From: Candidatus Laterigemmans baculatus
GTDB lineage: Bacteria; Planctomycetota; Planctomycetia; Pirellulales; Pirellulaceae
Reading direction: 5' to 3'
DNA length: 64,000 nt
Assembly (NCBI RefSeq): GCF_010367455.1
Contig: NZ_WRPR01000055.1
Span: forward strand, 1 to 64,000
Positions 1 to 64,000 of the stretch are shown here, piece by piece (the first letter of the stretch is position 1; the number at the start of each line of letters is the position of its first letter). The position numbers and the translations under genes were made by a program. A model generated the notes under the pieces. It was not told the DNA's origin and did not search any database. It saw only the letters and a list, made by a program, of their open reading frames with translations.

Positions 1-397
1 CAAAGAGAATCGCGAAAATGTTTGGGGGTGAAGGTCAAGCGATTGCCGCGATTCCCTTCGGGGGAGAGGGGGCTAAAAACTGCACGACCTCCGGGGAGAG
101 GGTGGCGTCGTTGCGACTCACCCGATCCGCGAGCGAACCCAGTCGTCTGGGGTTGCGTCATGGTGAGAGGCGTTGACGGGGGGTAGTACGGTTCTTTAAG
201 CTTCGCCCGGGCTCTCGGTCGTTACTTTCTCGTGGAACGGGTGTTGTCCACGAGCGCCGAGGCTGAATTCCTTTGTCGCCCGCTCCGTTGCTTGGCCGAA
301 GGGGCCGTTGGTTCCCCTGGACGCTGCGATTTGGCTCCGAACTTTGCCGATCGAGTGATCTGTGCCGTGGCGGCGACCTCCTGGAGATTTTGGTTCG
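1..397 (+). other. 5' region and leader of rpsB, no gene seen
   Basis: There is no convincing coding frame here; the reading frames that cross it are short and lack protein-like composition. A loose promoter-like pair, TTGACG at 173-178 and TTTAAG at 195-200, precedes rpsB by about 200 bp, so the operon may have a long leader. Leaders of rpsB-tsf operons are often autoregulated by S2 in other bacteria, but I cannot identify an S2-binding fold here. The segment at about 57-112 contains G-rich, CCGGGGAGAGGG-like words that loosely resemble the arms of the CCCTCCC repeat family found elsewhere in the window. Confidence 0.3.
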
Positions 398-1159
398 ATG
401 GCCGATTCGATCGTTAAAGACATGATTGAGGCGGGTGTGCACTTTGGACACCGCACCAGCCTTTGGAATCCGAAGATGGCTCCGTACATCTTCGGCAAGA
501 AAAATCAGATCCACGTGCTCGACATCCGCGAGACCCTGCGGGGGCTGCTGCGGGCGAAGAAGTACCTCAGCCAAGTCGCCGCCGGCGGCAGCTTGATCCT
601 GTTCGTCGGGACCAAGCGTCAGGCGGGGGAAGCGATCGAAGAGCAAGCGTTGCGGTGCGGAATGCCCTTTATCTCTGAGCGCTGGCTCGGTGGCACGCTG
701 ACCAACTTCCGCACGATTCGCAGCCGGCTGACTCGGCTCGAAGAGCTCGAGGCGATGCGGGAAGGCGACATGCTGGGTAACTACAGCAAGAAGATGCAGT
801 CGGCCCTGAACCGCGAGTACCGCAAGATGTACCGCAACCTGAACGGTCTGCGGACGATGAACCGGCTGCCCGAGTGCCTCGTGATCATCGACCCGGGCAA
901 GGAGCGGAATGCGGTGCGTGAGGCCAAGCGGCTCGGGATCAGCACCGTGGCCCTGATCGACACCGACAGCAATCCCGATCTGATCGACCTGCCGATCCCC
1001 GGCAACGACGACGGGATCCGCTCGGTCGAGCTGATCGTCAAGCAGTTGGCCGACGCGGTGATCGCCGGCAAGGGAGAAAATCCCGACGCGGCCAAGGGCG
1101 AAGCTCCGGCGGCCGAAGCGGCGACGAGCCAAACCGAGAACGAATCGGTCGCCAGCTAG
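398..1159 (+). CDS. rpsB: 30S ribosomal protein S2
   Basis: This is a 253-residue small-subunit ribosomal protein S2. The N-terminal family signature [15 protein letters not shown] is at about residues 11-25, followed by the central motifs [13 protein letters not shown] and [12 protein letters not shown] and the block [21 protein letters not shown] chose the ATG at 398 because homologous sequence begins there and GGAG lies at 383-386; the frame stays open upstream to 362, but those residues do not look like S2. The last 25 or so residues are an Ala/Glu-rich tail typical of bacterial S2. It is followed on the same strand by tsf, the usual rpsB-tsf order, so co-transcription is likely. Confidence 0.97.
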
Positions 1160-1388
1160 AGCGGTTCTCTATCGCCGCTCGTTGGCCCCCTAAAGCTGCT
1201 CCACTGCAAAGCTGCTCCACTGGGAAGCAGCCTGTGGGCAAAATTGCCTGTCGGCATAATTGCCCGTAGGCAGCGCAGCCTGCGGGTGGGGCCGCCTGCG
1301 GGTGGGGCCGTTTGTTGAACCCGGCCGGGGACGGGTCGCTCAAACCCTACACATGTATATCTGTCAGTAATTCGAGGAGAGAGGTTGG
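1160..1388 (+). other. rpsB-tsf spacer with short direct repeats
   Basis: The 229-bp spacer is unusually long for rpsB-tsf. It holds two copies of AAAGCTGCTCCACTG in close succession (about 1193-1223) and two copies of GCCTGCGGGTGGGGCC (about 1277-1310). No gene is seen. A strong Shine-Dalgarno (GAGGAGAGAGG) ends a few bases before the tsf ATG at 1389. The CTGCGGG words recur inside the coding sequence of the zinc-ribbon protein at about 4330-4400, which suggests a shared simple-sequence origin. Confidence 0.5.
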
Positions 1389-2234
1389 ATGTCAGAGATC
1401 ACCGCAGCGGCGGTCAAGTCGTTCCGCGAGCGTACCGGACTGCCATTGATGGATTGCAAGAAGGCGCTCACCGAAGCCGGCGGTGACGAGGAAAAGGCGA
1501 TTGCGCTGCTCCGCGAATCGGGCCGTTCGTTGGCCGACAAGCGTTCGGACCGCGAAACCGCTTTTGGCCGCTTCGGGTTGTACTTCGGTCAAGGCAAGTC
1601 GACTGGCGCGATGGTCGAGTTGCTCTGCGAAAGCGCCCCGGTGACCCAGAACGACGAGTTCATCCAGTTGGCCAACGACCTGGCCGAGCAATTGGCGACC
1701 GGCCCCGGCGCCTCGACCGCCGACGAGCTGCTCGCCCAGCCTTCGCCGAGCAAGTCGGGAACGACCTTGGGCGAACAGAAGGAAGATTTGTTCAACCGGA
1801 TCCGCGAAGTCTTCCGCGTCGGGCGGATGGTTCGCGCCGAAGGCACCTGCGGCGGTTACTCGCACAATGCGGCCACGATCGCCGGCGTGCTGGTCCAGGT
1901 CGAAGGGGGCAACGACGAAGCGGCTAAGGACGTCGGGATGCACATCGCCGCGATGAAGCCTTCGGCCGTGTCGGGCGACGAGCTCGATTCGGCGATGCTC
2001 GACAAGGAACGGGAGTTCCTCCGCGCCGCGGCACTCAAGGAAGGCAAGCCGGAAAACATCGTCGACAAAATGGTCGAAGGTCGGATGCGGCAGTTCATCG
2101 CCGAGCGGGCGCTGCTCGAGCAGCCGTTCGTCAAGGACGACAAGCAGTCGGTGGGCGAGTACGCCAAGTCCAACGGAATGCAGATCAAGCAGTACTGGCA
2201 CTGGGTGCTCGGAGAAGTCGCCGCGGCCGAATAG
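1389..2234 (+). CDS. tsf: Translation elongation factor Ts
   Basis: This is a 281-residue nucleotide exchange factor for EF-Tu. The N-terminal UBA-like domain shows FRERTGLPLMDCKKALTEA (residues 12-30), and the C-terminal core retains HIAAMKPSAVS, KMVEGRM and QPFVKDDKQSVGEY. A strong GAGGAGAGAGG Shine-Dalgarno sets the start. The oddity is at residues 82-86: the motif that reads TDFVA in E. coli EF-Ts reads SAPVT here, within CESAPVTQNDEF, so the Asp and Phe that contact EF-Tu near the Mg2+ site are missing. The rest of the protein aligns without gaps around that point, so this is substitution rather than a frameshift. A terminator follows closely. Confidence 0.97.
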   Translation: MSEITAAAVKSFRERTGLPLMDCKKALTEAGGDEEKAIALLRESGRSLADKRSDRETAFGRFGLYFGQGKSTGAMVELLCESAPVTQNDEFIQLANDLAEQLATGPGASTADELLAQPSPSKSGTTLGEQKEDLFNRIREVFRVGRMVRAEGTCGGYSHNAATIAGVLVQVEGGNDEAAKDVGMHIAAMKPSAVSGDELDSAMLDKEREFLRAAALKEGKPENIVDKMVEGRMRQFIAERALLEQPFVKDDKQSVGEYAKSNGMQIKQYWHWVLGEVAAAE

Positions 2235-2266
2235 GCTGCGAGCCTGCCGTTAGTTCAACCCAATCG

Positions 2267-2304
2267 AACCCGGGTCCGAAGACGTCTTCGGCCCGGGTTT
2301 TTTT
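2267..2304 (+). terminator. Rho-independent terminator of rpsB-tsf
   Basis: A long hairpin lies 33 bp after the tsf stop. AACCCGGG (2267-2274) pairs with CCCGGGTT, and CCGAAGAC pairs with GTCTTCGG, with one bulged T; the stem is followed by a run of eight T at 2297-2304. This is a textbook intrinsic terminator and closes the rpsB-tsf unit. Confidence 0.93.
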
Positions 2305-2310
2305 ATTGCC

Positions 2311-2477
<167 letters not shown>

Positions 2478-2692
2478 CTTAATCGTGCTCAGCGGAGCGG
2501 TGCTCGTAAGCGACGCTTGTGGGCACGGCTTCACTCAGGCTCCGGACCGGCGCTCGATTCGAGTACGAGGATGCAGGAAACTCGCGAGCGATTCGGGGGT
2601 TAGGGCTGGTACGAGGCGGGGCGCTGGGATGCTATAAATTCGACCTGCTCTTGCTTGTCCATCCGCATTCCCTCTCTACCCGACGAACCGCC

Positions 2693-3454
2693 ATGCCGGA
2701 AGTTGTTGAGGACCCTGTCAAAGCGAAACCGGAGCTCCGATATCGCCGCGTGATTTTGAAGCTCAGCGGCGAGAGCCTGACTCGTTCGGGCGAGCGCGGC
2801 ATTGGGGGCGACGAGGTGCACCACATCGCTCGTCAGATCCAGAGCGCCCATTCGAGCGGCTGCGAAGTGGCGGTGGTCGTCGGCGGCGGAAATATCCTGC
2901 GAGGCGCCCAATTTTCCGACAGCAACGCTTCGGTCCAAGAATCGACCGCCCACTACATGGGGATGCTGGCCACGGTGATCAATGCCCTGGCTCTTCAGGA
3001 CGCGCTCGAAGCGATTGGCTGTCCGACCCGCGTCATGTCGGCGATCCGAATGGACGGCGTGGCCGAGCAGTTCATTCGTCGCCGGGCGACGCGTCACCTC
3101 TCGCGGGGACGGATCGTGATCCTCGCGGCGGGGATCGGCAGTCCCTTCGTGACCACCGACACGGCGGCCGCCCAGCGGGCCCTGGAACTGGAAGCGGACA
3201 TCGTCCTCAAAGCGACTCGCGTCGATGGCGTCTACAGCGAGGACCCGGAAAAAAATCCGCACGCGATGCTGTATGATCGGCTCGATTTCGCCGAGGTCGT
3301 GGCGAAGAATCTGCGGGTCATGGATGCCACGGCGATCGCCCTCTGCCGCGAGCACGGCGTTCCGATCCTGGTATTCAATTTCAAGAAAGAGGGCAACATT
3401 GTTCGGGCCATCGCCGGCGAAAGCGTCGGCACGTGGATCGGCTTACGTCTTTAG
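2693..3454 (+). CDS. pyrH: Uridylate kinase (UMP kinase)
   Basis: This 253-residue bacterial UMP kinase of the amino-acid-kinase fold phosphorylates UMP to UDP in pyrimidine nucleotide synthesis. Visible motifs are [10 protein letters not shown] near the N-terminus, the glycine-rich [11 protein letters not shown], the nucleotide/acceptor segment [23 protein letters not shown], and [11 protein letters not shown] chose the ATG at 2693 because the open frame upstream to 2519 crosses simple-sequence DNA and has no family similarity. No strong Shine-Dalgarno is visible. A TATAAA word at 2633-2638 could be part of a -10 element. It is followed after 24 bp by frr, the common pyrH-frr pairing. Confidence 0.96.
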
Positions 3455-3478
3455 TTTACGAACACGACAGGAAGCATC

Positions 3479-4039
3479 ATGGCAGCTGAAGAAATCGTAA
3501 TGGACGCGGAAGAGCGGATGGAGAAAGCGGTCGCCGTGCTCAAGCACAATCTCGGCGGGATCCGCACCGGACGGGCCAACGCGGGATTGGTCGACTCGCT
3601 CCGCGTGGAAGTCTACGGCTCGCACACGCCGCTCAAGCAGCTCGCTTCGATCGGGATTCCCGAGCCGCAGCAGATCGTGATCCGGCCCTACGATACGAGC
3701 ACGATCAAGGAGATCGAAAAGGCGATCGTCGCCGGTGACCTGGGGCTCAACCCGCAGAACGATGGCCGCTTGATCCGGCTCAACGTTCCCCCGCTGTCGA
3801 CCGATGTCCGCAAAAAGCTGGTCGCCCGCATCAAGGAGCTTGCCGAAGATGCAAAAGTCGCAATCCGCAATATCCGTCGGGACGGCAACAAAGCGGCCGA
3901 CCAAGCGGAAAAAGAGAAGGAGATCAGCGAGGATGATCGTGATAAAATGAAGGCCGAAATTCAGGACCTGACGAAGAAGTACGAAGCCGAAGTCACTGAA
4001 TTGGCCAAGGCCCGTGAAGCGGACGTCATGGAAGAGTAG
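3479..4039 (+). CDS. frr: Ribosome recycling factor
   Basis: This 186-residue protein splits post-termination ribosomes together with EF-G. Family segments are visible throughout: LGGIRTGRANAGLVDSL, YGSHTPLKQLASI, GLNPQNDGRLIRL, PPLSTDVRKKL and AIRNIRRDGNKAADQAEK. The length equals the family norm of about 185. AGGAAG precedes the ATG at a normal distance, and the gene lies 24 bp behind pyrH, so the two probably share a transcript. Nothing unusual is seen in the sequence. Confidence 0.97.
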   Translation: MAAEEIVMDAEERMEKAVAVLKHNLGGIRTGRANAGLVDSLRVEVYGSHTPLKQLASIGIPEPQQIVIRPYDTSTIKEIEKAIVAGDLGLNPQNDGRLIRLNVPPLSTDVRKKLVARIKELAEDAKVAIRNIRRDGNKAADQAEKEKEISEDDRDKMKAEIQDLTKKYEAEVTELAKAREADVMEE

Positions 4040-4090
4040 CCGCTTGGGGGCGGTCCGCCGGGTTCCTCCAACGCAAGCGACCTTGTCACG

Positions 4091-5785
4091 TTGAACGCCA
4101 CCGATCCTCTGCGGCTGAGTTGCCCCAAGTGTGCTGCGACGGTTCGCGCTCCGGCATCGCTCGCCGGTAAGCGCGTGAAGTGCCCCAAGTGCGGTGGGGC
4201 GATCAAAGTTCTCGGAGCCGCTCCACCGGCCGGCGACGACGACGATTGGCTCAGCCTCGATGACCCGCTCCCGCAACCCGCCACAGGGGGTTCGGCCCCT
4301 GGCCCTGCCTCCACTGGCGCTGCCGTGGGAGGAAAGCCCCCTGCGAGCCGGCCCCCTGCGGGCCAGCCCACTGCGGGCCAGCCCCCTGCGGCGGGCGGGA
4401 AACCGGCTCCGGCGGGCCCGCCCGCCGGCAAGGAGGATTGGGAGGATTGGTTCGACGATCTTCCCCCGCTGGCCGACGCCGGTCCTGCCCACCGCGGATC
4501 GGCGAGCGGCAGCGGCGGTCAGGGGCTTTCGGCGGCCGAAGAGGCAGCCCTGGCCGCGGCTGGCGGTTATGACTGGGACCAGGACGAACTCGGCAGCTCC
4601 AGTGAGTTTGGAGCGGGGGGCTCGCGGCAGGGCGGGCACCGTAAACCCGCGCCGCTGAAACCCGAGCAGCAAATCCGCGATTCAATTCCAACCAACTCGG
4701 GCGGCGCCGCGCCGAGTCGCGTCGCGGCAGGCCCGGCCGCTCCGACCGCTCCGACCGCCCCGAACCGCAGCGCAACGGGGGCACCGAGCGAGTACCGGGC
4801 GAAATGCCCGGTCTGCGGGTCGATCATCTTTGTCCGCCCCCAGCAAGCCGGGCGGAGCGTCCGCTGCAGCGACTGCCACAGCAATTTCGTGATTCCTCCG
4901 CCGCCGGTCGCTCCGGTGGCCAAGCCCAAAGTCGACGTCGATCGGTTCGAGGCGTTTCAGTTGAGCGAAGCGGCCGAGGAGCGAGATCCGTCGGTCGCCC
5001 CCGGATTCAAATCGGCTGCGGAGTATTTGCGGGCGGCCGAGGATGCGGAGGTCGAAGAGGAGCGGGCCGGCGAATACGACAACCCCGATGTGCGAGGGTG
5101 GCTCCGCGGGATCTTTGGGATCTTCCTCGACCCGTCGGTCGCCGCCTACTGGCTGATGCTGTCGTTGCTCGGAGCGCTCCCGGGGATGCTCGCCGTGGCG
5201 CTCGGCCATCCGGTCGTGCTGATCATCAGCCTAGCCCTGTTGGTTGTTTACGGCTCGTTGGTGGTCGCCTGCGGGTTTTCGATTCTGGAGTCGGTGGCCG
5301 GCGGCCAGCGGCGTGTCGACGAGTGGCCGGTTTTCAATCCGGCCGAGTGGATTGGGCACGCCTTGATCGCCCTGGCCGCGATCGCCCTCAGCGGGTTGCC
5401 CGGCGCGGTGCTTGGCTATCCGGTGTTTGGCCCGCACCTCGGCTCGGTCGCGCTGGTCATGTTCAGCATCTACCTCCTGTTTCCCTACGTCCTACTCTCG
5501 ATGCTCGACAACGGCACGCCGTTCATGCCAGTTTCGGGCGAAGTCACGAAATCGGTGACGCGGTGCAAAGATGCGTGGGGATCGCTCTACTTTTCGTCGA
5601 TGCTGTTGTTCTTCTTCCAGTTCGTCCTGACCGCCGGGCTCTCGCTGATGCCGGCGGTCGCCGCAGTGTTTTTCAACTCCGTGCTCTGGGTCGGACTGGT
5701 CTTTGTCTACTTTGCGATGATCGGCCGGCTGGCCTTCGAGATCGGCCAACCGATCAACGTCGAGGACGAAGAGGAAGAGCCGTAG
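4091..5785 (+). CDS. Zinc-ribbon membrane protein, function unknown
   Basis: I do not recognise a function for this 564-residue protein. The N-terminus carries a zinc-ribbon of the type CPKC...CPKCGG (residues about 10-36). A long Pro/Gly/Ala-rich linker follows (PPAGQPTAGQPPA-like repeats at about 75-115). A second ribbon with CPVCG and CSDC is near residues 238-260. The C-terminal 200 residues hold about six hydrophobic segments, for example the stretches around WLMLSLLGALPGMLAVAL and LLFFFQFVLTAGLSL. The start is a TTG at 4091, 51 bp after frr; no ATG fits. The architecture resembles the protein at 17830-18690: cytosolic zinc ribbons tethered to a helical membrane domain. Confidence 0.75.
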   Translation: MNATDPLRLSCPKCAATVRAPASLAGKRVKCPKCGGAIKVLGAAPPAGDDDDWLSLDDPLPQPATGGSAPGPASTGAAVGGKPPASRPPAGQPTAGQPPAAGGKPAPAGPPAGKEDWEDWFDDLPPLADAGPAHRGSASGSGGQGLSAAEEAALAAAGGYDWDQDELGSSSEFGAGGSRQGGHRKPAPLKPEQQIRDSIPTNSGGAAPSRVAAGPAAPTAPTAPNRSATGAPSEYRAKCPVCGSIIFVRPQQAGRSVRCSDCHSNFVIPPPPVAPVAKPKVDVDRFEAFQLSEAAEERDPSVAPGFKSAAEYLRAAEDAEVEEERAGEYDNPDVRGWLRGIFGIFLDPSVAAYWLMLSLLGALPGMLAVALGHPVVLIISLALLVVYGSLVVACGFSILESVAGGQRRVDEWPVFNPAEWIGHALIALAAIALSGLPGAVLGYPVFGPHLGSVALVMFSIYLLFPYVLLSMLDNGTPFMPVSGEVTKSVTRCKDAWGSLYFSSMLLFFFQFVLTAGLSLMPAVAAVFFNSVLWVGLVFVYFAMIGRLAFEIGQPINVEDEEEEP

Positions 5786-5836
5786 AGGGGGCTACTTCAG
5801 CACTAGCTATTTCAGTACGAGCTACTTCAGCACTAG

Positions 5837-6014
5837 GCTCTGTTAGAAAACCGGGAACGACACCCTCCCCCCGGGAGGGTCGCGAGGAACGAGCGGGGAG
5901 GGTGATGCGCGACGTAGAGCCTCGGCGCGGCCGAATTCAGCAGCCCTCCCCGGGCCTGAGAGCCCGACCCTCCCGGGGGGAGGGTAATGGTGAAATGGCG
6001 GTTTTTGACAGAGC
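5837..6014. repeat. Family C element, about 178 bp with terminal inverted repeats
   Basis: The ends are near-inverted copies: GCTCTGTTAGAAAAC at 5837-5851 and GTTTTTGACAGAGC at 6001-6014. Inside lie two smaller hairpins, ACCCTCCCCCCGGGAGGGT at 5862-5880 and ACCCTCCCGGGGGGAGGGT at 5967-5985. There is no coding capacity. The inner block GCGAGGAACGAGCGGGGAGGG (in part) reappears in opposite orientation in the element at 11873-12070, so they are members of one family. The preceding 40 bp (5790-5836) hold three imperfect copies of a GCTACTTCAGCACTA word. It separates convergent genes, the zinc-ribbon protein and zwf, and could also act as a bidirectional terminator-like structure. Confidence 0.75.
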
Positions 6015-6018
6015 TTAG

Positions 6019-7470
6019 CTATTTCAGCACGGGGCAGACGTCGAACCATTCGCGGCCTTGGCTCCGCATCCAGTCGGTGGAAGTCTCGGGACCCCAAGCG
6101 CCGGCCTTGTAGAGCTCCAGCGGTGGAGCGGCGGGGCTGCGCCAGGCGCCCAAGATCGGGTCGATGATGCCCCAGGCTAGCTCGACCTCGTCGCTCCTGG
6201 CAAACAGGCTAGCGTCGCCGTTCATTGCGTCGAGCAGCAGCCGCTGGTAGGCGTCGGGCAGATCGCCGTGGGTCGACTGGTGGAAGCGGAAATCGAGCGG
6301 ACTCATCCGCGTTTTCATTTCCGCATCGGGGACCTTGGTCTGGAAGTGCAGCTGGATGCCCTCGGCCGGTTGGACTTGGATCACCAACCGATTCGCCTCG
6401 GGCTCGCGAATCTTCGCTCCGAACAGCAGGTGCGGCGGCTGACGGAACTGGATCACGATCTGGGTCGTGCGGCACGACATTGCCTTGCCGCTGCGGAGGT
6501 AGAACGGGACGCCCCGCCACCGCCAGTTGTCCAGGTGCAGTTTGAGCACCGCGAAAGTCTCGGTCGGGCTCTCCGGCGGGACGCCCTCCTCGTCGCGATA
6601 GCCACAGTACTGTCCGCGAACCGTGTCTTGGGCGAAATCGCCGCCCCGCTGCGGCCGCACGCTGTGCAGCACTTTGACTTTCTCGTCGCGAACGAGATTC
6701 GCGTCGAACCGCGCCGGCGGTTCCATCGCGGTGATCATCATCAGCTGCAGCAGATGGTTTTGGAACATGTCGCGAAGGATCCCCGCCTGGTCGTAGTACC
6801 CGGCGCGGCGGCCAATCTCGACCTCCTCGGCCACGGTGATCTGCACGTGGTCGATGTAGTTGCGGTTCCAGAGCGGTTCGAAAATGGTGTTGGCAAACCG
6901 CAGCACGAACATGTTCTGGACCGTTTCTTTGCCCAGATAGTGGTCGATCCGGTAGATCTGATCCTCGCGAAAAACGCGATGGATCGAGGTGTTGAGGGCG
7001 CGGGCGGTTTTCAGATCGGTGCCAAACGGTTTTTCGATCACCACCCGCCGACTCCCCGCCGAATCCTCGGCCAAGCCGGCCCGCCCGAGCTGGACGATCG
7101 CTTCCTCGTACAACTGTGGCATCGTCGACAAGTAGTAGACCCGGTCGGCCCCCTGCTCCGGTTCAATCGACTCGAGGAACTTCCCCAGCTTGCCAAAGTC
7201 GTCCGCGTCTTTGATGTCGCCCGAGTGATAAAACACGTTCTCGCGGAAGGCGTGCCAGGTTTCGGTGTCGAACCCATCGCCCGTGAATTTCTTGGTGCTT
7301 TCGGCCAGCTGGTCTCGCCACTGTTCGTGCTCGAACGGGCTTCGCGACACGCCCACGATTCGCGTCTCGGCTGGCAGCTGTTGCTTCTGAAACAGCCGGT
7401 AGAGGGCCGGGATCAGCTTGCGGCTGGTCAGGTCCCCGGACGCTCCAAAGATGATGATTGTGTGAGCCAT
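6019..7470 (-). CDS. zwf: Glucose-6-phosphate 1-dehydrogenase
   Basis: This 483-residue enzyme oxidises glucose-6-phosphate to 6-phosphogluconolactone with NAD(P)+ and is the entry to the oxidative pentose phosphate pathway. The N-terminal Rossmann motif is FGASGDLTSRKLIPAL. The catalytic and substrate-binding block RIDHYLGKETVQN is intact, as is EKPFGTDL just before it. The C-terminal domain shows YLRSGKAM and IQVQPAEGIQL. The length matches the bacterial family. It is a single reverse-strand gene, divergent from the secretin gene and convergent with the zinc-ribbon protein gene. Confidence 0.97.
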   Translation of the reverse strand: MAHTIIIFGASGDLTSRKLIPALYRLFQKQQLPAETRIVGVSRSPFEHEQWRDQLAESTKKFTGDGFDTETWHAFRENVFYHSGDIKDADDFGKLGKFLESIEPEQGADRVYYLSTMPQLYEEAIVQLGRAGLAEDSAGSRRVVIEKPFGTDLKTARALNTSIHRVFREDQIYRIDHYLGKETVQNMFVLRFANTIFEPLWNRNYIDHVQITVAEEVEIGRRAGYYDQAGILRDMFQNHLLQLMMITAMEPPARFDANLVRDEKVKVLHSVRPQRGGDFAQDTVRGQYCGYRDEEGVPPESPTETFAVLKLHLDNWRWRGVPFYLRSGKAMSCRTTQIVIQFRQPPHLLFGAKIREPEANRLVIQVQPAEGIQLHFQTKVPDAEMKTRMSPLDFRFHQSTHGDLPDAYQRLLLDAMNGDASLFARSDEVELAWGIIDPILGAWRSPAAPPLELYKAGAWGPETSTDWMRSQGREWFDVCPVLK

Positions 7471-7827
7471 GAGGGAGTGTCGCTTGAGTAGTCGTGAGCT
7501 GGGAGTCGGCTGGGCGTCGGCTGCGGTTGGGGCCTCGAATCACTGTAACGATTTGAGGGAGCGATTGAAGAAGGGTCTTTCCGGCGGCTTGCCGGGACCG
7601 CGACAACCGGCACCGCTTTCCCAGATTGACACCGGGGGGCGGTTTCTGGGGCCGATTTGATGATCGGCCCCCCCACAAAGTGACGATTGTGACGGTAATG
7701 CTCGTCGTGCCGAGGGGACGGATCCGGCGGGTTACTCCAGGCGACGGGGTTGCGCCAGGCACAACGGGCGGTGCCGCAGCCTTGGTCACTCGATTTCTTC
7801 GGAATTACCGCGACCCGAACGATGTGT
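7471..7827. other. Divergent intergenic region between zwf and the secretin gene
   Basis: This 357-bp region must carry promoters for both divergent genes. I see no credible gene in it: the open frames have arginine-rich, shadow-like composition. No strong sigma-70 or sigma-54 element could be picked by eye, and no repeat family seen elsewhere in the window occurs here. Confidence 0.4.
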
Positions 7828-10800
7828 ATGAAATTCCAACAGAGAGCTACGGCCATCGTGGGTGCCGCGCTGGTCTCAGCGGCGACGGTCACTTCCGCAC
7901 AGCAACCGTCGGCGCCGCTGCCCCAATCGTCGAATCGGCCCGCTTCGGCGCGGTTGGCTCCAGCGTCGAACTTGCCCGCCGCCTCCACTCGCTCGGCACC
8001 GGCAGCCGGGGTCTCGCAAGTCGCTCAAGCGACCGCTCGGCCGACGCTGCGGACCCATCGCTTGCCTCCGGAGCGGCTCAGCGACATCGCCACCTCGCTG
8101 GGCCTCAAGTACGGCTACACGCCGGGGATCACGGTCACGGCCGACACTCCGCGGGGCGAGCTACTGGTCTTGGCACCGCCGCCGATGCAGGTGCAGATCG
8201 AGGGGGAAATCCGCCAGATGCTCGCCTCCGGAGTGGTCGAGCGGAACGGGCGGGCCGTCTCCACCGGGATCACTTCGCGGCAGTTTCCGCTCGAGCGGAT
8301 CAGTTGGCGGGAGTTCGAAGATTCGCTGCAGCGCGTCGCCGGCGGGGGGCTGCCGATGACGACGCGGCGGAACGGCGAGCTGGCTTCGTTCGAGCTGGTC
8401 GATCAGCCGATCGGTCGGGCGACGGTCGAGGTGGATCGGCGGAGCAATTCGGTCACGGTGGTCGCTCCCGAGCCGGTCATGAATGGCTGGCAACAAATGA
8501 TCCAGGCGCTCGACCTCGGCACGCAAGGGCCCGGCGAAGTGCTGGAGATGGTCCGGATGCAGAACGCGGAACCGGCACCGATCCAGCGCGCGATCCGCTT
8601 GCTGCAGCAACTCGACCCGCAAGCCGGGCTCGAGGAGGCGGCGGTCGGAGTCGCTCGCGCCGGAAGCCCGTTCCACGGCGCTCGGTTCGCCGCGCAGGAC
8701 CCGGCCGACCCCAATCCGCAGCAGGGCCCCAATCCGCAGCAGGGGGCCAATCCCCAGCAGGACATCGGCCCTCAAGAGGGAGGCCGCCAAGGAGCAGGTC
8801 AAGCGATCGATCTGAATGCCGCGGCTGGGATCATCGCTGAAACCGGAGAGGGGGGCCTGTTCGGTGACGTGCAGATCCAGTTCGTGCCGGAGCTGGGGAT
8901 CATCATCGTTCGCGGAGCCCAACGGGACGTCCAGCGGGTGATGGAAGTGATTAAGGAGATCGAACAGCAGAGTGCGATCACGCAGCCCGAGGTCGAGGTC
9001 TACCCGCTGCAGCACGTCGACAGCGAAGCGGTCGCTGAGCTGGTCGAACAGCTCTACACCGACGTCCTCGCGAGCCGTGGTGCGGCGCTCAGCGTCACCG
9101 CCCTGGTGCGGCCCAACGCCCTGTTGCTGGTCGGCCGCCGCGAAGCGATTGCCAGCGTCAAGGAGCTGCTCGCCGAACTCGACCAGCCCACCGAACCGTC
9201 GGCCACGCTGCGGATTTTCCGGCTCGAACATGCGTCGGCGACCGACGCTGAAGAGACGATTCGCGAATTTCTCACCGCTCGGCCCGGCAGCGACGACGAG
9301 CTTCGCCCGGTGCTCGGGACGCGGGTTCGGATCGTCGCCGACTACCGGACCAACAGCTTGATCGTCCAAGCCGCTCCACGCGATCTGGAAGAAGTCGCCA
9401 AGCTGATTTCCGAGCTGGACGTGCGGACCGTGCCGGCCCAGAACGAAGTCCGCGTGTTCCAGCTGCGAAACGCGCTGGCCGACGATCTGCAACCGATCCT
9501 GCAAGAAGCGATCACGGGTGAAACCGATGCCGCCGGACCGGAAGGGTTCACTCGCCCCAACACCTCGCTCTCGATCCTCGCGGTCGATGCAGACGGAGCG
9601 CGGCTGATCGACTCGGGACTGTTGACCGGAGTCATCGTGACCGCCGATGCCAACGCCAACGCGCTCGTCGTGCGGGCTCCGAGCAGCAGCATGCCGCTGA
9701 TTGGCGAGCTGATCCGCCAACTCGATCAGCTTCCCGGAGCGGAAACGGTCGTCAAAGTCTTTCAGCTGGAGAACAGCGATGCGACCGCGCTGACTCAGGC
9801 TCTGAGCGATCTGTTCGGGGCTCAACAAGGGCTCGGTGGAGGCGGATTCGGTGGCGGCGGGGCGGCGGGTCGGCTTAACTTGGCTCCGGCCGCCGCTGGG
9901 GAGAGCTCGCTCGTGCAACTGCGGTTTGCCACCGACGTCCGCACCAACAGCGTGATCGCCGCCGGGGCGATCCGCGATCTGGAAGTCGTCGAAAGCATGC
10001 TGCTGCGGCTCGACACCGAGGGCTTTGCCGAGCGGATTACCGAAGTCATCTGGTTGAAAAACGCCAATGCCGAAGCGGTGGCCGCGGCGATCCAAGAGTA
10101 CGTCGATCGGCGACGCCAAGGGGTGCTGCAAATCCAGCAGGCCCAGCAAGGCGGGCTGGGGGTCTATGACGCTGTGGAACGCGATCTCGTTGCGGTTCCT
10201 GAAATCGTCAGCAACAGCATCCTGCTCAGCGTCTCGCCTCGACTCTACGACACGGTCCGCCGCGTCATCGACCAGCTCGACCGGCGGCCGCCGATGGTGA
10301 TGGTCAAAGTCCTGTTGGCCGAAGTTTCGCTCAGCGACGGGTTTGAATTCGGGACCGAGTTCGGCACCCAAGACTCGTTGCTGTTCGACCGTGGCGTGGC
10401 GATGGCCGGTTCGCCTCCGTCGACTCCCGGCTTCAATTTCAATAACGCGGGTGTTCCCAACGCGAACCAGCTCGACTCGGGTGAGGTGGCCGCTCAGACG
10501 CTGAGCACCTTTGGGCTCGGGCGTGCCAGCCAGCAGTTTGGTTACGGCGGGTTCGTCTTCGCCGCGGCCAGCGACTCGATCAGTCTGCTGCTTCGCACGC
10601 TCCAAGACGCCCAGCGATTGCAGATCCTCAGCCGTCCGATGATCGTAACCCGCGACAACACCGAAGCGCTCGTGCAAGTCGGGCAGACCGTCCCCCGCGT
10701 CACCGGCGTGACGCAGGGAGGCGGCTTGGTCGCTCCGACGATCCTGATCGAGGATATCGAAGTCGGTTTGATCTTGCGGGTGCTGCCACGAGTCGGTGCC

Positions 10801-11814
10801 GACGGATTGATCCGCATGGACATCGACGCCGAACGGTCCGCCGTCGGTCCGGTCTCGCAAGGAATTCCGGTCGGCTTCGGGGTCGAAGGGGAACCGATCC
10901 TCAGCCCGCTGATCGATCGGACTCGGGCCCAGAGCACGCTGACGGCGTTCTCCGGTCAGACGATCGTCTACGGCGGTTTGATCCAGAAACGCCGCAGCCA
11001 GTTCAGCCGCCGCGTGCCCTACATCTCCGACATTCCGATCCTTGGGTTGCTGTTCCGCTACGATCAAGAGATTGAATCGCGGAGCGAGCTGCTGGTCGTG
11101 ATGACGCCGATGATCATCAACGGCGACGAAGACGTGGAGTACATCAAGCAGGTCGAGTCGAGCCGCATGAGCTACTGCATCGCCGACGTCGTCGAGATGC
11201 ACGGAGACGTCGGGCTCAGCGGTGGGTATGGACTCTGGGGACCGGCTGTCGGTCCGGTGATCTACCCCGACCTGACCCCCACGATCGACGACATCAACTT
11301 GCACTGCTTGCCCAGCGGAGCAGCGGCCGATCCAAACGGGCTCGGACCGAATCCCGAACTGGCTCCCGAGGCGGTTCCGGGCGGGCCCTATCCGGGCGAG
11401 ACTTATCCGGGCGGGCCATATCCGGGCGGGCCCATGCCCAGCGGCCCCTATCCGAGCGGCTCCTATCCCGGTAACTCCTATCCCGGTAACTCCTATCCGG
11501 GCGGCCCCGCACCTGGGATGCAGCCGAACGTGGTCCCCGGAGCCGATTACCCGCCGCCCCCGCCGCCGCGCGGACCGGAGTACTACCCGAACGGTGGAGT
11601 GACGCCCGAGGGGCAGTACATCCCGCCGCCGAGCCCGCCGGTCCGGCCGCCGCTTGGAACCGAGCCGGTCGACGGCATGCCGAGCGTGGTCGAACCCGCT
11701 CCGCCGGTAACTCCGGCGGGCCACGTCCAGCAAGCCCGGCATCTCGGCCCCGCCCCTGGCGGTCTCCCCAGGCGACCGAGCGGGCAACCACAACGGATTC
11801 CCTCGATTCGCTGA
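7828..11814 (+). CDS. Secretin, GspD/PilQ-like outer-membrane channel protein
   Basis: This 1328-residue exported protein belongs to the type II/III secretion secretin family. The start is the ATG at 7828 (or 7822), giving a signal peptide that ends near TVTSAQQ. Five NolW-type (secretin_N) modules follow one another between about residues 390 and 830, each of the form VxxFxLxNA...TNSLIV...L..LD. The secretin core spans about residues 920-1096, with ILSRPMIVTRDN, VGQTVPRVTGV, TAFSGQTIVYGGLI and the hallmark VPYISDIPILGLLFR. The last 150 residues are a low-complexity PYPGG-repeat, proline-rich tail. No other type II secretion gene is nearby, so it may be an orphan secretin or part of a dispersed system. 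The lipoprotein gene that follows could encode a pilotin-like partner, which is inference. Confidence 0.9.
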   Translation: MKFQQRATAIVGAALVSAATVTSAQQPSAPLPQSSNRPASARLAPASNLPAASTRSAPAAGVSQVAQATARPTLRTHRLPPERLSDIATSLGLKYGYTPGITVTADTPRGELLVLAPPPMQVQIEGEIRQMLASGVVERNGRAVSTGITSRQFPLERISWREFEDSLQRVAGGGLPMTTRRNGELASFELVDQPIGRATVEVDRRSNSVTVVAPEPVMNGWQQMIQALDLGTQGPGEVLEMVRMQNAEPAPIQRAIRLLQQLDPQAGLEEAAVGVARAGSPFHGARFAAQDPADPNPQQGPNPQQGANPQQDIGPQEGGRQGAGQAIDLNAAAGIIAETGEGGLFGDVQIQFVPELGIIIVRGAQRDVQRVMEVIKEIEQQSAITQPEVEVYPLQHVDSEAVAELVEQLYTDVLASRGAALSVTALVRPNALLLVGRREAIASVKELLAELDQPTEPSATLRIFRLEHASATDAEETIREFLTARPGSDDELRPVLGTRVRIVADYRTNSLIVQAAPRDLEEVAKLISELDVRTVPAQNEVRVFQLRNALADDLQPILQEAITGETDAAGPEGFTRPNTSLSILAVDADGARLIDSGLLTGVIVTADANANALVVRAPSSSMPLIGELIRQLDQLPGAETVVKVFQLENSDATALTQALSDLFGAQQGLGGGGFGGGGAAGRLNLAPAAAGESSLVQLRFATDVRTNSVIAAGAIRDLEVVESMLLRLDTEGFAERITEVIWLKNANAEAVAAAIQEYVDRRRQGVLQIQQAQQGGLGVYDAVERDLVAVPEIVSNSILLSVSPRLYDTVRRVIDQLDRRPPMVMVKVLLAEVSLSDGFEFGTEFGTQDSLLFDRGVAMAGSPPSTPGFNFNNAGVPNANQLDSGEVAAQTLSTFGLGRASQQFGYGGFVFAAASDSISLLLRTLQDAQRLQILSRPMIVTRDNTEALVQVGQTVPRVTGVTQGGGLVAPTILIEDIEVGLILRVLPRVGADGLIRMDIDAERSAVGPVSQGIPVGFGVEGEPILSPLIDRTRAQSTLTAFSGQTIVYGGLIQKRRSQFSRRVPYISDIPILGLLFRYDQEIESRSELLVVMTPMIINGDEDVEYIKQVESSRMSYCIADVVEMHGDVGLSGGYGLWGPAVGPVIYPDLTPTIDDINLHCLPSGAAADPNGLGPNPELAPEAVPGGPYPGETYPGGPYPGGPMPSGPYPSGSYPGNSYPGNSYPGGPAPGMQPNVVPGADYPPPPPPRGPEYYPNGGVTPEGQYIPPPSPPVRPPLGTEPVDGMPSVVEPAPPVTPAGHVQQARHLGPAPGGLPRRPSGQPQRIPSIR

Positions 11815-11872
11815 GGCGGCCTCACGTTATCCATCCGCTGCCCTTCACCGACACCCTCCCAGGGGGCATTGA

Positions 11873-12070
11873 TCTCTACACAAGTCGCACGACCTATCAT
11901 CACCCTCCCCCCGGGAGGGTCGAGCGTCAGCGAGGGGAGGGAGAGCAATCCCTAGCGATCGCCCCAAGTGAAACTCACCGTTGCGGAAACCCTCCCCGCT
12001 CGTTCCTCGCGACCCTCCCGGGGGGAGGGTGTTGGCTGTGCCTTTTCTAGCCCTTGGACTTGTGTAGAGA
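11873..12070. repeat. Family C element, about 198 bp with terminal inverted repeats
   Basis: The ends form a perfect 14-bp inverted repeat: TCTCTACACAAGTC at 11873-11886 and GACTTGTGTAGAGA at 12057-12070. Inside are ACCCTCCCCCCGGGAGGGT at 11902-11920 and ACCCTCCCGGGGGGAGGGT at 12012-12030. The segment beside the right inner hairpin is the reverse complement of one in the element at 5837-6014. It has no coding capacity. It fills most of the 348-bp gap between the secretin and the lipoprotein genes; the rest includes a run of nine G just downstream. The structure resembles a small non-autonomous mobile element. Confidence 0.75.
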
Positions 12071-12162
12071 CCAATGCTCGGGGGGGGGGCGCGTTCAGGT
12101 TTTCTGACAGTGCCTAGTCCAGCTTTTTGCTACCGTTACGTTACTACTCGGGAACTCGATCG

Positions 12163-12888
12163 ATGCGTGCCCTCCTGATCGCCGCTTGTTGCGTTCTGAC
12201 CTGCGGCGGCTGTACCACGTTGCCGAGCAGCGATGGATTCAAGTGGAGCAATCCCTTTAGCAAAAAAGACAAGCCGCCCGAGCCGTATCCGAATCCGGTC
12301 AAGATGGCGACGACCTGGACGCCCGATACGCTGACCAGCGTGGGCAAAACTCCGACCCGGGGCTTTGGAGGACGCGTCTTCTTTTACAACGAGAAGAGCC
12401 AGCCGGTTCCGGTCGAAGGGGAGCTGAGGATCGTCGGCTATGCGGAGTCGGATCACCCGAGCGCGCCGCCGCAGGTCAAGCAGTTCGGTTTCAAGCCGGA
12501 GCAATTCACCCAGCACTTCAGCCAGTCCGACTTCGGGGCTTCCTATAGCTTCTGGATTCCTTGGGACGCCGACGGCGGGCCGCAGCAGCGGATCACGCTC
12601 GTCCCCTCGTTCACCTCCAAAGAGGGAAAGACGATCCAGGGAACGCCCACCGCCGTGCTGCTCCCGGGACCGAGCGAGGAGTCGTTGGCGCGGGCCAACG
12701 CGTCGCAAGAGATCCAGGTGAAGCGGTACAGCGGTCCCGGCATTCCCTACAGCCCGCCGACGGGCGGAGTCCAGCAGACGGGCTACAGCGGGTTTGAGGG
12801 ACAAGCGGTCCCGACGCGGCCCCGCAGCGGATTGACGACGACGACGATTCCGCTCGGCCCGTCGTTCAACCGTCGCCCGGGGCGGTGA
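12163..12888 (+). CDS. Putative lipoprotein, function unknown
   Basis: This 241-residue protein starts at the ATG at 12163, which gives a short lipoprotein signal peptide with the lipobox region VLTCGGC. Only the downstream part looks globular, with a segment GRVFFYNEKSQPVPVEGELRIVGY and an aromatic SYSFWIPWDADGG. The C-terminus is Pro/Gly/Arg-rich. I do not recognise a family with a known role. It lies behind the secretin gene on the same strand, separated by a repeat element, so an outer-membrane role linked to the secretin is possible but only inferred. Its 3' end overlaps the convergent peptidase gene by 23 bp. Confidence 0.75.
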   Translation: MRALLIAACCVLTCGGCTTLPSSDGFKWSNPFSKKDKPPEPYPNPVKMATTWTPDTLTSVGKTPTRGFGGRVFFYNEKSQPVPVEGELRIVGYAESDHPSAPPQVKQFGFKPEQFTQHFSQSDFGASYSFWIPWDADGGPQQRITLVPSFTSKEGKTIQGTPTAVLLPGPSEESLARANASQEIQVKRYSGPGIPYSPPTGGVQQTGYSGFEGQAVPTRPRSGLTTTTIPLGPSFNRRPGR

Positions 12889-13465
12889 GCAGATCGGTGA
12901 GGATCACCGTCAGCGCGGCGGCCATCATCGGGAGGCTCATCGAGGCCAGCGGCGGGCGGTCGGGCAATCGCTTCGCCGCTTGCTGCGGTGCCAACGGAAG
13001 ATGCACAAAACCCACCTGGGTTGGCAGGGCTCGCTGAGCGACCAGGTGTTGGCTGAGGTACAGGATCGCGTTGCAGATATGGATCCCCGCGTCGCGAGAG
13101 ACGACCGTGGGAATGCCCTCGGCGACGAGCTTCTGCGACCACCGCCCCATGGGCAACGTGGTCCGGTAGGCCAGCGGCGCGCCTTCGATCAACGGCGTCT
13201 CGGCGGTGGTGGCGTTCAGACCGATCGTCTCAAGCTGGATCGCCGCAGTGCCTGGCGACTGGCCCAGGTGGAGCACGTAGTCGTAGCCGACCGTCAGATC
13301 TTCGTTGAGCCGGTGGGTCATCTCGGTGAGATCCACCGGGTAGCGGCGGGTGACGACTTTCCCACCGCTGTCAAACCACCGCGTCAGCTCGACCAACGTC
13401 AGCCAGCTGCTGTTCTCCGGCCACTCGTGGTACGGCTCAAAGGCGGTGAGCAGGATGCGTGGCAT
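12866..13465 (-). CDS. Pyrrolidone-carboxyl peptidase-like cysteine peptidase (C15)
   Basis: This 199-residue protein resembles pyroglutamyl peptidase I, which removes N-terminal pyroglutamate from peptides. The N-terminus ILLTAFEPYHEWPENSS matches the family (FxPF...NPS-like), the active-site Cys lies in GIHICNAILY, the catalytic His in VGFVHLPL, and a Glu is available in QLETIGLN. All three catalytic positions therefore look present, although the flanking sequence is divergent from E. coli-type Pcp. I chose the ATG at 13465; the 21 codons upstream are Ala-rich and lack similarity. The 3' end overlaps the convergent lipoprotein gene. Confidence 0.82.
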   Translation of the reverse strand: MPRILLTAFEPYHEWPENSSWLTLVELTRWFDSGGKVVTRRYPVDLTEMTHRLNEDLTVGYDYVLHLGQSPGTAAIQLETIGLNATTAETPLIEGAPLAYRTTLPMGRWSQKLVAEGIPTVVSRDAGIHICNAILYLSQHLVAQRALPTQVGFVHLPLAPQQAAKRLPDRPPLASMSLPMMAAALTVILTDLLTAPGDG

Positions 13466-13576
13466 GGGGGAAGCGGCAGCCGCGGACGGAAAGAAGCGGA
13501 CAGCGGGGGCCGCTGTGTTGGCTCCCACCGCGGCAACCGACGCGTCGCCGCTGTGGGATTATAGTTCGCTCCGCGG

Positions 13577-14848
13577 TCACTCGGCCGACTTTTTCAACTT
13601 CCAGCCGACCGGCTGCGTCCAGGCCTGCTTCTTCTGGCCTTCGAATGAGGGGTCGTCGGCCGCGGCGCTCGAGGTCACGACGGCTCGCACGTACAACTCG
13701 TTACCCGTCAGCGTGTAGCTCGACCGCAAGGCGTCGGAGCTGGCCAGCGTCGCACCGATCTTTTCCGGAGCCACTTCCTGCCCCGCCTCGGGAGCGAGCG
13801 AAGCGATGAACTCGGTGCGGTAGGTCTCGCCGTCGACCGGATCGATTTCGACGGTCAAGGTTTTCGACTCCGCGTCGTACTCGACGCTCTGCAGCGTGAC
13901 GCCGCTCGAAGCGTAGAAGTCGCCGCGCTTGATCGCGCGAATCAGGTGCTCGGGCGTGAGGAAGCGGGCGTGGACCATCACCCAGCCGCGGCCCATTCGG
14001 CTGCCACCGTTGCCGTGGTAGTCGTGCGTGTCGTCGGTGGCGATCCCCATCAGCGGTTCGGCGTTGAGAACCGCCAGGCGAAGGACGTTGGCCAGGTCCC
14101 AAAACCGCTCGACCGACGGCCGCTCGGCGTCTCCCAAGTGATTTACGCCGGGGTGACCGTTGTAGACTTCGAAGAATTTTTCGCCCGTGACGTGGGCCAG
14201 GTCTTCGGGAGTGATCGCCCAGCCAAAGTTCGGATGGTTCAAGTGCAGCAACATCTCGCGGCCGAGCCGTGCGGCTTGTTCTTCGACGCTGCGAAAATTG
14301 TTAGCGATCGCTTCACGAACCGTTTCGCCTCCGAGCGGTTCGATCACTTCGGCGACGTTCGTCACGTTCATGTGGACCGGTTTCCCTTCGGCTCGGTCGC
14401 TGATCTCTTCCGAGGGGATCATGATGAATCGCCCCCGCTCTTCGAGCACATAGCGGAACTCGTCGAGCGGTTTGAGCCGGACTTCCAGATCCTCTCCCTC
14501 GCCCCGGGTTTCGACCCAGTGATCACCAAACCGAGCCCGGTACTTCGGCAACGCTTCGCCGCCGCCGCGACTTTCGATCTGCCCGACTTTCATCCACCGC
14601 ATGCCTTGGCTGAGCACGTTGTGATCGGAAAGGGCCAAAAAGTTGTAGCCATGGGTCCGATACCACTCGCCGGCCATCTCGGGGAAATGATCGCCGTCGC
14701 TCCACAGCGTGTGCGTGTGCAGGTTCCCCTTCCACCACCGCAGCGGCGGATCGGCGGGAACCGCGTCCTCGCCGCGAGACGCCGAAACCGACAAAGCTCC
14801 GGAAACGGCCAGAGTCAGAACCAAAATGACCGACAGCATCGAACGCAT
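13577..14848 (-). CDS. Exported PHP-domain metal-dependent phosphoesterase-like protein
   Basis: This 423-residue protein has an N-terminal signal peptide (LVLTLAVSGALSVSASRG) when started at the ATG at 14848. The PHP fold is indicated by the metal-binding HTHTLWSDGD at about residue 42, ALSDHN, HLNHPNFGWA and DDTHDYHG. The PHP superfamily includes histidinol phosphatase and polymerase-associated nucleases; this exported type probably hydrolyses a phosphoester, but the substrate is unknown. The C-terminal part (about residues 320-423) looks like a beta-rich accessory domain. It is followed on the same strand, after about 110 bp, by the peptidase gene. Confidence 0.82.
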   Translation of the reverse strand: MRSMLSVILVLTLAVSGALSVSASRGEDAVPADPPLRWWKGNLHTHTLWSDGDHFPEMAGEWYRTHGYNFLALSDHNVLSQGMRWMKVGQIESRGGGEALPKYRARFGDHWVETRGEGEDLEVRLKPLDEFRYVLEERGRFIMIPSEEISDRAEGKPVHMNVTNVAEVIEPLGGETVREAIANNFRSVEEQAARLGREMLLHLNHPNFGWAITPEDLAHVTGEKFFEVYNGHPGVNHLGDAERPSVERFWDLANVLRLAVLNAEPLMGIATDDTHDYHGNGGSRMGRGWVMVHARFLTPEHLIRAIKRGDFYASSGVTLQSVEYDAESKTLTVEIDPVDGETYRTEFIASLAPEAGQEVAPEKIGATLASSDALRSSYTLTGNELYVRAVVTSSAAADDPSFEGQKKQAWTQPVGWKLKKSAE

Positions 14849-14970
14849 CGCGAGGGCACCTGCAGCGAAAAGGAAGGCGGGGGAACGAACGCTCGCCGCG
14901 TCCGTCCCAGGATGTGGGGCTCGCATTATACTTTCGCCACCCACCGCCGGCGCACGCGGCTTCTCACCAT

Positions 14971-14991
14971 CACCCTCCCCGCGGGAGGGTG
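14971..14991. repeat. Solo CACCCTCCC/GGGAGGGTG hairpin
   Basis: A perfect 9-bp inverted repeat, CACCCTCCC-CGC-GGGAGGGTG, stands alone upstream of the PHP-domain gene. It matches the inner hairpins of the family C elements but lacks their long terminal repeats. Confidence 0.75.
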
Positions 14992-15029
14992 TCGGTCAGA
15001 TCTTCGGCCAAGGCTACCCCTACTAATGA

Positions 15030-15173
15030 ATCAGCCGCCACGCGCTAGCGTCCGGTTCTTGCGGCGTTTTCGAGAACCGGGGGCTAGCGCCCGGCGGCTG
15101 ATGAATAATCCGGGCTAGCGTCCGGTGTTCCCCCGCGTTTGTGGGAACCGGGGGCTAGCGCCCGGCGGCTGAT
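15030..15173. repeat. Family A GCTAGC hairpin, one full and one partial copy
   Basis: The full copy at 15030-15102 has left arm ATCAGCCGCCACGCGCTAGC continuing GTCCGGTTCT, and right arm AGAACCGGGGGCTAGCGCCC continuing GGCGGCTGAT. The 30-bp arms pair at 26 positions around a 13-bp loop. A partial copy at 15110-15173 lacks the outer ATCAGCC arm on the left. Together with the CCCTCCC hairpin they occupy most of the 449-bp gap between the PHP-domain and YhcH-family genes, and no gene is seen there. Full copies recur at 28404 and 31812. Confidence 0.9.
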
Positions 15174-15297
15174 GAATTCTCCTCGCCCGCGGGTTCCGGC
15201 TGCCGAGTGGTCCGCACGCAGCAAGGGGCTTATCGACTGAAGTTTCAGAGCCGATAATTGAACGGGTCCTTCCGTCCCTCCCTCAGCGGGCTTCATA

Positions 15298-15753
15298 ATG
15301 ATTCTCGATCGCCTCGAACGCGCCGACCGTTATGTGCGCCTGCACCGCCAATTTGCCGCCGCGTTGGAGTTCTTGCGGAAGCCGGAACTCGCCGAAATCT
15401 CCAGCGGTCGCCACGCGATCGACGGCGAACAGCTGTTCGTGATCATCGAGCAGGTCGATGGGCGAGGCCGAGACGGGGCCCGCGTCGAATACCACCGCCG
15501 CTACATCGACATCCAGTACCTCATCGGCGGAACCGAGCAGATCGGCTGGATCTCTACCGACGATTGTCACACCAGCGAACAGCCGTATGATCCGCAGTCC
15601 GACTTCGGACTTTACGCCGACGCCCCGTCGACGTGGCTGACCCTTGAGCCCGGCATGCTGGCGATTTTTTTTCCCGAGGATGGCCACGCTCCACTGGCCG
15701 GAAGCGGCTCAGCGCACAAGGCGATTGTGAAAGTCGCGGTCGACGATTTGTAG
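15298..15753 (+). CDS. YhcH/YjgK/YiaL family protein
   Basis: This 151-residue cupin-like protein belongs to the YhcH/YjgK/YiaL (DUF386) family, whose members are linked to sugar, often sialic-acid or ketose, metabolism. Family features seen are the central EYHRRYIDIQYLIGGTEQIGW block and the C-terminal FFPEDGHAP followed by KAIVKVAV, which supplies the metal-binding His/Glu set expected of this fold. The length is normal for the family. It stands between repeats and a small DUF4404-like gene and has no obvious sugar operon around it. The specific substrate is not evident. Confidence 0.88.
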   Translation: MILDRLERADRYVRLHRQFAAALEFLRKPELAEISSGRHAIDGEQLFVIIEQVDGRGRDGARVEYHRRYIDIQYLIGGTEQIGWISTDDCHTSEQPYDPQSDFGLYADAPSTWLTLEPGMLAIFFPEDGHAPLAGSGSAHKAIVKVAVDDL

Positions 15754-15791
15754 GGCGTGAATGTGCTGGAACCTTGAAAGCTGAGGAGCAA

Positions 15792-16052
15792 ATGAGCGAA
15801 GCGCACTTGAAAGAATTGCTGGCCGAGCTGCATCAAGAATTGTCCGAGACGGAGAATCTTTCGGACGAGCAAGTCGCCGAACTGCGGGCGGCGATGGAGG
15901 AGATCGACGACGCGTTGCGGCGGAGCGGTCGGCGGTCGGGCGGGTTGGAGGAGACGTTTCGCGAAGTGGCCAGCCGCTTGGAGCAGTCCCATCCACGGCT
16001 GACGCATGCGGTCGGCCGAGTCGCTGACGCGCTCGCGCAAATTGGCATCTGA
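15792..16052 (+). CDS. DUF4404-like small helical protein
   Basis: This 86-residue protein is predicted to be all helical and highly charged ([46 protein letters not shown]). The pattern of an N-terminal leucine-rich helix, a Glu-rich middle and an ESRFEESHP-like C-terminal block matches DUF4404, whose function is unknown. A GAGGAG Shine-Dalgarno precedes the ATG at 15792. It is 38 bp behind the YhcH-family gene on the same strand and may be co-transcribed with it. Confidence 0.75.
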
Positions 16053-16158
16053 GCGATTCCCGGGCGGAAAGCGGGCCCCGGGCGAAGCGCGGCCCCCGGG
16101 CGGAATTTGGGAGGTTAGAATAGCGGCTCCCTTCCCGCCTCCTCCGGAGAATCCCGCC

Positions 16159-17541
16159 ATGGTCCTTCGCTCGTCGGTTTCTCGTCGTCGGTTCCTCACC
16201 CAAAGCTCGATGCTCGGAGCGGCCGCCGGGCTCGGCTCCTCCATGCTGGGGTCATCGTCGCTGCCATCAAACGCGCTGGCTGCGGCCGATTCGCCCAATG
16301 AAAAATTGAACGTGGCCTTCATCGGGGTTGGAGGACGCGGGGGAGCCAATCTGAACTCCATCACCGCCGACCCCTCGGTGAACGTGGTCGCGCTCTGCGA
16401 TGTCAGTGAAAGCCATCTTCGCGCGGCGGCCGACAAGTATCCCCAGGCGAAGCAGTTCCGGGATTTCCGCCGACTCTACGACGACGCCGCAGCAATCGAC
16501 GCCGTCGTCGTCAGCACCCCCGAACACACCCACGCCTTCGCGACGATGCCGGCGCTCGAGCTCGGCAAGCACGTCTACTGCGAAAAGCCGCTCGCCCACA
16601 ACATTGGCGAAACGCGGAAGCTCACCGAGGCCGCCAAGCGTGCCGGGGTCGCCACGCAGATGGGGACTCAAATTCACGGAATGCCGAACTACCGCCGCGT
16701 CGTCGAGCTGATCCAGTCGGGGGCGATCGGACCGGTCCGCGAAGCCCATGTGTGGGTCTCTCGCGCCTGGGGCCTGCAGAGCAAGCAGGAAGCCGAACAG
16801 AATAAGGACATCGTCTTCGTCACCGAACGGCCGCGGGAAGCGATGCAGCCCCCGGCGGATCTCGATTGGGATCTGTGGCTCGGCCCGGCGCCGAAGCGGC
16901 CCTATCACGAGGTTTATATGCCGGGGCCGAAATGGTACCGCTGGTGGGACTTTGGCAGCGGCACGATGTCGGATCTCGGCAGCCACTGGAACGACCTTCC
17001 CTTCTGGGCGCTCAAGCTCGACGCCCCGCGAACCATCGAAGCGATCGGTCCCAAGCCGCATCCGGAGATCGCTCCCGCTTCGATGACCGCGATCTATCAG
17101 TACGGTCCCCGCGGCGAAATGCCCGCCTGCCGCGTGACCTGGCACCAAGGCACCCACCGTCCCGAGATCTGGAAAGTGGGCAAAATTCCCCAGTGGAACA
17201 ATGGGGTGCTGTTCATCGGCGACTCGGGGATGCTGCTCGCCGACTACGGCAAGCACCTGTTGCTGCCGGAGGATAAGTTCGTCGACTTCGAACGTCCCGA
17301 ACCGTTCATTCCCGACTCGCCTGGCCACCACCAGGAGTGGGTGATCGCTTGCAAGACTGGAGCGGCGACCGGCAGCCCGTTTAGCTACGCCGGACCGCTG
17401 ACCGAAGCCAACCACCTCGGCAACGTCGCCTTCCGAGCAGGCAAGAAACTCGAATGGGACGCCGCGGCGATGCGGGCCACGAACTGCCCCGAAGCCGACG
17501 CCTTCATCAGCCGCGAACCCAGAAAAGGTTGGAGCCTTTGA
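16159..17541 (+). CDS. Tat-exported Gfo/Idh/MocA family oxidoreductase
   Basis: This 460-residue NAD(P)-dependent oxidoreductase acts on an unknown sugar or cyclitol. The N-terminus has a twin-arginine signal ([10 protein letters not shown], then a long hydrophobic stretch to SNALAAAD), so the mature protein is probably periplasmic. The Rossmann motif [13 protein letters not shown] starts near residue 52, and the family EKPLAHN with its catalytic Lys follows at about residue 140. The segment [16 protein letters not shown] carries the active-site His region. I start at the ATG at 16159 because the open frame upstream is Arg/Pro-rich and has no Tat motif. Such exported oxidoreductases are numerous in planctomycetes. 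Confidence 0.92.
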
Positions 17542-17549
17542 AAGAAGGT

Positions 17550-17827
17550 TTCAGGTAGCAGGTTTTTCATCGTACTCGTACTCAGCGCAGCGGTACTCGT
17601 ACTCGTACTCGAATCCGGTCCAGCGATTTCCACAATCCCGACTCGAGTACCGCTGTGCTGAGTACGAGTACCGCTGTGCTGAGTACGAGTACCGCTGTGC
17701 TGAGTACGAGTACCGCTTCGCTGAGTACGAGTACCGCTTCGCTGAGTACGAGTACCGCTTCGCTGAGTACGAGTACCGCTTCGCTGAGTACGAGTACCGC
17801 TTCGCTGAGTACGTCCTGCTACCTGAA
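17550..17827. repeat. Family D array: GTACTC/GAGTAC repeats bounded by inverted repeats
   Basis: A perfect 13-bp inverted repeat bounds the block: TTCAGGTAGCAGG at 17550-17562 and CCTGCTACCTGAA at 17815-17827. Inside, GTACTC hexamers and related words lead to eight tandem copies of a 21-bp unit (CGAGTACCGCTGTGCTGAGT plus A) at 17644-17811. The first three copies read TGTGCT and the last five TTCGCT. The tandem gives open frames that are not real genes. A second block with the same boundaries is at 36807-37075. It lies between convergent genes. Confidence 0.88.
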
Positions 17828-17829
17828 CC

Positions 17830-18690
17830 CTAGCTCCCCCCCATCCACTCGACGATCATCAGTCCTAGACCGCTGAGGGTGGTGAAGAAGCCGAGGGCGT
17901 AGACGAGGCCCACGACCGGGTGCTCGGAGAGTTGGCCGAGGAATTTGTGCCACAGGAAGAGGGTCGTCAGGCCGGAGCCGGCCGACTCCATGAAGCCGAC
18001 GACCGTCAGCCAGAGCCGCGCGATGCCCTGCAGCACCAAGCCGGTGATGATGCAGCCCCACACGATCGACGGATTGGCGGCATAGGTCTTGAGCGTGAGG
18101 GCCAATCCGGTCGCTTCCTCACCGGCCGAAGCGGCGTTGACGATCGAGACCGCCGCGAAGGTGAAGAACGAGACGAAGACGAGCATGACGGCCAGGAACC
18201 AGCCCGGCATTCCCGCATTGTTGGTGCGGTAATTCATCTGCTCGTGCTCTTTCATGTCGGCGACCGCTTTGTCGAGCTGGTAGTGCCCGAGTCCGCCGCT
18301 GGCCACTTGAGCCTTCGCCTCCTGGTAGCCCGAGAGCCTTTCGCCGGTCTGCAGGTTCATCCCGCAGTTGGTGCACAGGACCGTTCCCGGCTTGATCGAT
18401 CCTCCGCAGGCCGGGCAGGTGGGGCCGCTGGCCGCCCGCAGCCCCTCTTCTTCGAACAGGTCGTCGAGCCCGCCGGCCGGCGCGGCCGCCGCGGGGCGGG
18501 CGGCCATCGTCGCAGCCGGACGGCCCGGGGCGGCGGAACGCGTCCCCCCAGCAGGAGCGCCAGCAGCTGCGGGAGCGGCTGCCGGGACGCGGACGGTCTG
18601 CTGGCAAGCGGGGCATTTCACCGCTTTGCCGGCGAACTCGTCTTTGACGGCCATCGATTTGCCGCAGGCACACTGAACGCGAATCGGCAT
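17830..18690 (-). CDS. Double zinc-ribbon membrane protein, function unknown
   Basis: This 286-residue protein has an N-terminal ribbon of the type VQCACGK...VKCPACQ (residues 5-30), an Ala/Pro/Gly-rich linker, and a second ribbon CPACGG...CTNCGMN at about residues 95-115. Three hydrophobic segments follow at about residues 165-190, 205-235 and 260-282. The N-terminal ribbon pattern with AGKxVKCPAC is common to many planctomycete proteins and is like the one at 4091-5785. No catalytic motif is visible. A role as a membrane-tethered sensor or scaffold is only a guess. The stop codon is a few bp from the edge of the family D repeat array. Confidence 0.78.
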   Translation of the reverse strand: MPIRVQCACGKSMAVKDEFAGKAVKCPACQQTVRVPAAAPAAAGAPAGGTRSAAPGRPAATMAARPAAAAPAGGLDDLFEEEGLRAASGPTCPACGGSIKPGTVLCTNCGMNLQTGERLSGYQEAKAQVASGGLGHYQLDKAVADMKEHEQMNYRTNNAGMPGWFLAVMLVFVSFFTFAAVSIVNAASAGEEATGLALTLKTYAANPSIVWGCIITGLVLQGIARLWLTVVGFMESAGSGLTTLFLWHKFLGQLSEHPVVGLVYALGFFTTLSGLGLMIVEWMGGS

Positions 18691-18857
18691 GGTTCGGATT
18701 GATCGGAAGCGAGGGGGAGGAGAGCGGGTGGGGGAGCCACTCGCTCATCTTAATCGATTCGAGGATAAGAATCGCGGGAGTTGTGGGAATCTCGGTTGGG
18801 GGGAAGGTGGCTTCCGCCTCACCGCCGATCGTCCCCGTCTGGCTTCTCCTGCCACAC

Positions 18858-18989
18858 TGACAGCAACTGCCGGCACGACGCCGAGCGGAACGGGACGAAA
18901 ACGCGGCAAGTCTTTTGCTGTCAATGCTTTGCGCGTTGTTCTTTGGCTCGTGGCACGCCGCTTGCTTCGAGGGGGGACTCAATGCTTTG
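18858..18989 (+). promoter_or_regulatory. Possible regulator-binding repeats around the groESL promoter
   Basis: TGACAGCAA at 18858-18866 is the exact inverse of TTGCTGTCA at 18915-18923. In addition the 11-bp word TCAATGCTTTG occurs at 18921-18931 and again at 18979-18989, on either side of the sigma-54-like site. Repeats so placed are what one would expect for an enhancer-binding protein or a repressor, but no protein is known to bind them here. Confidence 0.35.
18951..18966 (+). promoter_or_regulatory. Sigma-54 (-24/-12) promoter of groES-groEL
   Basis: TGGCACGCCGCTTGCT matches the sigma-54 consensus TGGCACG-N4-TTGCW at every defined position, on the same strand as and about 125 bp upstream of the groES ATG. 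Transcription would start near 18976. No CIRCE element (TTAGCACTC-N9-GAGTGCTAA) is present in the 399-bp region upstream of groES, so the usual HrcA control is not evident. The surrounding gap has no gene. Confidence 0.72.
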
Positions 18990-19089
18990 ACTGTCAAACG
19001 CGGTTCGCTGAAGGTGCATCCACGACGCCCGCAGCGGCCCTCTTTCACACGACCGTTTCGATTAATTATTCCCTGGAGGTGAGACGGAA

Positions 19090-19410
19090 ATGGCGACTGC
19101 CACACAGAAACCGAAGACCAGCGTCAAATTGCAACCGATCGGCGAGCGGATTGTTTTGCAGCGGGAAGAGGGCGAGGACGTGACCAAGGGGGGAATCGTG
19201 CTCCCTGATTCGGCGAAGGAGAAGCCGGCCCGCGGGACGGTCGTGGCGCTCGGGACGGGCAAGCTGCTCGACGATGGGACGCGGTCGAAGAGCCAGTTGA
19301 AGGAAGGCGACCGCGTGCTCTTCAGCAGCTACGCGGGCGAGACCGTGGAGATCGGCAACGTCGAGTACCTGTTGATGCGCGAGGACGACGTCCTGGCTGT
19401 CATCGGCTGA
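19090..19410 (+). CDS. groES: Co-chaperonin GroES
   Basis: This 106-residue co-chaperonin forms the heptameric lid of GroEL. The N-terminus is extended by about ten residues (MATATQKPKTS) before the canonical VKLQPIGERIVLQREE. The mobile loop EDVTKGGIVLPDSAKEKP is intact, as are RGTVVALGTGKLLDDG and VLFSSYAGETVEIGNVEYLLMREDDVLAVI. A clear GGAGGTGAG Shine-Dalgarno precedes the ATG. It lies 86 bp before groEL and about 125 bp after a sigma-54-like promoter. Confidence 0.97.
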   Translation: MATATQKPKTSVKLQPIGERIVLQREEGEDVTKGGIVLPDSAKEKPARGTVVALGTGKLLDDGTRSKSQLKEGDRVLFSSYAGETVEIGNVEYLLMREDDVLAVIG

Positions 19411-19490
19411 TTCTGCGATCGGCTGATTTTGTGAGCGGCTAATTCCTTCGGTCGCAGGTTCCCCACCTCAATTCACCACCCAATTTATAG

Positions 19491-21119
<1,629 letters not shown>

Positions 21120-21170
21120 GATCGCCGTGCGTAAGGATCGCGGTGCAATCGCACGCGAATCTCCAAGCCA

Positions 21171-21207
21171 ACCCCGGTGCTCGGCGAGCGAGCATCGGGG
21201 TTTTTTT
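21171..21207 (+). terminator. Rho-independent terminator of groESL
   Basis: ACCCCGGTGCTCG pairs with CGAGCATCGGGGT, with one G.U pair and a short loop, followed by a run of T from 21200. It is located 50 bp after the groEL stop. Confidence 0.92.
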
Positions 21208-21290
21208 GTCCGCCACGCGAAGTGGCCCGTTTCCGCTATCTTGCGGGTGGTGTCGGCCCGCGTCCGCGCATGGACTCGGACTCGAATCCG

Positions 21291-21311
21291 GTACTGAGTA
21301 CTGAGTACTGC
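21291..21311. repeat. Short TACTGAG heptanucleotide tract
   Basis: Three tandem copies of a 7-bp GTACTGA word lie just after the groESL terminator and before the operon at 21388. The same 7-bp word forms a longer tract within 36943-36990 and, as its complement, at the end of fliW. Confidence 0.8.
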
Positions 21312-21387
21312 GGACGCAAGCCTCAGCCGGCCTCGGTTCGACTCCTGCTCCCGAATCCCGCTTGACCTTTCCCTTTGGAGAACCGCG

Positions 21388-22734
21388 ATGAATGGGCCTC
21401 GCCGTCGCGCGATCCTGGCCGGCCTGCTGTTGTGGGGACTGGTCGGGGGCGTCACGACGTACGCGCTTTGGGACTCCGGGGCGACGGCTCCGGTATCCGC
21501 TTCGGGATCGCCCCCGCCGTCGGTTCCGTTCCAACTCAGTCGCTACTTCACGACCGGTTCCGCTTCGTTGCAGCTGAGCGTGCCGGCACCGGTGAGCCTG
21601 CGACGCGGCGATCCGATTTTCACCCTCGATGCCAAAGGGAACTGGATACAGGCGGGGTACCTGACCGCCACCGCGCAGGGCGAACGGGCCAAAGCGGGCA
21701 CCCTTGCCACGGCCCTCTGGTATAGCTCGGCGGTCGATCCGGATCGGTGCCGGTTCGAGTATCACCGCAATCGGGGCAGCCTGGGCGAGGTCGTGCGAAC
21801 GCTGCTGCCACCGGAGAAGCGAGAGCGGATTGAGGATTTGATCCGGGAATCGATCGAGCTCAACGCCGCAGATATCACCGCGGCGATCCGGCCGATTGTG
21901 ACCCGCTCGCTCACCCAGTCGGTGCCGGTGGTGGAACGGGCGCTCAAGCGTTCGATCGCCGCCCATCGCGACGAGCTGGAAACGCTCGGCGAACGCTATC
22001 GGGAGGAGATCGTCAACGAACGGCTCCTGCCGCTAGTCCGCGAAGAGGTGATGCCGAGCGTGCGAAAGCATGGCCAGCCGGTCGCCGAGGAGATCGGTCG
22101 CGAGCTTTGGGAGCGGGCGTCGCTGTGGCGGTTTGGCTGGCGTGCCCTGTACGACCGAACGCCGCTACCGGAGCGCGACTTGTTCAAGGATGAATGGGAG
22201 CGATTCGTCAACGAAGAGGCGATTCCGGTATTCGAACAGCACATGGACGAGCTGATCGAGGCCCAGCGGCGGGTCTTCGCGGAGATGTCCCGCAACCCGC
22301 GAGTCCGCGAGGAGCTCGGGGAAGTGGTCCAGGAACTGGCCAGGGACCAGGAGCTGCAACAGCTGGTGACGGCGATCGTGCGGGAGTCGATTCTGGAGAA
22401 TCAAGAGCTCCGCGACGTGTGGGCCGAGAATTGGCGGCAGGAGGACGCCCGCCGCGCCATCCGCTTGACCGGCCAGCGTCTCGACCCGGTGGTTCGCCAG
22501 ATCGGTGACGAGATTTTTGGCACCCGCGAAACGGGCATCGAGCCCGCCTTTGCCAAGGTGCTTCGCAATCAAATCCTGGGCAAAGACCGCCGCTGGATCG
22601 TCGCCATTCCCAGCGACCAGACGGTCCATCGCGGCGAGGTCTATCCGGTCCGCATCGCCACCGAAAGCGAACCCTTTCCGCTGCTCATCCTCGCCTCGCC
22701 CCCCGAAGAATTGCCCCACGAACCGCTCGAATGA
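21388..22734 (+). CDS. Membrane-anchored helical protein of an Mla-like operon, novel
   Basis: This 448-residue protein has one N-terminal membrane segment (ILAGLLLWGLVGGVTTYAL) and a large, probably extracytoplasmic, remainder. A short beta-rich section with LRRGDPIFTLDAKGNWIQAGYL (about residues 72-92) is followed by 250 residues of charged helix (for example RIEDLIRESIELNAADIT and EELGEVVQELARDQELQQL), then another beta-rich end near RWIVAIPSDQTVHRGEVYPVRI. I do not recognise a family. It has no canonical MCE motif. Its stop overlaps the start of the ABC ATPase-permease fusion (ATGA), so the two are translationally coupled. It occupies the place an MCE-type (MlaD-like) periplasmic subunit would take, and that is my inference for its role. 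Confidence 0.72.
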   Translation: MNGPRRRAILAGLLLWGLVGGVTTYALWDSGATAPVSASGSPPPSVPFQLSRYFTTGSASLQLSVPAPVSLRRGDPIFTLDAKGNWIQAGYLTATAQGERAKAGTLATALWYSSAVDPDRCRFEYHRNRGSLGEVVRTLLPPEKRERIEDLIRESIELNAADITAAIRPIVTRSLTQSVPVVERALKRSIAAHRDELETLGERYREEIVNERLLPLVREEVMPSVRKHGQPVAEEIGRELWERASLWRFGWRALYDRTPLPERDLFKDEWERFVNEEAIPVFEQHMDELIEAQRRVFAEMSRNPRVREELGEVVQELARDQELQQLVTAIVRESILENQELRDVWAENWRQEDARRAIRLTGQRLDPVVRQIGDEIFGTRETGIEPAFAKVLRNQILGKDRRWIVAIPSDQTVHRGEVYPVRIATESEPFPLLILASPPEELPHEPLE

Positions 22735-24386
22735 AACGCCCGTTGATCCTCCACCACGTGACGGTCGAAGCTGGCGGCCAACGCTTGCTCAGCGACGTGT
22801 CGGTGGAAATGCCCGATGGACAGATCACCGTCATCGTCGGCGGAAGCGGTGCCGGTAAATCGGTGCTGCTGCGGATTCTCGCGGGGCTGATCCCACAGAC
22901 CGACGGGGTGATTCGCTGGACCGGTGCGATCGATCACGGTCCCGGTGGATCGCTCGGCCGCATCGGAATCGTGTTTCAGCAATTTGCCCTGTTCGACGAA
23001 CTCTCGCCGCTGGCCAACGTGCGCTTTGCGGTTGACCATCGGCGGCGAAAAGACCAACCGCCGGAACAGACGCCGCGACAGTGGCTCGAGGAGCTTCGCG
23101 TCCCCGTGGGCGTTCCCGTCGCTGCGCTCAGCGGAGGTCAGAAGCAACGGCTGGCGATCGCCCGCACGCTGGCGGCCGACCCCGAAGTCGTGCTGTACGA
23201 CGAGCCAACCTCCGGCTTGGATGCGGCCAGCGGGCGGCAGGTGGCTCGCTTGATCCGCCGCACGCAGGAGACGCATCGACGCACGAGCATCGTCGTCACG
23301 CACGACTACGAAACCCTGCTTCCGATCGCCGACCACGTGTTGCTGCTCGACTCGGAAACAAAGCAGCTCGTTCCGGTGCCCCGCCAGCAGTGGGAAGAAA
23401 TCCCCGACCGGATGCAACCGGTGCGGCGGCCCGACGATCCGCAGCGAAAGCTCGAACCGCCGGCGGAAACGCCCCCCGATGCTGCCAAGACGCCTGCTGC
23501 GAAGACGCCTGCTGCGAAGTCGACTGCGGCGAAGAAGGGTGGCTCGCGGGAAGGGGCGCATTGGCTCGGCCGCTCGGGCCAGCGGAGCGTGACGGCGGTC
23601 GGGGATCTGCTGGAGACCAGCGGGCATGCGCTGCTCAGTATGCTGCGGCTGCCGCTGGACCTGATTCCCCGCTGGCCCCGCGTCGGCTGGGGGCTGCGGT
23701 TTTTGGCCCATTACCTGCGGTTGGTCTGCGGCCCATCGGCGTGGGTCTATCTGTGGTTCAGCGGGTTGATCGTGGGCTTCACATCGACCTACTTCACCTT
23801 CCGCTTTTTGCCCTACGAGTTGTACACCAAGCCGTTGTTGCTGGAGGATTTGCTGGCGGCGATCGGGTTTGCCCTCTATCGAGTGCTGGTGCCGGTGCTC
23901 GCGACCGTGCTGGTTGCCGCCCGCTGCGGTGCCGCGGTGGCCGCGGACGTGGGGGTCAAACGCTACGGAGCGCAGGTCGAAGCACTGCAGACTCTGGGGG
24001 TTCGTCCGCCGGCTTACTTGCTGACGCCGATTCTGATCGCGTTCATTGTGGGGACGCCGATTCTCGAGGCGATCGCCTTCCACTCGGCCCGCCTGATCAG
24101 CATGGTCAGTTTTATCGCCACCCATCCCCAGCAAGGTCCTTATTTCTGGGAGCTGCACTTCGCCAGTCGTCTGCACCAGAGCGACTCGCTGGTCTACAAC
24201 GGCTTTGGATGGCTGATGCTGAAGACCGTGCTCTGCGGAGTGGGCGTGGCCGCGATCAGCTATTACCGGGGGCTGCGGCCCAAACAATCGGCGCGGGATG
24301 TCAGCGAGGCGATCACTTCGACGGTGCTGTGGGCCACGCTGTACGTCCTGTTCATCCACTTCCTGATAGCGTTCTACGAGTTTTAG
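22731..24386 (+). CDS. ABC transporter with fused ATPase and MlaE-type permease
   Basis: This is a single 551-residue chain. Residues 1 to about 230 are an ABC ATPase of MlaF type: Walker A GGSGAGKSVLL (about 37-47), Q-loop region FQQFALFDELS, signature LSGGQKQRLA, Walker B VVLYDEPTSGLD, and H-loop VVTHD. A linker at about 235-290 contains an AAKTPAAKTPAAKS repeat encoded by 15-bp tandem copies. Residues 290-551 are an MlaE/YrbE-like permease with several membrane spans and the family-like AARCGAAVAADVGVKRYGAQVEALQTLGV region. In known Mla systems MlaF and MlaE are separate proteins that move phospholipids between membranes. The substrate here is unknown. It is coupled to the upstream anchored protein gene by a 4-bp overlap. 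Confidence 0.85.
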   Translation: MKRPLILHHVTVEAGGQRLLSDVSVEMPDGQITVIVGGSGAGKSVLLRILAGLIPQTDGVIRWTGAIDHGPGGSLGRIGIVFQQFALFDELSPLANVRFAVDHRRRKDQPPEQTPRQWLEELRVPVGVPVAALSGGQKQRLAIARTLAADPEVVLYDEPTSGLDAASGRQVARLIRRTQETHRRTSIVVTHDYETLLPIADHVLLLDSETKQLVPVPRQQWEEIPDRMQPVRRPDDPQRKLEPPAETPPDAAKTPAAKTPAAKSTAAKKGGSREGAHWLGRSGQRSVTAVGDLLETSGHALLSMLRLPLDLIPRWPRVGWGLRFLAHYLRLVCGPSAWVYLWFSGLIVGFTSTYFTFRFLPYELYTKPLLLEDLLAAIGFALYRVLVPVLATVLVAARCGAAVAADVGVKRYGAQVEALQTLGVRPPAYLLTPILIAFIVGTPILEAIAFHSARLISMVSFIATHPQQGPYFWELHFASRLHQSDSLVYNGFGWLMLKTVLCGVGVAAISYYRGLRPKQSARDVSEAITSTVLWATLYVLFIHFLIAFYEF

Positions 24387-24388
24387 AA

Positions 24389-24559
24389 ATGGATAAGAAG
24401 GCGAAGAAGCGGCTCGAAGTGATCAACAAGAAGCTGCAGACCTTGCGCCCACGGTTGACCGGAGCCAAGCAGCAAGCCGACGACATGTCTGAAATCGCGG
24501 CGCTCGAAAAGGAGATCCAGGACTTGGAAACCGAGGCGGCGAAACTGAAGGAGTCGTGA
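24389..24559 (+). CDS. Small coiled-coil protein
   Basis: This 56-residue protein starts 2 bp after the stop of the transporter fusion. It is highly charged and predicted to be a coiled coil (KRLEVINKKLQTLRPRL; EIAALEKEIQDLETEA). The tight spacing makes co-translation with the transporter likely. Very similar short Lys/Glu-rich proteins are, as far as I recall, common in planctomycetes, with no known role. Confidence 0.72.
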   Translation: MDKKAKKRLEVINKKLQTLRPRLTGAKQQADDMSEIAALEKEIQDLETEAAKLKES

Positions 24560-24586
24560 GTGCCTCCGGTTCCGGAGAGGGGACCT

Positions 24587-27205
24587 TTACTGCAGCATCG
24601 CGACTTCTTCGACCCAGCTGGTCCACTGCCGGACCTGCTCTTCACTGAGCGTCGGCGTGGGGAGATCGGGCAGCCGCGTCGTTTCCCCCGTGGTGGCATT
24701 CCGCAGGCGAACGGTCAGCAGGCCGTTGATGTCGACCTCGAACGCGGCCTCAAGTGCCGCATTGCCGGTGTTTTCCGGTAGCGGATGGGTGCCGAGCGAT
24801 CGCCAGGGCCGTCCGACTCCGCCAGCCGATTCGACGACCGTGAGCGTTTTCTGCGAGCCATCCTTGAGCCGAGCCAACCGCCGGCCGGTGCGTGCCGGCA
24901 GGGCGCTGCCGCGAGGGATCACCGGCAGGGTTCGCGGCTGGCTTTGATCCCCTGCATAGGCCAGCAGCCCGAGGTCGTAGGTCGCCGCGGCTTGCGGCGG
25001 CGCGGCGATATCGGAGCGTCCCGGGAGCTCGGCCGCGGCTGCCATGGCGGCACCAAAGGCGAGCGAGCGGCGGTCGACCGGCAAGTGCTCGAGGTCGTCG
25101 CCGAGAAATTCTGAAATCCCGCGGCGGACCGAGGCCAGCCGCGTCAGGGGACCGACGAGCAGGCAGCGGTTGACGTCGTCCGGAGAGAGCTGGACCGACG
25201 AGAGCGCCTCGCGGACGTGCTGCAGCAGTTCGTTGAGGATGCTGTCACCGGCGGCCGTCAACACCTGACGGTTCATCGGCATCCGCACCGTTCCCTGCTT
25301 GCTCCGGAACCGCAGCTCGACTTGTTCCCGGATCAGCAATTCATGCAGTCCCCGCTCACAGGCTTGCTGCAGGTGGACCGCGTCGCTGAGCCGCTGCCGC
25401 GGATCGAAGCCGTGCATGCGTTTGCAGCTGTCGGCCATCAAATCGACTAACCGTCGCTGCCAAGTCAAGGCGCTGGTTTGCCAACTGCCGGCGGTCGACA
25501 GCGTCTGCAGGCGGCCGGCGACATGCCGCACGACCGATGCTTCACACGCCAAGCCAGTCAGGCTGATCACGATCCAGTGCTGGACCTCGTTCGGTTCGGG
25601 CAACGGAGCGGCCGCGGTCCGCTCGCTGAGCTGCGCGTGGGCGGCCGCCAGCGAGCGGTCGACGAGCCGCACCGAACTGAGTCCGGCGATCCGCGCCGCC
25701 TGCCACACCGCCCGCCGCCGCAGCTGGTCGTAGCAGCCCGGCACGGTCACCGCGGCGATCGCCGGCCGCCCTTTCCGTCGCCAAGCCGATACCCGCACCT
25801 CGCGAAGCACCATTCCCAACAGCACTTCGGGCGGACACTGGTGGTCCAGCACATTGCGGTCGACCTTGGCTTGTCCCAAATAGAGGTGGAGGCAATGGGC
25901 GAGCCGCTGGGGATGGGCAATCCGGTTTCGCATCGCCGCGTCGCCGAAACTGAGCCGGCCGCCGTGGCTGGCCAGCGCCGCGCGGAGCAGGGGCACGCCA
26001 ACTCCTCCTGCGTCAGCCGCCTCGACCGAGCCGGTCGGATCGGCGATCGCCGCGGCGGCGTAGAGCATCCCCAGGTCGATCCCTAGGGCGGTCGGTTGGC
26101 TGCTGGTAGTGGTGGGATCGCTTCCGGCGGTGGGGACTTCGCCGAGCAGCAAAGGGCGGGCGATCCCCGACAACCAGCCCGGCGTGCCGCCGGCCGCCTG
26201 CCACGCATTCAGCTCCTCGAGCATCTCGTCGAGCGAGCTGTAGCGGTCTTGGCGGCGCTTGGCCATCATCCGCTGAAAGACGTGGTCCAAGCGGAGGTCG
26301 ACGTCTTTGCGAACGCTGAACAAATCCGGCAGCGGCCCGTCTCGGTGCTGGCGGAGCTGCTCCATCATGTCTCCCTCGTAGGGAGAGCGACCGGCGAGCA
26401 AGAAAAAGAAGGTCGCCCCAAGCGCGTAGATGTCCGCGCGGAGGTCCGCCGCATCGGGATCTTCCAGCTGCTCCGGAGCGATGTACTGGATCGTGCCGAC
26501 CAGCCTTCCGCGGCGGCTTGGGCGGTGAGCCGGATCGCTGCGGATCGTCGCCAGCCCCAGGTCGAGGACTTTCACCGTCCCGTCGGGGGTCACCATGATG
26601 TTGCCCGGTTTGACGTCGCGGTGCACGATTCCCGCCGCATGGGCGTACGCCAATCCCGTCGCCGCACCACGGATGATCCGGACCGCTTCCTCGACCGGCA
26701 GCGGGCCGCGGCGGGCGACGATTTGCGAGAGGGTTTCGCCTTCGACGAACTCCATCGCCAAGTAATGCGTCCCCTCGACTTCGCCAGCGTCGAACGCGGT
26801 CACGATGTTGGGGTGCAGCAGCCGAGCTGCGGCCCGAACTTCCGAATAAAACCGCTGTACCGCCGATTCGTCCTGCATCCGCTCCAGAGCCAGCGTCTTG
26901 AGCGCTACCGCCCGAGCCATCCGGCGGTGCTCGGCCCGGTACACCAAGCCCATGCCCCCGGCACCGATCAGCCGGTCGATCGTGTACTCGCCGATCTGAG
27001 CCGGGAGGCCCGCGGTGGCCGGGTCGAGTTCGAAGTCGGCATCCTGGAAGTCGGTTCCGCTGCTGGTGCCGCTGCGGGTCCGCCCGTCGCCGGTCCAGCG
27101 CCCGTCTCCGGTCCAGCGCCCGTCGCCGGTCTCGGAAAGCTCGCCCGTTGGCGGAGCGTCCGCAGTTGGCTGGGAATCGCCTGTCGGGTGATCCTGAGAA
27201 GTCAC
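24587..27205 (-). CDS. Ser/Thr protein kinase fused to an Hsp70-like module
   Basis: This is an 872-residue fusion. After a Thr/Gly/Asp-rich leader with a GDGRWTGDGRWTGDG repeat, a Hanks-type kinase spans about residues 72-335: glycine loop GAGGMG (81-86), Lys103, HRDVKPGN (195-202), DLG in place of DFG (215-217) and APE (243-245). From about residue 373 an Hsp70-like nucleotide-binding domain begins with GIDLGM, then VTVPGCYDQLRRRAV...ARIAGL (486-508) and VGPLTRL; a substrate-domain-like end (ENTGNAALEAAFEVDINGLL) follows. The second phosphate loop, DLGGGT in DnaK, reads SLTGLA, so ATPase activity of this half is doubtful. The kinase half looks active. No membrane span is seen, so it is probably cytosolic. 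Confidence 0.88.
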   Translation of the reverse strand: MTSQDHPTGDSQPTADAPPTGELSETGDGRWTGDGRWTGDGRTRSGTSSGTDFQDADFELDPATAGLPAQIGEYTIDRLIGAGGMGLVYRAEHRRMARAVALKTLALERMQDESAVQRFYSEVRAAARLLHPNIVTAFDAGEVEGTHYLAMEFVEGETLSQIVARRGPLPVEEAVRIIRGAATGLAYAHAAGIVHRDVKPGNIMVTPDGTVKVLDLGLATIRSDPAHRPSRRGRLVGTIQYIAPEQLEDPDAADLRADIYALGATFFFLLAGRSPYEGDMMEQLRQHRDGPLPDLFSVRKDVDLRLDHVFQRMMAKRRQDRYSSLDEMLEELNAWQAAGGTPGWLSGIARPLLLGEVPTAGSDPTTTSSQPTALGIDLGMLYAAAAIADPTGSVEAADAGGVGVPLLRAALASHGGRLSFGDAAMRNRIAHPQRLAHCLHLYLGQAKVDRNVLDHQCPPEVLLGMVLREVRVSAWRRKGRPAIAAVTVPGCYDQLRRRAVWQAARIAGLSSVRLVDRSLAAAHAQLSERTAAAPLPEPNEVQHWIVISLTGLACEASVVRHVAGRLQTLSTAGSWQTSALTWQRRLVDLMADSCKRMHGFDPRQRLSDAVHLQQACERGLHELLIREQVELRFRSKQGTVRMPMNRQVLTAAGDSILNELLQHVREALSSVQLSPDDVNRCLLVGPLTRLASVRRGISEFLGDDLEHLPVDRRSLAFGAAMAAAAELPGRSDIAAPPQAAATYDLGLLAYAGDQSQPRTLPVIPRGSALPARTGRRLARLKDGSQKTLTVVESAGGVGRPWRSLGTHPLPENTGNAALEAAFEVDINGLLTVRLRNATTGETTRLPDLPTPTLSEEQVRQWTSWVEEVAMLQ

Positions 27206-27376
27206 AAACGCAGCGCCCTGCTAGAAAAGAAAAATCACGCGGCCCAGTCAAGCATACCAGCTGACGCGGGCAAGTCACCTTGCGCGAACCGCTCGAGTCG
27301 ATCATCCTAGGAACGGGCCAGGCCTTCTCCTCCCCATTCGCACCCGCTCAAGACCCCCCACCGTTCGTTAAACTCT

Positions 27377-28297
27377 ATGCTCCGCATCGCTACCCGCCGC
27401 AGCCCGCTTGCTCGTTGGCAAGCCGATCACGTCGCCGACCAGCTCCGTGCGCTGGGCCACGAAGTTGAGTTGGTGTTGCTCTCGAGCGAAGGCGACATCG
27501 ACCGCACGCCGATCGATGGCAGCCAAGCCGTGGGCTTGTTCACCAAGCGGATCCAACAGGCGGTGATCGACGGCGAAGCGGATCTCGCCGTGCACAGCCT
27601 CAAGGATCTGCCGACCCAGGAGTCGCGGGGGTTGATGTTGGCGGCCGTGCCCCCCCGGGCCTCCGCTGCCGATTGTCTGATCACTCGAGAGCCATGGAGC
27701 TTCGATGAGCTACCGGAGCGAGCTCGCGTGGGAACCGGAAGTCGCCGCCGAGCCGCCCAATTGCTCGCCCGTCGCCCGGATCTGCGGATCGAGCCGATTC
27801 GAGGAAATGTCGACACGCGGCTCGAGAAACTTTCGAGCGAAGGGTTTGATGCGATCATTTTGGCCGAAGCGGGATTGCGTCGCCTGCAGCTGCTCGAACA
27901 TGTCAATCAACCGCTGCCGCTCGAGTGGATGCTGCCGGCGGCCGGCCAGGGAGCGCTCGGGATTGAGGTTCGCGACGCCGACGCGGCGACGGCCGAAGCG
28001 GTGGCGGAGCTCGACGATGCGCCGACCCACGTGGCGGTCGCTGCCGAACGAGCCGTGCTCCGCGAGCTGCACGCTGGCTGTCTGGCACCGGTCGGCACGT
28101 ATGCGACGGTCCGCGATGGGCAACTCACGCTTCGTGCGGTCGTCCTCTCGGTCGACGGCCAACAGCGACTCCACTGTCTCGACGCCACCGAGCCAGCCGA
28201 GACGCTCGACCGCGCCGCCGCCGAGCGACTGGGGAGGGAAGTCGCTCGGAGGCTCGTCGAAGACGGTGCCGCACCGCTGGTCGAAGCGGCCCGCTGA
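27377..28297 (+). CDS. hemC: Hydroxymethylbilane synthase (porphobilinogen deaminase)
   Basis: This 306-residue enzyme polymerises four porphobilinogens to hydroxymethylbilane in tetrapyrrole synthesis. Motifs seen are IATRRSPLARWQAD, FTKRIQQAVIDGEADLAVHSLKDLPT with the catalytic Asp, GTGSRRRAAQLL, IRGNVDTRL, and PAAGQGALGIE. The dipyrromethane-cofactor Cys is in LHAGCLAPVG. The length is normal. It lies upstream of hemL on the same strand, with a repeat-filled gap of 285 bp between them, so the two porphyrin genes may or may not share a transcript. Confidence 0.97.
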   Translation: MLRIATRRSPLARWQADHVADQLRALGHEVELVLLSSEGDIDRTPIDGSQAVGLFTKRIQQAVIDGEADLAVHSLKDLPTQESRGLMLAAVPPRASAADCLITREPWSFDELPERARVGTGSRRRAAQLLARRPDLRIEPIRGNVDTRLEKLSSEGFDAIILAEAGLRRLQLLEHVNQPLPLEWMLPAAGQGALGIEVRDADAATAEAVAELDDAPTHVAVAAERAVLRELHAGCLAPVGTYATVRDGQLTLRAVVLSVDGQQRLHCLDATEPAETLDRAAAERLGREVARRLVEDGAAPLVEAAR

Positions 28298-28346
28298 CAT
28301 CGTGTGTCACATCAGCCGCCATGCGCTGGACTCGTCAGAAGACCCT

Positions 28347-28370
28347 GAGCCGACGGCGCTAGCCGCGGGT
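28347..28370. repeat. Family B GCTAGC unit, single copy
   Basis: GAGCCGACGGCGCTAGCCGC followed by GGGT occurs once here, in the hemC-hemL gap. It is the same 24-bp unit that is tandemly repeated at 31640 and 56998. Confidence 0.85.
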
Positions 28371-28403
28371 GCTGCAGCGGAGCGTCGCGAAACAATGTGC
28401 CAA

Positions 28404-28476
28404 ATCAGCCGCCACGCGCTAGCGTCCGGTTTCTGTCGCGTTTGTGAGAACCGGGGGCTAGCGCCCGGCGGCTGAT
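28404..28476. repeat. Family A GCTAGC hairpin
   Basis: This 73-bp copy has the same arms as the one at 15030: it starts ATCAGCCGCCACGCGCTAGC and ends GGGCTAGCGCCCGGCGGCTG plus AT. The arms agree with those of the 15030 copy and only the loop differs (TTCTGTCGCG-type). Confidence 0.9.
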
Positions 28477-28482
28477 GAATAA

Positions 28483-28540
28483 CCCGAGGCTAGCGCCTGC
28501 GGTTCAAAAGAGGCCCGAGGCTAGCGCCTGCGGCTCAAAG
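28483..28540. repeat. Two copies of a 30-bp GCTAGC-containing unit
   Basis: The words CCCGAGGCTAGCGCCTGCGG followed by TTCAAA and GCTCAAA occur twice, at about 28483-28508 and 28513-28540, directly upstream of hemL. They share the GGCTAGCGCC core with families A and B. Confidence 0.8.
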
Positions 28541-28582
28541 AAACCGACCACTCTCCTCTTACGCATTCTGGAATGCCCTGCC

Positions 28583-29878
28583 ATGAATTCTCCTCAAGCC
28601 GGACCGAACAGCCGCCGCGCCTTTGACCGCGCCTGCCGATTGATGCCCGGAGGCGTGAACAGCCCCGCCCGCGCGTTCGGAGCGGTCGGCGGTTCGCCGC
28701 TGTTCATCGAGCGTGCGGAAGGACCGTATCTGTTCGATATCGATGGCCGGCGGTACCTCGACTACATCGTCTCCTGGGGACCGATGATCCTCGGACACGC
28801 CCATCCCGAAGTCATCGCGGCGATCACCGAAGCCGCGGCTCGAGGGACCAGCTTTGGGGCGCCGACCGAACGGGAGAGCGAGCTGGCCGAGCGGATCGTG
28901 GCGGCCGTGCCGAGCATCGACAAGGTGCGGTTGGTCAACAGCGGGACCGAGGCGACGATGAGCGCGATTCGAGTGGCTCGTGGATTCACCGGTCGCGACA
29001 AGATCATCAAATTCGCTGGCAATTACCATGGCCACGTCGATGCTCTGCTGGTCTCGGCCGGTAGCGCCGCGGCGACGCTCGGCGTTCCCGATTCGCCTGG
29101 CGTGACCGCTGGAGCCGGAGGCGACACGATCGTCTTGCCCTTCAATGACGCGGCCGCGCTCGCAGCGACGTTCGAGAAATTTCCTGGTCAGATCGCCGCG
29201 ATCATCCTCGAGCCGGTGGTCGGCAACATGGGATGTGTGCCGCCGGTTCCCGGTTTTCTCGAGGCCGCGCGGGAGCTGACCGCGGCCGACGGGGCGGTGC
29301 TGATCTTTGATGAGGTGATGACCGGATTCCGGTTGGCTTACGGTGGTGCCCAGGAGCGGTTTGGAATCACTCCCGACATGACCACGCTCGGCAAAGTCGT
29401 CGGCGGCGGGATGCCGCTCGGTGCTTACGGGGGCCGCGAGGAGATCATGAACTGCGTCCTGCCGGCGGGCAAAGTCTTTCAGGCCGGAACGCTCAGCGGC
29501 AATCCGGTCGCCGTGGCCGCCGGCAACGCCACGCTCCGGTTGCTCGAGCAGGATCCGCCGTATGCCGAGCTCGAGCGGCTCGGCAAACGCTTGGCCGACG
29601 GTCTGGCCGAGGCGGCCAGTGCCGCGGGGCTGCCCCACCAGGTCCAGCAAATCGGCAGCATGCTGACGCTATTCTTCAATCCCCACCCGGTCCACGACTG
29701 GGGCGGCGCCTCCAAGAGCGACTCGGGTCGCTTCGGCCGTTTCTTCTGGGGAATGATCGAACGCGGGATCTATCTTCCCTGCAGCCAGTACGAAGCGCTG
29801 TTCTTCAGTCGCACCCACACCGAAGCGATGATCGACGAGACGATCGCCGCCGCCAAAGAAGTCTGCGCGGCGCTGTAG
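28583..29878 (+). CDS. hemL: Glutamate-1-semialdehyde 2,1-aminomutase
   Basis: This 431-residue PLP enzyme makes 5-aminolevulinate in the C5 pathway. It shows the family N-terminus LMPGGVNSPARAFGAVGG, VNSGTEATMSAIRVARG, the AIILEPVVGNMG block, FDEVMTGFRL, and the PLP-binding Lys in TTLGKVVGGGMPLGAYGG. The start is the ATG at 28583; the frame upstream runs through repeat DNA. Its presence indicates that heme precursors are made from glutamyl-tRNA. It ends 1 bp from the convergent lipoprotein gene. Confidence 0.97.
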   Translation: MNSPQAGPNSRRAFDRACRLMPGGVNSPARAFGAVGGSPLFIERAEGPYLFDIDGRRYLDYIVSWGPMILGHAHPEVIAAITEAAARGTSFGAPTERESELAERIVAAVPSIDKVRLVNSGTEATMSAIRVARGFTGRDKIIKFAGNYHGHVDALLVSAGSAAATLGVPDSPGVTAGAGGDTIVLPFNDAAALAATFEKFPGQIAAIILEPVVGNMGCVPPVPGFLEAARELTAADGAVLIFDEVMTGFRLAYGGAQERFGITPDMTTLGKVVGGGMPLGAYGGREEIMNCVLPAGKVFQAGTLSGNPVAVAAGNATLRLLEQDPPYAELERLGKRLADGLAEAASAAGLPHQVQQIGSMLTLFFNPHPVHDWGGASKSDSGRFGRFFWGMIERGIYLPCSQYEALFFSRTHTEAMIDETIAAAKEVCAAL

Positions 29879-29879
29879 T

Positions 29880-30950
29880 CTAGTCCGGAGAGAACAGCCA
29901 GCCTTCCTCGGGGCGTGGCAGTCCGAACGCCTCGGCCGCTTCGCGCTGCCGCCCTTCGATCCAGACCACCGTTCGCTCGTAATCCTTCGAACCGTGCATT
30001 TGGAGAGCTTGCTGCGCCAGCGCTTTGCCGCGTCTGAAATCTTGTCGCGCAGCGGCGGCGAGTGCCAAATTGTGTACCGCCGCGTGATTCGCCGGGTGCT
30101 GCTCCAAAGCCTGCTGCCAGGCCTGCTCGGCTTCGGCCCAGCGAACGGCGGCGGCGTGCTGGTTGCCACGCCGGACGGCCGACGCGCCGGTCAATAAGTA
30201 CGGCTCGGCCAAGCGAACCGTTTCACGGCGGATCGACGGGGTCAGCAGTTTCCACGTTTCTCGCGCTGCGGCGGTCGCCAGCCGGGCTTCCTCGGTTCCA
30301 CTGGAGCTGGCCAAGTCGGGGTAAAGTGTGGCGGCGGAAGCAGCGCTCACGCTCACCGGCATTCCCCCCACGACGCGAGCTTCACCCACATCGAGCAATC
30401 GCCAGGAAATGGTCAGCCGCTGCGTCGAGCTCGCCGTGGAGGCCGGTCCTTGCGAAGGAGGATCGGAAGCGAGCTCGGAGGGAGTCGCTGGCTCCGCCTG
30501 GGCGGCCAATTCCGGTGGCAACGAAGCGAGCTTCGCCGCCGCCGCGGAAGTTGCGGATCCGCCCCCTCGCGATTTGAGGATCTCGCCGATCAGCAAATAC
30601 TCCAGCCCTTCTTTTCGAGCTGCGGACAATAACGCCAGATCGCTGGGGATGTTCGGCGCGGTCGAGGCGAGCTGGATTTCGACGTGCCGCTGCAGATCTG
30701 CCTGATGCACCAAGCGGACGCTGCGGCTCGGTTCCAACGGGCGGGTCGCGGTGAGTGCTTCGGCCAGTCGAGCGGCTTGCGGAGGATCGCCGATGATCGT
30801 CGCAAGCACGACCGACCGACCAACGGCTGAATGCAGCTGTGGTGCTGCCCAGGTGTGGATCGGAGCCACATCGGTCGAGGTCGTGCTCCGGCAGCCGAAC
30901 AGCGGCAGGATGACCAGGGCGACGGTGGTTGTCAGCGTGCGAGGATGCAT
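29880..30950 (-). CDS. Putative lipoprotein with TPR-like C-terminus
   Basis: This 356-residue protein begins with a lipoprotein signal (VALVILPLFGC, Cys near residue 20). The middle contains a beta/alpha region with VVLATIIGDPPQAARLAEAL and YLLIGEILKSRGGG, reminiscent of periplasmic proteins that compute or bind at the outer membrane, then a low-complexity Ala/Ser/Pro stretch. The C-terminal 100 residues contain TPR-like helices (WAEAEQAWQQALEQHPANHAAVHNLALAA). I do not recognise a function. It is a single gene, convergent with hemL and divergent from the hydrolase gene at 31053. Confidence 0.72.
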   Translation of the reverse strand: MHPRTLTTTVALVILPLFGCRSTTSTDVAPIHTWAAPQLHSAVGRSVVLATIIGDPPQAARLAEALTATRPLEPSRSVRLVHQADLQRHVEIQLASTAPNIPSDLALLSAARKEGLEYLLIGEILKSRGGGSATSAAAAKLASLPPELAAQAEPATPSELASDPPSQGPASTASSTQRLTISWRLLDVGEARVVGGMPVSVSAASAATLYPDLASSSGTEEARLATAAARETWKLLTPSIRRETVRLAEPYLLTGASAVRRGNQHAAAVRWAEAEQAWQQALEQHPANHAAVHNLALAAAARQDFRRGKALAQQALQMHGSKDYERTVVWIEGRQREAAEAFGLPRPEEGWLFSPD

Positions 30951-31052
30951 CGTAAGTTTTTCAGTCGATAGCTAGCGAAGTTCCCCCGGCCGGGTCAACC
31001 TCCACTTGCCGTTCCCCCTCCCCTGCCCTTTCTCTTCGAGACGAGACGCCCG

Positions 31053-31643
31053 GTGACCGATAACGCCCCCGGCTTCCGCAGCCCGCAGTTGCTCGACCGC
31101 CAGCAGTCCGCGCTGCTGGTCGTCGACGTGCAAGTCAATCTGCTGCCGAAAATCCTCAACCACGAGCGTCTGCTCTGGAACGTCAGCCGGCTCTGCCGCG
31201 GCGCGGCGGCGGTCGGGGTTCCGCTGGCCGCCACCGAGCAATACCCGCAGGGGCTGGGAGCGACGGCAGCCGAAATCGTCGACTTCCTTCCCGAGCGCCA
31301 CGAGAAGATGGCGTTCAGCGCCGCGGCCGTCCGCCCCATCGTTTCGCAGCTGGCCGAGCAGGGAATCCGCCAAATCGTTGTCTGCGGGATCGAGACGCAT
31401 ATCTGCGTCCTGCAAACCGCCCTCGATCTCGCGGCGGAAGGTTTTGACGTCTACGTGGTCAGCGATGCCGCCGGGGCGCGGGGGACCGAGGACCATGCCG
31501 TGGCGCTCGAGCGGATCCGCGACCAGGGGCTGTCGGTGGTGACGACCGAGGGAGTGCTGTTCGAGTGGTGCCAATCGGCCGCCGAGCCCGAGTTCAAAGC
31601 CATCCGCGACCTAGTGCAAGAGAGCGGCCCGATCGTCGGGTGA
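31053..31643 (+). CDS. Isochorismatase-fold cysteine hydrolase
   Basis: This 196-residue protein has the catalytic triad of the nicotinamidase/isochorismatase superfamily: Asp in ALLVVDVQVNLLP, Lys in HEKMAFSA, and Cys in CGIETHICVLQTALDL. The cis-peptide VCGIETH motif is standard. The most likely activity is hydrolysis of an amide or vinyl ether; the substrate cannot be told from sequence. The start is a GTG at 31053; no ATG is available at the expected place. The stop codon TGA falls inside the first unit of a 24-bp tandem repeat, so the last residues are set by that repeat. Confidence 0.88.
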   Translation: MTDNAPGFRSPQLLDRQQSALLVVDVQVNLLPKILNHERLLWNVSRLCRGAAAVGVPLAATEQYPQGLGATAAEIVDFLPERHEKMAFSAAAVRPIVSQLAEQGIRQIVVCGIETHICVLQTALDLAAEGFDVYVVSDAAGARGTEDHAVALERIRDQGLSVVTTEGVLFEWCQSAAEPEFKAIRDLVQESGPIVG

Positions 31644-31759
31644 GCCGACGGCGCTAGCCGCGGGTGAGCCGACGGCGCTAGCCGCGGGTGAGCCGACGGC
31701 GCTAGCCGCGGGTGAGCCGACGGTGCTAACCGAGGGTGAGCCGACGGCGCTAGCCGCGG
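31640..31759. repeat. Family B 24-bp tandem repeat, five copies
   Basis: The 24-bp unit GTGAGCCGACGGCGCTAGCC plus GCGG is repeated five times, at 31640, 31664, 31688, 31712 and 31736, followed by degraded remnants to about 31780. The fourth copy has point changes (GTGCTAACCGAGG). The first copy overlaps the stop codon of the upstream hydrolase gene. Confidence 0.92.
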
Positions 31760-31811
31760 GTGCTAACCGCGGGTGAGCCTCGTGGCCGACAGAAATTGCA
31801 CGATTCGCAAA

Positions 31812-31883
31812 ATCAGCCGCCACGCACTAGCGTCCGGTTGTCACGGTGTTTTGAGAACCGGGGGCTAGCGCCCGGCGGCTGAT
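31812..31883. repeat. Family A GCTAGC hairpin
   Basis: This 72-bp copy has one arm change (GCACTAGC in the left arm) relative to 15030 and 28404 and a different loop. It lies between the 24-bp tandem and the end of the kinase gene at 31931; no gene is seen in this 287-bp gap. Confidence 0.9.
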
Positions 31884-31930
31884 GAATGATCCGGCCTTGC
31901 GCCCCGCAGCCGATGCACCACCCGAACCCC

Positions 31931-33106
31931 CTACGGTTCACCCGGCTCGTCCTTCGGCTCTCGAAAGGCTTCGAGCTGGCCGAGTTCTTCGAGCCAGACG
32001 CGGATGTCGTTGTCGTACTCGGTCGACATATCGCTCAGCACCAGTTGGCGGTGGAAAGCGGCAGCACCCTGATCGACGTGCTCGGCCGCTTCGGCGCTGG
32101 GGAAGCGGCGGTTGGGGTCGGGAGCGATCAAGCCGCGGCAGAAATTCATCAGCAGCGGATTGCAGGTGACTTCCTCGGGCAGAAGTTCGTGCAGCCGCGA
32201 CGGCAACTCGCGTTTCGCCGCCAGCAACTGCCGCAGTCCCAGCCCCGGCTCAAAGGGGAGCCGCCCGCCGAGCAACTCGATCAGCACGTAGCCAAGGCTG
32301 GCCAAGTCGCTTCGCGGCGAAGACTCGTTGTTCTCGAGCACTTCCGGGGCGGCGTAGACCGGCGTGCAGTCGCGGTCGTGGGGCGGATCGTGGAAATCAA
32401 AGGCCGAGCCGATATCGATCAACTTGAGATGCCCGGTCCGTTTGAGCATCAGGTTCGCCGGCTTGATGTCGCCATGCACGATCCCTTCGCGGTGCAGCGC
32501 GGCAAGGGCCGAGAGGCATTCCCGCACGATCGCGACGGCGACGCCCGCTTTGAACCGCGACTGGGCTGGCCCGGCCGTGAGGATCACTTCGTTGATGTAC
32601 CGCCACCGCCGCGCTTCGACGCGACCGTTGAGGTCCGAGAGATATTCGGGCCGCATCAGCTCGCGGAGGTCGTAGCCGTCGATCCACTCCATCACCATCA
32701 TCCGGATCCGGTTGCGGTCGACGAAGTTGTGGACGTCGAGCAGATTGTCGTGCTGGATCAGCGCGACGCGAGCCGCCACGCCCGCGATTCCCCGCATCGC
32801 TTGCTCGTACTGCCGCACGTTGGCGTAGCGATGGGGGGAGAAGAATTTCACCGCCACTGGCAACGTGAAGTTGTCGGTGCCGCGACAGGCCGAGAGGAAG
32901 ACGCGGCCCTGCCCACCGCTGCCGAGCATCTTTCCCAGCCGATAGTGGCCGGTCCAGTTCAACCGTCGGGCGGAGATCAACTCCTGATACCGCTCGAGCA
33001 ATTCGTTGTCCTGCGGATCCGTACGCGGCGTCCCGTGGTAGGTGACCGTGGCGTTCGGGTCGTGCCGAGTCGTGCTCAGCATGTCACGCATCCGGCTTGA
33101 GCTCAT
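31931..33106 (-). CDS. Ser/Thr protein kinase, HGD type
   Basis: This 391-residue Hanks-type kinase has no membrane span. Motifs: glycine loop GSGGQG (62-67), Lys87 in VAVKFF, HGDIKPANLM (211-220) where the usual HRD Arg is Gly, DIG in place of DFG (231-233), and APE (253-255). The loss of the HRD Arg suggests it does not need activation-loop phosphorylation in the normal way. An N-terminal extension of about 50 residues precedes the domain. The start overlaps the end of the upstream dehydrogenase gene by 4 bp, so the two are coupled. Confidence 0.88.
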   Translation of the reverse strand: MSSSRMRDMLSTTRHDPNATVTYHGTPRTDPQDNELLERYQELISARRLNWTGHYRLGKMLGSGGQGRVFLSACRGTDNFTLPVAVKFFSPHRYANVRQYEQAMRGIAGVAARVALIQHDNLLDVHNFVDRNRIRMMVMEWIDGYDLRELMRPEYLSDLNGRVEARRWRYINEVILTAGPAQSRFKAGVAVAIVRECLSALAALHREGIVHGDIKPANLMLKRTGHLKLIDIGSAFDFHDPPHDRDCTPVYAAPEVLENNESSPRSDLASLGYVLIELLGGRLPFEPGLGLRQLLAAKRELPSRLHELLPEEVTCNPLLMNFCRGLIAPDPNRRFPSAEAAEHVDQGAAAFHRQLVLSDMSTEYDNDIRVWLEELGQLEAFREPKDEPGEP

Positions 33107-34080
33107 GCGTTCCAGAGGGTATCGGGGTTGGGGAAGCCGAGCCGCTTATCGACGCGATTGTACAGCGGTTCGCCGGCTTGCCAGCGACTTAGATTTTCGC
33201 ACACCAAGCGGACCGTGTCGTCCACCCGCCGGGCCGATTGGGCCCCAACGTGTGGAGTGATGATCACCTGAGGGCATTCCCAAAGACGACTGTCGCCCGG
33301 CAAAGGTTCCACTTCGGTGACGTCGAGCCCCGCTCCCCGCAAGTGTCCGCTCTCGAGGGCCTCGACCAGCGCCGCTTCCTCCACCACCGGACCGCGAGCG
33401 ACGTTGATCAGATAACTCCCGGGGCGCATCTTGGCGATCCGCGCCGCATCGAAGTAATGGTGCGTCTGGGCATTCAGCGGCAACGTCAGGATGACCACGT
33501 CGGATTCGCCGACCAGCCGGTCGACGAGATCCGCTGACCAGAGCTGGTCGACCTCGCGGGGCTGAGTGTGCGGAAAGTAATCGGTCGCGATAATCCGTTC
33601 GCAGAGCGGGGCGAGGGCTCGCGAGATGCACCGCCCGTTCCCCCCAAGCCCCACGATCCCAACCGTCTTCCCCCGCAAATCGTCGGTCGGCCGGCGGATG
33701 AATTCGCGGCGGCGGGTCGCTTCCATGAACGTCGGGAGGCTGCGGATCAGCCCCAGCAGCAGCGCCAGCGTCTGCTCGGTCACCTGCGGAGCGAACAGCC
33801 CCGAAGCGCTGGTGACCACGATCTCCGAGTCGATTACTCCCGGGACCAGGCAGTGGTCCAGACCAGCCGCCGATGACTGGATCCACTGGAGGCGTCCGGC
33901 CGCGAGCACGCGATCCCAGTCGACCGGGACCTTGGCGTGGCCGATGAAGATGTCGGCCGAAGGCAATTCCTCGTCGACCCGCTCCTGCCCGGCGTCGACG
34001 ATCTCCGCCCCGGCCGGGGCCGCTCGGCGAATCGCCTCGATGTGTTTGGGTTCGACAGGAAAGCACAGCACGATACGCAT
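33103..34080 (-). CDS. D-2-hydroxyacid dehydrogenase family oxidoreductase
   Basis: This 325-residue NAD(P)-binding enzyme is of the phosphoglycerate dehydrogenase/glyoxylate reductase type. The Rossmann motif is VGIVGLGGNGRCIS, the catalytic Arg is in NVARGPVVEEAAL, the Glu in LDVTEVEPLPG and the His in ITPHVGAQS. The N-terminal substrate domain shows WIQSSAAGLDHCLVPG. The substrate is unknown. It is the first gene of a two-gene unit with the HGD kinase, overlapping it by 4 bp. Confidence 0.9.
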   Translation of the reverse strand: MRIVLCFPVEPKHIEAIRRAAPAGAEIVDAGQERVDEELPSADIFIGHAKVPVDWDRVLAAGRLQWIQSSAAGLDHCLVPGVIDSEIVVTSASGLFAPQVTEQTLALLLGLIRSLPTFMEATRRREFIRRPTDDLRGKTVGIVGLGGNGRCISRALAPLCERIIATDYFPHTQPREVDQLWSADLVDRLVGESDVVILTLPLNAQTHHYFDAARIAKMRPGSYLINVARGPVVEEAALVEALESGHLRGAGLDVTEVEPLPGDSRLWECPQVIITPHVGAQSARRVDDTVRLVCENLSRWQAGEPLYNRVDKRLGFPNPDTLWNA

Positions 34081-34183
34081 AGCCGAGCGACGACCCGCAG
34101 TGGAAGAGTGGGGGGAGAATCCAGAGGGCAGAGATCGTAGCCCCCGCAGGTCTGGCTTTCCAGCCGGACCCGCGGCCCCGACG

Positions 34184-34258
34184 GAGCCGTAGGCGCTAGC
34201 GTCGGGCCTCGCGGCGGGGGTTTTCCGCTGCCGGACCCGCGGCTAGCGCCGTCGGCTC
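34184..34258. repeat. Family B GCTAGC hairpin
   Basis: The left arm GAGCCGTAGGCGCTAGCGTC and the right arm CGCGGCTAGCGCCGTCGGCT plus C are imperfect inverse copies of the family B unit. It lies in the 218-bp gap between the dehydrogenase gene and surE. It is followed by a GGCTGACGTAC word bracketed by GCCTAAG and CTTAGGC at about 34276-34305. Confidence 0.88.
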
Positions 34259-34298
34259 AGGGTTTTCCGGCAACGCCTAAGGGGAACGGCTGACGTAC

Positions 34299-35057
34299 TT
34301 AGGCTTTCAGCTCCCACTTGGGCATCTGCTTGAGCAGATCGCGGCGGCTGAGGTCGAAGTGCAGCGGCGTGACGGTGATGTGGCCAGCCCGCAGTTCGGT
34401 CACGTCGGTGCCGTCGGGGCGGAGGTCGTTCGGCGGTGTCCAGGTCGCCCAGTAGTAGTCGCGGCCCCCCGGGTCTTGCCGCTTTTCGTACGTGCTGCCG
34501 TATTGCTCGAGCCCCATCGGGACGACTTTGACGGCGGCCGGTTCGGCGGTGGCAACGGTTGGAATGTTGATGTTGAACAAGCTCCCCTGGTGCTTGTCGT
34601 TCCGCAAAATTCCGCCGATCACGTTGCGGGCGACGACCGCTGCGGCATCGAAGTCCGCATGCGGATCGTACTCGAGACTGACGGCGATCGAGCGGACCCC
34701 GAAGAACGCGCCTTCGATCGCCGCGGCCACGGTTCCCGAGTAGAGGACGTTGATGCCGGCGTTGAGCCCGTTGTTGATCCCGCTGACGACCAGGTCGGGA
34801 CGGACCGGACAGAGTTGGCTGATCGCCAGCTTGACGCAGTCGGCTGGCGAGCCATCGACCGCCCACGCCCAGTGCCGGTCGTCGCGCAAAATCTCCCGCG
34901 AGACCAGCGGGGTCAGGTACGTGATCGAATGCCCGACGCCGCTCTGCTCGGTCGTCGGAGCGGCGATGAACACGTCGCCGAGATGCCGCATCTGGGCCGC
35001 GAGCGCCGCTAAGCCGGGGGCGTACACCCCGTCGTCATTGGTCACCAAAATATTCAT
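34299..35057 (-). CDS. surE: 5'/3'-nucleotidase SurE
   Basis: This 252-residue phosphatase acts on nucleoside monophosphates. The metal-binding NDDG is at residues 7-10, followed by AAPTTEQSGVGHSIT, GSPADCVKLA and SGINNGLNAG, all diagnostic of SurE. I start at the ATG at 35057, behind a strong AGGAGG; the open frame upstream is Arg/Lys-rich. Two copies of TTTCCTCCTGAGGC lie just upstream, so a second AGGAGG copy is also present. It is divergent from guaA with a 131-bp gap. Confidence 0.96.
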   Translation of the reverse strand: MNILVTNDDGVYAPGLAALAAQMRHLGDVFIAAPTTEQSGVGHSITYLTPLVSREILRDDRHWAWAVDGSPADCVKLAISQLCPVRPDLVVSGINNGLNAGINVLYSGTVAAAIEGAFFGVRSIAVSLEYDPHADFDAAAVVARNVIGGILRNDKHQGSLFNINIPTVATAEPAAVKVVPMGLEQYGSTYEKRQDPGGRDYYWATWTPPNDLRPDGTDVTELRAGHITVTPLHFDLSRRDLLKQMPKWELKA

Positions 35058-35188
35058 GCTCGAATCTTTCCTCCTGAGGCCAGGTTTCCTCCTGAGGCTC
35101 GGGCGGCACCCCTTGGGAGCCCTCAGAGCCACTCCTATACTTCGTGATTCTTTCCGTCGCCCCCGCAGAATATCCCAAAGCAGAGCTG

Positions 35189-36799
35189 ATGAGCATTCCC
35201 CGTGAGGCGCCGGCGCCCAAGCAGCGCTTGACTGAGCAGCGCTTGACCGAGCAGCGTTTGACCGATGAGCGCGTCGTCGTACTCGACTTTGGCTCGCAGT
35301 ATGCCCAGCTGATCGCCCGCCGCGTCCGCGAACAGAATGTCTACTGCCAGATCGTGCGGCACGACCTGCCCGCCGAGCGGCTGGCCGAACTGCAGCCCAA
35401 GGGAATCATCCTCTCGGGCGGCCCGTCGAGCGTTTACGAGCCGAACGCGCCGAAGTGCGATCCCAAAATTTTTGAGCTGGGGATTCCGGTCCTGGGGATC
35501 TGCTACGGAATGCAGCTGGTCGTCGAGGCGCTCGGGGGGAAGGTCCAGCACGCGACCCATCGCGAGTACGGCCGAGCGACGGTGCGGATCAGCAATCACG
35601 AGGGATTGTTCGATGGGCTGGCCGACGAGACCGATGTCTGGATGAGCCACGGCGATCAGGTCGCTGAAGTCGGCGAGGCGTTCGAGCCGCTGGCGGAAAC
35701 CGACACCTGTCCGGTCGCCGCGATTCGCCACCGCCAATTGGCTGTCTATGGGATGCAGTTCCATCCCGAGGTGACCCACACGCCGCTCGGCAGCCAGATC
35801 CTGCACAACTTCGTGATGACCGTCTGCGGCTGCACCGGCACTTGGCATCTGGGCGATTTCGCCGAGGCGGCGATCGAGCAGATCCGCGCCCAGGTCGGCG
35901 ATCGGCGGGTGATCTGCGGACTCTCTGGCGGCGTCGATTCGTCGGTCACCGCCGCCCTGCTCTACAAGGCGATCGGACCCCAGTTGGCCTGCATCCTGAT
36001 CGACAACGGCTTGCTCCGCAAAGACGAGCAGGCGGCCGTGATCAGCGAGTTCAGCAACCACTTCAAGACCGAACTGCACGTCGTCGACGCCCGCGAGCGG
36101 TTTCTCGACACGCTGGCCGGAATCACCGAACCGCAAGAGAAACGCCGCCGTATCGGATATGCCTTCATCGATTGCTTCAAAGCCGAAGCCGAAAAGATCC
36201 AGGACGCGCACTTCCTCGCCCAAGGAACGCTCTACCCGGATGTGATCGAAAGTGGAGCGGCCAAAGACGGTCCGGCGGCCACGATTAAGCTTCACCACAA
36301 TGTCGGCGGGTTGCCCGAACAGCTCGGCTTCGAACTGATCGAGCCGCTGCGGGATCTATTCAAGGACGAAGTCCGGCGGCTCGGAGCCGAACTCGGTTTG
36401 CCCGAGACGCTCGTCTGGCGGCATCCCTTCCCCGGCCCCGGCTTGGCCGTGCGGTGTTTGGGGGAAGTCACCGAAAGCCGCTTGGAAGTCCTTCGCGAAG
36501 CCGACGCGATCGTCGTCAACGAGATCAAGGCAGCCGGGCTGTACCGCCAGACCAGCCAGTCGTTCGCCGTCCTGCTGCCGGTCGAAAGCGTGGGGGTGAT
36601 GGGCGACGCCCGGACGTACGAGAACGCGATCGCGATCCGCAGCGTCAACACCGATGACTTCATGACTGCCGACTGGAGCCGCCTGCCGTACGACTTGCTG
36701 GCGCGGATGAGCACGCGAATCATCAACGAAGTGAAAGGCGTCAACCGAGTCTGCTACGACATCAGCAGCAAACCCCCCGCAACGATCGAATGGGAATGA
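35189..36799 (+). CDS. guaA: GMP synthase (glutamine-hydrolysing)
   Basis: This 536-residue enzyme converts XMP to GMP. The N-terminal glutamine amidotransferase domain shows [14 protein letters not shown], the nucleophile in GICYGMQ, and HPEVTHT with the catalytic His and Glu. The ATP pyrophosphatase domain has the PP-loop LSGGVDSS and the dimerisation block [14 protein letters not shown]. The start ATG at 35189 gives a 27-residue N-terminal extension that consists largely of [15 protein letters not shown], encoded by three 15-bp tandem copies, before the family N-terminus. It ends upstream of a family D repeat block. Confidence 0.97.
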
Positions 36800-36806
36800 G
36801 GAAGGT

Positions 36807-37075
36807 TTCAGGGAGCAGGTTTCAGGTTTCAGGGAGTTTGGAACCTGAAACCCCGCTGCTTGAATCCTCGACCCTCATTTTCTCGTACTCGTACTCGTAC
36901 TCAGCGAAGCGGTACTCGTACTCGAATCGACCGCAGCGACGGGGTACTGAGTACTGAGGCGAGTACTGAGTACTGAGTACTGAGTACTGAGGCGAGTACG
37001 AGTACGAGTACGAGTACGAAAGAAATTCCGGCTCCCGGCCTTCCGCCGCCTGCCACCTAAAACCTGCTACCTGAA
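36807..37075. repeat. Family D array: GTACTC/GAGTAC and TACTGAG repeats bounded by inverted repeats
   Basis: The block is bounded by TTCAGGGAGCAGG at 36807-36819 and CCTGCTACCTGAA at 37063-37075, an inverted pair with one mismatch, matching the boundaries of the block at 17550-17827. The interior contains GTACTC hexamers, a TACTGAG 7-bp tandem at about 36943-36990, and GAGTAC hexamers at 36994-37019. No gene is seen. It fills the gap between guaA and ettA. Confidence 0.85.
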
Positions 37076-37091
37076 CCCTTTCTTGAGTCTG

Positions 37092-38765
37092 ATGGGAAAG
37101 CAATACATTTACCAAATCGAGAATTTGACGAAGAAGCACGGCCCCAAGGTGGTGCTGGAAAACGTCTCTCTCGCGTTCTATCCCGGCGCCAAGATCGGCG
37201 TCTTGGGCCCCAACGGGGCGGGCAAATCGACGCTGATGCGGATCATGGCCGGTCAGGACAAGGAGTTCGAAGGCTCCGCCAAGCTGACTGCCGGCTACAC
37301 GGTCGGGTACCTCTCGCAGGAACCCGATCTCGATCCTACCAAGACGGTCGAGGAGAACGTCCAGACGGCGGTCGCCGAGCGGCAGCGGATCCTCGATCGC
37401 TACAACGAGATCAGCGTCGAGCTCGGTGAGGTCGACGATCCCGACAAAATGGAAAAGCTGTGCGACGAGATGGCGCGGCTGCAGGACACGATCGACGCGG
37501 GCAACCTGTGGGAGCTGGAGCGGCAAGTCCAAGTTGCGATGGACGTGATGAACCTGCCGCCCGGCGACGCCGACGTCACCAAGCTCTCCGGGGGCGAGCG
37601 GCGCCGCGTGGCGCTCTGCCAAATGCTGATCCGTCAGCCCGACCTGCTGCTGCTCGACGAACCGACGAACCACCTCGACGCCGAGTCGGTCGCTTGGCTC
37701 GAGCAGCACTTGGCCAGCTACGCCGGAACGGTCGTCGCCGTGACCCACGACCGCTACTTCCTCGACAACGTCGCCCAGTGGATCCTCGAGATCGACCGCG
37801 GGCGGGGGATCCCCTTTGAAGGCAACTACACCGCTTGGCTCGAGGCCAAGGAGAAACGCCTGGAGCTCGAGAAGCGGCAGGCTAAGGCCCGCGACCGGAC
37901 GCTCAGCCGCGAGCTGGAGTGGATCCGGATGAGCCCCAAGGCGCGGCAGGCCAAGAGCAAGGCGCGGATCAGCGCTTACGAGAAAATGGCCTCCGAGCAG
38001 TCGGCCGAGCAGACCGATGAGCTGGAAATCCAGATCCCCCCCGGCAAACACCTCGGCGAGCTGGTGATCGAAGCCCAGAACCTGACCAAAGGTTTTGGCG
38101 ATCGCGTGCTGATGGAGAACGTCGACTTCCGCTTGCCGGCCGGTGGAATCGTCGGCGTGATCGGTCCCAACGGGGCAGGCAAGACGACGCTGTTCCGGAT
38201 GCTCACCGGCCAGGACGAGCCCGACAGCGGCGTGATCCGCATCGGGCCGACCGTCGAGATGGGCTACGTCGATCAGAGCCGCGATTCGCTCTCTCCGGAA
38301 AATACGGTGTTCCAGGAGATCAGCGGCGGACACGAGACGTTCGACATGGGAGGCCGGGTCGTCAACGCCCGCTCGTACGTCTCGAAGTTCAATTTCAAAA
38401 AGACCGACCAGGAGAAGAAAGTCGGGACGCTCTCCGGCGGTGAACGCAACCGCGTCCACCTCGCCAAGCTGTTGCGGCGCGGCTGCAACGTGCTGCTCCT
38501 GGACGAACCGACTAACGACCTCGACGTCGATACGCTCCGAGCCCTCGAAGAAGCGATCATGAACTTCGCCGGGTGCGTCGTCGTGACCAGCCACGACCGC
38601 TGGTTCCTCGACCGCTTGGCGACCCACATCCTGGCCTTCGAAGGCGACGCCAAGGTCGTGTGGTGCGAAGGTAACTTCGAGATCTACGAGCGGGGTCGCA
38701 AGGAGCGACTCGGAATGCACGAAGACGAGCCGCATCGATTCCGCTACAAGAGCATTCGCGGATAG
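37092..38765 (+). CDS. ettA: Energy-dependent translational throttle protein EttA (ABC-F)
   Basis: This 557-residue protein has two ABC-F ATPase domains and no membrane span; EttA gates translation initiation by binding the ribosomal E site according to ATP/ADP. Walker [10 protein letters not shown] and GPNGAGKTT, signatures [11 protein letters not shown] and [11 protein letters not shown], Walker [12 protein letters not shown] and [11 protein letters not shown] are all intact. The Arg/Lys-rich linker [20 protein letters not shown] matches the P-site-interaction motif of EttA. The start is the ATG at 37092; a TTG three codons earlier is in frame. It follows a repeat block, so it probably has its own promoter. 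Confidence 0.95.
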
Positions 38766-38942
38766 ATTCGAGGTTCGCGGCAAGATTGCCGATTTTCTGA
38801 GAATTGCCGCTTCTCGACACCTTGCCGTGTCAAAGAGAATCGGCAGCATGGCAAAGCGGCCGAGCGGCGGTCCACGTCGGGTATGGCCATGCCCGGCGTG
38901 CGGCCTGAACTGATTTAGAAGCCCCTGCGGAGGAAATTTGAG

Positions 38943-39449
38943 ATGACGATTACACGAGTCGGTAGCAACGCCCAGTACGCGGACGCTTGGGACAACATCT
39001 TCGGCGGCGACAAGGCGGCTGGCGGCGAAACGTCGACCGGCGGCAAGAGCGGCCAAAAGAAGGCTCCCAAGAAGGCCGCCCCGAAGTCGGCCAAGGGCGT
39101 CAAGAAAGCGACTGCCGCCAAGACCACGGTCACCAAGAAAGCGGCCGCCAAGTCGGCTGTCAAAGCGGTCGCCACCAAAACCGCTTCGCGAGGCAAGGCC
39201 GCCGGCAAGGCTGTTGCGGCCAAAGCCACTGCCGCCAAAGCGACTGCGACCAAGGCTGCCGCTGGCAAAGCGACTGCCACAAAAGCCACTGCGGTGAAGA
39301 AGGCGACCGTCAAGAAGGCGGCTCCCAAGACCGCTGCGGGCCAAGCCGCCGCGGCGCGGAAAACGTCCGCCAAGGCAGCGCCCGCTCCGAAAACGCGGGC
39401 CGCGGCTGCCAAGAAATCGGCTCCGAAAAAAGCCGCCAAGAAGCGGTAG
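38943..39449 (+). CDS. Histone H1-like Ala/Lys-rich protein
   Basis: This 168-residue protein has a short non-repetitive N-terminus (MTITRVGSNAQYADAWDNIF GG split at residue 20) followed by about 130 residues of Ala/Lys/Thr repeats such as KKAAAKS, KATAAKATATKAA and KKAAPKT. The composition and repeat style resemble the C-terminal tails of eukaryotic histone H1 and bacterial H1-like proteins, so DNA compaction or nucleic-acid binding is likely, by inference. A GGAGG sequence lies a few bases before the ATG. The N-terminal 25 residues are the conserved-looking part and may mediate protein contacts. It stands alone after ettA. Confidence 0.82.
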   Translation: MTITRVGSNAQYADAWDNIFGGDKAAGGETSTGGKSGQKKAPKKAAPKSAKGVKKATAAKTTVTKKAAAKSAVKAVATKTASRGKAAGKAVAAKATAAKATATKAAAGKATATKATAVKKATVKKAAPKTAAGQAAAARKTSAKAAPAPKTRAAAAKKSAPKKAAKKR

Positions 39450-39693
39450 CGGCGTCGCCCGGGGGGACGCGCCGCGAGGCTTTCCCCCCCGGCAGCCACG
39501 TCGACCCTTCGGGCCCTTGCAGGGAGCGCCGCGGGTACCCGTCCTAGACCATCCGGCGGTGCTTTCCTAGATTGAGCCGGGTCGATCCTACCCGCCCCCA
39601 ATTGAAAGCCGTTCCAGGGATGGTCCGGGGGTGCCACGCCGGAGTCCGGCGTCGGCCCCGTCCCGCACTCCCTGGCACTCAACGTACGGTGCC

Positions 39694-42600
39694 ATGGCTG
39701 CTGCCCTGCCTACGCCACCGCCGACCGATTGTATCGCTCAGGTGGTGGGTTATCTCAATTTCTCGTCGGGCCTCAGCGACCCGGCGACGCTCTCCAATCT
39801 GAACCGATTGCACGGGACAGCCGCGGCGGGGGATCCGTTGTCGGGGATGCCTCCGTGGCTGGTGCTCGGCCAGTGGCTGCAGGACGCGATCGAGTCGCTC
39901 GAAGGTTCCTCGGCGGCGTTCGCCGACCTCTCGCAGGCCCGCCAGGTCCGTCGGTTGGTGTGGAGCGACCTGCTGCCGAGCTATCTCGACTTTCACCGCG
40001 ATTTGTTGTTCCACCAGGAACCCGAAGCGATCTTCAACGGGTTTTTTCTCGGTCGCTGCGTCGAAGCGGTTCTCTCGCAGGGCGGCCCGTGGGACGAGAC
40101 CGAGCGGATCGTCGCCGACGCGATTGGCGAATTGAACGATTTCGTCGGCTACCGCCCGGTCGCGCAGCTCGAGAATCGCGAGGGAGAGCCGTATCCGCAC
40201 GAGTGGGTTCGGCCGATCCCGCTGTTCATCGCCGGGGCGGGCGTCGCCGAAGTTCCCTACCAGACGCTGATCCGCCGCACCCTCGATATCCTCCGCGACA
40301 CCGATGCGTCGATCCTCCGAGCGGCGCACTTCGATCTCGATGCGCTCAGCGAGCTGGCGTTTGACCCGCGGGCCTACGACTTCGACCACCCGGTCAATCG
40401 TCGCCCCAACTACCACTTCGGCCAGTGGGATCCGAACGTCGTCGATGGCGAGGGACGCTACCGCCGATTCGTGCTGCAGCAAGTCACCGTCGATGCGCTC
40501 CTCAGCCGCGTCGATCCGCAAGGTTCTCGCGCCGTCGCGTCGGCGACGCCCAACCGCGAGGAGCTGATGGACGAAGCGGCGGCGGTCCTCGCCGGAACGA
40601 TGCTAATGGCCTCGGGCGTCAGCGGCTGGGGACCGGCCGCGCACGACTCGACCGTCACCCTGGCGTCGCTGATGGCCCCGATCGCCCGCTACCGCGATGC
40701 CTTTTACGACGACTTGCTGCGCCGCATGAGCGGACCGCATGCCGAACGATTGCGGCAAGAAGCCGAGCAGCGTCGGCAGCCGTTCGGAGCGGCCCGTCAG
40801 CATCTCAACGCGGCCCTCGCCACCCGGCGAGCGAAACAACTGCAGCATGTGCATTTGGCCCGGACCTACGCGCGGATGGGCTATCCCGACGCGGCCACGC
40901 GGCAAGCGGATGTCGTCCCCGTCGCGTCGGCTCGGTTGACGTGCCGGATCGACTGCCTGTTGACGCTCGGCCTGCGAGACCTCCGCGAGGGGCGTCTCGG
41001 CGAGGCGGCGGAAGTCCCCCGCAAGGCGCTCGACTTGATTCACCGCGGGATTGAATGCGGGGCCTTGGTCGATCCCTGGAACATCCTCGGTTTCGGGGGG
41101 AACTTCGCCCGCTTCCATGGTCCCGAGAGCGCCACGCACGACCACCGCGTCGATGACCTGGTGGCCCTCATGGAGCAGTATTTCGGCTACCTGGCGGCGG
41201 TCTGGAGCGAAGCGGCGGCGCGGGACGACGCCGCGCTGTACGAAGCGATGGAGCGGCAGTTCGAGGACGCGGCCCGTTGGTGGCGACGGTTCGCGGCCCA
41301 CACGGTCGAGTCGCTGCAGGCGGTCGATCCGCTCGACAGTTTCCGCTCCGCCCGCTTGGTCGCCCGGGCCTTGCGGCTCTGGCATCGCGGTGGGGCGGCC
41401 GCTGGCGACGTTAAATTTTGGGCACCCCACGCCGAGCTGTTCGACTCGCCGCGGGCCTACGCGCTGGTCGTCGACGCCCTGCTGCACCGCGACGATTTTG
41501 TCGCTTCGATGGCGCTGCTCGTGCACTGGCTCAGCCATGCCGACACGGTCGGTCTGCGCCGCGGGTCGAGCTCTTTGCCGCAGCTCGCCGAACGCTGGCT
41601 GGCCCGGCTCCGCGCCGCCTGTGGCGACAGCCCCGAGCGGCGTCCCGCGTCGGTCCCCCGCCCGTGGTCGCTGGTGCGAAAGTTCTTCGATTACCTCGAA
41701 GCCAACGCCGAAGATTTTTGGTCCGCTCCGGTGTTCCTGCTCGGCGGCCCGGCCCGCCCGCGCGATTCGCGACAGCGGGACTGGGACAGCGAACTCGACG
41801 CGGCCGAAGGCTTTGCCGAATTGGAGAGCAGCGACCCGCCTGGGGCCGAGGCGGACGAGGGCGAAGGGCTATTCGACGCGGCCTACGAAGGAGTGACCTA
41901 CTCCGACACGACCGACGATGGCGTCGAAGGTGCAATTTTTGAGTACGACGAGGGGAGCCAAGACGAGCTGGAGAGCGAATCGAAACGGCTCAGCAACCAT
42001 CTGACCTTCCTCGCTTCGCTCTCGCGATTGTGGGTCGTGGCCTCGGACATGGGCGAAGTCGCGCGGAGCGAAGCGGAGGCCGAAGGGGATGCCGAACTGC
42101 TGCCGTGGCGCGAGGAAGTGATGGCCGGCTGGGCCCGCCGCGCAGCGGAGAATCGCAGCGGCTTGCTCGAATTGCTCGATGCGGTTCGCTCCTACGAGAT
42201 TCGTCCCGGCGGAGCGGATGGCGATTCGATGACCCGTTACGACCGTCGCCGCCTGGTTCGCGACGCGCTGATCGAACGGATCATCGCCGCGGCGGTGGAC
42301 ATGTCCGACGCCCGCCGGTTGCTCGCCGGAGTCCTCTCGGCCGAAGCCGTCGATCGCGCGGCCGCCGATGCGGTGGTCGACGCGATGGGCGAAGACGACC
42401 GTCGCGCGGTGCGGCTCTACGCGGCGCTGATCGCCGGGAATGCCGCGGGCGTGGTCGAGCAGTTTCCGGCCCTGCTCGGCGCGATCCAAACCCGGAGCCT
42501 GCTCTACATTCCGCTCAGCCGTGGCGGCGATCCGGTCAAGATCGTCGCCGCTCGGTTGCGGCAGCGGGTGCTCATCCATTTGTTGCAGTGGCTACCTCGA

Positions 42601-43773
42601 CGCGGGCATTTCGTCGAGGCCTGCCGGCTGATCGAAACGGCTCGCGTCATGGAGCAGCAGAACCCGATCGGTCCCGGAGCGGTGACCGAATTCGACGGGC
42701 TGTTTCGGATCGGTTTCCGCTCGCTCGTCTCGGCGCTGGTCCAGACGGTGCGAGGCTGGAAAGACGGTGAGAACGCCGACGACACGGTGATCCCGTTGCT
42801 CGAGAAATTGACCGAAACGCTGCTCGGCAGTTGGCTGGCGCACAGCCGCACGCTCCGGCTCTCGGCACTCGAGGCGGTCGCCGAACCGGAACCGTGGCAA
42901 GTCCTGGTCGAGTTCATCCGCCGCTATGGCGACCCGGTCTTCACACAGACGTTCCTCAAACTCTCCAACGTCCGCGCGATCCTGCACCAGGGCGTCGGAC
43001 GCTGGCTCGAGCGGTTGCTCGAGAGCCCCGAGGAGGCCGCCGATTGGCCGCTGGTTCGCGAACTCGATGAGACGCTTCCCCGAGAGGTCGCCGAGCAATC
43101 GCTGAGCATCGTCTTCGAAGCGATCCTCGATCACCACACCGAGTACCGCGATTACAACAGCACGACCACGCAGAGCGACCGGGGCGAGTTGCTGTATACG
43201 TTCCTCGATTTCCTCCGGCTCCGCGTGCGGTACGACCGGATCGCCTGGAACCTCCGCCCGGTGATGTGGGCTCACGAGATCCTCGTGCGGCACGGGATGG
43301 ATGCGGCGGCTACGATTTGGCGACGCTCGCTCTCCGACCGGATCGGCACCGAAGCCGACGTGTACGTTCACAAGCTCCGCGAGCTGCAGCAGCAGTACGC
43401 GATGCAGATGCCGACCGTCGCCGATCGGATCCTCGAGCGGTTCGTGCAGCCGATGACGATCGATCGCTTGCAAGCGCTCGTCGAGCCGGCGATCGAAGAT
43501 GCCGAAGGCGCACGCAACGGGAGGGCTTTCCACATCATCGAGCAGGAAGCCGATCTGCTCACGCGGCATCCCACCGGCGCGGGACTCGACGTGCCCGCTT
43601 GGCTGCTATCGCTCGACGAGGAAGTCGAGACGGTGCTCCAGCGCCGCGAGAATGCCGAATTCGATGCGGAGAACATTCTCACGGTCGAGCATGCCGTGAT
43701 CAGCCGCCAAAGTCTCGAAGAACAACTCGCCTCGGCACGCCGACTGGGCCGTCGGCTGCCGTACATGAAGTAG
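39694..43773 (+). CDS. Very large protein of unknown function
   Basis: This 1359-residue protein has no signal peptide, membrane segment or catalytic motif that I can recognise. It looks largely alpha-helical, with many Trp, Arg and Asp/Glu residues, and resembles a long helical-repeat solenoid; segments such as ARTYARMGYPDAATRQADV and LGLRDLREGRLGEAAEVPRKAL look TPR-like. An acidic stretch (about residues 685-780, rich in Glu/Asp/Gly) divides the chain. The ATG at 39694 is chosen because the upstream codons are Pro/Arg-rich. The codon pattern is like that of its neighbours, so recent transfer is not indicated. It may be a scaffold, but no function can be assigned. Confidence 0.85.
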   Translation: MAAALPTPPPTDCIAQVVGYLNFSSGLSDPATLSNLNRLHGTAAAGDPLSGMPPWLVLGQWLQDAIESLEGSSAAFADLSQARQVRRLVWSDLLPSYLDFHRDLLFHQEPEAIFNGFFLGRCVEAVLSQGGPWDETERIVADAIGELNDFVGYRPVAQLENREGEPYPHEWVRPIPLFIAGAGVAEVPYQTLIRRTLDILRDTDASILRAAHFDLDALSELAFDPRAYDFDHPVNRRPNYHFGQWDPNVVDGEGRYRRFVLQQVTVDALLSRVDPQGSRAVASATPNREELMDEAAAVLAGTMLMASGVSGWGPAAHDSTVTLASLMAPIARYRDAFYDDLLRRMSGPHAERLRQEAEQRRQPFGAARQHLNAALATRRAKQLQHVHLARTYARMGYPDAATRQADVVPVASARLTCRIDCLLTLGLRDLREGRLGEAAEVPRKALDLIHRGIECGALVDPWNILGFGGNFARFHGPESATHDHRVDDLVALMEQYFGYLAAVWSEAAARDDAALYEAMERQFEDAARWWRRFAAHTVESLQAVDPLDSFRSARLVARALRLWHRGGAAAGDVKFWAPHAELFDSPRAYALVVDALLHRDDFVASMALLVHWLSHADTVGLRRGSSSLPQLAERWLARLRAACGDSPERRPASVPRPWSLVRKFFDYLEANAEDFWSAPVFLLGGPARPRDSRQRDWDSELDAAEGFAELESSDPPGAEADEGEGLFDAAYEGVTYSDTTDDGVEGAIFEYDEGSQDELESESKRLSNHLTFLASLSRLWVVASDMGEVARSEAEAEGDAELLPWREEVMAGWARRAAENRSGLLELLDAVRSYEIRPGGADGDSMTRYDRRRLVRDALIERIIAAAVDMSDARRLLAGVLSAEAVDRAAADAVVDAMGEDDRRAVRLYAALIAGNAAGVVEQFPALLGAIQTRSLLYIPLSRGGDPVKIVAARLRQRVLIHLLQWLPRRGHFVEACRLIETARVMEQQNPIGPGAVTEFDGLFRIGFRSLVSALVQTVRGWKDGENADDTVIPLLEKLTETLLGSWLAHSRTLRLSALEAVAEPEPWQVLVEFIRRYGDPVFTQTFLKLSNVRAILHQGVGRWLERLLESPEEAADWPLVRELDETLPREVAEQSLSIVFEAILDHHTEYRDYNSTTTQSDRGELLYTFLDFLRLRVRYDRIAWNLRPVMWAHEILVRHGMDAAATIWRRSLSDRIGTEADVYVHKLRELQQQYAMQMPTVADRILERFVQPMTIDRLQALVEPAIEDAEGARNGRAFHIIEQEADLLTRHPTGAGLDVPAWLLSLDEEVETVLQRRENAEFDAENILTVEHAVISRQSLEEQLASARRLGRRLPYMK

Positions 43774-43784
43774 CCGCGTCCAGA

Positions 43785-43817
43785 GCGGTTTGGCCAAACA
43801 CGCCGCCACTTTTTTTC
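43785..43817 (+). terminator. Possible terminator after the large unknown protein gene
   Basis: GCGGTTTGGCCAAACACGCC continuing GC can fold with GCGG-CCGC and GTTTGG-CCAAAC pairs, and is followed by seven T at about 43810-43816. The stem is imperfect. Confidence 0.35.
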
Positions 43818-44046
43818 AAGCCCAATCGTTTCTTTACACCGCCGTTTCCTCCCGGCATACTGGCCCCCGTTGGTCGCCGATTTCCTTCGGCGGCGCAACC
43901 GCGGGTGACGGCTCACCGGGTGAGACCCGAGCCCGCCTGGAGCCGCGGCGGAGCGGTGCCGATTCGGTTGACTGACGCGAGGCGCAGCGGGATTCCCTGG
44001 AGTCCCTGCCGCTTTGAACCCTTTTTACGAGCCGGTAGCGACACGG

Positions 44047-44874
44047 ATGGTGAAGCTGGCGATCAACGAACTGACAACCTACCGTTGGACGTTCGAAGAA
44101 GATGTTCTGGCTGCGGCTGAGCACGGGTTTGCGGGGATCGGTCTCTGGCGGCCGAAGGTCACCGAGTACGGTACCGACAAGGCTGTCGAACTGCTGGCCG
44201 AACACAACCTGGAAGTCTCGAGCGTCTCCTGGGCCGGCGGGTTCACCGGCAGCGATGGACGCAGCTATCACGAGAGCCTGTGCGACGCGCTCGACGCCGT
44301 GCAGGCGGCCTCGCAGGTCGGCGCCAAAAACGTGATCCTGCTCTCCGGCGGACGCAACAACCACACCCGCAATCACGCCCGGCGGATGATGCTCTCGGCC
44401 TTCGAAGAGCTCAGCGAAGCGGCCGACGCCGTCGGTGTCTCGCTGGCGGTCGAACCGATGCATCCCGGCTGCGGCGCCGACTGGACGATCGTCAATGACG
44501 TTCGCCAGACGCTCGAGGTGATCGGTTCCCTGAGCCGCTCCAACGTCGGGCTCGCCCTCGATACCTATCACCTGGGGTTCGATCCGACGATCCTCGAGTG
44601 GCTGCCCGACATCGTGCGGCACATCCGGATCGTGCAACTCGGCGACGGCAAACACCTTCCGCTCGGCGAACAGAACCGCTGCCTCCTCGGCGAGGGGCGG
44701 GTGCCGCTCCGCGAGATCATCGCCACCCTCTTGTCCGCCGGCTACGACGGCTACTTCGAAGCCGAAGTGCTCGGCGAAGAAGTCGAGCATCTGCCCTACG
44801 AGCACGTGCTCGCTCACACCCACCACTACCTGACCACGCTGCTCGCCTCCACCTGCAGCCGCGAGGTCAAATAA
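44047..44874 (+). CDS. Sugar phosphate isomerase/epimerase (xylose isomerase-like TIM barrel)
   Basis: This 275-residue protein belongs to the AP-endonuclease-2/xylose-isomerase-like TIM-barrel family. The barrel starts with VKLAINELTTYRW; the metal-binding acidic residues are suggested by AVEPMHPGCGADWT, LALDTYHLGFDP, RIVQLGDGKHLPL and GYFEAEVLGEE. Substrates in this family are sugars, inositols or hydroxypyruvate-like compounds, and the specific one is not evident. The ATG at 44047 begins the family-like sequence; a TTG 11 codons earlier is possible. The gene ends 6 bp from the convergent TraB-like gene. Confidence 0.87.
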   Translation: MVKLAINELTTYRWTFEEDVLAAAEHGFAGIGLWRPKVTEYGTDKAVELLAEHNLEVSSVSWAGGFTGSDGRSYHESLCDALDAVQAASQVGAKNVILLSGGRNNHTRNHARRMMLSAFEELSEAADAVGVSLAVEPMHPGCGADWTIVNDVRQTLEVIGSLSRSNVGLALDTYHLGFDPTILEWLPDIVRHIRIVQLGDGKHLPLGEQNRCLLGEGRVPLREIIATLLSAGYDGYFEAEVLGEEVEHLPYEHVLAHTHHYLTTLLASTCSREVK

Positions 44875-44880
44875 GCGGCG

Positions 44881-45861
44881 CTAGTTCTTCTGCAGATTCC
44901 AGGCGGGGAACCATTCGACGGTGGTCGGCCGGAGCTGGAAGTCTTGCTCGAGCCGTTCGGCCATGTCCGGGAGATGGCCCGCCCCATAGAAGACGGCGAT
45001 CCGCTTTTTCCCCGCTTCGATTTCCTCTTTGAGCACTTCGAAGGCCCGCGCGTTGCGGCCGCGGATCAACGTGTTTTCACCAGCCGCGTCGTCCAACCCC
45101 GCGGTCATCGCCTCCATATCGATCAGCTGCTGGGCCATCACCTGCTTCATCTTCTTCGGCCGATCCTCGCCGCTGAGCAGGGCCCGGAGCATGCCCGCGT
45201 CGCTCCCCGAGGCGGCTTGAGTCGCCAGGCCCGCTCCCATCATCCGCAGCCCCATCTTGAGGATGCTGTCTCCGCGGTCCTCCATGTCGGCCAGAAATTC
45301 ATCCGGGCTCATGTCGGCGTGGCGAAAATTTTTCGCCGAGTAATCGATGTGCTGGAGCTGAAACTCGAGATTCAGCATGTCCCGCATCCCGAGTTGCACG
45401 GCGCCCAGCGGCGATCGCGATGCAGCGACTTCTTCCGGAGCGACCCGCGTCCCGTTCGGAGCGACCAACTCGTAGAGCACGACGTCGTACGTCTTCAGCC
45501 GCTTATCGAGCTGGCGGTAGTACTCCTTCTGACCGACGTGCACGACACCGACCAAATCGACGACCACTCCGGGATGCGAACTCTGCTTGCCCCCGACGTA
45601 CCGCACGATCGAGGTTTCCAAGGCTTTGGGAAGCCCCCCCTCGGTCTTGCTGATCCGGATGTACCGCGAAGCCTCCTCGGCCCCGCTCTCCCCCGCCTCT
45701 TTCGCTGCAGCCTTTTTCGCTGCAGCCTCTTTTGCTGCGGGCGGTTCGGCCGCCGCGTCTGGGACCGGTGGAGCGGCGACAGCGGCTCCGAGGGGAGTCC
45801 GTTGGAAGATCGCTGCGACGACGACCATCAGCAGCAAGCAGAACCACAGCAAGGAACGCAT
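44881..45861 (-). CDS. Exported TraB/GumN-like protein
   Basis: This 326-residue protein has an N-terminal hydrophobic signal/anchor (LLWFCLLLMVVVAAIF), then an Ala/Lys/Glu-rich linker (AAKEAAAKKAAAKEAG). The globular part has the TraB/GumN/PrgY features: DLVGVVHVGQKEYYRQLDKR near the start with the His and DVVLYELV following, and RIAVFYGAGHLPDM near the end. Members of this family are thought to be metallopeptidases related to Tiki, and the conserved Glu and His positions are present. The N-terminus suggests it acts outside the cytoplasm. The start is the ATG at 45861; upstream codons do not look coding. Confidence 0.82.
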   Translation of the reverse strand: MRSLLWFCLLLMVVVAAIFQRTPLGAAVAAPPVPDAAAEPPAAKEAAAKKAAAKEAGESGAEEASRYIRISKTEGGLPKALETSIVRYVGGKQSSHPGVVVDLVGVVHVGQKEYYRQLDKRLKTYDVVLYELVAPNGTRVAPEEVAASRSPLGAVQLGMRDMLNLEFQLQHIDYSAKNFRHADMSPDEFLADMEDRGDSILKMGLRMMGAGLATQAASGSDAGMLRALLSGEDRPKKMKQVMAQQLIDMEAMTAGLDDAAGENTLIRGRNARAFEVLKEEIEAGKKRIAVFYGAGHLPDMAERLEQDFQLRPTTVEWFPAWNLQKN

Positions 45862-46009
45862 CGGAGGAATGTTCCGAAAGAGTGACGCGAGCAACCAAAG
45901 AGGCAGCGGCCCACGTCCTCCACCGGGGAGCGGGACCTCTTGAAGGATAGGCCTCAAAGGAGCCCGCGGCAACGCTTTCGCCCGTGCGTCAGGCTTTCCC
46001 GCCTCTTCT

Positions 46010-46085
46010 GAGCCGTAGGCGCTAGCCTCGGGCCTCGCTCGCCCGGAATTTACGCTGCAGAACCCGCGGCTAGCGCCGTCGGCTC
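46010..46085. repeat. Family B GCTAGC hairpin
   Basis: The left arm GAGCCGTAGGCGCTAGCCTC and right arm CGCGGCTAGCGCCGTCGGCT plus C form an imperfect inverted repeat like that at 34184-34258. It sits in the gap between the TraB-like gene and fliS and is followed by a GGCTGACGTACG word, as at 34290. Confidence 0.88.
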
Positions 46086-46111
46086 AGGGAAAGGCTGACG
46101 TACGTTACGCC

Positions 46112-46573
46112 TTACGCGTTCAAGTTCAGCGAACCGGCGGCGGGCATGCCGGCGGCGGCTGGGAGGCCGAGGGCTGGAGCCGCGGCTGGTGCGGGGGCGT
46201 TTTGCCGCAGCTGGTTCTCGCAGACCTGCCGCCAGGTTTCCTGTTCGATTCGCAAGATTCGGCCGATCGCTTCGATCCGCTCGGTCCCCGGTTCCTGCTC
46301 GGCGCGGGTCAGTTCCTGCAGCAGGAAGACGTACAGATCGGCGACGCGGGCCGCCAACTCTCCGCTGTTCCGGCTGACGCCCGAGAGCAGCTCGCCGAGC
46401 AGGTCGCGGAGCGAGAGCGTCCACTCGTCGGTCAGGCGGGCCGTGGCCTGTTGCCGCACTTCCAGCAGCCGGTCGGCGACGGCCACCGAGCGATCGAGCA
46501 ACATCAGTCGGAGACGCGCTGGTGAAGCCGTCAGCACGGAGGAGCGAAGGTACTGTTCGTTGGCGGAATGCAT
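46112..46573 (-). CDS. fliS: Flagellar export chaperone FliS
   Basis: This 153-residue helical protein is the export chaperone of flagellin. The N-terminus has the family pattern NEQYLRSSVLTASPARLRLMLLDRSV, followed by four helices with LYVFLLQELTRAEQE. The C-terminal 25 residues are Ala/Pro-rich and dispensable-looking. It lies 64 bp behind fliD and is the last gene of the late flagellar block. No unusual features. Confidence 0.93.
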   Translation of the reverse strand: MHSANEQYLRSSVLTASPARLRLMLLDRSVAVADRLLEVRQQATARLTDEWTLSLRDLLGELLSGVSRNSGELAARVADLYVFLLQELTRAEQEPGTERIEAIGRILRIEQETWRQVCENQLRQNAPAPAAAPALGLPAAAGMPAAGSLNLNA

Positions 46574-46637
46574 AAGCGCTTGGTTACCGAGCGTGGAAAG
46601 TGGGTCTCATCGACCCGAAGCGAGTGCGGCCACTGAG

Positions 46638-49600
46638 TTAATTCTGCGTGGAGCCATCCAGACCCATGTAGGAGATCCGGGAGATGTATTGCTGATTCGT
46701 CTGCAGTTTGGCGATCGCCGACTCCATCGCGAAGAACTGCTTGAGCAGACGGTTGCGTTGGCTTTCCAACCGCTCGTTCATCGCCTGGATGCGCTCGGTT
46801 CCATGCTCGATTTGCGTGTTCAGCTCCGTCGATCGATTGATCAACAGACTGCGATCTTCGCCTGAAATCTTATCGACCGCCGCGTCGATTCGGGCAACGA
46901 AACCAGACTCTTCGGTCGTGAAGAAGTCCTCGACCGCTTGAGCATCATCGGCGATTGCGGCCTGAAACTTTTCTTTATCAAACTCCAGCTGACCGTCACG
47001 ATTGAGCCGCAGTCCGACCGTGCCGGCCGAGCGGATGGTATCGCTTGCGGAGAAGGTTCCGGTGACGACTTTGGCGAGCCCGCCGGGGATCCGGATCGCC
47101 TCGTTGGACCCGAACAGGATCCCGACCTCGTTGGTTTCGAGGTTCGAGAAACTCAGCTCCGCGACCTGGTCGATCAGCCCGTTGTACTGCTCAACGAACC
47201 GCTCGACAGCGGATTCCAGCGAGGAGTGGTCGGCGACGACGTCGATGGTGGTCGGCTGGTCGGTGAGCTGTTTGGCGGTCAAAGAGAGCCCTTCGATCGC
47301 ATCTTCGAAGACTCCATCGGCCGAGCGAAAGACGGAGCTCGCCGCACTACCGACCTCTCCAATGGCGACCACCGCATCGCGGCCGCGGGTCGTTTCCTGA
47401 ATCCCGAGTTCCAGCCCCTGACCGCCGATCGAGATGCGTCCTGCCTCACCTCCTCGGCGACTGCTCAGCGAGAGCGAAGCCAACCCGGATTGGCCGCCCA
47501 GGACCGAGGCATTGGCGAACCGGCTCTTCTCGCGAATCCGGCTCGCGAGCGTCGTCAGCGAGTCGCTCGAAGCGTAGGAGATGACGTCCACTTGGCGGGC
47601 GTTGATCGTCGAGACGACCTCGCCGTCGACGAGCTGTTCGGTCGCCGTGCCGGCGAGCCCCAGCCGCTCCGCGGTCGTCCCGGCACCGGAGTCACTGACC
47701 CGCAGATCCATCGGGCCGTCGGCCGTCTGCACCAGCCGGATCCCATCCCCCGTTTCGTTGATCCGCGCGGAGACCGAGAGTTTCAACTTGTTGATGGCGT
47801 CGACCAGACCGCCGACGGTGGTGATCTTTGCTTTGGCCAAGTCGATCGTTCGCGTTCGCCCCTGCGAATCTCGAATCTCGAACGCGCCGCTACCGACGCC
47901 ATTGCCTTGGTTGAGCGTGTCGAGCCGCGTCGCGCGAGTCACGAACTGGAGATTCAAGTCGGTGCCCTGGATGTGACCGTCCGCAGCGACTTGGTCCAAG
48001 CCGAGCTTGCTGGCGGTGCCATCGAGGCTGGATACGGTGAACGCGTTGCCCTCGCCGGAGGAGAGGTCGCGGAGCACCACCCCGGCACCATTGCCGTCGA
48101 GCGAGGCTTCGAGCTCAAGCCCGCTGTCGTTGATCGCGTTGATCACGTCCTGCAGCGATTCCGCAGCAGACAGGTCCACACTCGCGTTTTCGCCGTCGCG
48201 GGTGGTGATCTGCAGGGTGCCGAGCGGACCGATCCCCTGGCCGCCGCCGAGGGCATCGAGCGAGACGCTGCGGAGGCCGCTGATCAGCCGGCCTCCCACG
48301 GCCACCCCAGTGGAACTCTCCCCGGCGATCCCCAGATCGGCGGCGAACGTGCTGGTCCCAATATCGCCGACGCTGAAGTCGTGGCTTCCGGTGGTCAGGT
48401 CGGTCAGCTGAATCGATTCCCCGTCGCTGGAAATCTCGGCTCGCAGTCTTGCCGGATCGACCGAGTTGAGTGTCCGAAGCAGGTCGTTGATCGTGGCGAA
48501 CTCCGGTGCCGCAATCTCCGCACCGCCGCTCAGGACCGCCGTGTCCGCGGTTCCCACCAGCCCCAGCCCGTCTCCCATCGCTTTCGCCGAGACGAGGGCC
48601 GCCACGTCCGAGTTGGCCTTGGCGGCAGTCACAATGTCGGCAGCCGTGGTCACCCCTTCGGCGATCCGAAACACGATCTCTTTGCCGCTCGGCCCCTCGA
48701 CGACTTCGGCCGATTCGCCTTCGATCGCCGCGCTCGCGTCGTCAACAAAGCGAATCTGGATCCCGTCTCCTTCGGCGCCTTTCGTTTCCGCCGTAAAGGT
48801 CAGGCGGGCACCTAAGACGGCGTTGTCGGTGACTCCCTTGGCCTGGCTGGCGGCACGGCTGAAATCGCCCAAGTCGACTTCGATCGCCGATCCATTGCGA
48901 AACGAGAGCTCAAGATCTTTGCCGCTGCCGAGCCCCAGACCGCGGCCGTCCCGCAGAGAATCGAGCCGCGTGTTTCCGGAGAGTCGCAGGATATCACCCC
49001 CACGAGCCGACGAATTCGCGACGTCGATCCCGCGGAGTCCGAGGTCCGCGGCCGTCGAACCGCGTCCCACTTCCTCGACGCGGAGGTTGGTCGAGGTTGC
49101 CCCGCTGAGGTCGGTAATCCGCAGCGCATCGCCGTCGGTGGTCGCTCGAACGCGAATTCCCTCGGCGTCATTGATCGCCGCAACGACGTCGTCGATCGTC
49201 GTCGCTCGAGAGAGATCGACCGTGGCGACCGAGCCGCTGCGGTCGGTCACTCGAATCGATCCGGAGGCAACCCCGCGGCCGCCGTTGAGTTCTTCGAGCC
49301 GAACCGACCGATCCGCGAAACCGCCGCCGCGAATCGTCAGCGATCCGGCCGTTCCCAGGGCTTGGTCGGCGGTCGCCAGGGCCGCGGTCTTGAAGGCTTG
49401 AGTCGCGGCTGTCTGCAGCGTGCGGACGGCGTACTTGCCAGCGGCGGGGGTTCCGGTGCGGACCGCCGAGAGGACGTCGGGATTGGACGAGGTCGCCGAG
49501 GTCCGCTGGAAGGCGGATGATGAACCGAACGCTTTGGCGGCGAGTTGGACACCGATCGATTTGACCGTCAGTGCCGTGACCGCCTCCCGCTCGTCCTTGA

Positions 49601-49721
49601 GCTGCGTGACGCGGCTGCTGAGCATGTCGCGGCCAGTGGCCGAGAGCTTGATCAGCTGGTCGACCGTGTCCTTGATCGGGGTCCCGGTGATCAGACCGAT
49701 GGAGGTGGAGATGCGACCCAT
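46638..49721 (-). CDS. fliD: Flagellar filament cap protein FliD, enlarged
   Basis: This 1027-residue protein is the filament cap that assembles flagellin at the tip; usual FliD proteins are 450-700 residues. The N-terminal domain is TSIGLITGTPIKDTVDQLIKL and the C-terminal domain is TELNTQIEHGTERIQAMNERLE...FAMESAIAKLQTNQQYI. Between them are about four flagellin-hook-IN-type modules of the form LNGGRGV...VDLSRATTIDDVVAAIND, at about residues 120-215, 255-330, 490-580 and 600-690. I chose the ATG at 49721; upstream codons have no similarity. A 9-bp hairpin lies in its leader. Confidence 0.93.
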   Translation of the reverse strand: MGRISTSIGLITGTPIKDTVDQLIKLSATGRDMLSSRVTQLKDEREAVTALTVKSIGVQLAAKAFGSSSAFQRTSATSSNPDVLSAVRTGTPAAGKYAVRTLQTAATQAFKTAALATADQALGTAGSLTIRGGGFADRSVRLEELNGGRGVASGSIRVTDRSGSVATVDLSRATTIDDVVAAINDAEGIRVRATTDGDALRITDLSGATSTNLRVEEVGRGSTAADLGLRGIDVANSSARGGDILRLSGNTRLDSLRDGRGLGLGSGKDLELSFRNGSAIEVDLGDFSRAASQAKGVTDNAVLGARLTFTAETKGAEGDGIQIRFVDDASAAIEGESAEVVEGPSGKEIVFRIAEGVTTAADIVTAAKANSDVAALVSAKAMGDGLGLVGTADTAVLSGGAEIAAPEFATINDLLRTLNSVDPARLRAEISSDGESIQLTDLTTGSHDFSVGDIGTSTFAADLGIAGESSTGVAVGGRLISGLRSVSLDALGGGQGIGPLGTLQITTRDGENASVDLSAAESLQDVINAINDSGLELEASLDGNGAGVVLRDLSSGEGNAFTVSSLDGTASKLGLDQVAADGHIQGTDLNLQFVTRATRLDTLNQGNGVGSGAFEIRDSQGRTRTIDLAKAKITTVGGLVDAINKLKLSVSARINETGDGIRLVQTADGPMDLRVSDSGAGTTAERLGLAGTATEQLVDGEVVSTINARQVDVISYASSDSLTTLASRIREKSRFANASVLGGQSGLASLSLSSRRGGEAGRISIGGQGLELGIQETTRGRDAVVAIGEVGSAASSVFRSADGVFEDAIEGLSLTAKQLTDQPTTIDVVADHSSLESAVERFVEQYNGLIDQVAELSFSNLETNEVGILFGSNEAIRIPGGLAKVVTGTFSASDTIRSAGTVGLRLNRDGQLEFDKEKFQAAIADDAQAVEDFFTTEESGFVARIDAAVDKISGEDRSLLINRSTELNTQIEHGTERIQAMNERLESQRNRLLKQFFAMESAIAKLQTNQQYISRISYMGLDGSTQN

Positions 49722-49759
49722 AGAGCGAATAGTCCGTCTCGGCCTCACGTACGCCAACC

Positions 49760-49787
49760 ACGGCAGGCTGACGTACACGCCTGCCGT
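49760..49787 (-). promoter_or_regulatory. Hairpin in the fliD leader
   Basis: ACGGCAGGC at 49760-49768 pairs exactly with GCCTGCCGT at 49779-49787 across a 10-bp loop, 39 bp upstream of the fliD start codon. It has no T run and could affect translation or RNA stability. Its loop includes the word TGACGTAC that also follows the family B hairpins. Confidence 0.45.
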
Positions 49788-49863
49788 CCTGAGGGCTTTA
49801 ATCGGCAAACTCGACCGGCGCTGTCCAAGCAAACCCTAGGACGTTTTGCTGGCCGGGGCGCAA

Positions 49864-49902
49864 GAAAAAAGGGGGCGTGCCGCGACTTGCGACCCGCCCC
49901 CT
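49864..49902 (-). terminator. Rho-independent terminator of the flagellin gene
   Basis: On the reverse strand AGGGGGCG pairs with CGCCCCCT, and the stem is followed by a T run (the A run at 49865-49870 on the forward strand). It lies about 60 bp after the flagellin stop codon, so flagellin can be transcribed on its own. Confidence 0.88.
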
Positions 49903-49960
49903 CGAACGATTGTTCCGCGCGATCGATGCGGGCCTTCTCCTCAGGCCCGCGGCGTCGCGA

Positions 49961-52900
49961 CTATCGCAGCAGCGACAGCACGCTCTGCGGGTTCTGGTTG
50001 GCCATCGCCAGCACGTTGGTGCCCGACTGGACCAGGATCTGAGCCCGCGTCATCCGGGCCGATTCGGCGGCGAAGTCGGCGTCGCGGATGCTGCTCTCGG
50101 CTTCCTGCAAGTTGGCGACCGTGTCGTTCAGCGAGACCAGGTTGCTCTCGAGCGTCGTCGACTGGAACGCACCCAAGCGACCGCGGAGGCTGGTCACCTG
50201 ATTGATCGCTTCGTTGACGATTTTCGCGGCTGCGTTCGGATCGTTCGCCAGGGCGGCCGACTCGCCGCTTCCGAGCTGGAACAGCTTGCCGGAGACGCCA
50301 CCGAGGCGAGCGGTGTTGACGCTGCCGATACCGACGCGGGCTTGCTGGTTGCTGACCACGTCGCCGCCGAGCTGGAACAGAGCTCCACCGCCGGCGATCG
50401 TGAAGTCCATCGACTCCGCACTGCCGGCCTCGACTTCGATCGACAGGTCGAGCGTCGAGGTGTTGATCGAGAGCTTGTTGCCCTTGCCGTTGGCGTCCAC
50501 ACCGTTGACCTTGGCCTCGATGTCCGAGCCGATGTCGCGGCTACCGGCACCCACCGCTGCGGTGAACGTTCCGCCGGTCTCTTCTTCGATGATCCGAAGA
50601 TCGACGAACGCGTCCGAGCCGTACTCGTTCGACTTGAGGACCAGCGACCCGTCCTCGACGGTGGCCGTGACGCCGGTCGCGTCCTTGACGAGGTTGATCT
50701 GCGTGACCAAGTCTTCGACGCCGGTGCCGGCACTGACGTTGAACACCTCCGAACCGGTTCTGCCTTGCAGTTCGAACACCACGTCTTTGGCGAGACCGCC
50801 GGAGCTCGCCGCACCGCCGGCGAAGTTCGCGACCGTCGCGACGTCGGTGTCACCGTCGAAGCTGGTCAGGCCGCCGGTGGTCCGGGCCTCGGCTCCATAG
50901 GTGCCTTCGGTGCGGATCGCCGCGGCGATCGCTTCGACGCTGACCGCATCGGTGTCTTCGACCGAGATCGTGATGTTGCCATCGTCGTCGACCGTGGCCG
51001 TCGGCGTCGTCACCCCGTCGACCTTGGCGAACGTGATCGTCTTGCCGTTGATAGCCTCACCGGTCTCACTCGCGGTGAGGTCGATTTCAGCGGTCAGCAC
51101 CTCGCCGTCGACGCCACCGCTGAAGGCGGTCGTGGTGGCCGTCGCGGTATCGCCATCGTAGGAGGCCAGCCCGCCGGTGGTGTCGACCGTCGCGCTGTAG
51201 GTCCCTTCGGCATCGATCGCCGCTTTGATGTCGTCGAAGGCGACCACGTCGCTGTTTTCGACCGTGATGGTGATGTTGCCATCGGCATCGACCGTCGCGG
51301 TCGGCGTGGTCACTCCATGGACCTCGCTGAAGGTGATCGTCGCGCCATTGGCGGCCGCACCGTCGGCCACGGCCGTCAGCGAGATCGCCGCGGTGGTGGC
51401 CACCTCATCCACACCACCAGCCAGGGCCGCTTGAGCGACGGCGTTGGTCGCTCCCGAGACGCTGTCGGTGCCGCCAGCGGTGATGGTGAAGTCGAAATTG
51501 TCCTTCACATCGTTGTCGGCTTCGAACGCGGCTTTGACGTCGTCGAGCGTGACCGTGGCACCGGTCTTGATCGAAATCGTGAAGTCGTGACCCGACTTGA
51601 TGATGTCGATGTCGTCGGTCTGAGCGGCGTTCTGGACCAATTCGAAGGTCGCACTGTTGCCAGCGGCCTCCGCGTAATCCCCATCCGATTTGGCGGTGAT
51701 ATCGAACGCGGCGGTGGCCGCGTTGGCGACCGTATAGGACTGGGTCCCCTGGGCGGCGGCCACCGAGATCTCTTTGAAGTCGACCGCACCGGCGGCTTTG
51801 GCGGCAGTGATGGTCCGCGAGAGCGAGACCGAACCGGAGGATGCTGTCGCTCCCCCGACCGTCGATCCACCGGCGAAGTCCGTGGTGCTCACCGTGTCGG
51901 TGTCGCCGTCAAAGCTGGTCAGGCCGCCGGTGACATCCGCCTCGGCGGCATACGTGCCCTCGTCCTCGATGGCCGCGACGATATCGTCGAGGCTGACCGC
52001 ATCGGTGTCTTCGACCGTGATCGTGATGTTGCCACTGCCGTCGACGGCGGCCGTGGGGGTGGTCACACCATCGGCTTGGGCGAAGGTGATCGTGCGACCG
52101 TTGGCCGCGGCCCCCGTGGCGAGCGCGGTGAGCTTGATCTGCGCGCTCGCCGTCTCCGCGTCGATTCCACCACTGAAGGCAGTCGTGGTGGCCGTGGCGG
52201 TATCGCCGTCGTAGGAAGTCAATCCGCCGCTGGTGTCCACCGTCGCGGTGTAGGTGCCCTCGGCATCGATCGCTGCCTTGATGTCGGCGAAGGCGACCGT
52301 GTCGCTGTTTTCAACCGTGACGGTGATGTTCCCGTCGTCGTCGACCGTGGCGGTCGGCGTGGTCACCCCGTTCTCTTCGACGAAGCTGATCGTCGCCCCG
52401 TTGGCGGTCGTGCCATCGGCTACGGCTGTCAGCGAGATCGCCGCGGTGGTGGCCACTTCATCCACACCGCCGGCGAGCGCCGCTTGAGCGGTCGTGTTGG
52501 TTCCGCCCGAGACGCTGACCGCACCACCACCGGTGACGGTGAAGGTGAAATCGTCCTTGGTGTCGGCGTCGGCGTCGAAGGCGGCTTTGACGTCGTCGAG
52601 CGTGACGGTGGCGCCGGTCTTGATCGAGATCGTGAAATCGTCACCCGACTTGATGATGTCGATATCGTCGGTCTGGGCACCGTTCTGAACGATTTCGAAA
52701 GTCGCGCTGTTACCGGCGGCCTCGGCGTAAGCCCCATCGGCCTTCGCGGTGATATCGAAGCCGGTCGTCGCGGCGTTGGCGACCGTGTAGGAGTTGGTGG
52801 CCTGGGCCGCGGCCACCGAGACTTCTTTGAACTCGATTCCACCGGTGGCCTTCACTCCCGCGATGTCGCGCGAGAAGTCGATCGTGCCCTCCGAAGCGGC

Positions 52901-53491
52901 ATTGGTCGCCGCTTCGGGAATGTCGCCCACGGTGACGCTGGCTTGCTCGGCCGCCTTGGTGATCGAGACGCTCACCCCCAGCTTGCCGGCCGGGCCGAGG
53001 TTCGCCTGGTCGATCTGCAAGCTCTTGATCTGATCGTAATTCGAGCCGGCCTGGGTCAAGAAGTCGAGGCTGCCGTCGAGCAGCTTGCGACCCTGGAAGG
53101 TCGTGGTCTGGGAGATCCGGTTGATCGCTTCGAGCGAGCTGTCGATCTGCAGCTGGTTCGCCGCGATTTCGTCTTCGGAGAGCGCTCCGCTGTTGGCCGC
53201 CTCGACGACCAACCCGCGGACGTCGTTGAGCAGATTGCTGACCTGCCCCAAGGCGCTGTCGGCGGTGGCGATGATCTGGCTGGCACGCTGCGTGTTGCCG
53301 ATCGCCTTGTTCAAACTGGTGACTTCGCTCCGCAGGGCTTCGCTCGCGATCAAACCGGCCGGGTCATCCGAACCGGAATTGATTTTCAAACCCGTGCTCA
53401 ACCGCGTCATTGCGGTTTGCAAATCGTTGTTGCTGCGGCTGAGTCGATTCTGAGCGACGAGAGACGGTACGTTCGTATTGATACGTGTCAT
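49961..53491 (-). CDS. fliC: Flagellin, very large with a tandemly duplicated central domain
   Basis: This 1176-residue filament protein is two to three times the usual flagellin length. The conserved N-terminus (INTNVPSLVAQNRLSRSN...RLSTGLKINSGSDDPAG) and C-terminus (ADFAAESARMTRAQILVQSG...NPQSVLSLLR) are canonical. The surface-exposed centre holds two copies of a 351-residue unit (about residues 205-555 and 556-905); each contains a pair of about 100-residue modules marked by GVTTPTA at about 51000, 51300, 52053 and 52353. A SD-like AGGAA precedes the ATG at 53491. Its codon pattern matches the neighbours. A terminator follows. Confidence 0.95.
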   Translation of the reverse strand: MTRINTNVPSLVAQNRLSRSNNDLQTAMTRLSTGLKINSGSDDPAGLIASEALRSEVTSLNKAIGNTQRASQIIATADSALGQVSNLLNDVRGLVVEAANSGALSEDEIAANQLQIDSSLEAINRISQTTTFQGRKLLDGSLDFLTQAGSNYDQIKSLQIDQANLGPAGKLGVSVSITKAAEQASVTVGDIPEAATNAASEGTIDFSRDIAGVKATGGIEFKEVSVAAAQATNSYTVANAATTGFDITAKADGAYAEAAGNSATFEIVQNGAQTDDIDIIKSGDDFTISIKTGATVTLDDVKAAFDADADTKDDFTFTVTGGGAVSVSGGTNTTAQAALAGGVDEVATTAAISLTAVADGTTANGATISFVEENGVTTPTATVDDDGNITVTVENSDTVAFADIKAAIDAEGTYTATVDTSGGLTSYDGDTATATTTAFSGGIDAETASAQIKLTALATGAAANGRTITFAQADGVTTPTAAVDGSGNITITVEDTDAVSLDDIVAAIEDEGTYAAEADVTGGLTSFDGDTDTVSTTDFAGGSTVGGATASSGSVSLSRTITAAKAAGAVDFKEISVAAAQGTQSYTVANAATAAFDITAKSDGDYAEAAGNSATFELVQNAAQTDDIDIIKSGHDFTISIKTGATVTLDDVKAAFEADNDVKDNFDFTITAGGTDSVSGATNAVAQAALAGGVDEVATTAAISLTAVADGAAANGATITFSEVHGVTTPTATVDADGNITITVENSDVVAFDDIKAAIDAEGTYSATVDTTGGLASYDGDTATATTTAFSGGVDGEVLTAEIDLTASETGEAINGKTITFAKVDGVTTPTATVDDDGNITISVEDTDAVSVEAIAAAIRTEGTYGAEARTTGGLTSFDGDTDVATVANFAGGAASSGGLAKDVVFELQGRTGSEVFNVSAGTGVEDLVTQINLVKDATGVTATVEDGSLVLKSNEYGSDAFVDLRIIEEETGGTFTAAVGAGSRDIGSDIEAKVNGVDANGKGNKLSINTSTLDLSIEVEAGSAESMDFTIAGGGALFQLGGDVVSNQQARVGIGSVNTARLGGVSGKLFQLGSGESAALANDPNAAAKIVNEAINQVTSLRGRLGAFQSTTLESNLVSLNDTVANLQEAESSIRDADFAAESARMTRAQILVQSGTNVLAMANQNPQSVLSLLR
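50800..52890. repeat. 1053-bp tandem duplication inside the flagellin gene
   Basis: Matching landmarks are 1053 bp apart: the FKEISVAAAQ/FKEVSVAAAQ coding words at about 51748 and 52801, and the GVTTPTA words at 51000/52053 and 51300/52353. The DNA of the two copies is close to 90 percent identical in the stretches I compared (for example about 51538-51637 against 52591-52690). The unit is a multiple of three, so the frame is kept. Confidence 0.9.
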
Positions 53492-53907
53492 GGGTTTATG
53501 TTCCTAAAAGCGGATCGGTGACGGACCACAGGAAGCCGTCTGCTCTCGCAGCCAGCTTTTGCATCCGCTCCAACCGCCGAGCGGAGTCGTAGGGCGTGGG
53601 TGACAGACAGGTCGCGGACATCCCCGATTCGCTTCGCCACGCCCCGCAGGTGCGCCGTCAATCGACGCAGACACGAGCCGGAAGGGGACCTTCCTTGATG
53701 CCAACCACACTGTCTCGTTGAAGTCGAGCCAGTGGATTCAAGTGAAGACACCAGCTCTCAAGGGTAAATTCGGACACGCTTGGGGACCGGCAAAATTCGC
53801 TCGGTCCAATTCCGATCAATTTTCGCAACCCCCCGCGGAACAATCCGCATGAGCGTTACAACCTGCAAACCTTTCCTATCTTCTCGGCAACCGCGGCGGC
53901 GGGCCGC
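53492..53907 (-). promoter_or_regulatory. Flagellin upstream region
   Basis: This 416-bp gap separates csrA from flagellin. On the reverse strand the leader ends TTTTAGGAACATAAACCC before the ATG, with one GGA in the Shine-Dalgarno, and two more GGA words (GGAGCGGA) occur about 60-70 nt further upstream. GGA is the CsrA recognition core. I could not find a convincing sigma-28 or sigma-54 promoter by eye. No gene is present. Confidence 0.4.
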
Positions 53908-54135
53908 TCAGGCCTTGCGGCGGCCGCGGAGTTCCGCGGTCGCCCCCGGCTGCAGCTGGCTCGCGCTGCGGTTCTCTCGCTGGATCGCGTCGTAAACCTC
54001 TTGGCGGTGCACCGGGATGTCCTGCGGGGCATCGATCCCCAACCGGACTTTGTCTCCGCGAATATCGACGATCGTGATCACCACGTCGTCGCCGATCATG
54101 ATGCTTTCGTCACGGTGCCGTGAAAGAACCAACAT
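53908..54135 (-). CDS. csrA: Carbon storage/flagellin regulator CsrA
   Basis: This 75-residue RNA-binding dimer represses or activates translation by binding GGA in leaders. It shows the standard sequence [20 protein letters not shown] followed by [19 protein letters not shown]. The start is the ATG at 54135; the longer open frame has no family similarity. It lies between fliW and flagellin, the arrangement known from Bacillus and others where FliW sequesters CsrA until flagellin is consumed. The C-terminal 15 residues are a short Gln/Arg/Ala-rich tail. Confidence 0.95.
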
Positions 54136-54330
54136 GGCGTCGTCCCTCGACTCGATTGCTTGCAGTGCTTGACTGACGGGCGGTACGGTCGATTCGAGTT
54201 TGGAAAATCGACCCCAGGCGCTGACTCCGGAAGACACGCGTCGATCCGGCACAGGAATCTATCGGACCGAGTCCCGGCAAGATTCCAACGTCCTCGCCGC
54301 AGTGCCGCATCGCGCGATTGTGAGGGACGT

Positions 54331-54378
54331 ACCCAGCACCCAGCACCCAGCACCCAGCACCCAGTACTCAGTACTCAG
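54331..54378. repeat. Heptanucleotide ACCCAGC tract ending in ACTCAGT
   Basis: About four or five tandem ACCCAGC units are followed by two TACTCAG units. The tract includes the last bases of fliW (stop codon at 54375-54377). The same 7-bp periodicity, and the complementary ACTGAGT word, occur at 21291 and 36943. Confidence 0.85.
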
Positions 54379-54812
54379 GCCGCCAGGCGACCGGCTCGCT
54401 CGAGGACCAGCGGATAGGCGACGCTGTGGTTGTCCTCGGTGATCACCTGACAGCCGACGCGGCGGCGGAGATTGAGCACTAGCGGCGCGCGAAGATTCGT
54501 CAGCCACTGCCCGGAGCGGCGGTTGAGCGTCGTCAGCACGTAGAGCTCATCGCCGCTGCGGAGTTGGAGGCCGCTCAGGGCGCGACGCGGCGCTCGCACG
54601 CGGTAGCCCTCGACGAACGCCCGAGGACTGACCATCGCCAACGCCACGTCGCTCCGCGATGCCGACTGCAGCCAGGCCACGGCCGGACTCTGCGGATCGG
54701 GTAACAACAGCCACTGGCGGAGCGTCTCCAGCCCGATCAAGCCTTGCGGGAAGAGAAACATCTCCCGCTCTTGGATGTCGAGGGTGCCGAAGCGGGTGGT
54801 ATCGATGCGCAT
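54375..54812 (-). CDS. fliW: Flagellar assembly factor FliW
   Basis: This 145-residue protein binds flagellin and CsrA. Family segments: [64 protein letters not shown]. The ATG at 54812 fits the family N-terminus. The gene is between flgL and csrA, as expected for the FliW-CsrA-flagellin switch. The stop codon lies within a heptanucleotide repeat tract, so the last residues may vary between strains. Confidence 0.94.
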
Positions 54813-54916
54813 GATCGCCGCATCCCTCATCAGGGTTTGGTCGAAAGAATCGGCAAAGAGGCCGAGGTATCACTGGGGGTATCGGTCCCCAGAGCCCCCT
54901 CTCTTCGGCAAAACCG

Positions 54917-56875
54917 TTACAGGAAATTCAGGACGGTTAACCCGGAGGTCTGTCCCATCAGGCGGAGCGAGGCGTCGAGCGACATTTGACGACGCGTGAT
55001 CTCGCTGACCATCGAGGTGAATTCCGCGTCGATCTCCTCGCTCATCCGGCTCTTCATCAAGACCGCCTGGTCTTCCGCTCGCGCTTGCATCAGGTCGACC
55101 GATTGCAAGCGATAGCCGACCATGCCGCGGGTCCGGTTCGCTTGGTCGAAGTCCGCGTCGAGCCGTTGTGAGAGCCGCTCGATCTCGGTCACATCGCCGC
55201 TCAAGACGGCATCCCGCAGCCGCAGCAGCGTGTCGAGCGCCCCTCCGCTTTCGACCGGCGCGTAGTCCGCCCCTCGCACCACCTCATTTCCCGCCTCGCT
55301 GCTGCCCACCACCGCATCCTGGCCGCTGGGAATCAGCCCCAGCGTATTGCCGAGTTCCGAGGGCGGGTTTTGGCGGATCTCCAGCCCTCCGGTTCCCGAC
55401 GCTCCTTGCAGCGTGATGCCGTTGCCGTGGGCGGAAAGCGCGGCGGTCACTTGAGCGGCGTCCTGATTGTCTGGATGAGCGTTGATCGCCGCGATCACGT
55501 CGTCGATGGTCGAGAGTCCCTCGGCGTTGATGTCGAGCGAGACCCCGTCGGGCCGGACGATCGTCAGGTCGGGCCGGGCGTCGCCACTGAGCCCGGCTCC
55601 GCGGCCGTTGCGGAGCGAGTCGAGGCGGGTCTCGCCACCGGCCGATCGCAAACCGAGCCGAGTCGCCGCCATCCCGCCCGACTCTCCGATCGAGTAGGTC
55701 ACGCCGCTCTTGAGCAACCGCAACTGGAGCTTGCTGGTGGTCGGATCCAGTTCCGCACGCACCGCCGCACCGCTGTGGTTGATCGCTAGCAGAACGTCGT
55801 CGACCGTCTCGGCCGTGCTGAGATCGACCTCAAACGTCTCGTCTCCCTCGACGATCTGGAAGCCGGGCTGCAAGTCCAGCCCCGCCCCGTCGTCCAGATC
55901 CGACAACCGCGTCGCAGTCGTGGTTCGCGGAGCCAACCCTGCACCGACGATCGGGGGCGGCGCGATGCCTTGCGGATTGCTGATCTTCATCTGCTTGGCC
56001 AATTCGCTTCCCGGCGCGTCGGAGATCGCGAGCGTTCCGTGAAGCCCGTCGGCGTAGCGGATCGTGACCGCATCGCCGCTGATGTCGACCGCCAACTCGC
56101 GGCCGTCGAGCACCACCCCCTCAATCCGACTGGCCACATCGCCCATCGTCACCGAACCCCGCAAGTCGATTTCGGTCCAGTCCCCGCCCCCGGACAATCG
56201 CAAGATTCCCGGCTGCATCCCCCGGCCATCGCGGGTGTCGACCAGCCGAGTCTCGGCAGTCAAACCGGCCGCGAGCTCCTTGCTTTTGAGCCGCGGAGCG
56301 GCGAGCCCGAGCGCATCGTCGCCGGTCGGCAGCGTTGCCACCGCAGTCCCCGGAGCAATCTCGGCTTGAGCGACCGCCTCATTGCCCGAGTAGACGATCG
56401 TCCCGTTCTCCCACCGCAGCGGCGGCTTGCTGGTCAGCGCACCGCCGATCAGCGAGTGGTCGCGGAATGCTTGGTTGCCAACCGACATTAGCCGCGCGAG
56501 CACCTGATCGAGTTGGCCGGCCAGCGTCTCTCGCTCCCCCTCGGCCAACACGCCTTGAGCGGCACCGACCGCGATCGCTCGCGCCTCGATCAGCCCGTCG
56601 TCGATCGATGCCATCGCCGTGTCGACCGACTGCAGGTAGCCGCTGGCCGCCTTGGTGTTGCGGACCAACTGCTCCGAGTAATCGACCCCTTGCTGATAGC
56701 TCAGCGCGCGGGCTGCCGCTGTGGGATCATCCGAGGGACTGAGCACCCGGCGGCCGGTGCTCAGCTGATCGTACAGCCGCTGCAAGCCGACCTGGTCGGC
56801 ATGCACCTGGTAGACCAGACGCTGATGCTGGAGCGGAGTACTGGTCCGAGGCGTAACGACCGGCAGCAGACTCAT
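54917..56875 (-). CDS. flgL: Flagellar hook-associated protein 3 (FlgL), enlarged
   Basis: This 652-residue junction protein connects hook and filament; typical FlgL is about 300 residues. The N-terminus has the flagellin-like RLYDQLSTGRRVLSPSDDPTAAARAL and the C-terminus RMSEEIDAEFTSMVSEITRRQMSLDASLRL. In between there are three hook-IN-type modules, at about residues 208-300, 315-405 and 415-520 (for example RLSDLDDGAGL...VDLSTAETVDDVLLAINH). It is the first gene of the flgL-fliW-csrA set and is divergent from the zinc-ribbon/TerB gene. Confidence 0.92.
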   Translation of the reverse strand: MSLLPVVTPRTSTPLQHQRLVYQVHADQVGLQRLYDQLSTGRRVLSPSDDPTAAARALSYQQGVDYSEQLVRNTKAASGYLQSVDTAMASIDDGLIEARAIAVGAAQGVLAEGERETLAGQLDQVLARLMSVGNQAFRDHSLIGGALTSKPPLRWENGTIVYSGNEAVAQAEIAPGTAVATLPTGDDALGLAAPRLKSKELAAGLTAETRLVDTRDGRGMQPGILRLSGGGDWTEIDLRGSVTMGDVASRIEGVVLDGRELAVDISGDAVTIRYADGLHGTLAISDAPGSELAKQMKISNPQGIAPPPIVGAGLAPRTTTATRLSDLDDGAGLDLQPGFQIVEGDETFEVDLSTAETVDDVLLAINHSGAAVRAELDPTTSKLQLRLLKSGVTYSIGESGGMAATRLGLRSAGGETRLDSLRNGRGAGLSGDARPDLTIVRPDGVSLDINAEGLSTIDDVIAAINAHPDNQDAAQVTAALSAHGNGITLQGASGTGGLEIRQNPPSELGNTLGLIPSGQDAVVGSSEAGNEVVRGADYAPVESGGALDTLLRLRDAVLSGDVTEIERLSQRLDADFDQANRTRGMVGYRLQSVDLMQARAEDQAVLMKSRMSEEIDAEFTSMVSEITRRQMSLDASLRLMGQTSGLTVLNFL

Positions 56876-57192
56876 GCGACGATTCTCATGGACGGGGCCC
56901 CATGCGTCTCTCTTCGGCCATCCCAGGCTGCCGAATTCAGATAAACCGGATAATCGTCACCCTCCGGTGGTGACCTTCCGGCTCGCTCAGCTAACCCTGA
57001 GCCGACGGCGCTAGCCGCGGGTAAGCCGACGGCGCTAGCCGCGGGTAAGCCGACGGCGCTAGCCGCGGGGGCTGCAGCGGAAAACCGCTCCGCTAGGAAT
57101 CTGGCTGCGGGAAAACCGTATGATGGAAGCCCGCCGCGAACGCCCGCGGCTGTGGTTTCGTCCCTCAACCGCCACCATTGTCGCCACTTTAG
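56876..57192. other. Divergent gap between flgL and the zinc-ribbon/TerB gene
   Basis: This 317-bp region holds promoters for two divergent genes and a family B tandem repeat at 56998-57069. Beyond the tandem, a GCTGCAGCGGA word also seen after the unit at 28347 recurs at about 57071-57081. No gene or clear promoter is visible. Confidence 0.45.
56998..57069. repeat. Family B 24-bp tandem repeat, three copies
   Basis: The unit TGAGCCGACGGCGCTAGCCG plus CGGG is repeated three times in direct order, the second and third starting TAAGCC. The same unit forms a five-copy tandem at 31640. Confidence 0.92.
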
Positions 57193-57816
57193 ATGATCCT
57201 GATCGGCACGATGAATCTCAGCCGGACCCGTGAGACCGGCGACTTCTATTGCCCGGGCTGCGGTACGTCGCAGACGTATCGGCTGCGGACCCGCCGCCCC
57301 TTCCTGACGCTGTACTTCATTCCGGTCGTCCCGATCGGAGCCGCCGAGCCGTTCGTGCAGTGCGACCAGTGCCGCGCCCACTGGGACGTGAACGTTCTCG
57401 AGATGGATCGCCACTCCCACGAGATGGCCCAGCGCGAACAATTCTGCGAAGAGGCGATGCGGGCGGCCGTGCTGGTGACCACCGCCGACGGGAGGATCTC
57501 CGAGCAGGAGATCCAGGCGCTCCACCACGTGGGCGAGCGCCTGCTCGATCGACCGATCAGCCGCGAAGAGCTCGGGGCCCTCTGTTCCTCGACGAGGCAC
57601 CTCGGCGTCTCCCCGCTGAACTACATGCTCTCGGGCAGCCGCCGCTGGTCGCAGGCGCAGCGAACGACGGTCCTGCAGGCCGCGTTTCTCGCCGCCTCAG
57701 CCGAGGGCGAACTGAGCGAGTCGCAGCTCCGGATGCTCGGGGACCTGCGGAAAATGTTCGAGCTCAGCGACGAACAGTACCAGACGGCGATCGAAGAGGC
57801 GCTCGAGCTCGCCTAG
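57193..57816 (+). CDS. Zinc-ribbon protein with TerB-like domain
   Basis: This 207-residue protein has an N-terminal zinc ribbon with CPGCG (residues 20-24) and CDQC (about 57-60) separated by a hydrophobic FLTLYFIPVVPIG stretch, the pattern of planctomycete and bacterial ribbon families of unknown role. The C-terminal half (about residues 88-205) is a helical TerB-like domain (AVLVTTADGRISEQEIQAL; AFLAASAEGELSESQLRML), with acidic residues in the DGxIs-type loops that in TerB bind metal ions. The start is ATG at 57193; an ATG at 57211 is an alternative. It ends 5 bp from the convergent lipoprotein gene. Confidence 0.8.
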   Translation: MILIGTMNLSRTRETGDFYCPGCGTSQTYRLRTRRPFLTLYFIPVVPIGAAEPFVQCDQCRAHWDVNVLEMDRHSHEMAQREQFCEEAMRAAVLVTTADGRISEQEIQALHHVGERLLDRPISREELGALCSSTRHLGVSPLNYMLSGSRRWSQAQRTTVLQAAFLAASAEGELSESQLRMLGDLRKMFELSDEQYQTAIEEALELA

Positions 57817-57820
57817 ACGC

Positions 57821-58645
57821 CTACCGCAGCGGCTTCCGCCAGGGAAGATCCGCCGACTCGGTGACTCCCTTGGCCTTGCTAGTCGAAGGAGCGGCAGTCG
57901 CACTGGCAGCCTTCTCGGGCTGCGAATCGCTTGCGCTCGGGGGACGGACCTCCCTTGCGCTCGCCTGCACGACCACGTCCGATCGCGTCCCGCCAGATGC
58001 CGCTGTGTCGGTCTCCGCCGGGCTCAGCGAACGGAAAGTGGGAGCGGCCGAAGCCATGGAGGCATTCGCTGTCGCCGCCACCGCATCCCGCTCGATCACT
58101 TGCAGGCTCGGCGGCTCGGTTGGCTGCAGCGTCGCGGGAGCCGTCAGATCGACGACCTCCATCCCGCCGAGGTTGGGGCGCAGCGGTGTACCGCCAGCAC
58201 CGCCGTGCTGCAGCGCCGAAGCGGGAATTCGGGGAGCAGCACCAAAACCGGAGGTGGGACCGGCTGCCGCGTCGTGATAGGCTGCCGGCTGAACGGCCGC
58301 CGCAGAGGCAACCGCCGGAGCTGGGCTGGCTACCGGAGCAGCCGCAGCATCCGCCCAGCCATTCAAGCTCGGAGCTGCGGTCGCCACGTAGTCAGCCTCC
58401 GGGCCAGCCACCGCGGCGTATTGCCCACCGCTGATCGGAGCGGTGGACGCTTGGCCTTGGTAGTAGCCATTGGGAACAGCGTAACTGCCCGTCTGCGGCG
58501 GGGGCACGCGGGTGTTCGCTCCCAGAGGACCGACCGGTGAGAGCGGCACGGCTGGATTGGTGGGCTGCTGGCACCCGCCAATTGTCAGACCCCCGCCGAC
58601 TAGCAGGATCAGCAGGCTCGTCCGGGCGACCGGGGCGCTGTTCAT
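57821..58645 (-). CDS. Putative lipoprotein, Ala/Pro-rich
   Basis: This 274-residue protein has a lipoprotein signal (LLILLVGGGLTIGGC, Cys near residue 21). The rest is low complexity, rich in Ala, Pro, Ser and Thr, with no globular domain I can name. The start ATG at 58645 is preceded in frame by a GTG at 58657. It is divergent from no gene; the reverse-strand nqr block ends upstream of it, separated by a 24-bp inverted repeat element. No function can be given. Confidence 0.7.
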   Translation of the reverse strand: MNSAPVARTSLLILLVGGGLTIGGCQQPTNPAVPLSPVGPLGANTRVPPPQTGSYAVPNGYYQGQASTAPISGGQYAAVAGPEADYVATAAPSLNGWADAAAAPVASPAPAVASAAAVQPAAYHDAAAGPTSGFGAAPRIPASALQHGGAGGTPLRPNLGGMEVVDLTAPATLQPTEPPSLQVIERDAVAATANASMASAAPTFRSLSPAETDTAASGGTRSDVVVQASAREVRPPSASDSQPEKAASATAAPSTSKAKGVTESADLPWRKPLR

Positions 58646-58786
58646 CGTTGTGCTCACCGCAGTATTTTCAGTGGCTTCACGCGGTACCGAACGATTGGTA
58701 TCCGCCGCTCGAGAGCGACGGTAGCAAGGCCAAGAAAACCCGCAAAGAGCGATTCAAGTTTCGAGCTGAAAAAACCGAGGCGGCCA

Positions 58787-58850
58787 TAGTCGCCTTTCGC
58801 TCCGCGAAAGTATCGCAGAAACGCTGCTTTCGCGGAGCGAAAGGCGACTA
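58787..58850. repeat. Perfect 24-bp inverted repeat element (MITE-like)
   Basis: TAGTCGCCTTTCGCTCCGCG plus AAAG at 58787-58810 is perfectly inverse to the arm at 58827-58850, with a 16-bp loop. Both ends read TAGTCGCC outward to inward. The three bases at the right end are the TAG stop codon of nqrM on the reverse strand. The stem has no T run. Its form suggests a small mobile element or a 3' RNA-stabilising hairpin. Confidence 0.88.
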
Positions 58851-59123
58851 ATTACCCCCTGCCCTCACCTCTTCGCTGGGGGCCTGCTCCTGCCCCCGCA
58901 CGCCCGGCAGCCCTCGCTCCCGCAGCTCACGGCAGGCGTCCGCCGGATTTTCGCACAGCGAGCACGACGTCTTCCCCTCGGCGTCCTTCCGGTTGGCCAG
59001 ACCCCCGCAAGAGCCGCTGATCGACCGCCGACCGAACATCACCCCAATGGCCATGCCCAAGGCGACGATCAGGAACACGGCGAAGGAGATCGCGGCGAGG
59101 ATCCAGAGGGAGCTCCAAGTCAT
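58848..59123 (-). CDS. nqrM: Na+-NQR maturation factor NqrM
   Basis: This 91-residue membrane protein has one N-terminal span (LWILAAISFAVFLIVALGMAIG) and the family motif RRSISGSCGGL, then a Cys cluster SCSLC...DAC. NqrM is known to deliver iron to the Cys-ligated centre between NqrD and NqrE in Vibrio. The start overlaps the apbE stop by 4 bp. The C-terminal 20 residues are charged and not part of the family core; the stop TAG is the outermost bases of an inverted repeat element. Confidence 0.88.
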   Translation of the reverse strand: MTWSSLWILAAISFAVFLIVALGMAIGVMFGRRSISGSCGGLANRKDAEGKTSCSLCENPADACRELRERGLPGVRGQEQAPSEEVRAGGN

Positions 59124-60208
59124 TCGTCGGCGTCCATAAAAAGGAGAATGTTGCCGGGAAACGTATCCGACGCGACCACGCGAAACCGGTCCTCCGACTC
59201 CCGCACGACGAACCGCACCGCCAAGTCAAACCGGCTCGCCAACTCCAGGCCGTCCGTCGGCCCGACCACCGCCAGCGCCGTGGCCCAGGCGTCCGCCGTC
59301 ATACAATCATTCGCAATCACCGACACCGAGGCGACCCCATGCTCAATCGGGCGACCGGTGCGAGGATCGATCGTGTGCGAATAACGCCGTCCTTCGAACT
59401 CGAAGAAGTTGCGGTAGTCTCCGCTGGTGGCGATCGCTCGATCGTTCAATTCGATCGCCATCGCGTACCGCCGCTGCTCGTCGTTCGGGTCCTCGATCGC
59501 CACCCGCCAACCGCGTTCGCCGCGACGGCCAATCGCGCGGTCTTCGCCCCCGATGTCGACGAACGCGTGCTCGCAACCAAGCTCGACCAGCAGCCCCAGC
59601 ACGCGGTCGACCCCGTGTCCCTTGGCGATTGCCGATAGATCGATCCGCAGTTCCGGGATCTTTTTGCGGAGCGCCGGAGGGTCGCGCCGCACCTCCAGAT
59701 TCTCATAACCCACTTTCCGCCGCAGCGACTCGAGCTCCGCGGCGCTCGGCGGGCGTCCCGTCCGCTTCCCAGGCCCAAAGCTCCAAGCGTCCACCAAGGG
59801 ACCGACTGTAATGTCGAAAGCCCCGCCTGTGGCTGCGGAGACTTCCTGGGCGACCGCCACGACCATCGCCGTCTCGCCGCTGACGGGAAACCAATCGAGC
59901 GAAGTCGAGCGGTTGAAGCGGCTGATTTCCGACGACTCGAGATAGGTCGACATCTGGTCGTTGACCTGCCGCAGCTCGGCGTCGACCCGCTCGGTCCAAT
60001 CGGCGGGCAACTCCTGGGGAGGATTGGCGATGGTGACCGAGTAGTAGGTCCCCATCGTCAAGCCAGTCGTCTTCGCGATCGGCGTCTCCGGCTTGGAGGC
60101 CCGCTCGGCGGCGGGGCCGCAGCCGCTGAGGCTTCCGCCCCAGACGATCCCGCCGCAGAGAATCAAGCTGCAGCGGACGAGCCGCGGCAGCCACCGCTCG
60201 AGGTTCAT
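59120..60208 (-). CDS. apbE: FAD:protein FMN transferase ApbE
   Basis: This 362-residue exported enzyme attaches FMN by a phosphoester bond to Thr residues of NqrB and NqrC. It has a lipoprotein-like signal (WGGSLSGCGPA) and the family motifs MGTYYSVTI, DLSAIAKGHGVDRV, DIGGEDRA, YSHTIDPRTGRPIEHG and ANDCMTADAWATAL. The start is the ATG at 60208, 4 bp after the nqrF stop. Its position in the operon fits its substrate. Confidence 0.94.
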   Translation of the reverse strand: MNLERWLPRLVRCSLILCGGIVWGGSLSGCGPAAERASKPETPIAKTTGLTMGTYYSVTIANPPQELPADWTERVDAELRQVNDQMSTYLESSEISRFNRSTSLDWFPVSGETAMVVAVAQEVSAATGGAFDITVGPLVDAWSFGPGKRTGRPPSAAELESLRRKVGYENLEVRRDPPALRKKIPELRIDLSAIAKGHGVDRVLGLLVELGCEHAFVDIGGEDRAIGRRGERGWRVAIEDPNDEQRRYAMAIELNDRAIATSGDYRNFFEFEGRRYSHTIDPRTGRPIEHGVASVSVIANDCMTADAWATALAVVGPTDGLELASRFDLAVRFVVRESEDRFRVVASDTFPGNILLFMDADE

Positions 60209-60212
60209 CGAA

Positions 60213-61436
60213 TCAGCCGCCGAAGTCGTCGTAAGCGATGTTTTCCGGCTCGACGCCAAGATCGTCCAGCATCTTAAAGACGGCCGCATTCATCATCGGC
60301 GGTCCGCAAATGTAGTACTCGATGTCTTCCGGCGCCGGGTGGTCTTTGAGGTAGTTCTCGAGCAACACCTGGTGGATGAAGCCCTTGTAGCCCGTCCAGT
60401 TGTCTTCCGGCAGCGGCTCGCTGAGCGCGATGTTGAAGGTGAAGTTCGGAAACTCTTTCTCGATTTCGCGGAAGTGATCCACATAGAACAGTTCTCGCGA
60501 GCTGCGGCCGCCGTACCAGTACGAGACCTTGCGGTCGGTCTTCATCCGCTTGAACAACTCGAAGATATGGCTCCGCAGCGGAGCCATTCCGGCACCACCA
60601 CCGATGTAGACCATTTCGGCGTCGGTGTCCTTGATGAAGAATTCGCCGTAAGGGCCGCTGATCGTCGCTTTGTCGCCCGGTTTGAGATTGAAGATATAGC
60701 TCGACATCTTCCCGGGCGGAGTTCCCTCGGGCGCCCGCGGCGGCGGGCTGGCGACCCGGACGTTCAGCATGATGATGCCTTTCTCGCCCGGATAGTTGGC
60801 CATCGAGTAGGCCCGCGTCACGGGCTCTTCGACGTGCGAGACGTACCGCCACACGTTGAACTTGTCCCAGTCCGGATGGAACCGCTCCTCGATGTCGAAG
60901 TTCTTATACTCGACCGTGTGCGGTGGGCACTCGATCTGGATATAGCCGCCTGCCCGGAAGTCGACTTCCTCGCCTTCGGGCAACTCCAGCACCAGTTCCT
61001 TGATGAACGTCGCCACGTTGCGATTGCTGCGGACGATGCAGTTCCACTTGCGAGTGTCGAAGGCCTCGGCCGGCACCTCGACCTTCATGTCTTGGCGAAC
61101 CGCCACCTGGCAGCTGAGCCGCTCGCCCTCGCGGGCTTCCTTCTTGGAGATGTGGCCTTTCTCGGTGGCGAGAATTTCTCCTCCGCCTTCGAGAACCTTG
61201 ACCCGGCACTGAGCACACGTACCGCCGCCGCCGCAAGCGCTGGATACGAAGATCCCAGCATCGGCCAATGCGCCGAGCAGTTTCCCACCGGCCGGAACGC
61301 TGATCTCCTTCTGGCCGTTGATCATGATTTTGACCGGACCGGAAGCGACCAATTGCTTCTTGGCCAGCAGAATAAATGCCACCAAGGCGATGATCACCCC
61401 GGTGAACATTAATACGCCGTAGAGGACCGTGTACAT
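60213..61436 (-). CDS. nqrF: Na+-translocating NADH:quinone reductase subunit F
   Basis: This 407-residue subunit accepts electrons from NADH. One N-terminal membrane span is followed by a 2Fe-2S ferredoxin domain with [13 protein letters not shown] and RLSCQ (four Cys ligands), then FAD-binding ([13 protein letters not shown]) and NADH-binding ([28 protein letters not shown]) domains. The C-terminal [10 protein letters not shown] is conserved. The length matches Vibrio NqrF of about 407. Confidence 0.97.
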
Positions 61437-61496
61437 GAATGTGTCCGCTAATAAAATTTACGAAGGATACGGAAATCGACCACGCAACGGTCCGCT

Positions 61497-62129
61497 CTAC
61501 AGCTGGATGCCGCCGAAGGCCATGAACGCCATCGCCATCAGACCCACGGTGATGAACGTAATCCCCAGCCCCCGCAGCGGAGGCGGGACGTCAGAGTACT
61601 TCATCTTTTCCCGGATGCCCGCCAGGGCGGCGATCGCCAGCGCCCAGCCGACGCCCGCGCCGAGTCCGTATACGCAGCTGTTGGTGAAGGTGTAGTCGCG
61701 TTCGACCATGAACAGCGAAGCCCCCAAAATCGCGCAGTTCACCGTGATCAGGGGCAAGAAGATCCCCAGGGCGACGTACAGCGGCGGGAAGAAGCGGTCG
61801 AGGACCATTTCCAGCACTTGCACCATCGCCGCGATCACGCCGATGTAGCTAATAAAACCGAGAAAACTGAGGTCCAGATTTCCGAGCGTCGACAGGCTGG
61901 GGTGGATCCGGCCGGCCCACGCCATCGCTCCGTCGCGGAGAAAGAACTGGTACAGCAGATTGTTCGCGGGCACCGTGATCGCTTGGATCACAATCACCGC
62001 GACTCCCAATCCGAGCGCGGTCTTCACATCCTTGGAGATCGCCAAGAACGTGCACATTCCCAAGAAAAACGCCAGGGCGAGATTCTCGATAAAGACCGCG
62101 GTAATGAAGATGTTGATATTTTCTTGCAT
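61497..62129 (-). CDS. nqrE: Na+-translocating NADH:quinone reductase subunit E
   Basis: This 210-residue membrane subunit has six hydrophobic segments. It contains Cys26 in LGMCTFLA and a second Cys in TVNCAILGA, which together with the NqrD pair ligand the intramembrane iron centre. The sequence [14 protein letters not shown] is diagnostic. It is separated from nqrF by 60 bp and from nqrD by 66 bp. Confidence 0.96.
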
Positions 62130-62195
62130 GGCCGTTCAGGCGGGCGTAAGGCGTGTCGGGGGAGAGAATCCAGAGCGCTCACAAAAACGCGAGCC

Positions 62196-62822
62196 TCACG
62201 ACTCCTCGAGTTGCTCGGGACGGAAGATTCTCAGAATCCAAATGAAGATCCCGATGATGAAAAACGCGCTCGGGGGCAACAGCATCAAGTTATTGGGGTT
62301 GTACCAACCACCATTGCGATCCAGTTCCATCAGCTGAAAACCGAATACCGAACCGCTACCGCCCAACTCCCGGAAGAAGGCCACGACCATCAGAACCAGG
62401 CTATAGCCGAGACCGTTGCCGATCCCGTCCATGAAGCTGATCCCGACGCCGTTCTTCATCGCAAAGCCTTCGGCCCGGCCCATCACGATACAGTTGGTGA
62501 TGATCAATCCGACGAACACCGACAATTGCTTGCTGATGTCGTAGACGAATGCCTTGAGGATCTGGTCGACCAGGATCACCAGCGAAGCGATCACCGTCAT
62601 CTGCACGATGATCCGGATGCTGCTGGGGATGTAGCTGCGGATGGCGCTGACCGCCGCATTGCTGCAGGCGACGACCGCGATCACCGCGATACACATCACG
62701 CCCGCGGTGCTCATCTTGCTCGTCACCGCCAGGGCCGAGCAAATCCCCAGGATCTGCAGGGCGATCGGATTGTTCTTGAAGACCGGTCCGAAGAGGACGT
62801 CGGCCGTTTTAGTTCTCAGCAT
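62196..62822 (-). CDS. nqrD: Na+-translocating NADH:quinone reductase subunit D
   Basis: This 208-residue membrane subunit is paralogous to NqrE. It has Cys28 in LGICSALAV and a second Cys in [11 protein letters not shown]. The family segment [12 protein letters not shown] is near the N-terminus. The start ATG at 62822 lies inside the 3' end of nqrC (14-bp overlap); longer open frames upstream in this frame belong to the shadow of nqrC. Confidence 0.95.
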
Positions 62823-63714
62823 CGTTCGGCTCCTCGGTTGCGGCTGGTTCGGCTTGCTCGCTCGTCGCTTCGTTTTCTTCCTCGAGACCGGGACGGGCAG
62901 GGAGGCCCATCTCGTCGGCCAGATTCCGCAGGAACGGCCCAAAGCCATCGTCACTGATCCAGTAGCGGACCAGGTTCGAGACCCCGCGGGCGGTGATCGT
63001 CGCTCCCGACAGACCGTCGACCATGTACTGATTGCCCTCCGGAGCCACCCCCTTGGCGACTTCGATCGCCGGATTCCCCTCTTCACCGTACAGGTACAGC
63101 CCGGTCCACTGCGCCTTCCACATCGGGTTTTCGACTTCCCCGCCAAGACCAGGGGTCTCGGCGTGCTCGTAGAAGGTCAGACCTTGGACGGTTTGCAGGT
63201 CGTCGCGGACCGCTAAGTAGCCATACAACGTCGACCACAAACCTTTGCCATAGACCGGCAACACGACCTGCTCAATTTCTCCTGCCTCGTCGCGGACGAA
63301 GTAGACCCGAGCGATCCGCTCGCGTTGGCGGAACCCGATGTCATAGGCCGGATCCTCGATCGCGACGGCCAACGAATCCTCTTTCTTCGGGTCTTCCTTC
63401 GCCGCTTGTCGCTCGTCGTAGGTCTCGACGTCGATGTCGGTGACGTACTCCCCGGTCTCGAGGTCGACCAACGTCTCATCGATCCGCTTATACAACTCGT
63501 TGACCTGGTCGATCGACAATTCCGAGGCCGGTGCGCCGGTTTCGTCATAGGCGATGCCGGTGGCGTCGAGAATGTTCTTCTTGCGATCGAGCGCTCGGTT
63601 GGTTTCTTGTCGATCCCGCAGTGCGACCGCGGCGGTGCTCACGCCGAGCGAGCAGACCACGCACAACACCAACGCGACCAAAAACGTATTTCCTAGGGAC
63701 TCACGCTGGGACAT
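62809..63714 (-). CDS. nqrC: Na+-translocating NADH:quinone reductase subunit C
   Basis: This 301-residue subunit has one N-terminal membrane span ([19 protein letters not shown]) and an exported FMN-binding domain. The FMN attachment Thr is in [12 protein letters not shown]. Compared with Vibrio NqrC (about 257 residues) it has an insertion after residue 90 and an acidic tail of about 30 residues ([12 protein letters not shown]). The start overlaps the end of nqrB by 14 bp, the same overlap as between nqrC and nqrD. Confidence 0.95.
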
Positions 63715-64000
63715 AGCGGGCAACCCTCCGGCGGATATTGGATTGGATGACGAAATAATCAATCAGCGGGGCGAACACGTTGCCGAACAGAATCGCCAGC
63801 ATCACGCCCTCCGGGAACGCCGGATTCACCACGCGAATCAAGATCGTCATGAAGCCGATCAGGATTCCATAGATCCATTTCCCGGTATTGGTCATCGACG
63901 CGCTCACCGGGTCAGTCGCCATGAACACGATGCCAAAAGCCAACCCGCCCACAGCCAGGTGCCAGTGGAAGGGCATCGTGAACATCGCGTTGGTGTCGCT
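63701..64000 (-). CDS. nqrB: Na+-translocating NADH:quinone reductase subunit B, C-terminal part
   Basis: Only the last 99 residues lie in the window; the gene continues beyond the right edge. The fragment has hydrophobic segments and the family block [20 protein letters not shown] and [16 protein letters not shown]. NqrB carries a covalent FMN, riboflavin and much of the ion path. It is the most upstream nqr gene visible, so nqrA is expected just outside the window. Confidence 0.93.

Follow-up and report, generated by a model that had tools for sequence, protein, structure and literature searches.

The locus described here raises the question of what takes the place of an MCE ring protein beside an MlaE-type permease that is fused to its ATPase. 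It lies in a window of 64,000 nucleotides from Candidatus Laterigemmans baculatus (contig NZ_WRPR01000055.1, positions 1 to 64,000). The initial annotation, made from the sequence alone, described an MlaF-type ATPase and a permease in one chain of 551 residues (P2), preceded by a gene for a single-span protein with a long helical part and no visible MCE domain (P1), and suggested a different construction of the periplasmic part. It also placed a 56-residue ORF (P3) 2 bp downstream of P2.

Organization of the locus

P1 and P2 form an operon (Table 1). The coupling of the two genes by ATGA that had been proposed is confirmed by the ORF coordinates, and an exact 4-bp overlap was found in 24 of 43 adjacent pairs (named loci, with ORFs taken from their first start). 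Because both frames are conserved in other genomes, they are more than chance ORFs. The stem-loop downstream of groEL probably sets P1 apart from the groES-groEL unit, as judged from its sequence. P3 begins 2 bp after P2, as annotated, and was detected in 129 of 147 genomes, including 32 of the 36 with P1 and 97 of the 111 without it. Since its occurrence is independent of P1, P3 was rejected as the third component of a three-gene module and is probably only a neighbour.

Table 1. Features of the P1-P2 locus and its surroundings (positions in the window)
Feature	Position	Strand	Basis or remark
Intrinsic-terminator-like stem-loop with T tail, 3' of groEL	21170..21202	+	14-pair stem; consensus scan and sequence reading
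GGAG, likely P1 ribosome-binding site	21377..21380	+	Read from sequence
P1	21388..22734	+	ORF; 448-aa single-span protein, predicted MCE barrel split by helical insert
P1 residues 4-29, N-terminal membrane helix	21397..21474	+	AF2 helix; conserved G12 and W16
P1 residues 57-127, predicted MCE strands 1-5	21556..21768	+	AF2, VIA, hhalign
P1 residues 128-401, 274-residue helical insert at the beta5-beta6 position	21769..22590	+	AF2
P1 residues 245-261, SLWRFGWRALYDRTPLP, part of most conserved stretch, proposed rod tip	22120..22170	+	Conservation
P1 residues 402-427, predicted MCE strands 6-7	22591..22668	+	AF2; VIA matches extend to residue 427
ATGA overlap, P1 stop and P2 start	22731..22734	+	ORF coordinates
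P2	22731..24386	+	ORF, Pfam; 551-aa ATPase-permease fusion
P2 residues 1-230, nucleotide-binding domain	22731..23420	+	ABC motifs, 43-sequence alignment
P2 residues 231-280, low-complexity linker	23421..23570	+	Sequence, TRF
P2 residues 281-551, MlaE-type permease	23571..24383	+	PF02405, alignment
P3	24389..24559	+	56-aa coiled-coil-like protein; neighbour

The ATPase-permease fusion

P2 matches both Pfam ABC_tran (3.6e-25) and MlaE (1.1e-29) in a single chain, in agreement with the initial description. The MlaE match (PF02405) scored 104 bits against a cut-off of 22.5 and covered model positions 34-210 of 212, and the linker between the two halves contains a 15-bp tandem repeat (TRF, 23480-23535). 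The ATPase motifs of the fusion are intact; the Walker A motif, Q-loop, LSGGQ signature, Walker B motif and H-loop are all kept in an alignment of 43 sequences. The label 'MlaF type' did not hold for this half. The MlaF model was not among the best 25 of the 82 NCBIfam matches for the P2 ATPase, whereas it ranked first for E. coli MlaF, and the signature reads LSGGQ, not SGGMRKR. In a midpoint-rooted tree, whose branches are long, the fusion ATPases also clustered together and separately from the planctomycete MlaF sequences; the tree shows this grouping only and not the origin of these ATPases. On these comparisons the ATPase half is not recognisably MlaF, and its assignment to that family is not supported. 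A scan of viral contigs with P2 yielded no relative.

P1 in sequence-level searches

At the level of sequence families, the statement that P1 has no visible MCE domain stood. P1 did not match Pfam MlaD (PF02470) at the curated score and gave three unrelated weak families only, and MlaD was not among the 25 families listed, of 63, for 56 P1 homologues. No sequence in the PDB matched at E < 0.1 by phmmer or profile search, and the Pfam, NCBIfam and both PDB searches together returned nothing useful. Comparison by hhalign with LptA, LptC, MlaC and MacA gave no convincing match, and the single E. coli MlaD sequence gave equally none; with the single E. coli LptA and LptC sequences there was just an edge match of 12-13 residues to LptC. 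The Foldseek search placed Mce1 first (E 0.0057), with no match at or below 0.001. When single P1 N-termini were searched with an MCE profile (hmmsearch), p < 0.01 was reached in 9 of 56, vs 3 of 280 shuffles.

Predicted fold of P1

By its predicted fold, P1 appears to be a cryptic MCE protein with a helical rod interrupting its barrel, and in terms of fold this part of the initial annotation does not hold. The AF2 model (mean pLDDT 89.6) contains strands at residues 59-65, 76-80, 86-96, 105-111 and 121-127, helices between residues 132 and 396, and two further strands at 402-408 and 418-423. The long helical part noted earlier is therefore seen in the model, and the single span corresponds to helix 4-29, which is taken as membrane-spanning and precedes the barrel. 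The model of a homologue with 26% identity (mean pLDDT 88.1), built from an alignment that overlaps that of P1, has the same order of helix, strands 1-5, helical insert and strands 6-7.

When the P1 model was compared with known structures by VIA-align, LetB gave a Z score of 9.8 (94 residues, rmsd 2.8), followed by PqiB (8.8), Mce1 (8.8) and MlaD (8.6), and the top 19 matches were all MCE proteins. The homologue model matched MlaD (9.2) and LetB (9.1), and its top ten matches were again MCE proteins. The margin of these matches is about 1, because unrelated long-helix proteins reach Z scores of 8.4 and 8.6 in the P1 and homologue lists, respectively. The aligned ranges (e.g. 57..427) start at residue 57 and span both groups of strands; the 94 aligned residues exceed the 71 of the first group. 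A seven-stranded MCE barrel is thus predicted in both AF2 models (Z 9.8 and 9.2). LptA and LptC were absent among the fold matches listed for either model. In addition, hhalign of residues 46-141 against 20 MCE domains from related genomes scored 27.5, while 200 column shuffles scored at most 18.3, and residues 57-127 covaried more strongly with residues 400-425 than with any of 230 overlapping, equally sized windows from the helices.

Alternatively, P1 could be a helical bridge outside the MCE fold that contains small beta segments, its likeness to MCE proteins being an artefact of modelling. The lack of a family match, the weak Foldseek E-values and the weak single-sequence signal are consistent with such a bridge, but the models of two proteins of 26% identity agree (albeit from overlapping alignments), MCE proteins head both VIA lists and the profile comparison exceeds its shuffles. 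This explanation is therefore considered unlikely.

The helical insert and its conserved segment

The insert is 274 residues long in P1 and ranges from 273 to 293 residues across 72 sequences, whereas the beta5-beta6 pore-lining loop (a naming that follows PMC8420772) has 5-27 residues in the MCE domains for which the accessible text of that paper gives numbers. A short loop is usual in the MCE fold without strictly defining it. The proposed ring protein looks unfamiliar because a helical rod is predicted in what is usually the pore-lining loop. Conservation in P1 is highest in blocks 241-250 and 251-260 (3.55 and 3.33 bits), a stretch of the alignment with many invariant columns. Covariation gave no significant evidence of a turn near residues 257-262: the corresponding anti-diagonal, 525 (turn near 262), was matched in 30% of 300 permutations, and the best one, 627, in 1%. 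The scan was not used, and we therefore infer the position of the tip on the rod.

Distribution and relation to the ordinary Mla set

P1 and the fusion co-occur across Planctomycetota. P1 was found in 36 of 147 genomes (that of Ca. Laterigemmans baculatus included), all 36 of which also contain a weak-scoring, fusion-type MlaE. In a phylum sample of 392 genomes, P1 was present in 41, with a fusion-type MlaE in 38 of these (Fisher test). The fusion searches covered Planctomycetota; GTDB genomes were additionally scanned once with a strict P1 pattern. A P1-like frame lay directly upstream of all nine testable divergent fusions (E 1.3e-9 to 2.6e-5); at two divergent loci, the neighbouring genes had no Pfam match.

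In 14 of the 36 genomes with P1, the fusion is not adjacent to it. The ATPase and permease were confirmed to share one frame in 13 of these 14; in the remaining one, G137, the ATPase half is not visible, because the contig begins within the fusion gene. For three of the 14 (G042, G115 and G128) the lack of adjacency is uninformative, because the P1 contig ends shortly after P1. In G124, a second MlaE match was not among the matches listed, and the stretch examined there showed no fusion. Because there were exceptions on both sides, we did not retain the strict requirement that each genome have one P1 and one fusion: G083 (72% complete) has no P1 match and encodes a fusion in which a single frame holds both ATPase and permease, whereas G284, G309 and G462 encode P1 and have no fusion-type MlaE match. 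P1 is followed by an ATPase stretch and then the contig end in G284, and by the contig end soon after in G309 and G462.

An ordinary MlaE-MlaF-MlaD set is also present elsewhere in the genome. The genome thus has a normal MCE protein, but in a set with its own unfused MlaE; the window contains no further MCE or MlaE match. In 32 of the 36 genomes with P1 there are as many MCE-domain matches as unfused MlaE matches, so that no conventional MCE protein is left over to serve the fusion; the other four (G013, G045, G049 and G066) have more MCE than unfused MlaE matches. The presence of the ordinary set might suggest that P1-P2 only duplicates it, as a degenerate or redundant copy without a separate role. 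The strong conservation of the ATPase motifs and of the middle of P1, the co-occurrence of the pair through the phylum, and G137 (93% complete), which has P1 and a fusion-type MlaE with no ordinary MlaE or MCE match, all argue against such a copy, and we regard it as very unlikely.

Proposed transporter

Taken together, P1 and P2 are best read as an MCE-type lipid transporter in which a ring of rod-split barrels sits on a fused ABC core, a reading to which we assign a probability of roughly 70%. It builds on the computed fusion, coupling, phylum-wide co-occurrence and split MCE fold in two models; beyond these, we infer a hexamer, the geometry of the rods, lipid as the cargo and docking of the tip. 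A P2 dimer would form the core in the inner membrane, and P1, anchored by its N-terminal helix, would place its MCE barrels in a ring above P2, as MlaD does above MlaFE. The 274-residue rod replacing the pore-lining loop of each barrel would extend into the periplasm, turn at the conserved WRFGWRxxYDxxPLP segment and lead back into strand 6. Together, six of these rods could make up a lipid-conducting tube or bridge, and their tips may dock on another envelope component. The different periplasmic construction suggested at the outset is thus supported and can be refined to a predicted rod-split MCE barrel.

Membrane-fusion periplasmic adaptors run from a helix through strands and long helices to further strands. 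P1 could be such an adaptor (MacA/HlyD-like), its beta domain interrupted by a helical hairpin, that an MlaE pump has recruited. This very unlikely reading fits that order, and the conserved segment midway along the insert would suit a docking hairpin, but no adaptor is among the 50 matches listed for either model, both lists are headed by MCE proteins, and hhalign found no match to the single E. coli MacA, as it found none to the single E. coli MlaD.

More tentatively, and at somewhat less than even odds, the rod-split transporter may represent a separate, phylum-wide MCE class, in which the pore loop has become a trans-periplasmic element, six out-and-back rods rise from inside the ring to a conserved docking tip, and the ATPase and permease form one chain with an ATPase not drawn from MlaF. 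An MCE ring would then bridge in the manner of a membrane-fusion protein.

Comparison with known systems

The locus resembles Mla (MlaFEDB of E. coli and others) in co-encoding an MlaE-type permease, an ABC ATPase and a single-span protein of predicted MCE fold, but here the ATPase and permease are fused, the ATPase is not MlaF-like and the predicted barrel is split by 274 residues. The minimal MlaEFD of Veillonella parvula likewise has three functions only, with a long envelope-bridging MCE protein proposed (PMC10665443); according to the same paper, the long part of that MlaD follows the MCE domain, and this MlaD also bears an outer-membrane barrel, unlike the helices of P1, which are predicted to lie inside the MCE barrel, the chain returning to it. 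LetB and PqiB of E. coli share the barrel fold and have long pore-lining loops (LetB, PqiB1-2), which measure 16-27 residues in the numbers accessible from PMC8420772 against 274 in P1, and they carry several MCE domains per chain whereas P1 is predicted to have one. In Mce1 of Mycobacterium smegmatis an MCE ring likewise sits on an ABC core and is joined to a helical needle, but this needle comes after the MCE domains in the chain and consists of six different polypeptides (PMC9882608). In Mpc of Brucella abortus the MCE protein forms a long helical tunnel that is predicted to cross the periplasm; unlike P1-P2, this system has separate MpcE and MpcF and a further partner, MpcA (PMC12436622). 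In the accessible portions of open-licence PMC papers, neither a split-barrel protein like P1 nor an MlaE-ATPase fusion was found described.

If the proposed reading is right, MCE systems would have a further site for a bridge, within the barrel itself, in addition to bridges that follow the barrel or arise from stacked rings, and MCE proteins can escape family searches. The gene pair would also be open to knockout in cultured relatives, e.g. Rhodopirellula and Stieleria.

Gene organization of the locus

The three genes are closely spaced, as the initial annotation had described: those for P1 (a single-span protein of 448 aa) and P2 (an ATPase-permease fusion of 551 aa) overlap by a common ATGA, and that for P3 (a coiled-coil-like protein of 56 aa) starts 2 bp past the end of P2. 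A GGAG motif lies 7 bases upstream of the P1 start, no sigma-70-type promoter was found across 21100-24700, and a protein-kinase-like frame follows P3 on the opposite strand. The two chaperonin-type genes were presumptively labelled by the look of their sequences.

Coordinates of the features identified at the P1-P2 locus
Feature	Position	Basis
GroES-like gene	19090-19410	named from sequence
GroEL-like gene	19497-21119	named from sequence
Terminator-like stem-loop	21170-21202	
P1	21388-22734	
P2	22731-24386	
P3	24389-24559	

Two kinds of repeats were also observed. A 21-bp repeat (CGAGTACCGCTTCGCTGAGTA) is present in eight copies at 17644-17813, downstream of a 511-aa frame. The sequence AGTACTGAGTACT occurs five times within the window (21297-21309, 36962-36988, and 54363-54375) against 0.00 expected from shuffles, with one copy inside the leader preceding P1, and may be an intergenic repeat element.

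P1 is a predicted split MCE barrel

In P1, no known domain was found with Pfam, and searches of PDB with its sequence or profile returned nothing at E < 0.1. For its 56 homologues, no MlaD match was among the best 25 of 63 families, and P1 did not match E. coli MlaD alone. In profile comparisons using hhalign, residues 46-141 aligned to 20 MCE domains of related genomes with a score of 27.5 (P 1e-4), compared with at most 18.3 for column shuffles (n = 200) and 11.8 for the reversed profile. Joining both strand groups of P1 again gave 27.5 (shuffles, n = 200, at most 19.1), the second group not being aligned onto the corresponding MCE strands. The signal in single sequences was weak, the MCE profile matching P1 N-termini at p < 0.01 in 9 of 56 cases (shuffles, 3 of 280). 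Sequence alone does not settle whether P1 is an MCE protein.

The AF2 model of P1, built from a 56-sequence alignment (mean pLDDT 89.6, pTM 0.62), contains a helix (4-29), five strands (59-65, 76-80, 86-96, 105-111, and 121-127), helices between 132 and 396, and two further strands (402-408 and 418-423). The same order of elements was obtained for L125, a homologue 26% identical to P1 (pLDDT 88.1, pTM 0.58), the two models being not fully independent because their alignments overlap. Foldseek gave weak E-values for the P1 model (best, Mce1, 0.0057; none at or below 0.001). In VIA-align, MCE proteins filled rows 1-19 for P1. The top row was LetB (Z 9.8, 94 residues, rmsd 2.8), with a model range of 57..427 that gives the first and last aligned residues only, and the others included PqiB (Z 8.8), Mce1 (8.8), and MlaD (8.6); with the L125 model, MCE proteins filled rows 1-10 and MlaD ranked first (Z 9.2, 95 residues, rmsd 3.3). 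Unrelated helical proteins reached Z values of up to 8.4 (P1) and 8.6 (L125), with rmsd of ~27-38 angstroms over the helical part. Because the 94 residues aligned to LetB exceed the 71 in the first strand group of P1, the match does not come from that group alone. In addition, the first strand group covaries more strongly with the second than with any of 230 overlapping windows along the helical part. P1 is predicted from the two models to be a split MCE barrel. The earlier statement that no MCE domain is visible in P1 holds for Pfam but not for the predicted fold.

Because five strands precede the helical insert (residues 128-401) and two follow it, the insert lies between strands 5 and 6, a position that in MCE domains corresponds to the pore-lining loop, according to PMC8420772. 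The loop is given there as 16-27 residues long for PqiB1-2 and LetB of E. coli, against seven for PqiB3 and five for Mce4A; P1 has 274 residues at this position (273-293 across 72 sequences). The two best-conserved ten-residue blocks of P1, 241-250 (3.55 bits) and 251-260 (3.33 bits), are both within the insert, and block 391-400 (3.17 bits) ranks third. Judged from conservation, residues 241-260 may mark where an out-and-back rod turns; a covariation test for this turn was not significant. If collinear, helices 142-192 and 194-243 would together span ~150 angstroms, taking 1.5 angstroms for each residue, which is arithmetic rather than measurement.

The ATPase-permease fusion

Pfam identified ABC_tran (residues 20-161, 3.6e-25) and MlaE (residues 364-547, 1.1e-29, model positions 34-210 of 212) in the same P2 chain. 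Across 43 aligned fusion sequences, all five ATPase motifs are retained: Walker A, Q-loop, signature (LSGGQ), Walker B, and H-loop. The ATPase half had been assigned to the MlaF type. However, its best NCBIfam match is CysA (135.5 bits), and the MlaF model, which is the top match for E. coli MlaF (581 bits), is absent from the best 25 of its 82 matches. The planctomycete MlaF sequences compared carry SGGMRKR instead of LSGGQ and form their own group apart from the fusion ATPases in a tree with long branches and unsure rooting. On sequence grounds, this half is not recognisably MlaF.

Distribution of P1 and the fusion

P1 is present in 36 of 147 relatives' genomes, including the genome containing the window, and all 36 contain an MlaE match that scores weakly (E 1e-34 to 1e-21) and adjoins P1 in 22. 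In 20 of the 21 adjacent-pair genomes other than that of the window, the P2 alignment covers at least 542 residues. In the other 14 (G006, G011, G014, G032, G038, G042, G045, G071, G074, G077, G098, G115, G128, and G137), the match is on a different contig or distant from P1; the contig bearing P1 stops shortly past it in G042, G115, and G128. ATPase and permease are in one frame in 13 of these 14, the contig of G137 beginning within the gene. P1 is missing from 111 genomes, 106 of which have no more than one MlaE match; the exceptions are G087, G090, and G094, with a second unfused MlaE, and G083 (72% complete), with a fusion, while for G124 the second match was not among the matches listed. 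A third, unfused MlaE type (E ~1e-37 to 1e-55) was seen in G087, G090, G094, G006, and others.

In a sample of 392 Planctomycetota genomes, P1 was found in 41 and fusion-type MlaE, scored with a fusion-permease profile at E <= 1e-40, in 48; 38 had both (Fisher p 6e-40, species not being independent). Beyond the first set there are 39 P1 genomes, and in 31 of these the weaker MlaE lies within ~3 kb on the same contig. As for the remaining eight, an ATPase stretch follows P1 before the contig ends in G204 and G284, the contig stops shortly past P1 in G211, G309, G335, G424, and G462, and the fusion is elsewhere in G179. Ten fusion genomes had no P1 match and an eleventh (G333) had a marginal one; a P1-like frame (E 1.3e-9 to 2.6e-5) lies immediately upstream of the fusion at all nine of these loci with upstream sequence, where other frames scored E 0.08 or worse, and the other two loci are at contig edges.

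At six loci (L159-L161 and L166-L168; G262, G388, G320, G366, G246, and G397), a P1 relative in a frame of ~345-505 aa precedes a divergent fusion. Similar neighbour frames recur at several of them, with no Pfam match at the two loci tested.

A strict P1 pattern scan across the genomes of 84,980 species yielded 80 stretches. Confirmation succeeded for 59, and every one of these is titled a planctomycete (including Rhodopirellula, Rubripirellula, Stieleria, Roseimaritima, and Mariniblastus). A P1 frame was listed for 57 of the 59 loci, with a P2 frame just downstream in 43; the P2 alignment covers at least 500 residues in 42 of these (264 in L098), and the exact 4-bp overlap occurs in 24. Among the loci without P2 downstream, two are on contigs that stop too early, and at the other 12 P2 is absent from that position, some of these being on short contigs.

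Ordinary Mla genes and P3

The genome containing the window shows a single MCE match and a single ordinary MlaE, in an MlaE-MlaF-MlaD set (MlaD, 412 aa). MCE-domain matches equal unfused MlaE matches in number in all but four P1 genomes (32 of 36) and outnumber them in those four, G013, G045, G049, and G066, so the fusion is usually left without a conventional MCE protein, which fits P1 as its MCE partner. A normal MCE partner elsewhere, raised initially as counter-evidence, exists as an ordinary set but usually not as a spare protein for the fusion. In G137 (93% complete), P1 and fusion-type MlaE were found, whereas ordinary MlaE and MCE domains returned no match; the variant may naturally stand alone in this genome.

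P3 has no Pfam family above the cut-off and occurs in 129 of the 147 genomes, in 32 of the 36 carrying P1 and in 97 of the 111 lacking it, with 39-77% identity in 128 of the 146 other genomes. In some genomes whose P1 is elsewhere (G045, G011, and G006), it directly follows the fusion. Of the proposed three-gene order, the P1-P2 pairing recurs across planctomycetes, but P3 is kept with or without P1. P3 is a conserved small coiled-coil-like planctomycete protein, not a defining part of the system.

A proposed variant of MCE transport

By analogy with the published descriptions of MlaFED, LetB, and Mce1, P2 would serve as the ABC core, with P1 as the ring. What sets this system apart would be the turning of the pore-lining loop into a long periplasmic element. 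The analysis shows the genes, the coupling of P1 and P2, their co-occurrence, and the intact ATPase motifs, and it predicts the split barrel; we infer a hexamer, a tube, lipid as cargo, and a docking tip. A survey describes MlaD of the PVC group without an outer-membrane barrel (PMC10665443). No description of a protein such as P1 was found in the open-licence PMC literature searched, as far as its available text extends. We rate the P1-P2 system as a variant form of MCE transport previously undescribed in that literature, rather than as a separate category.
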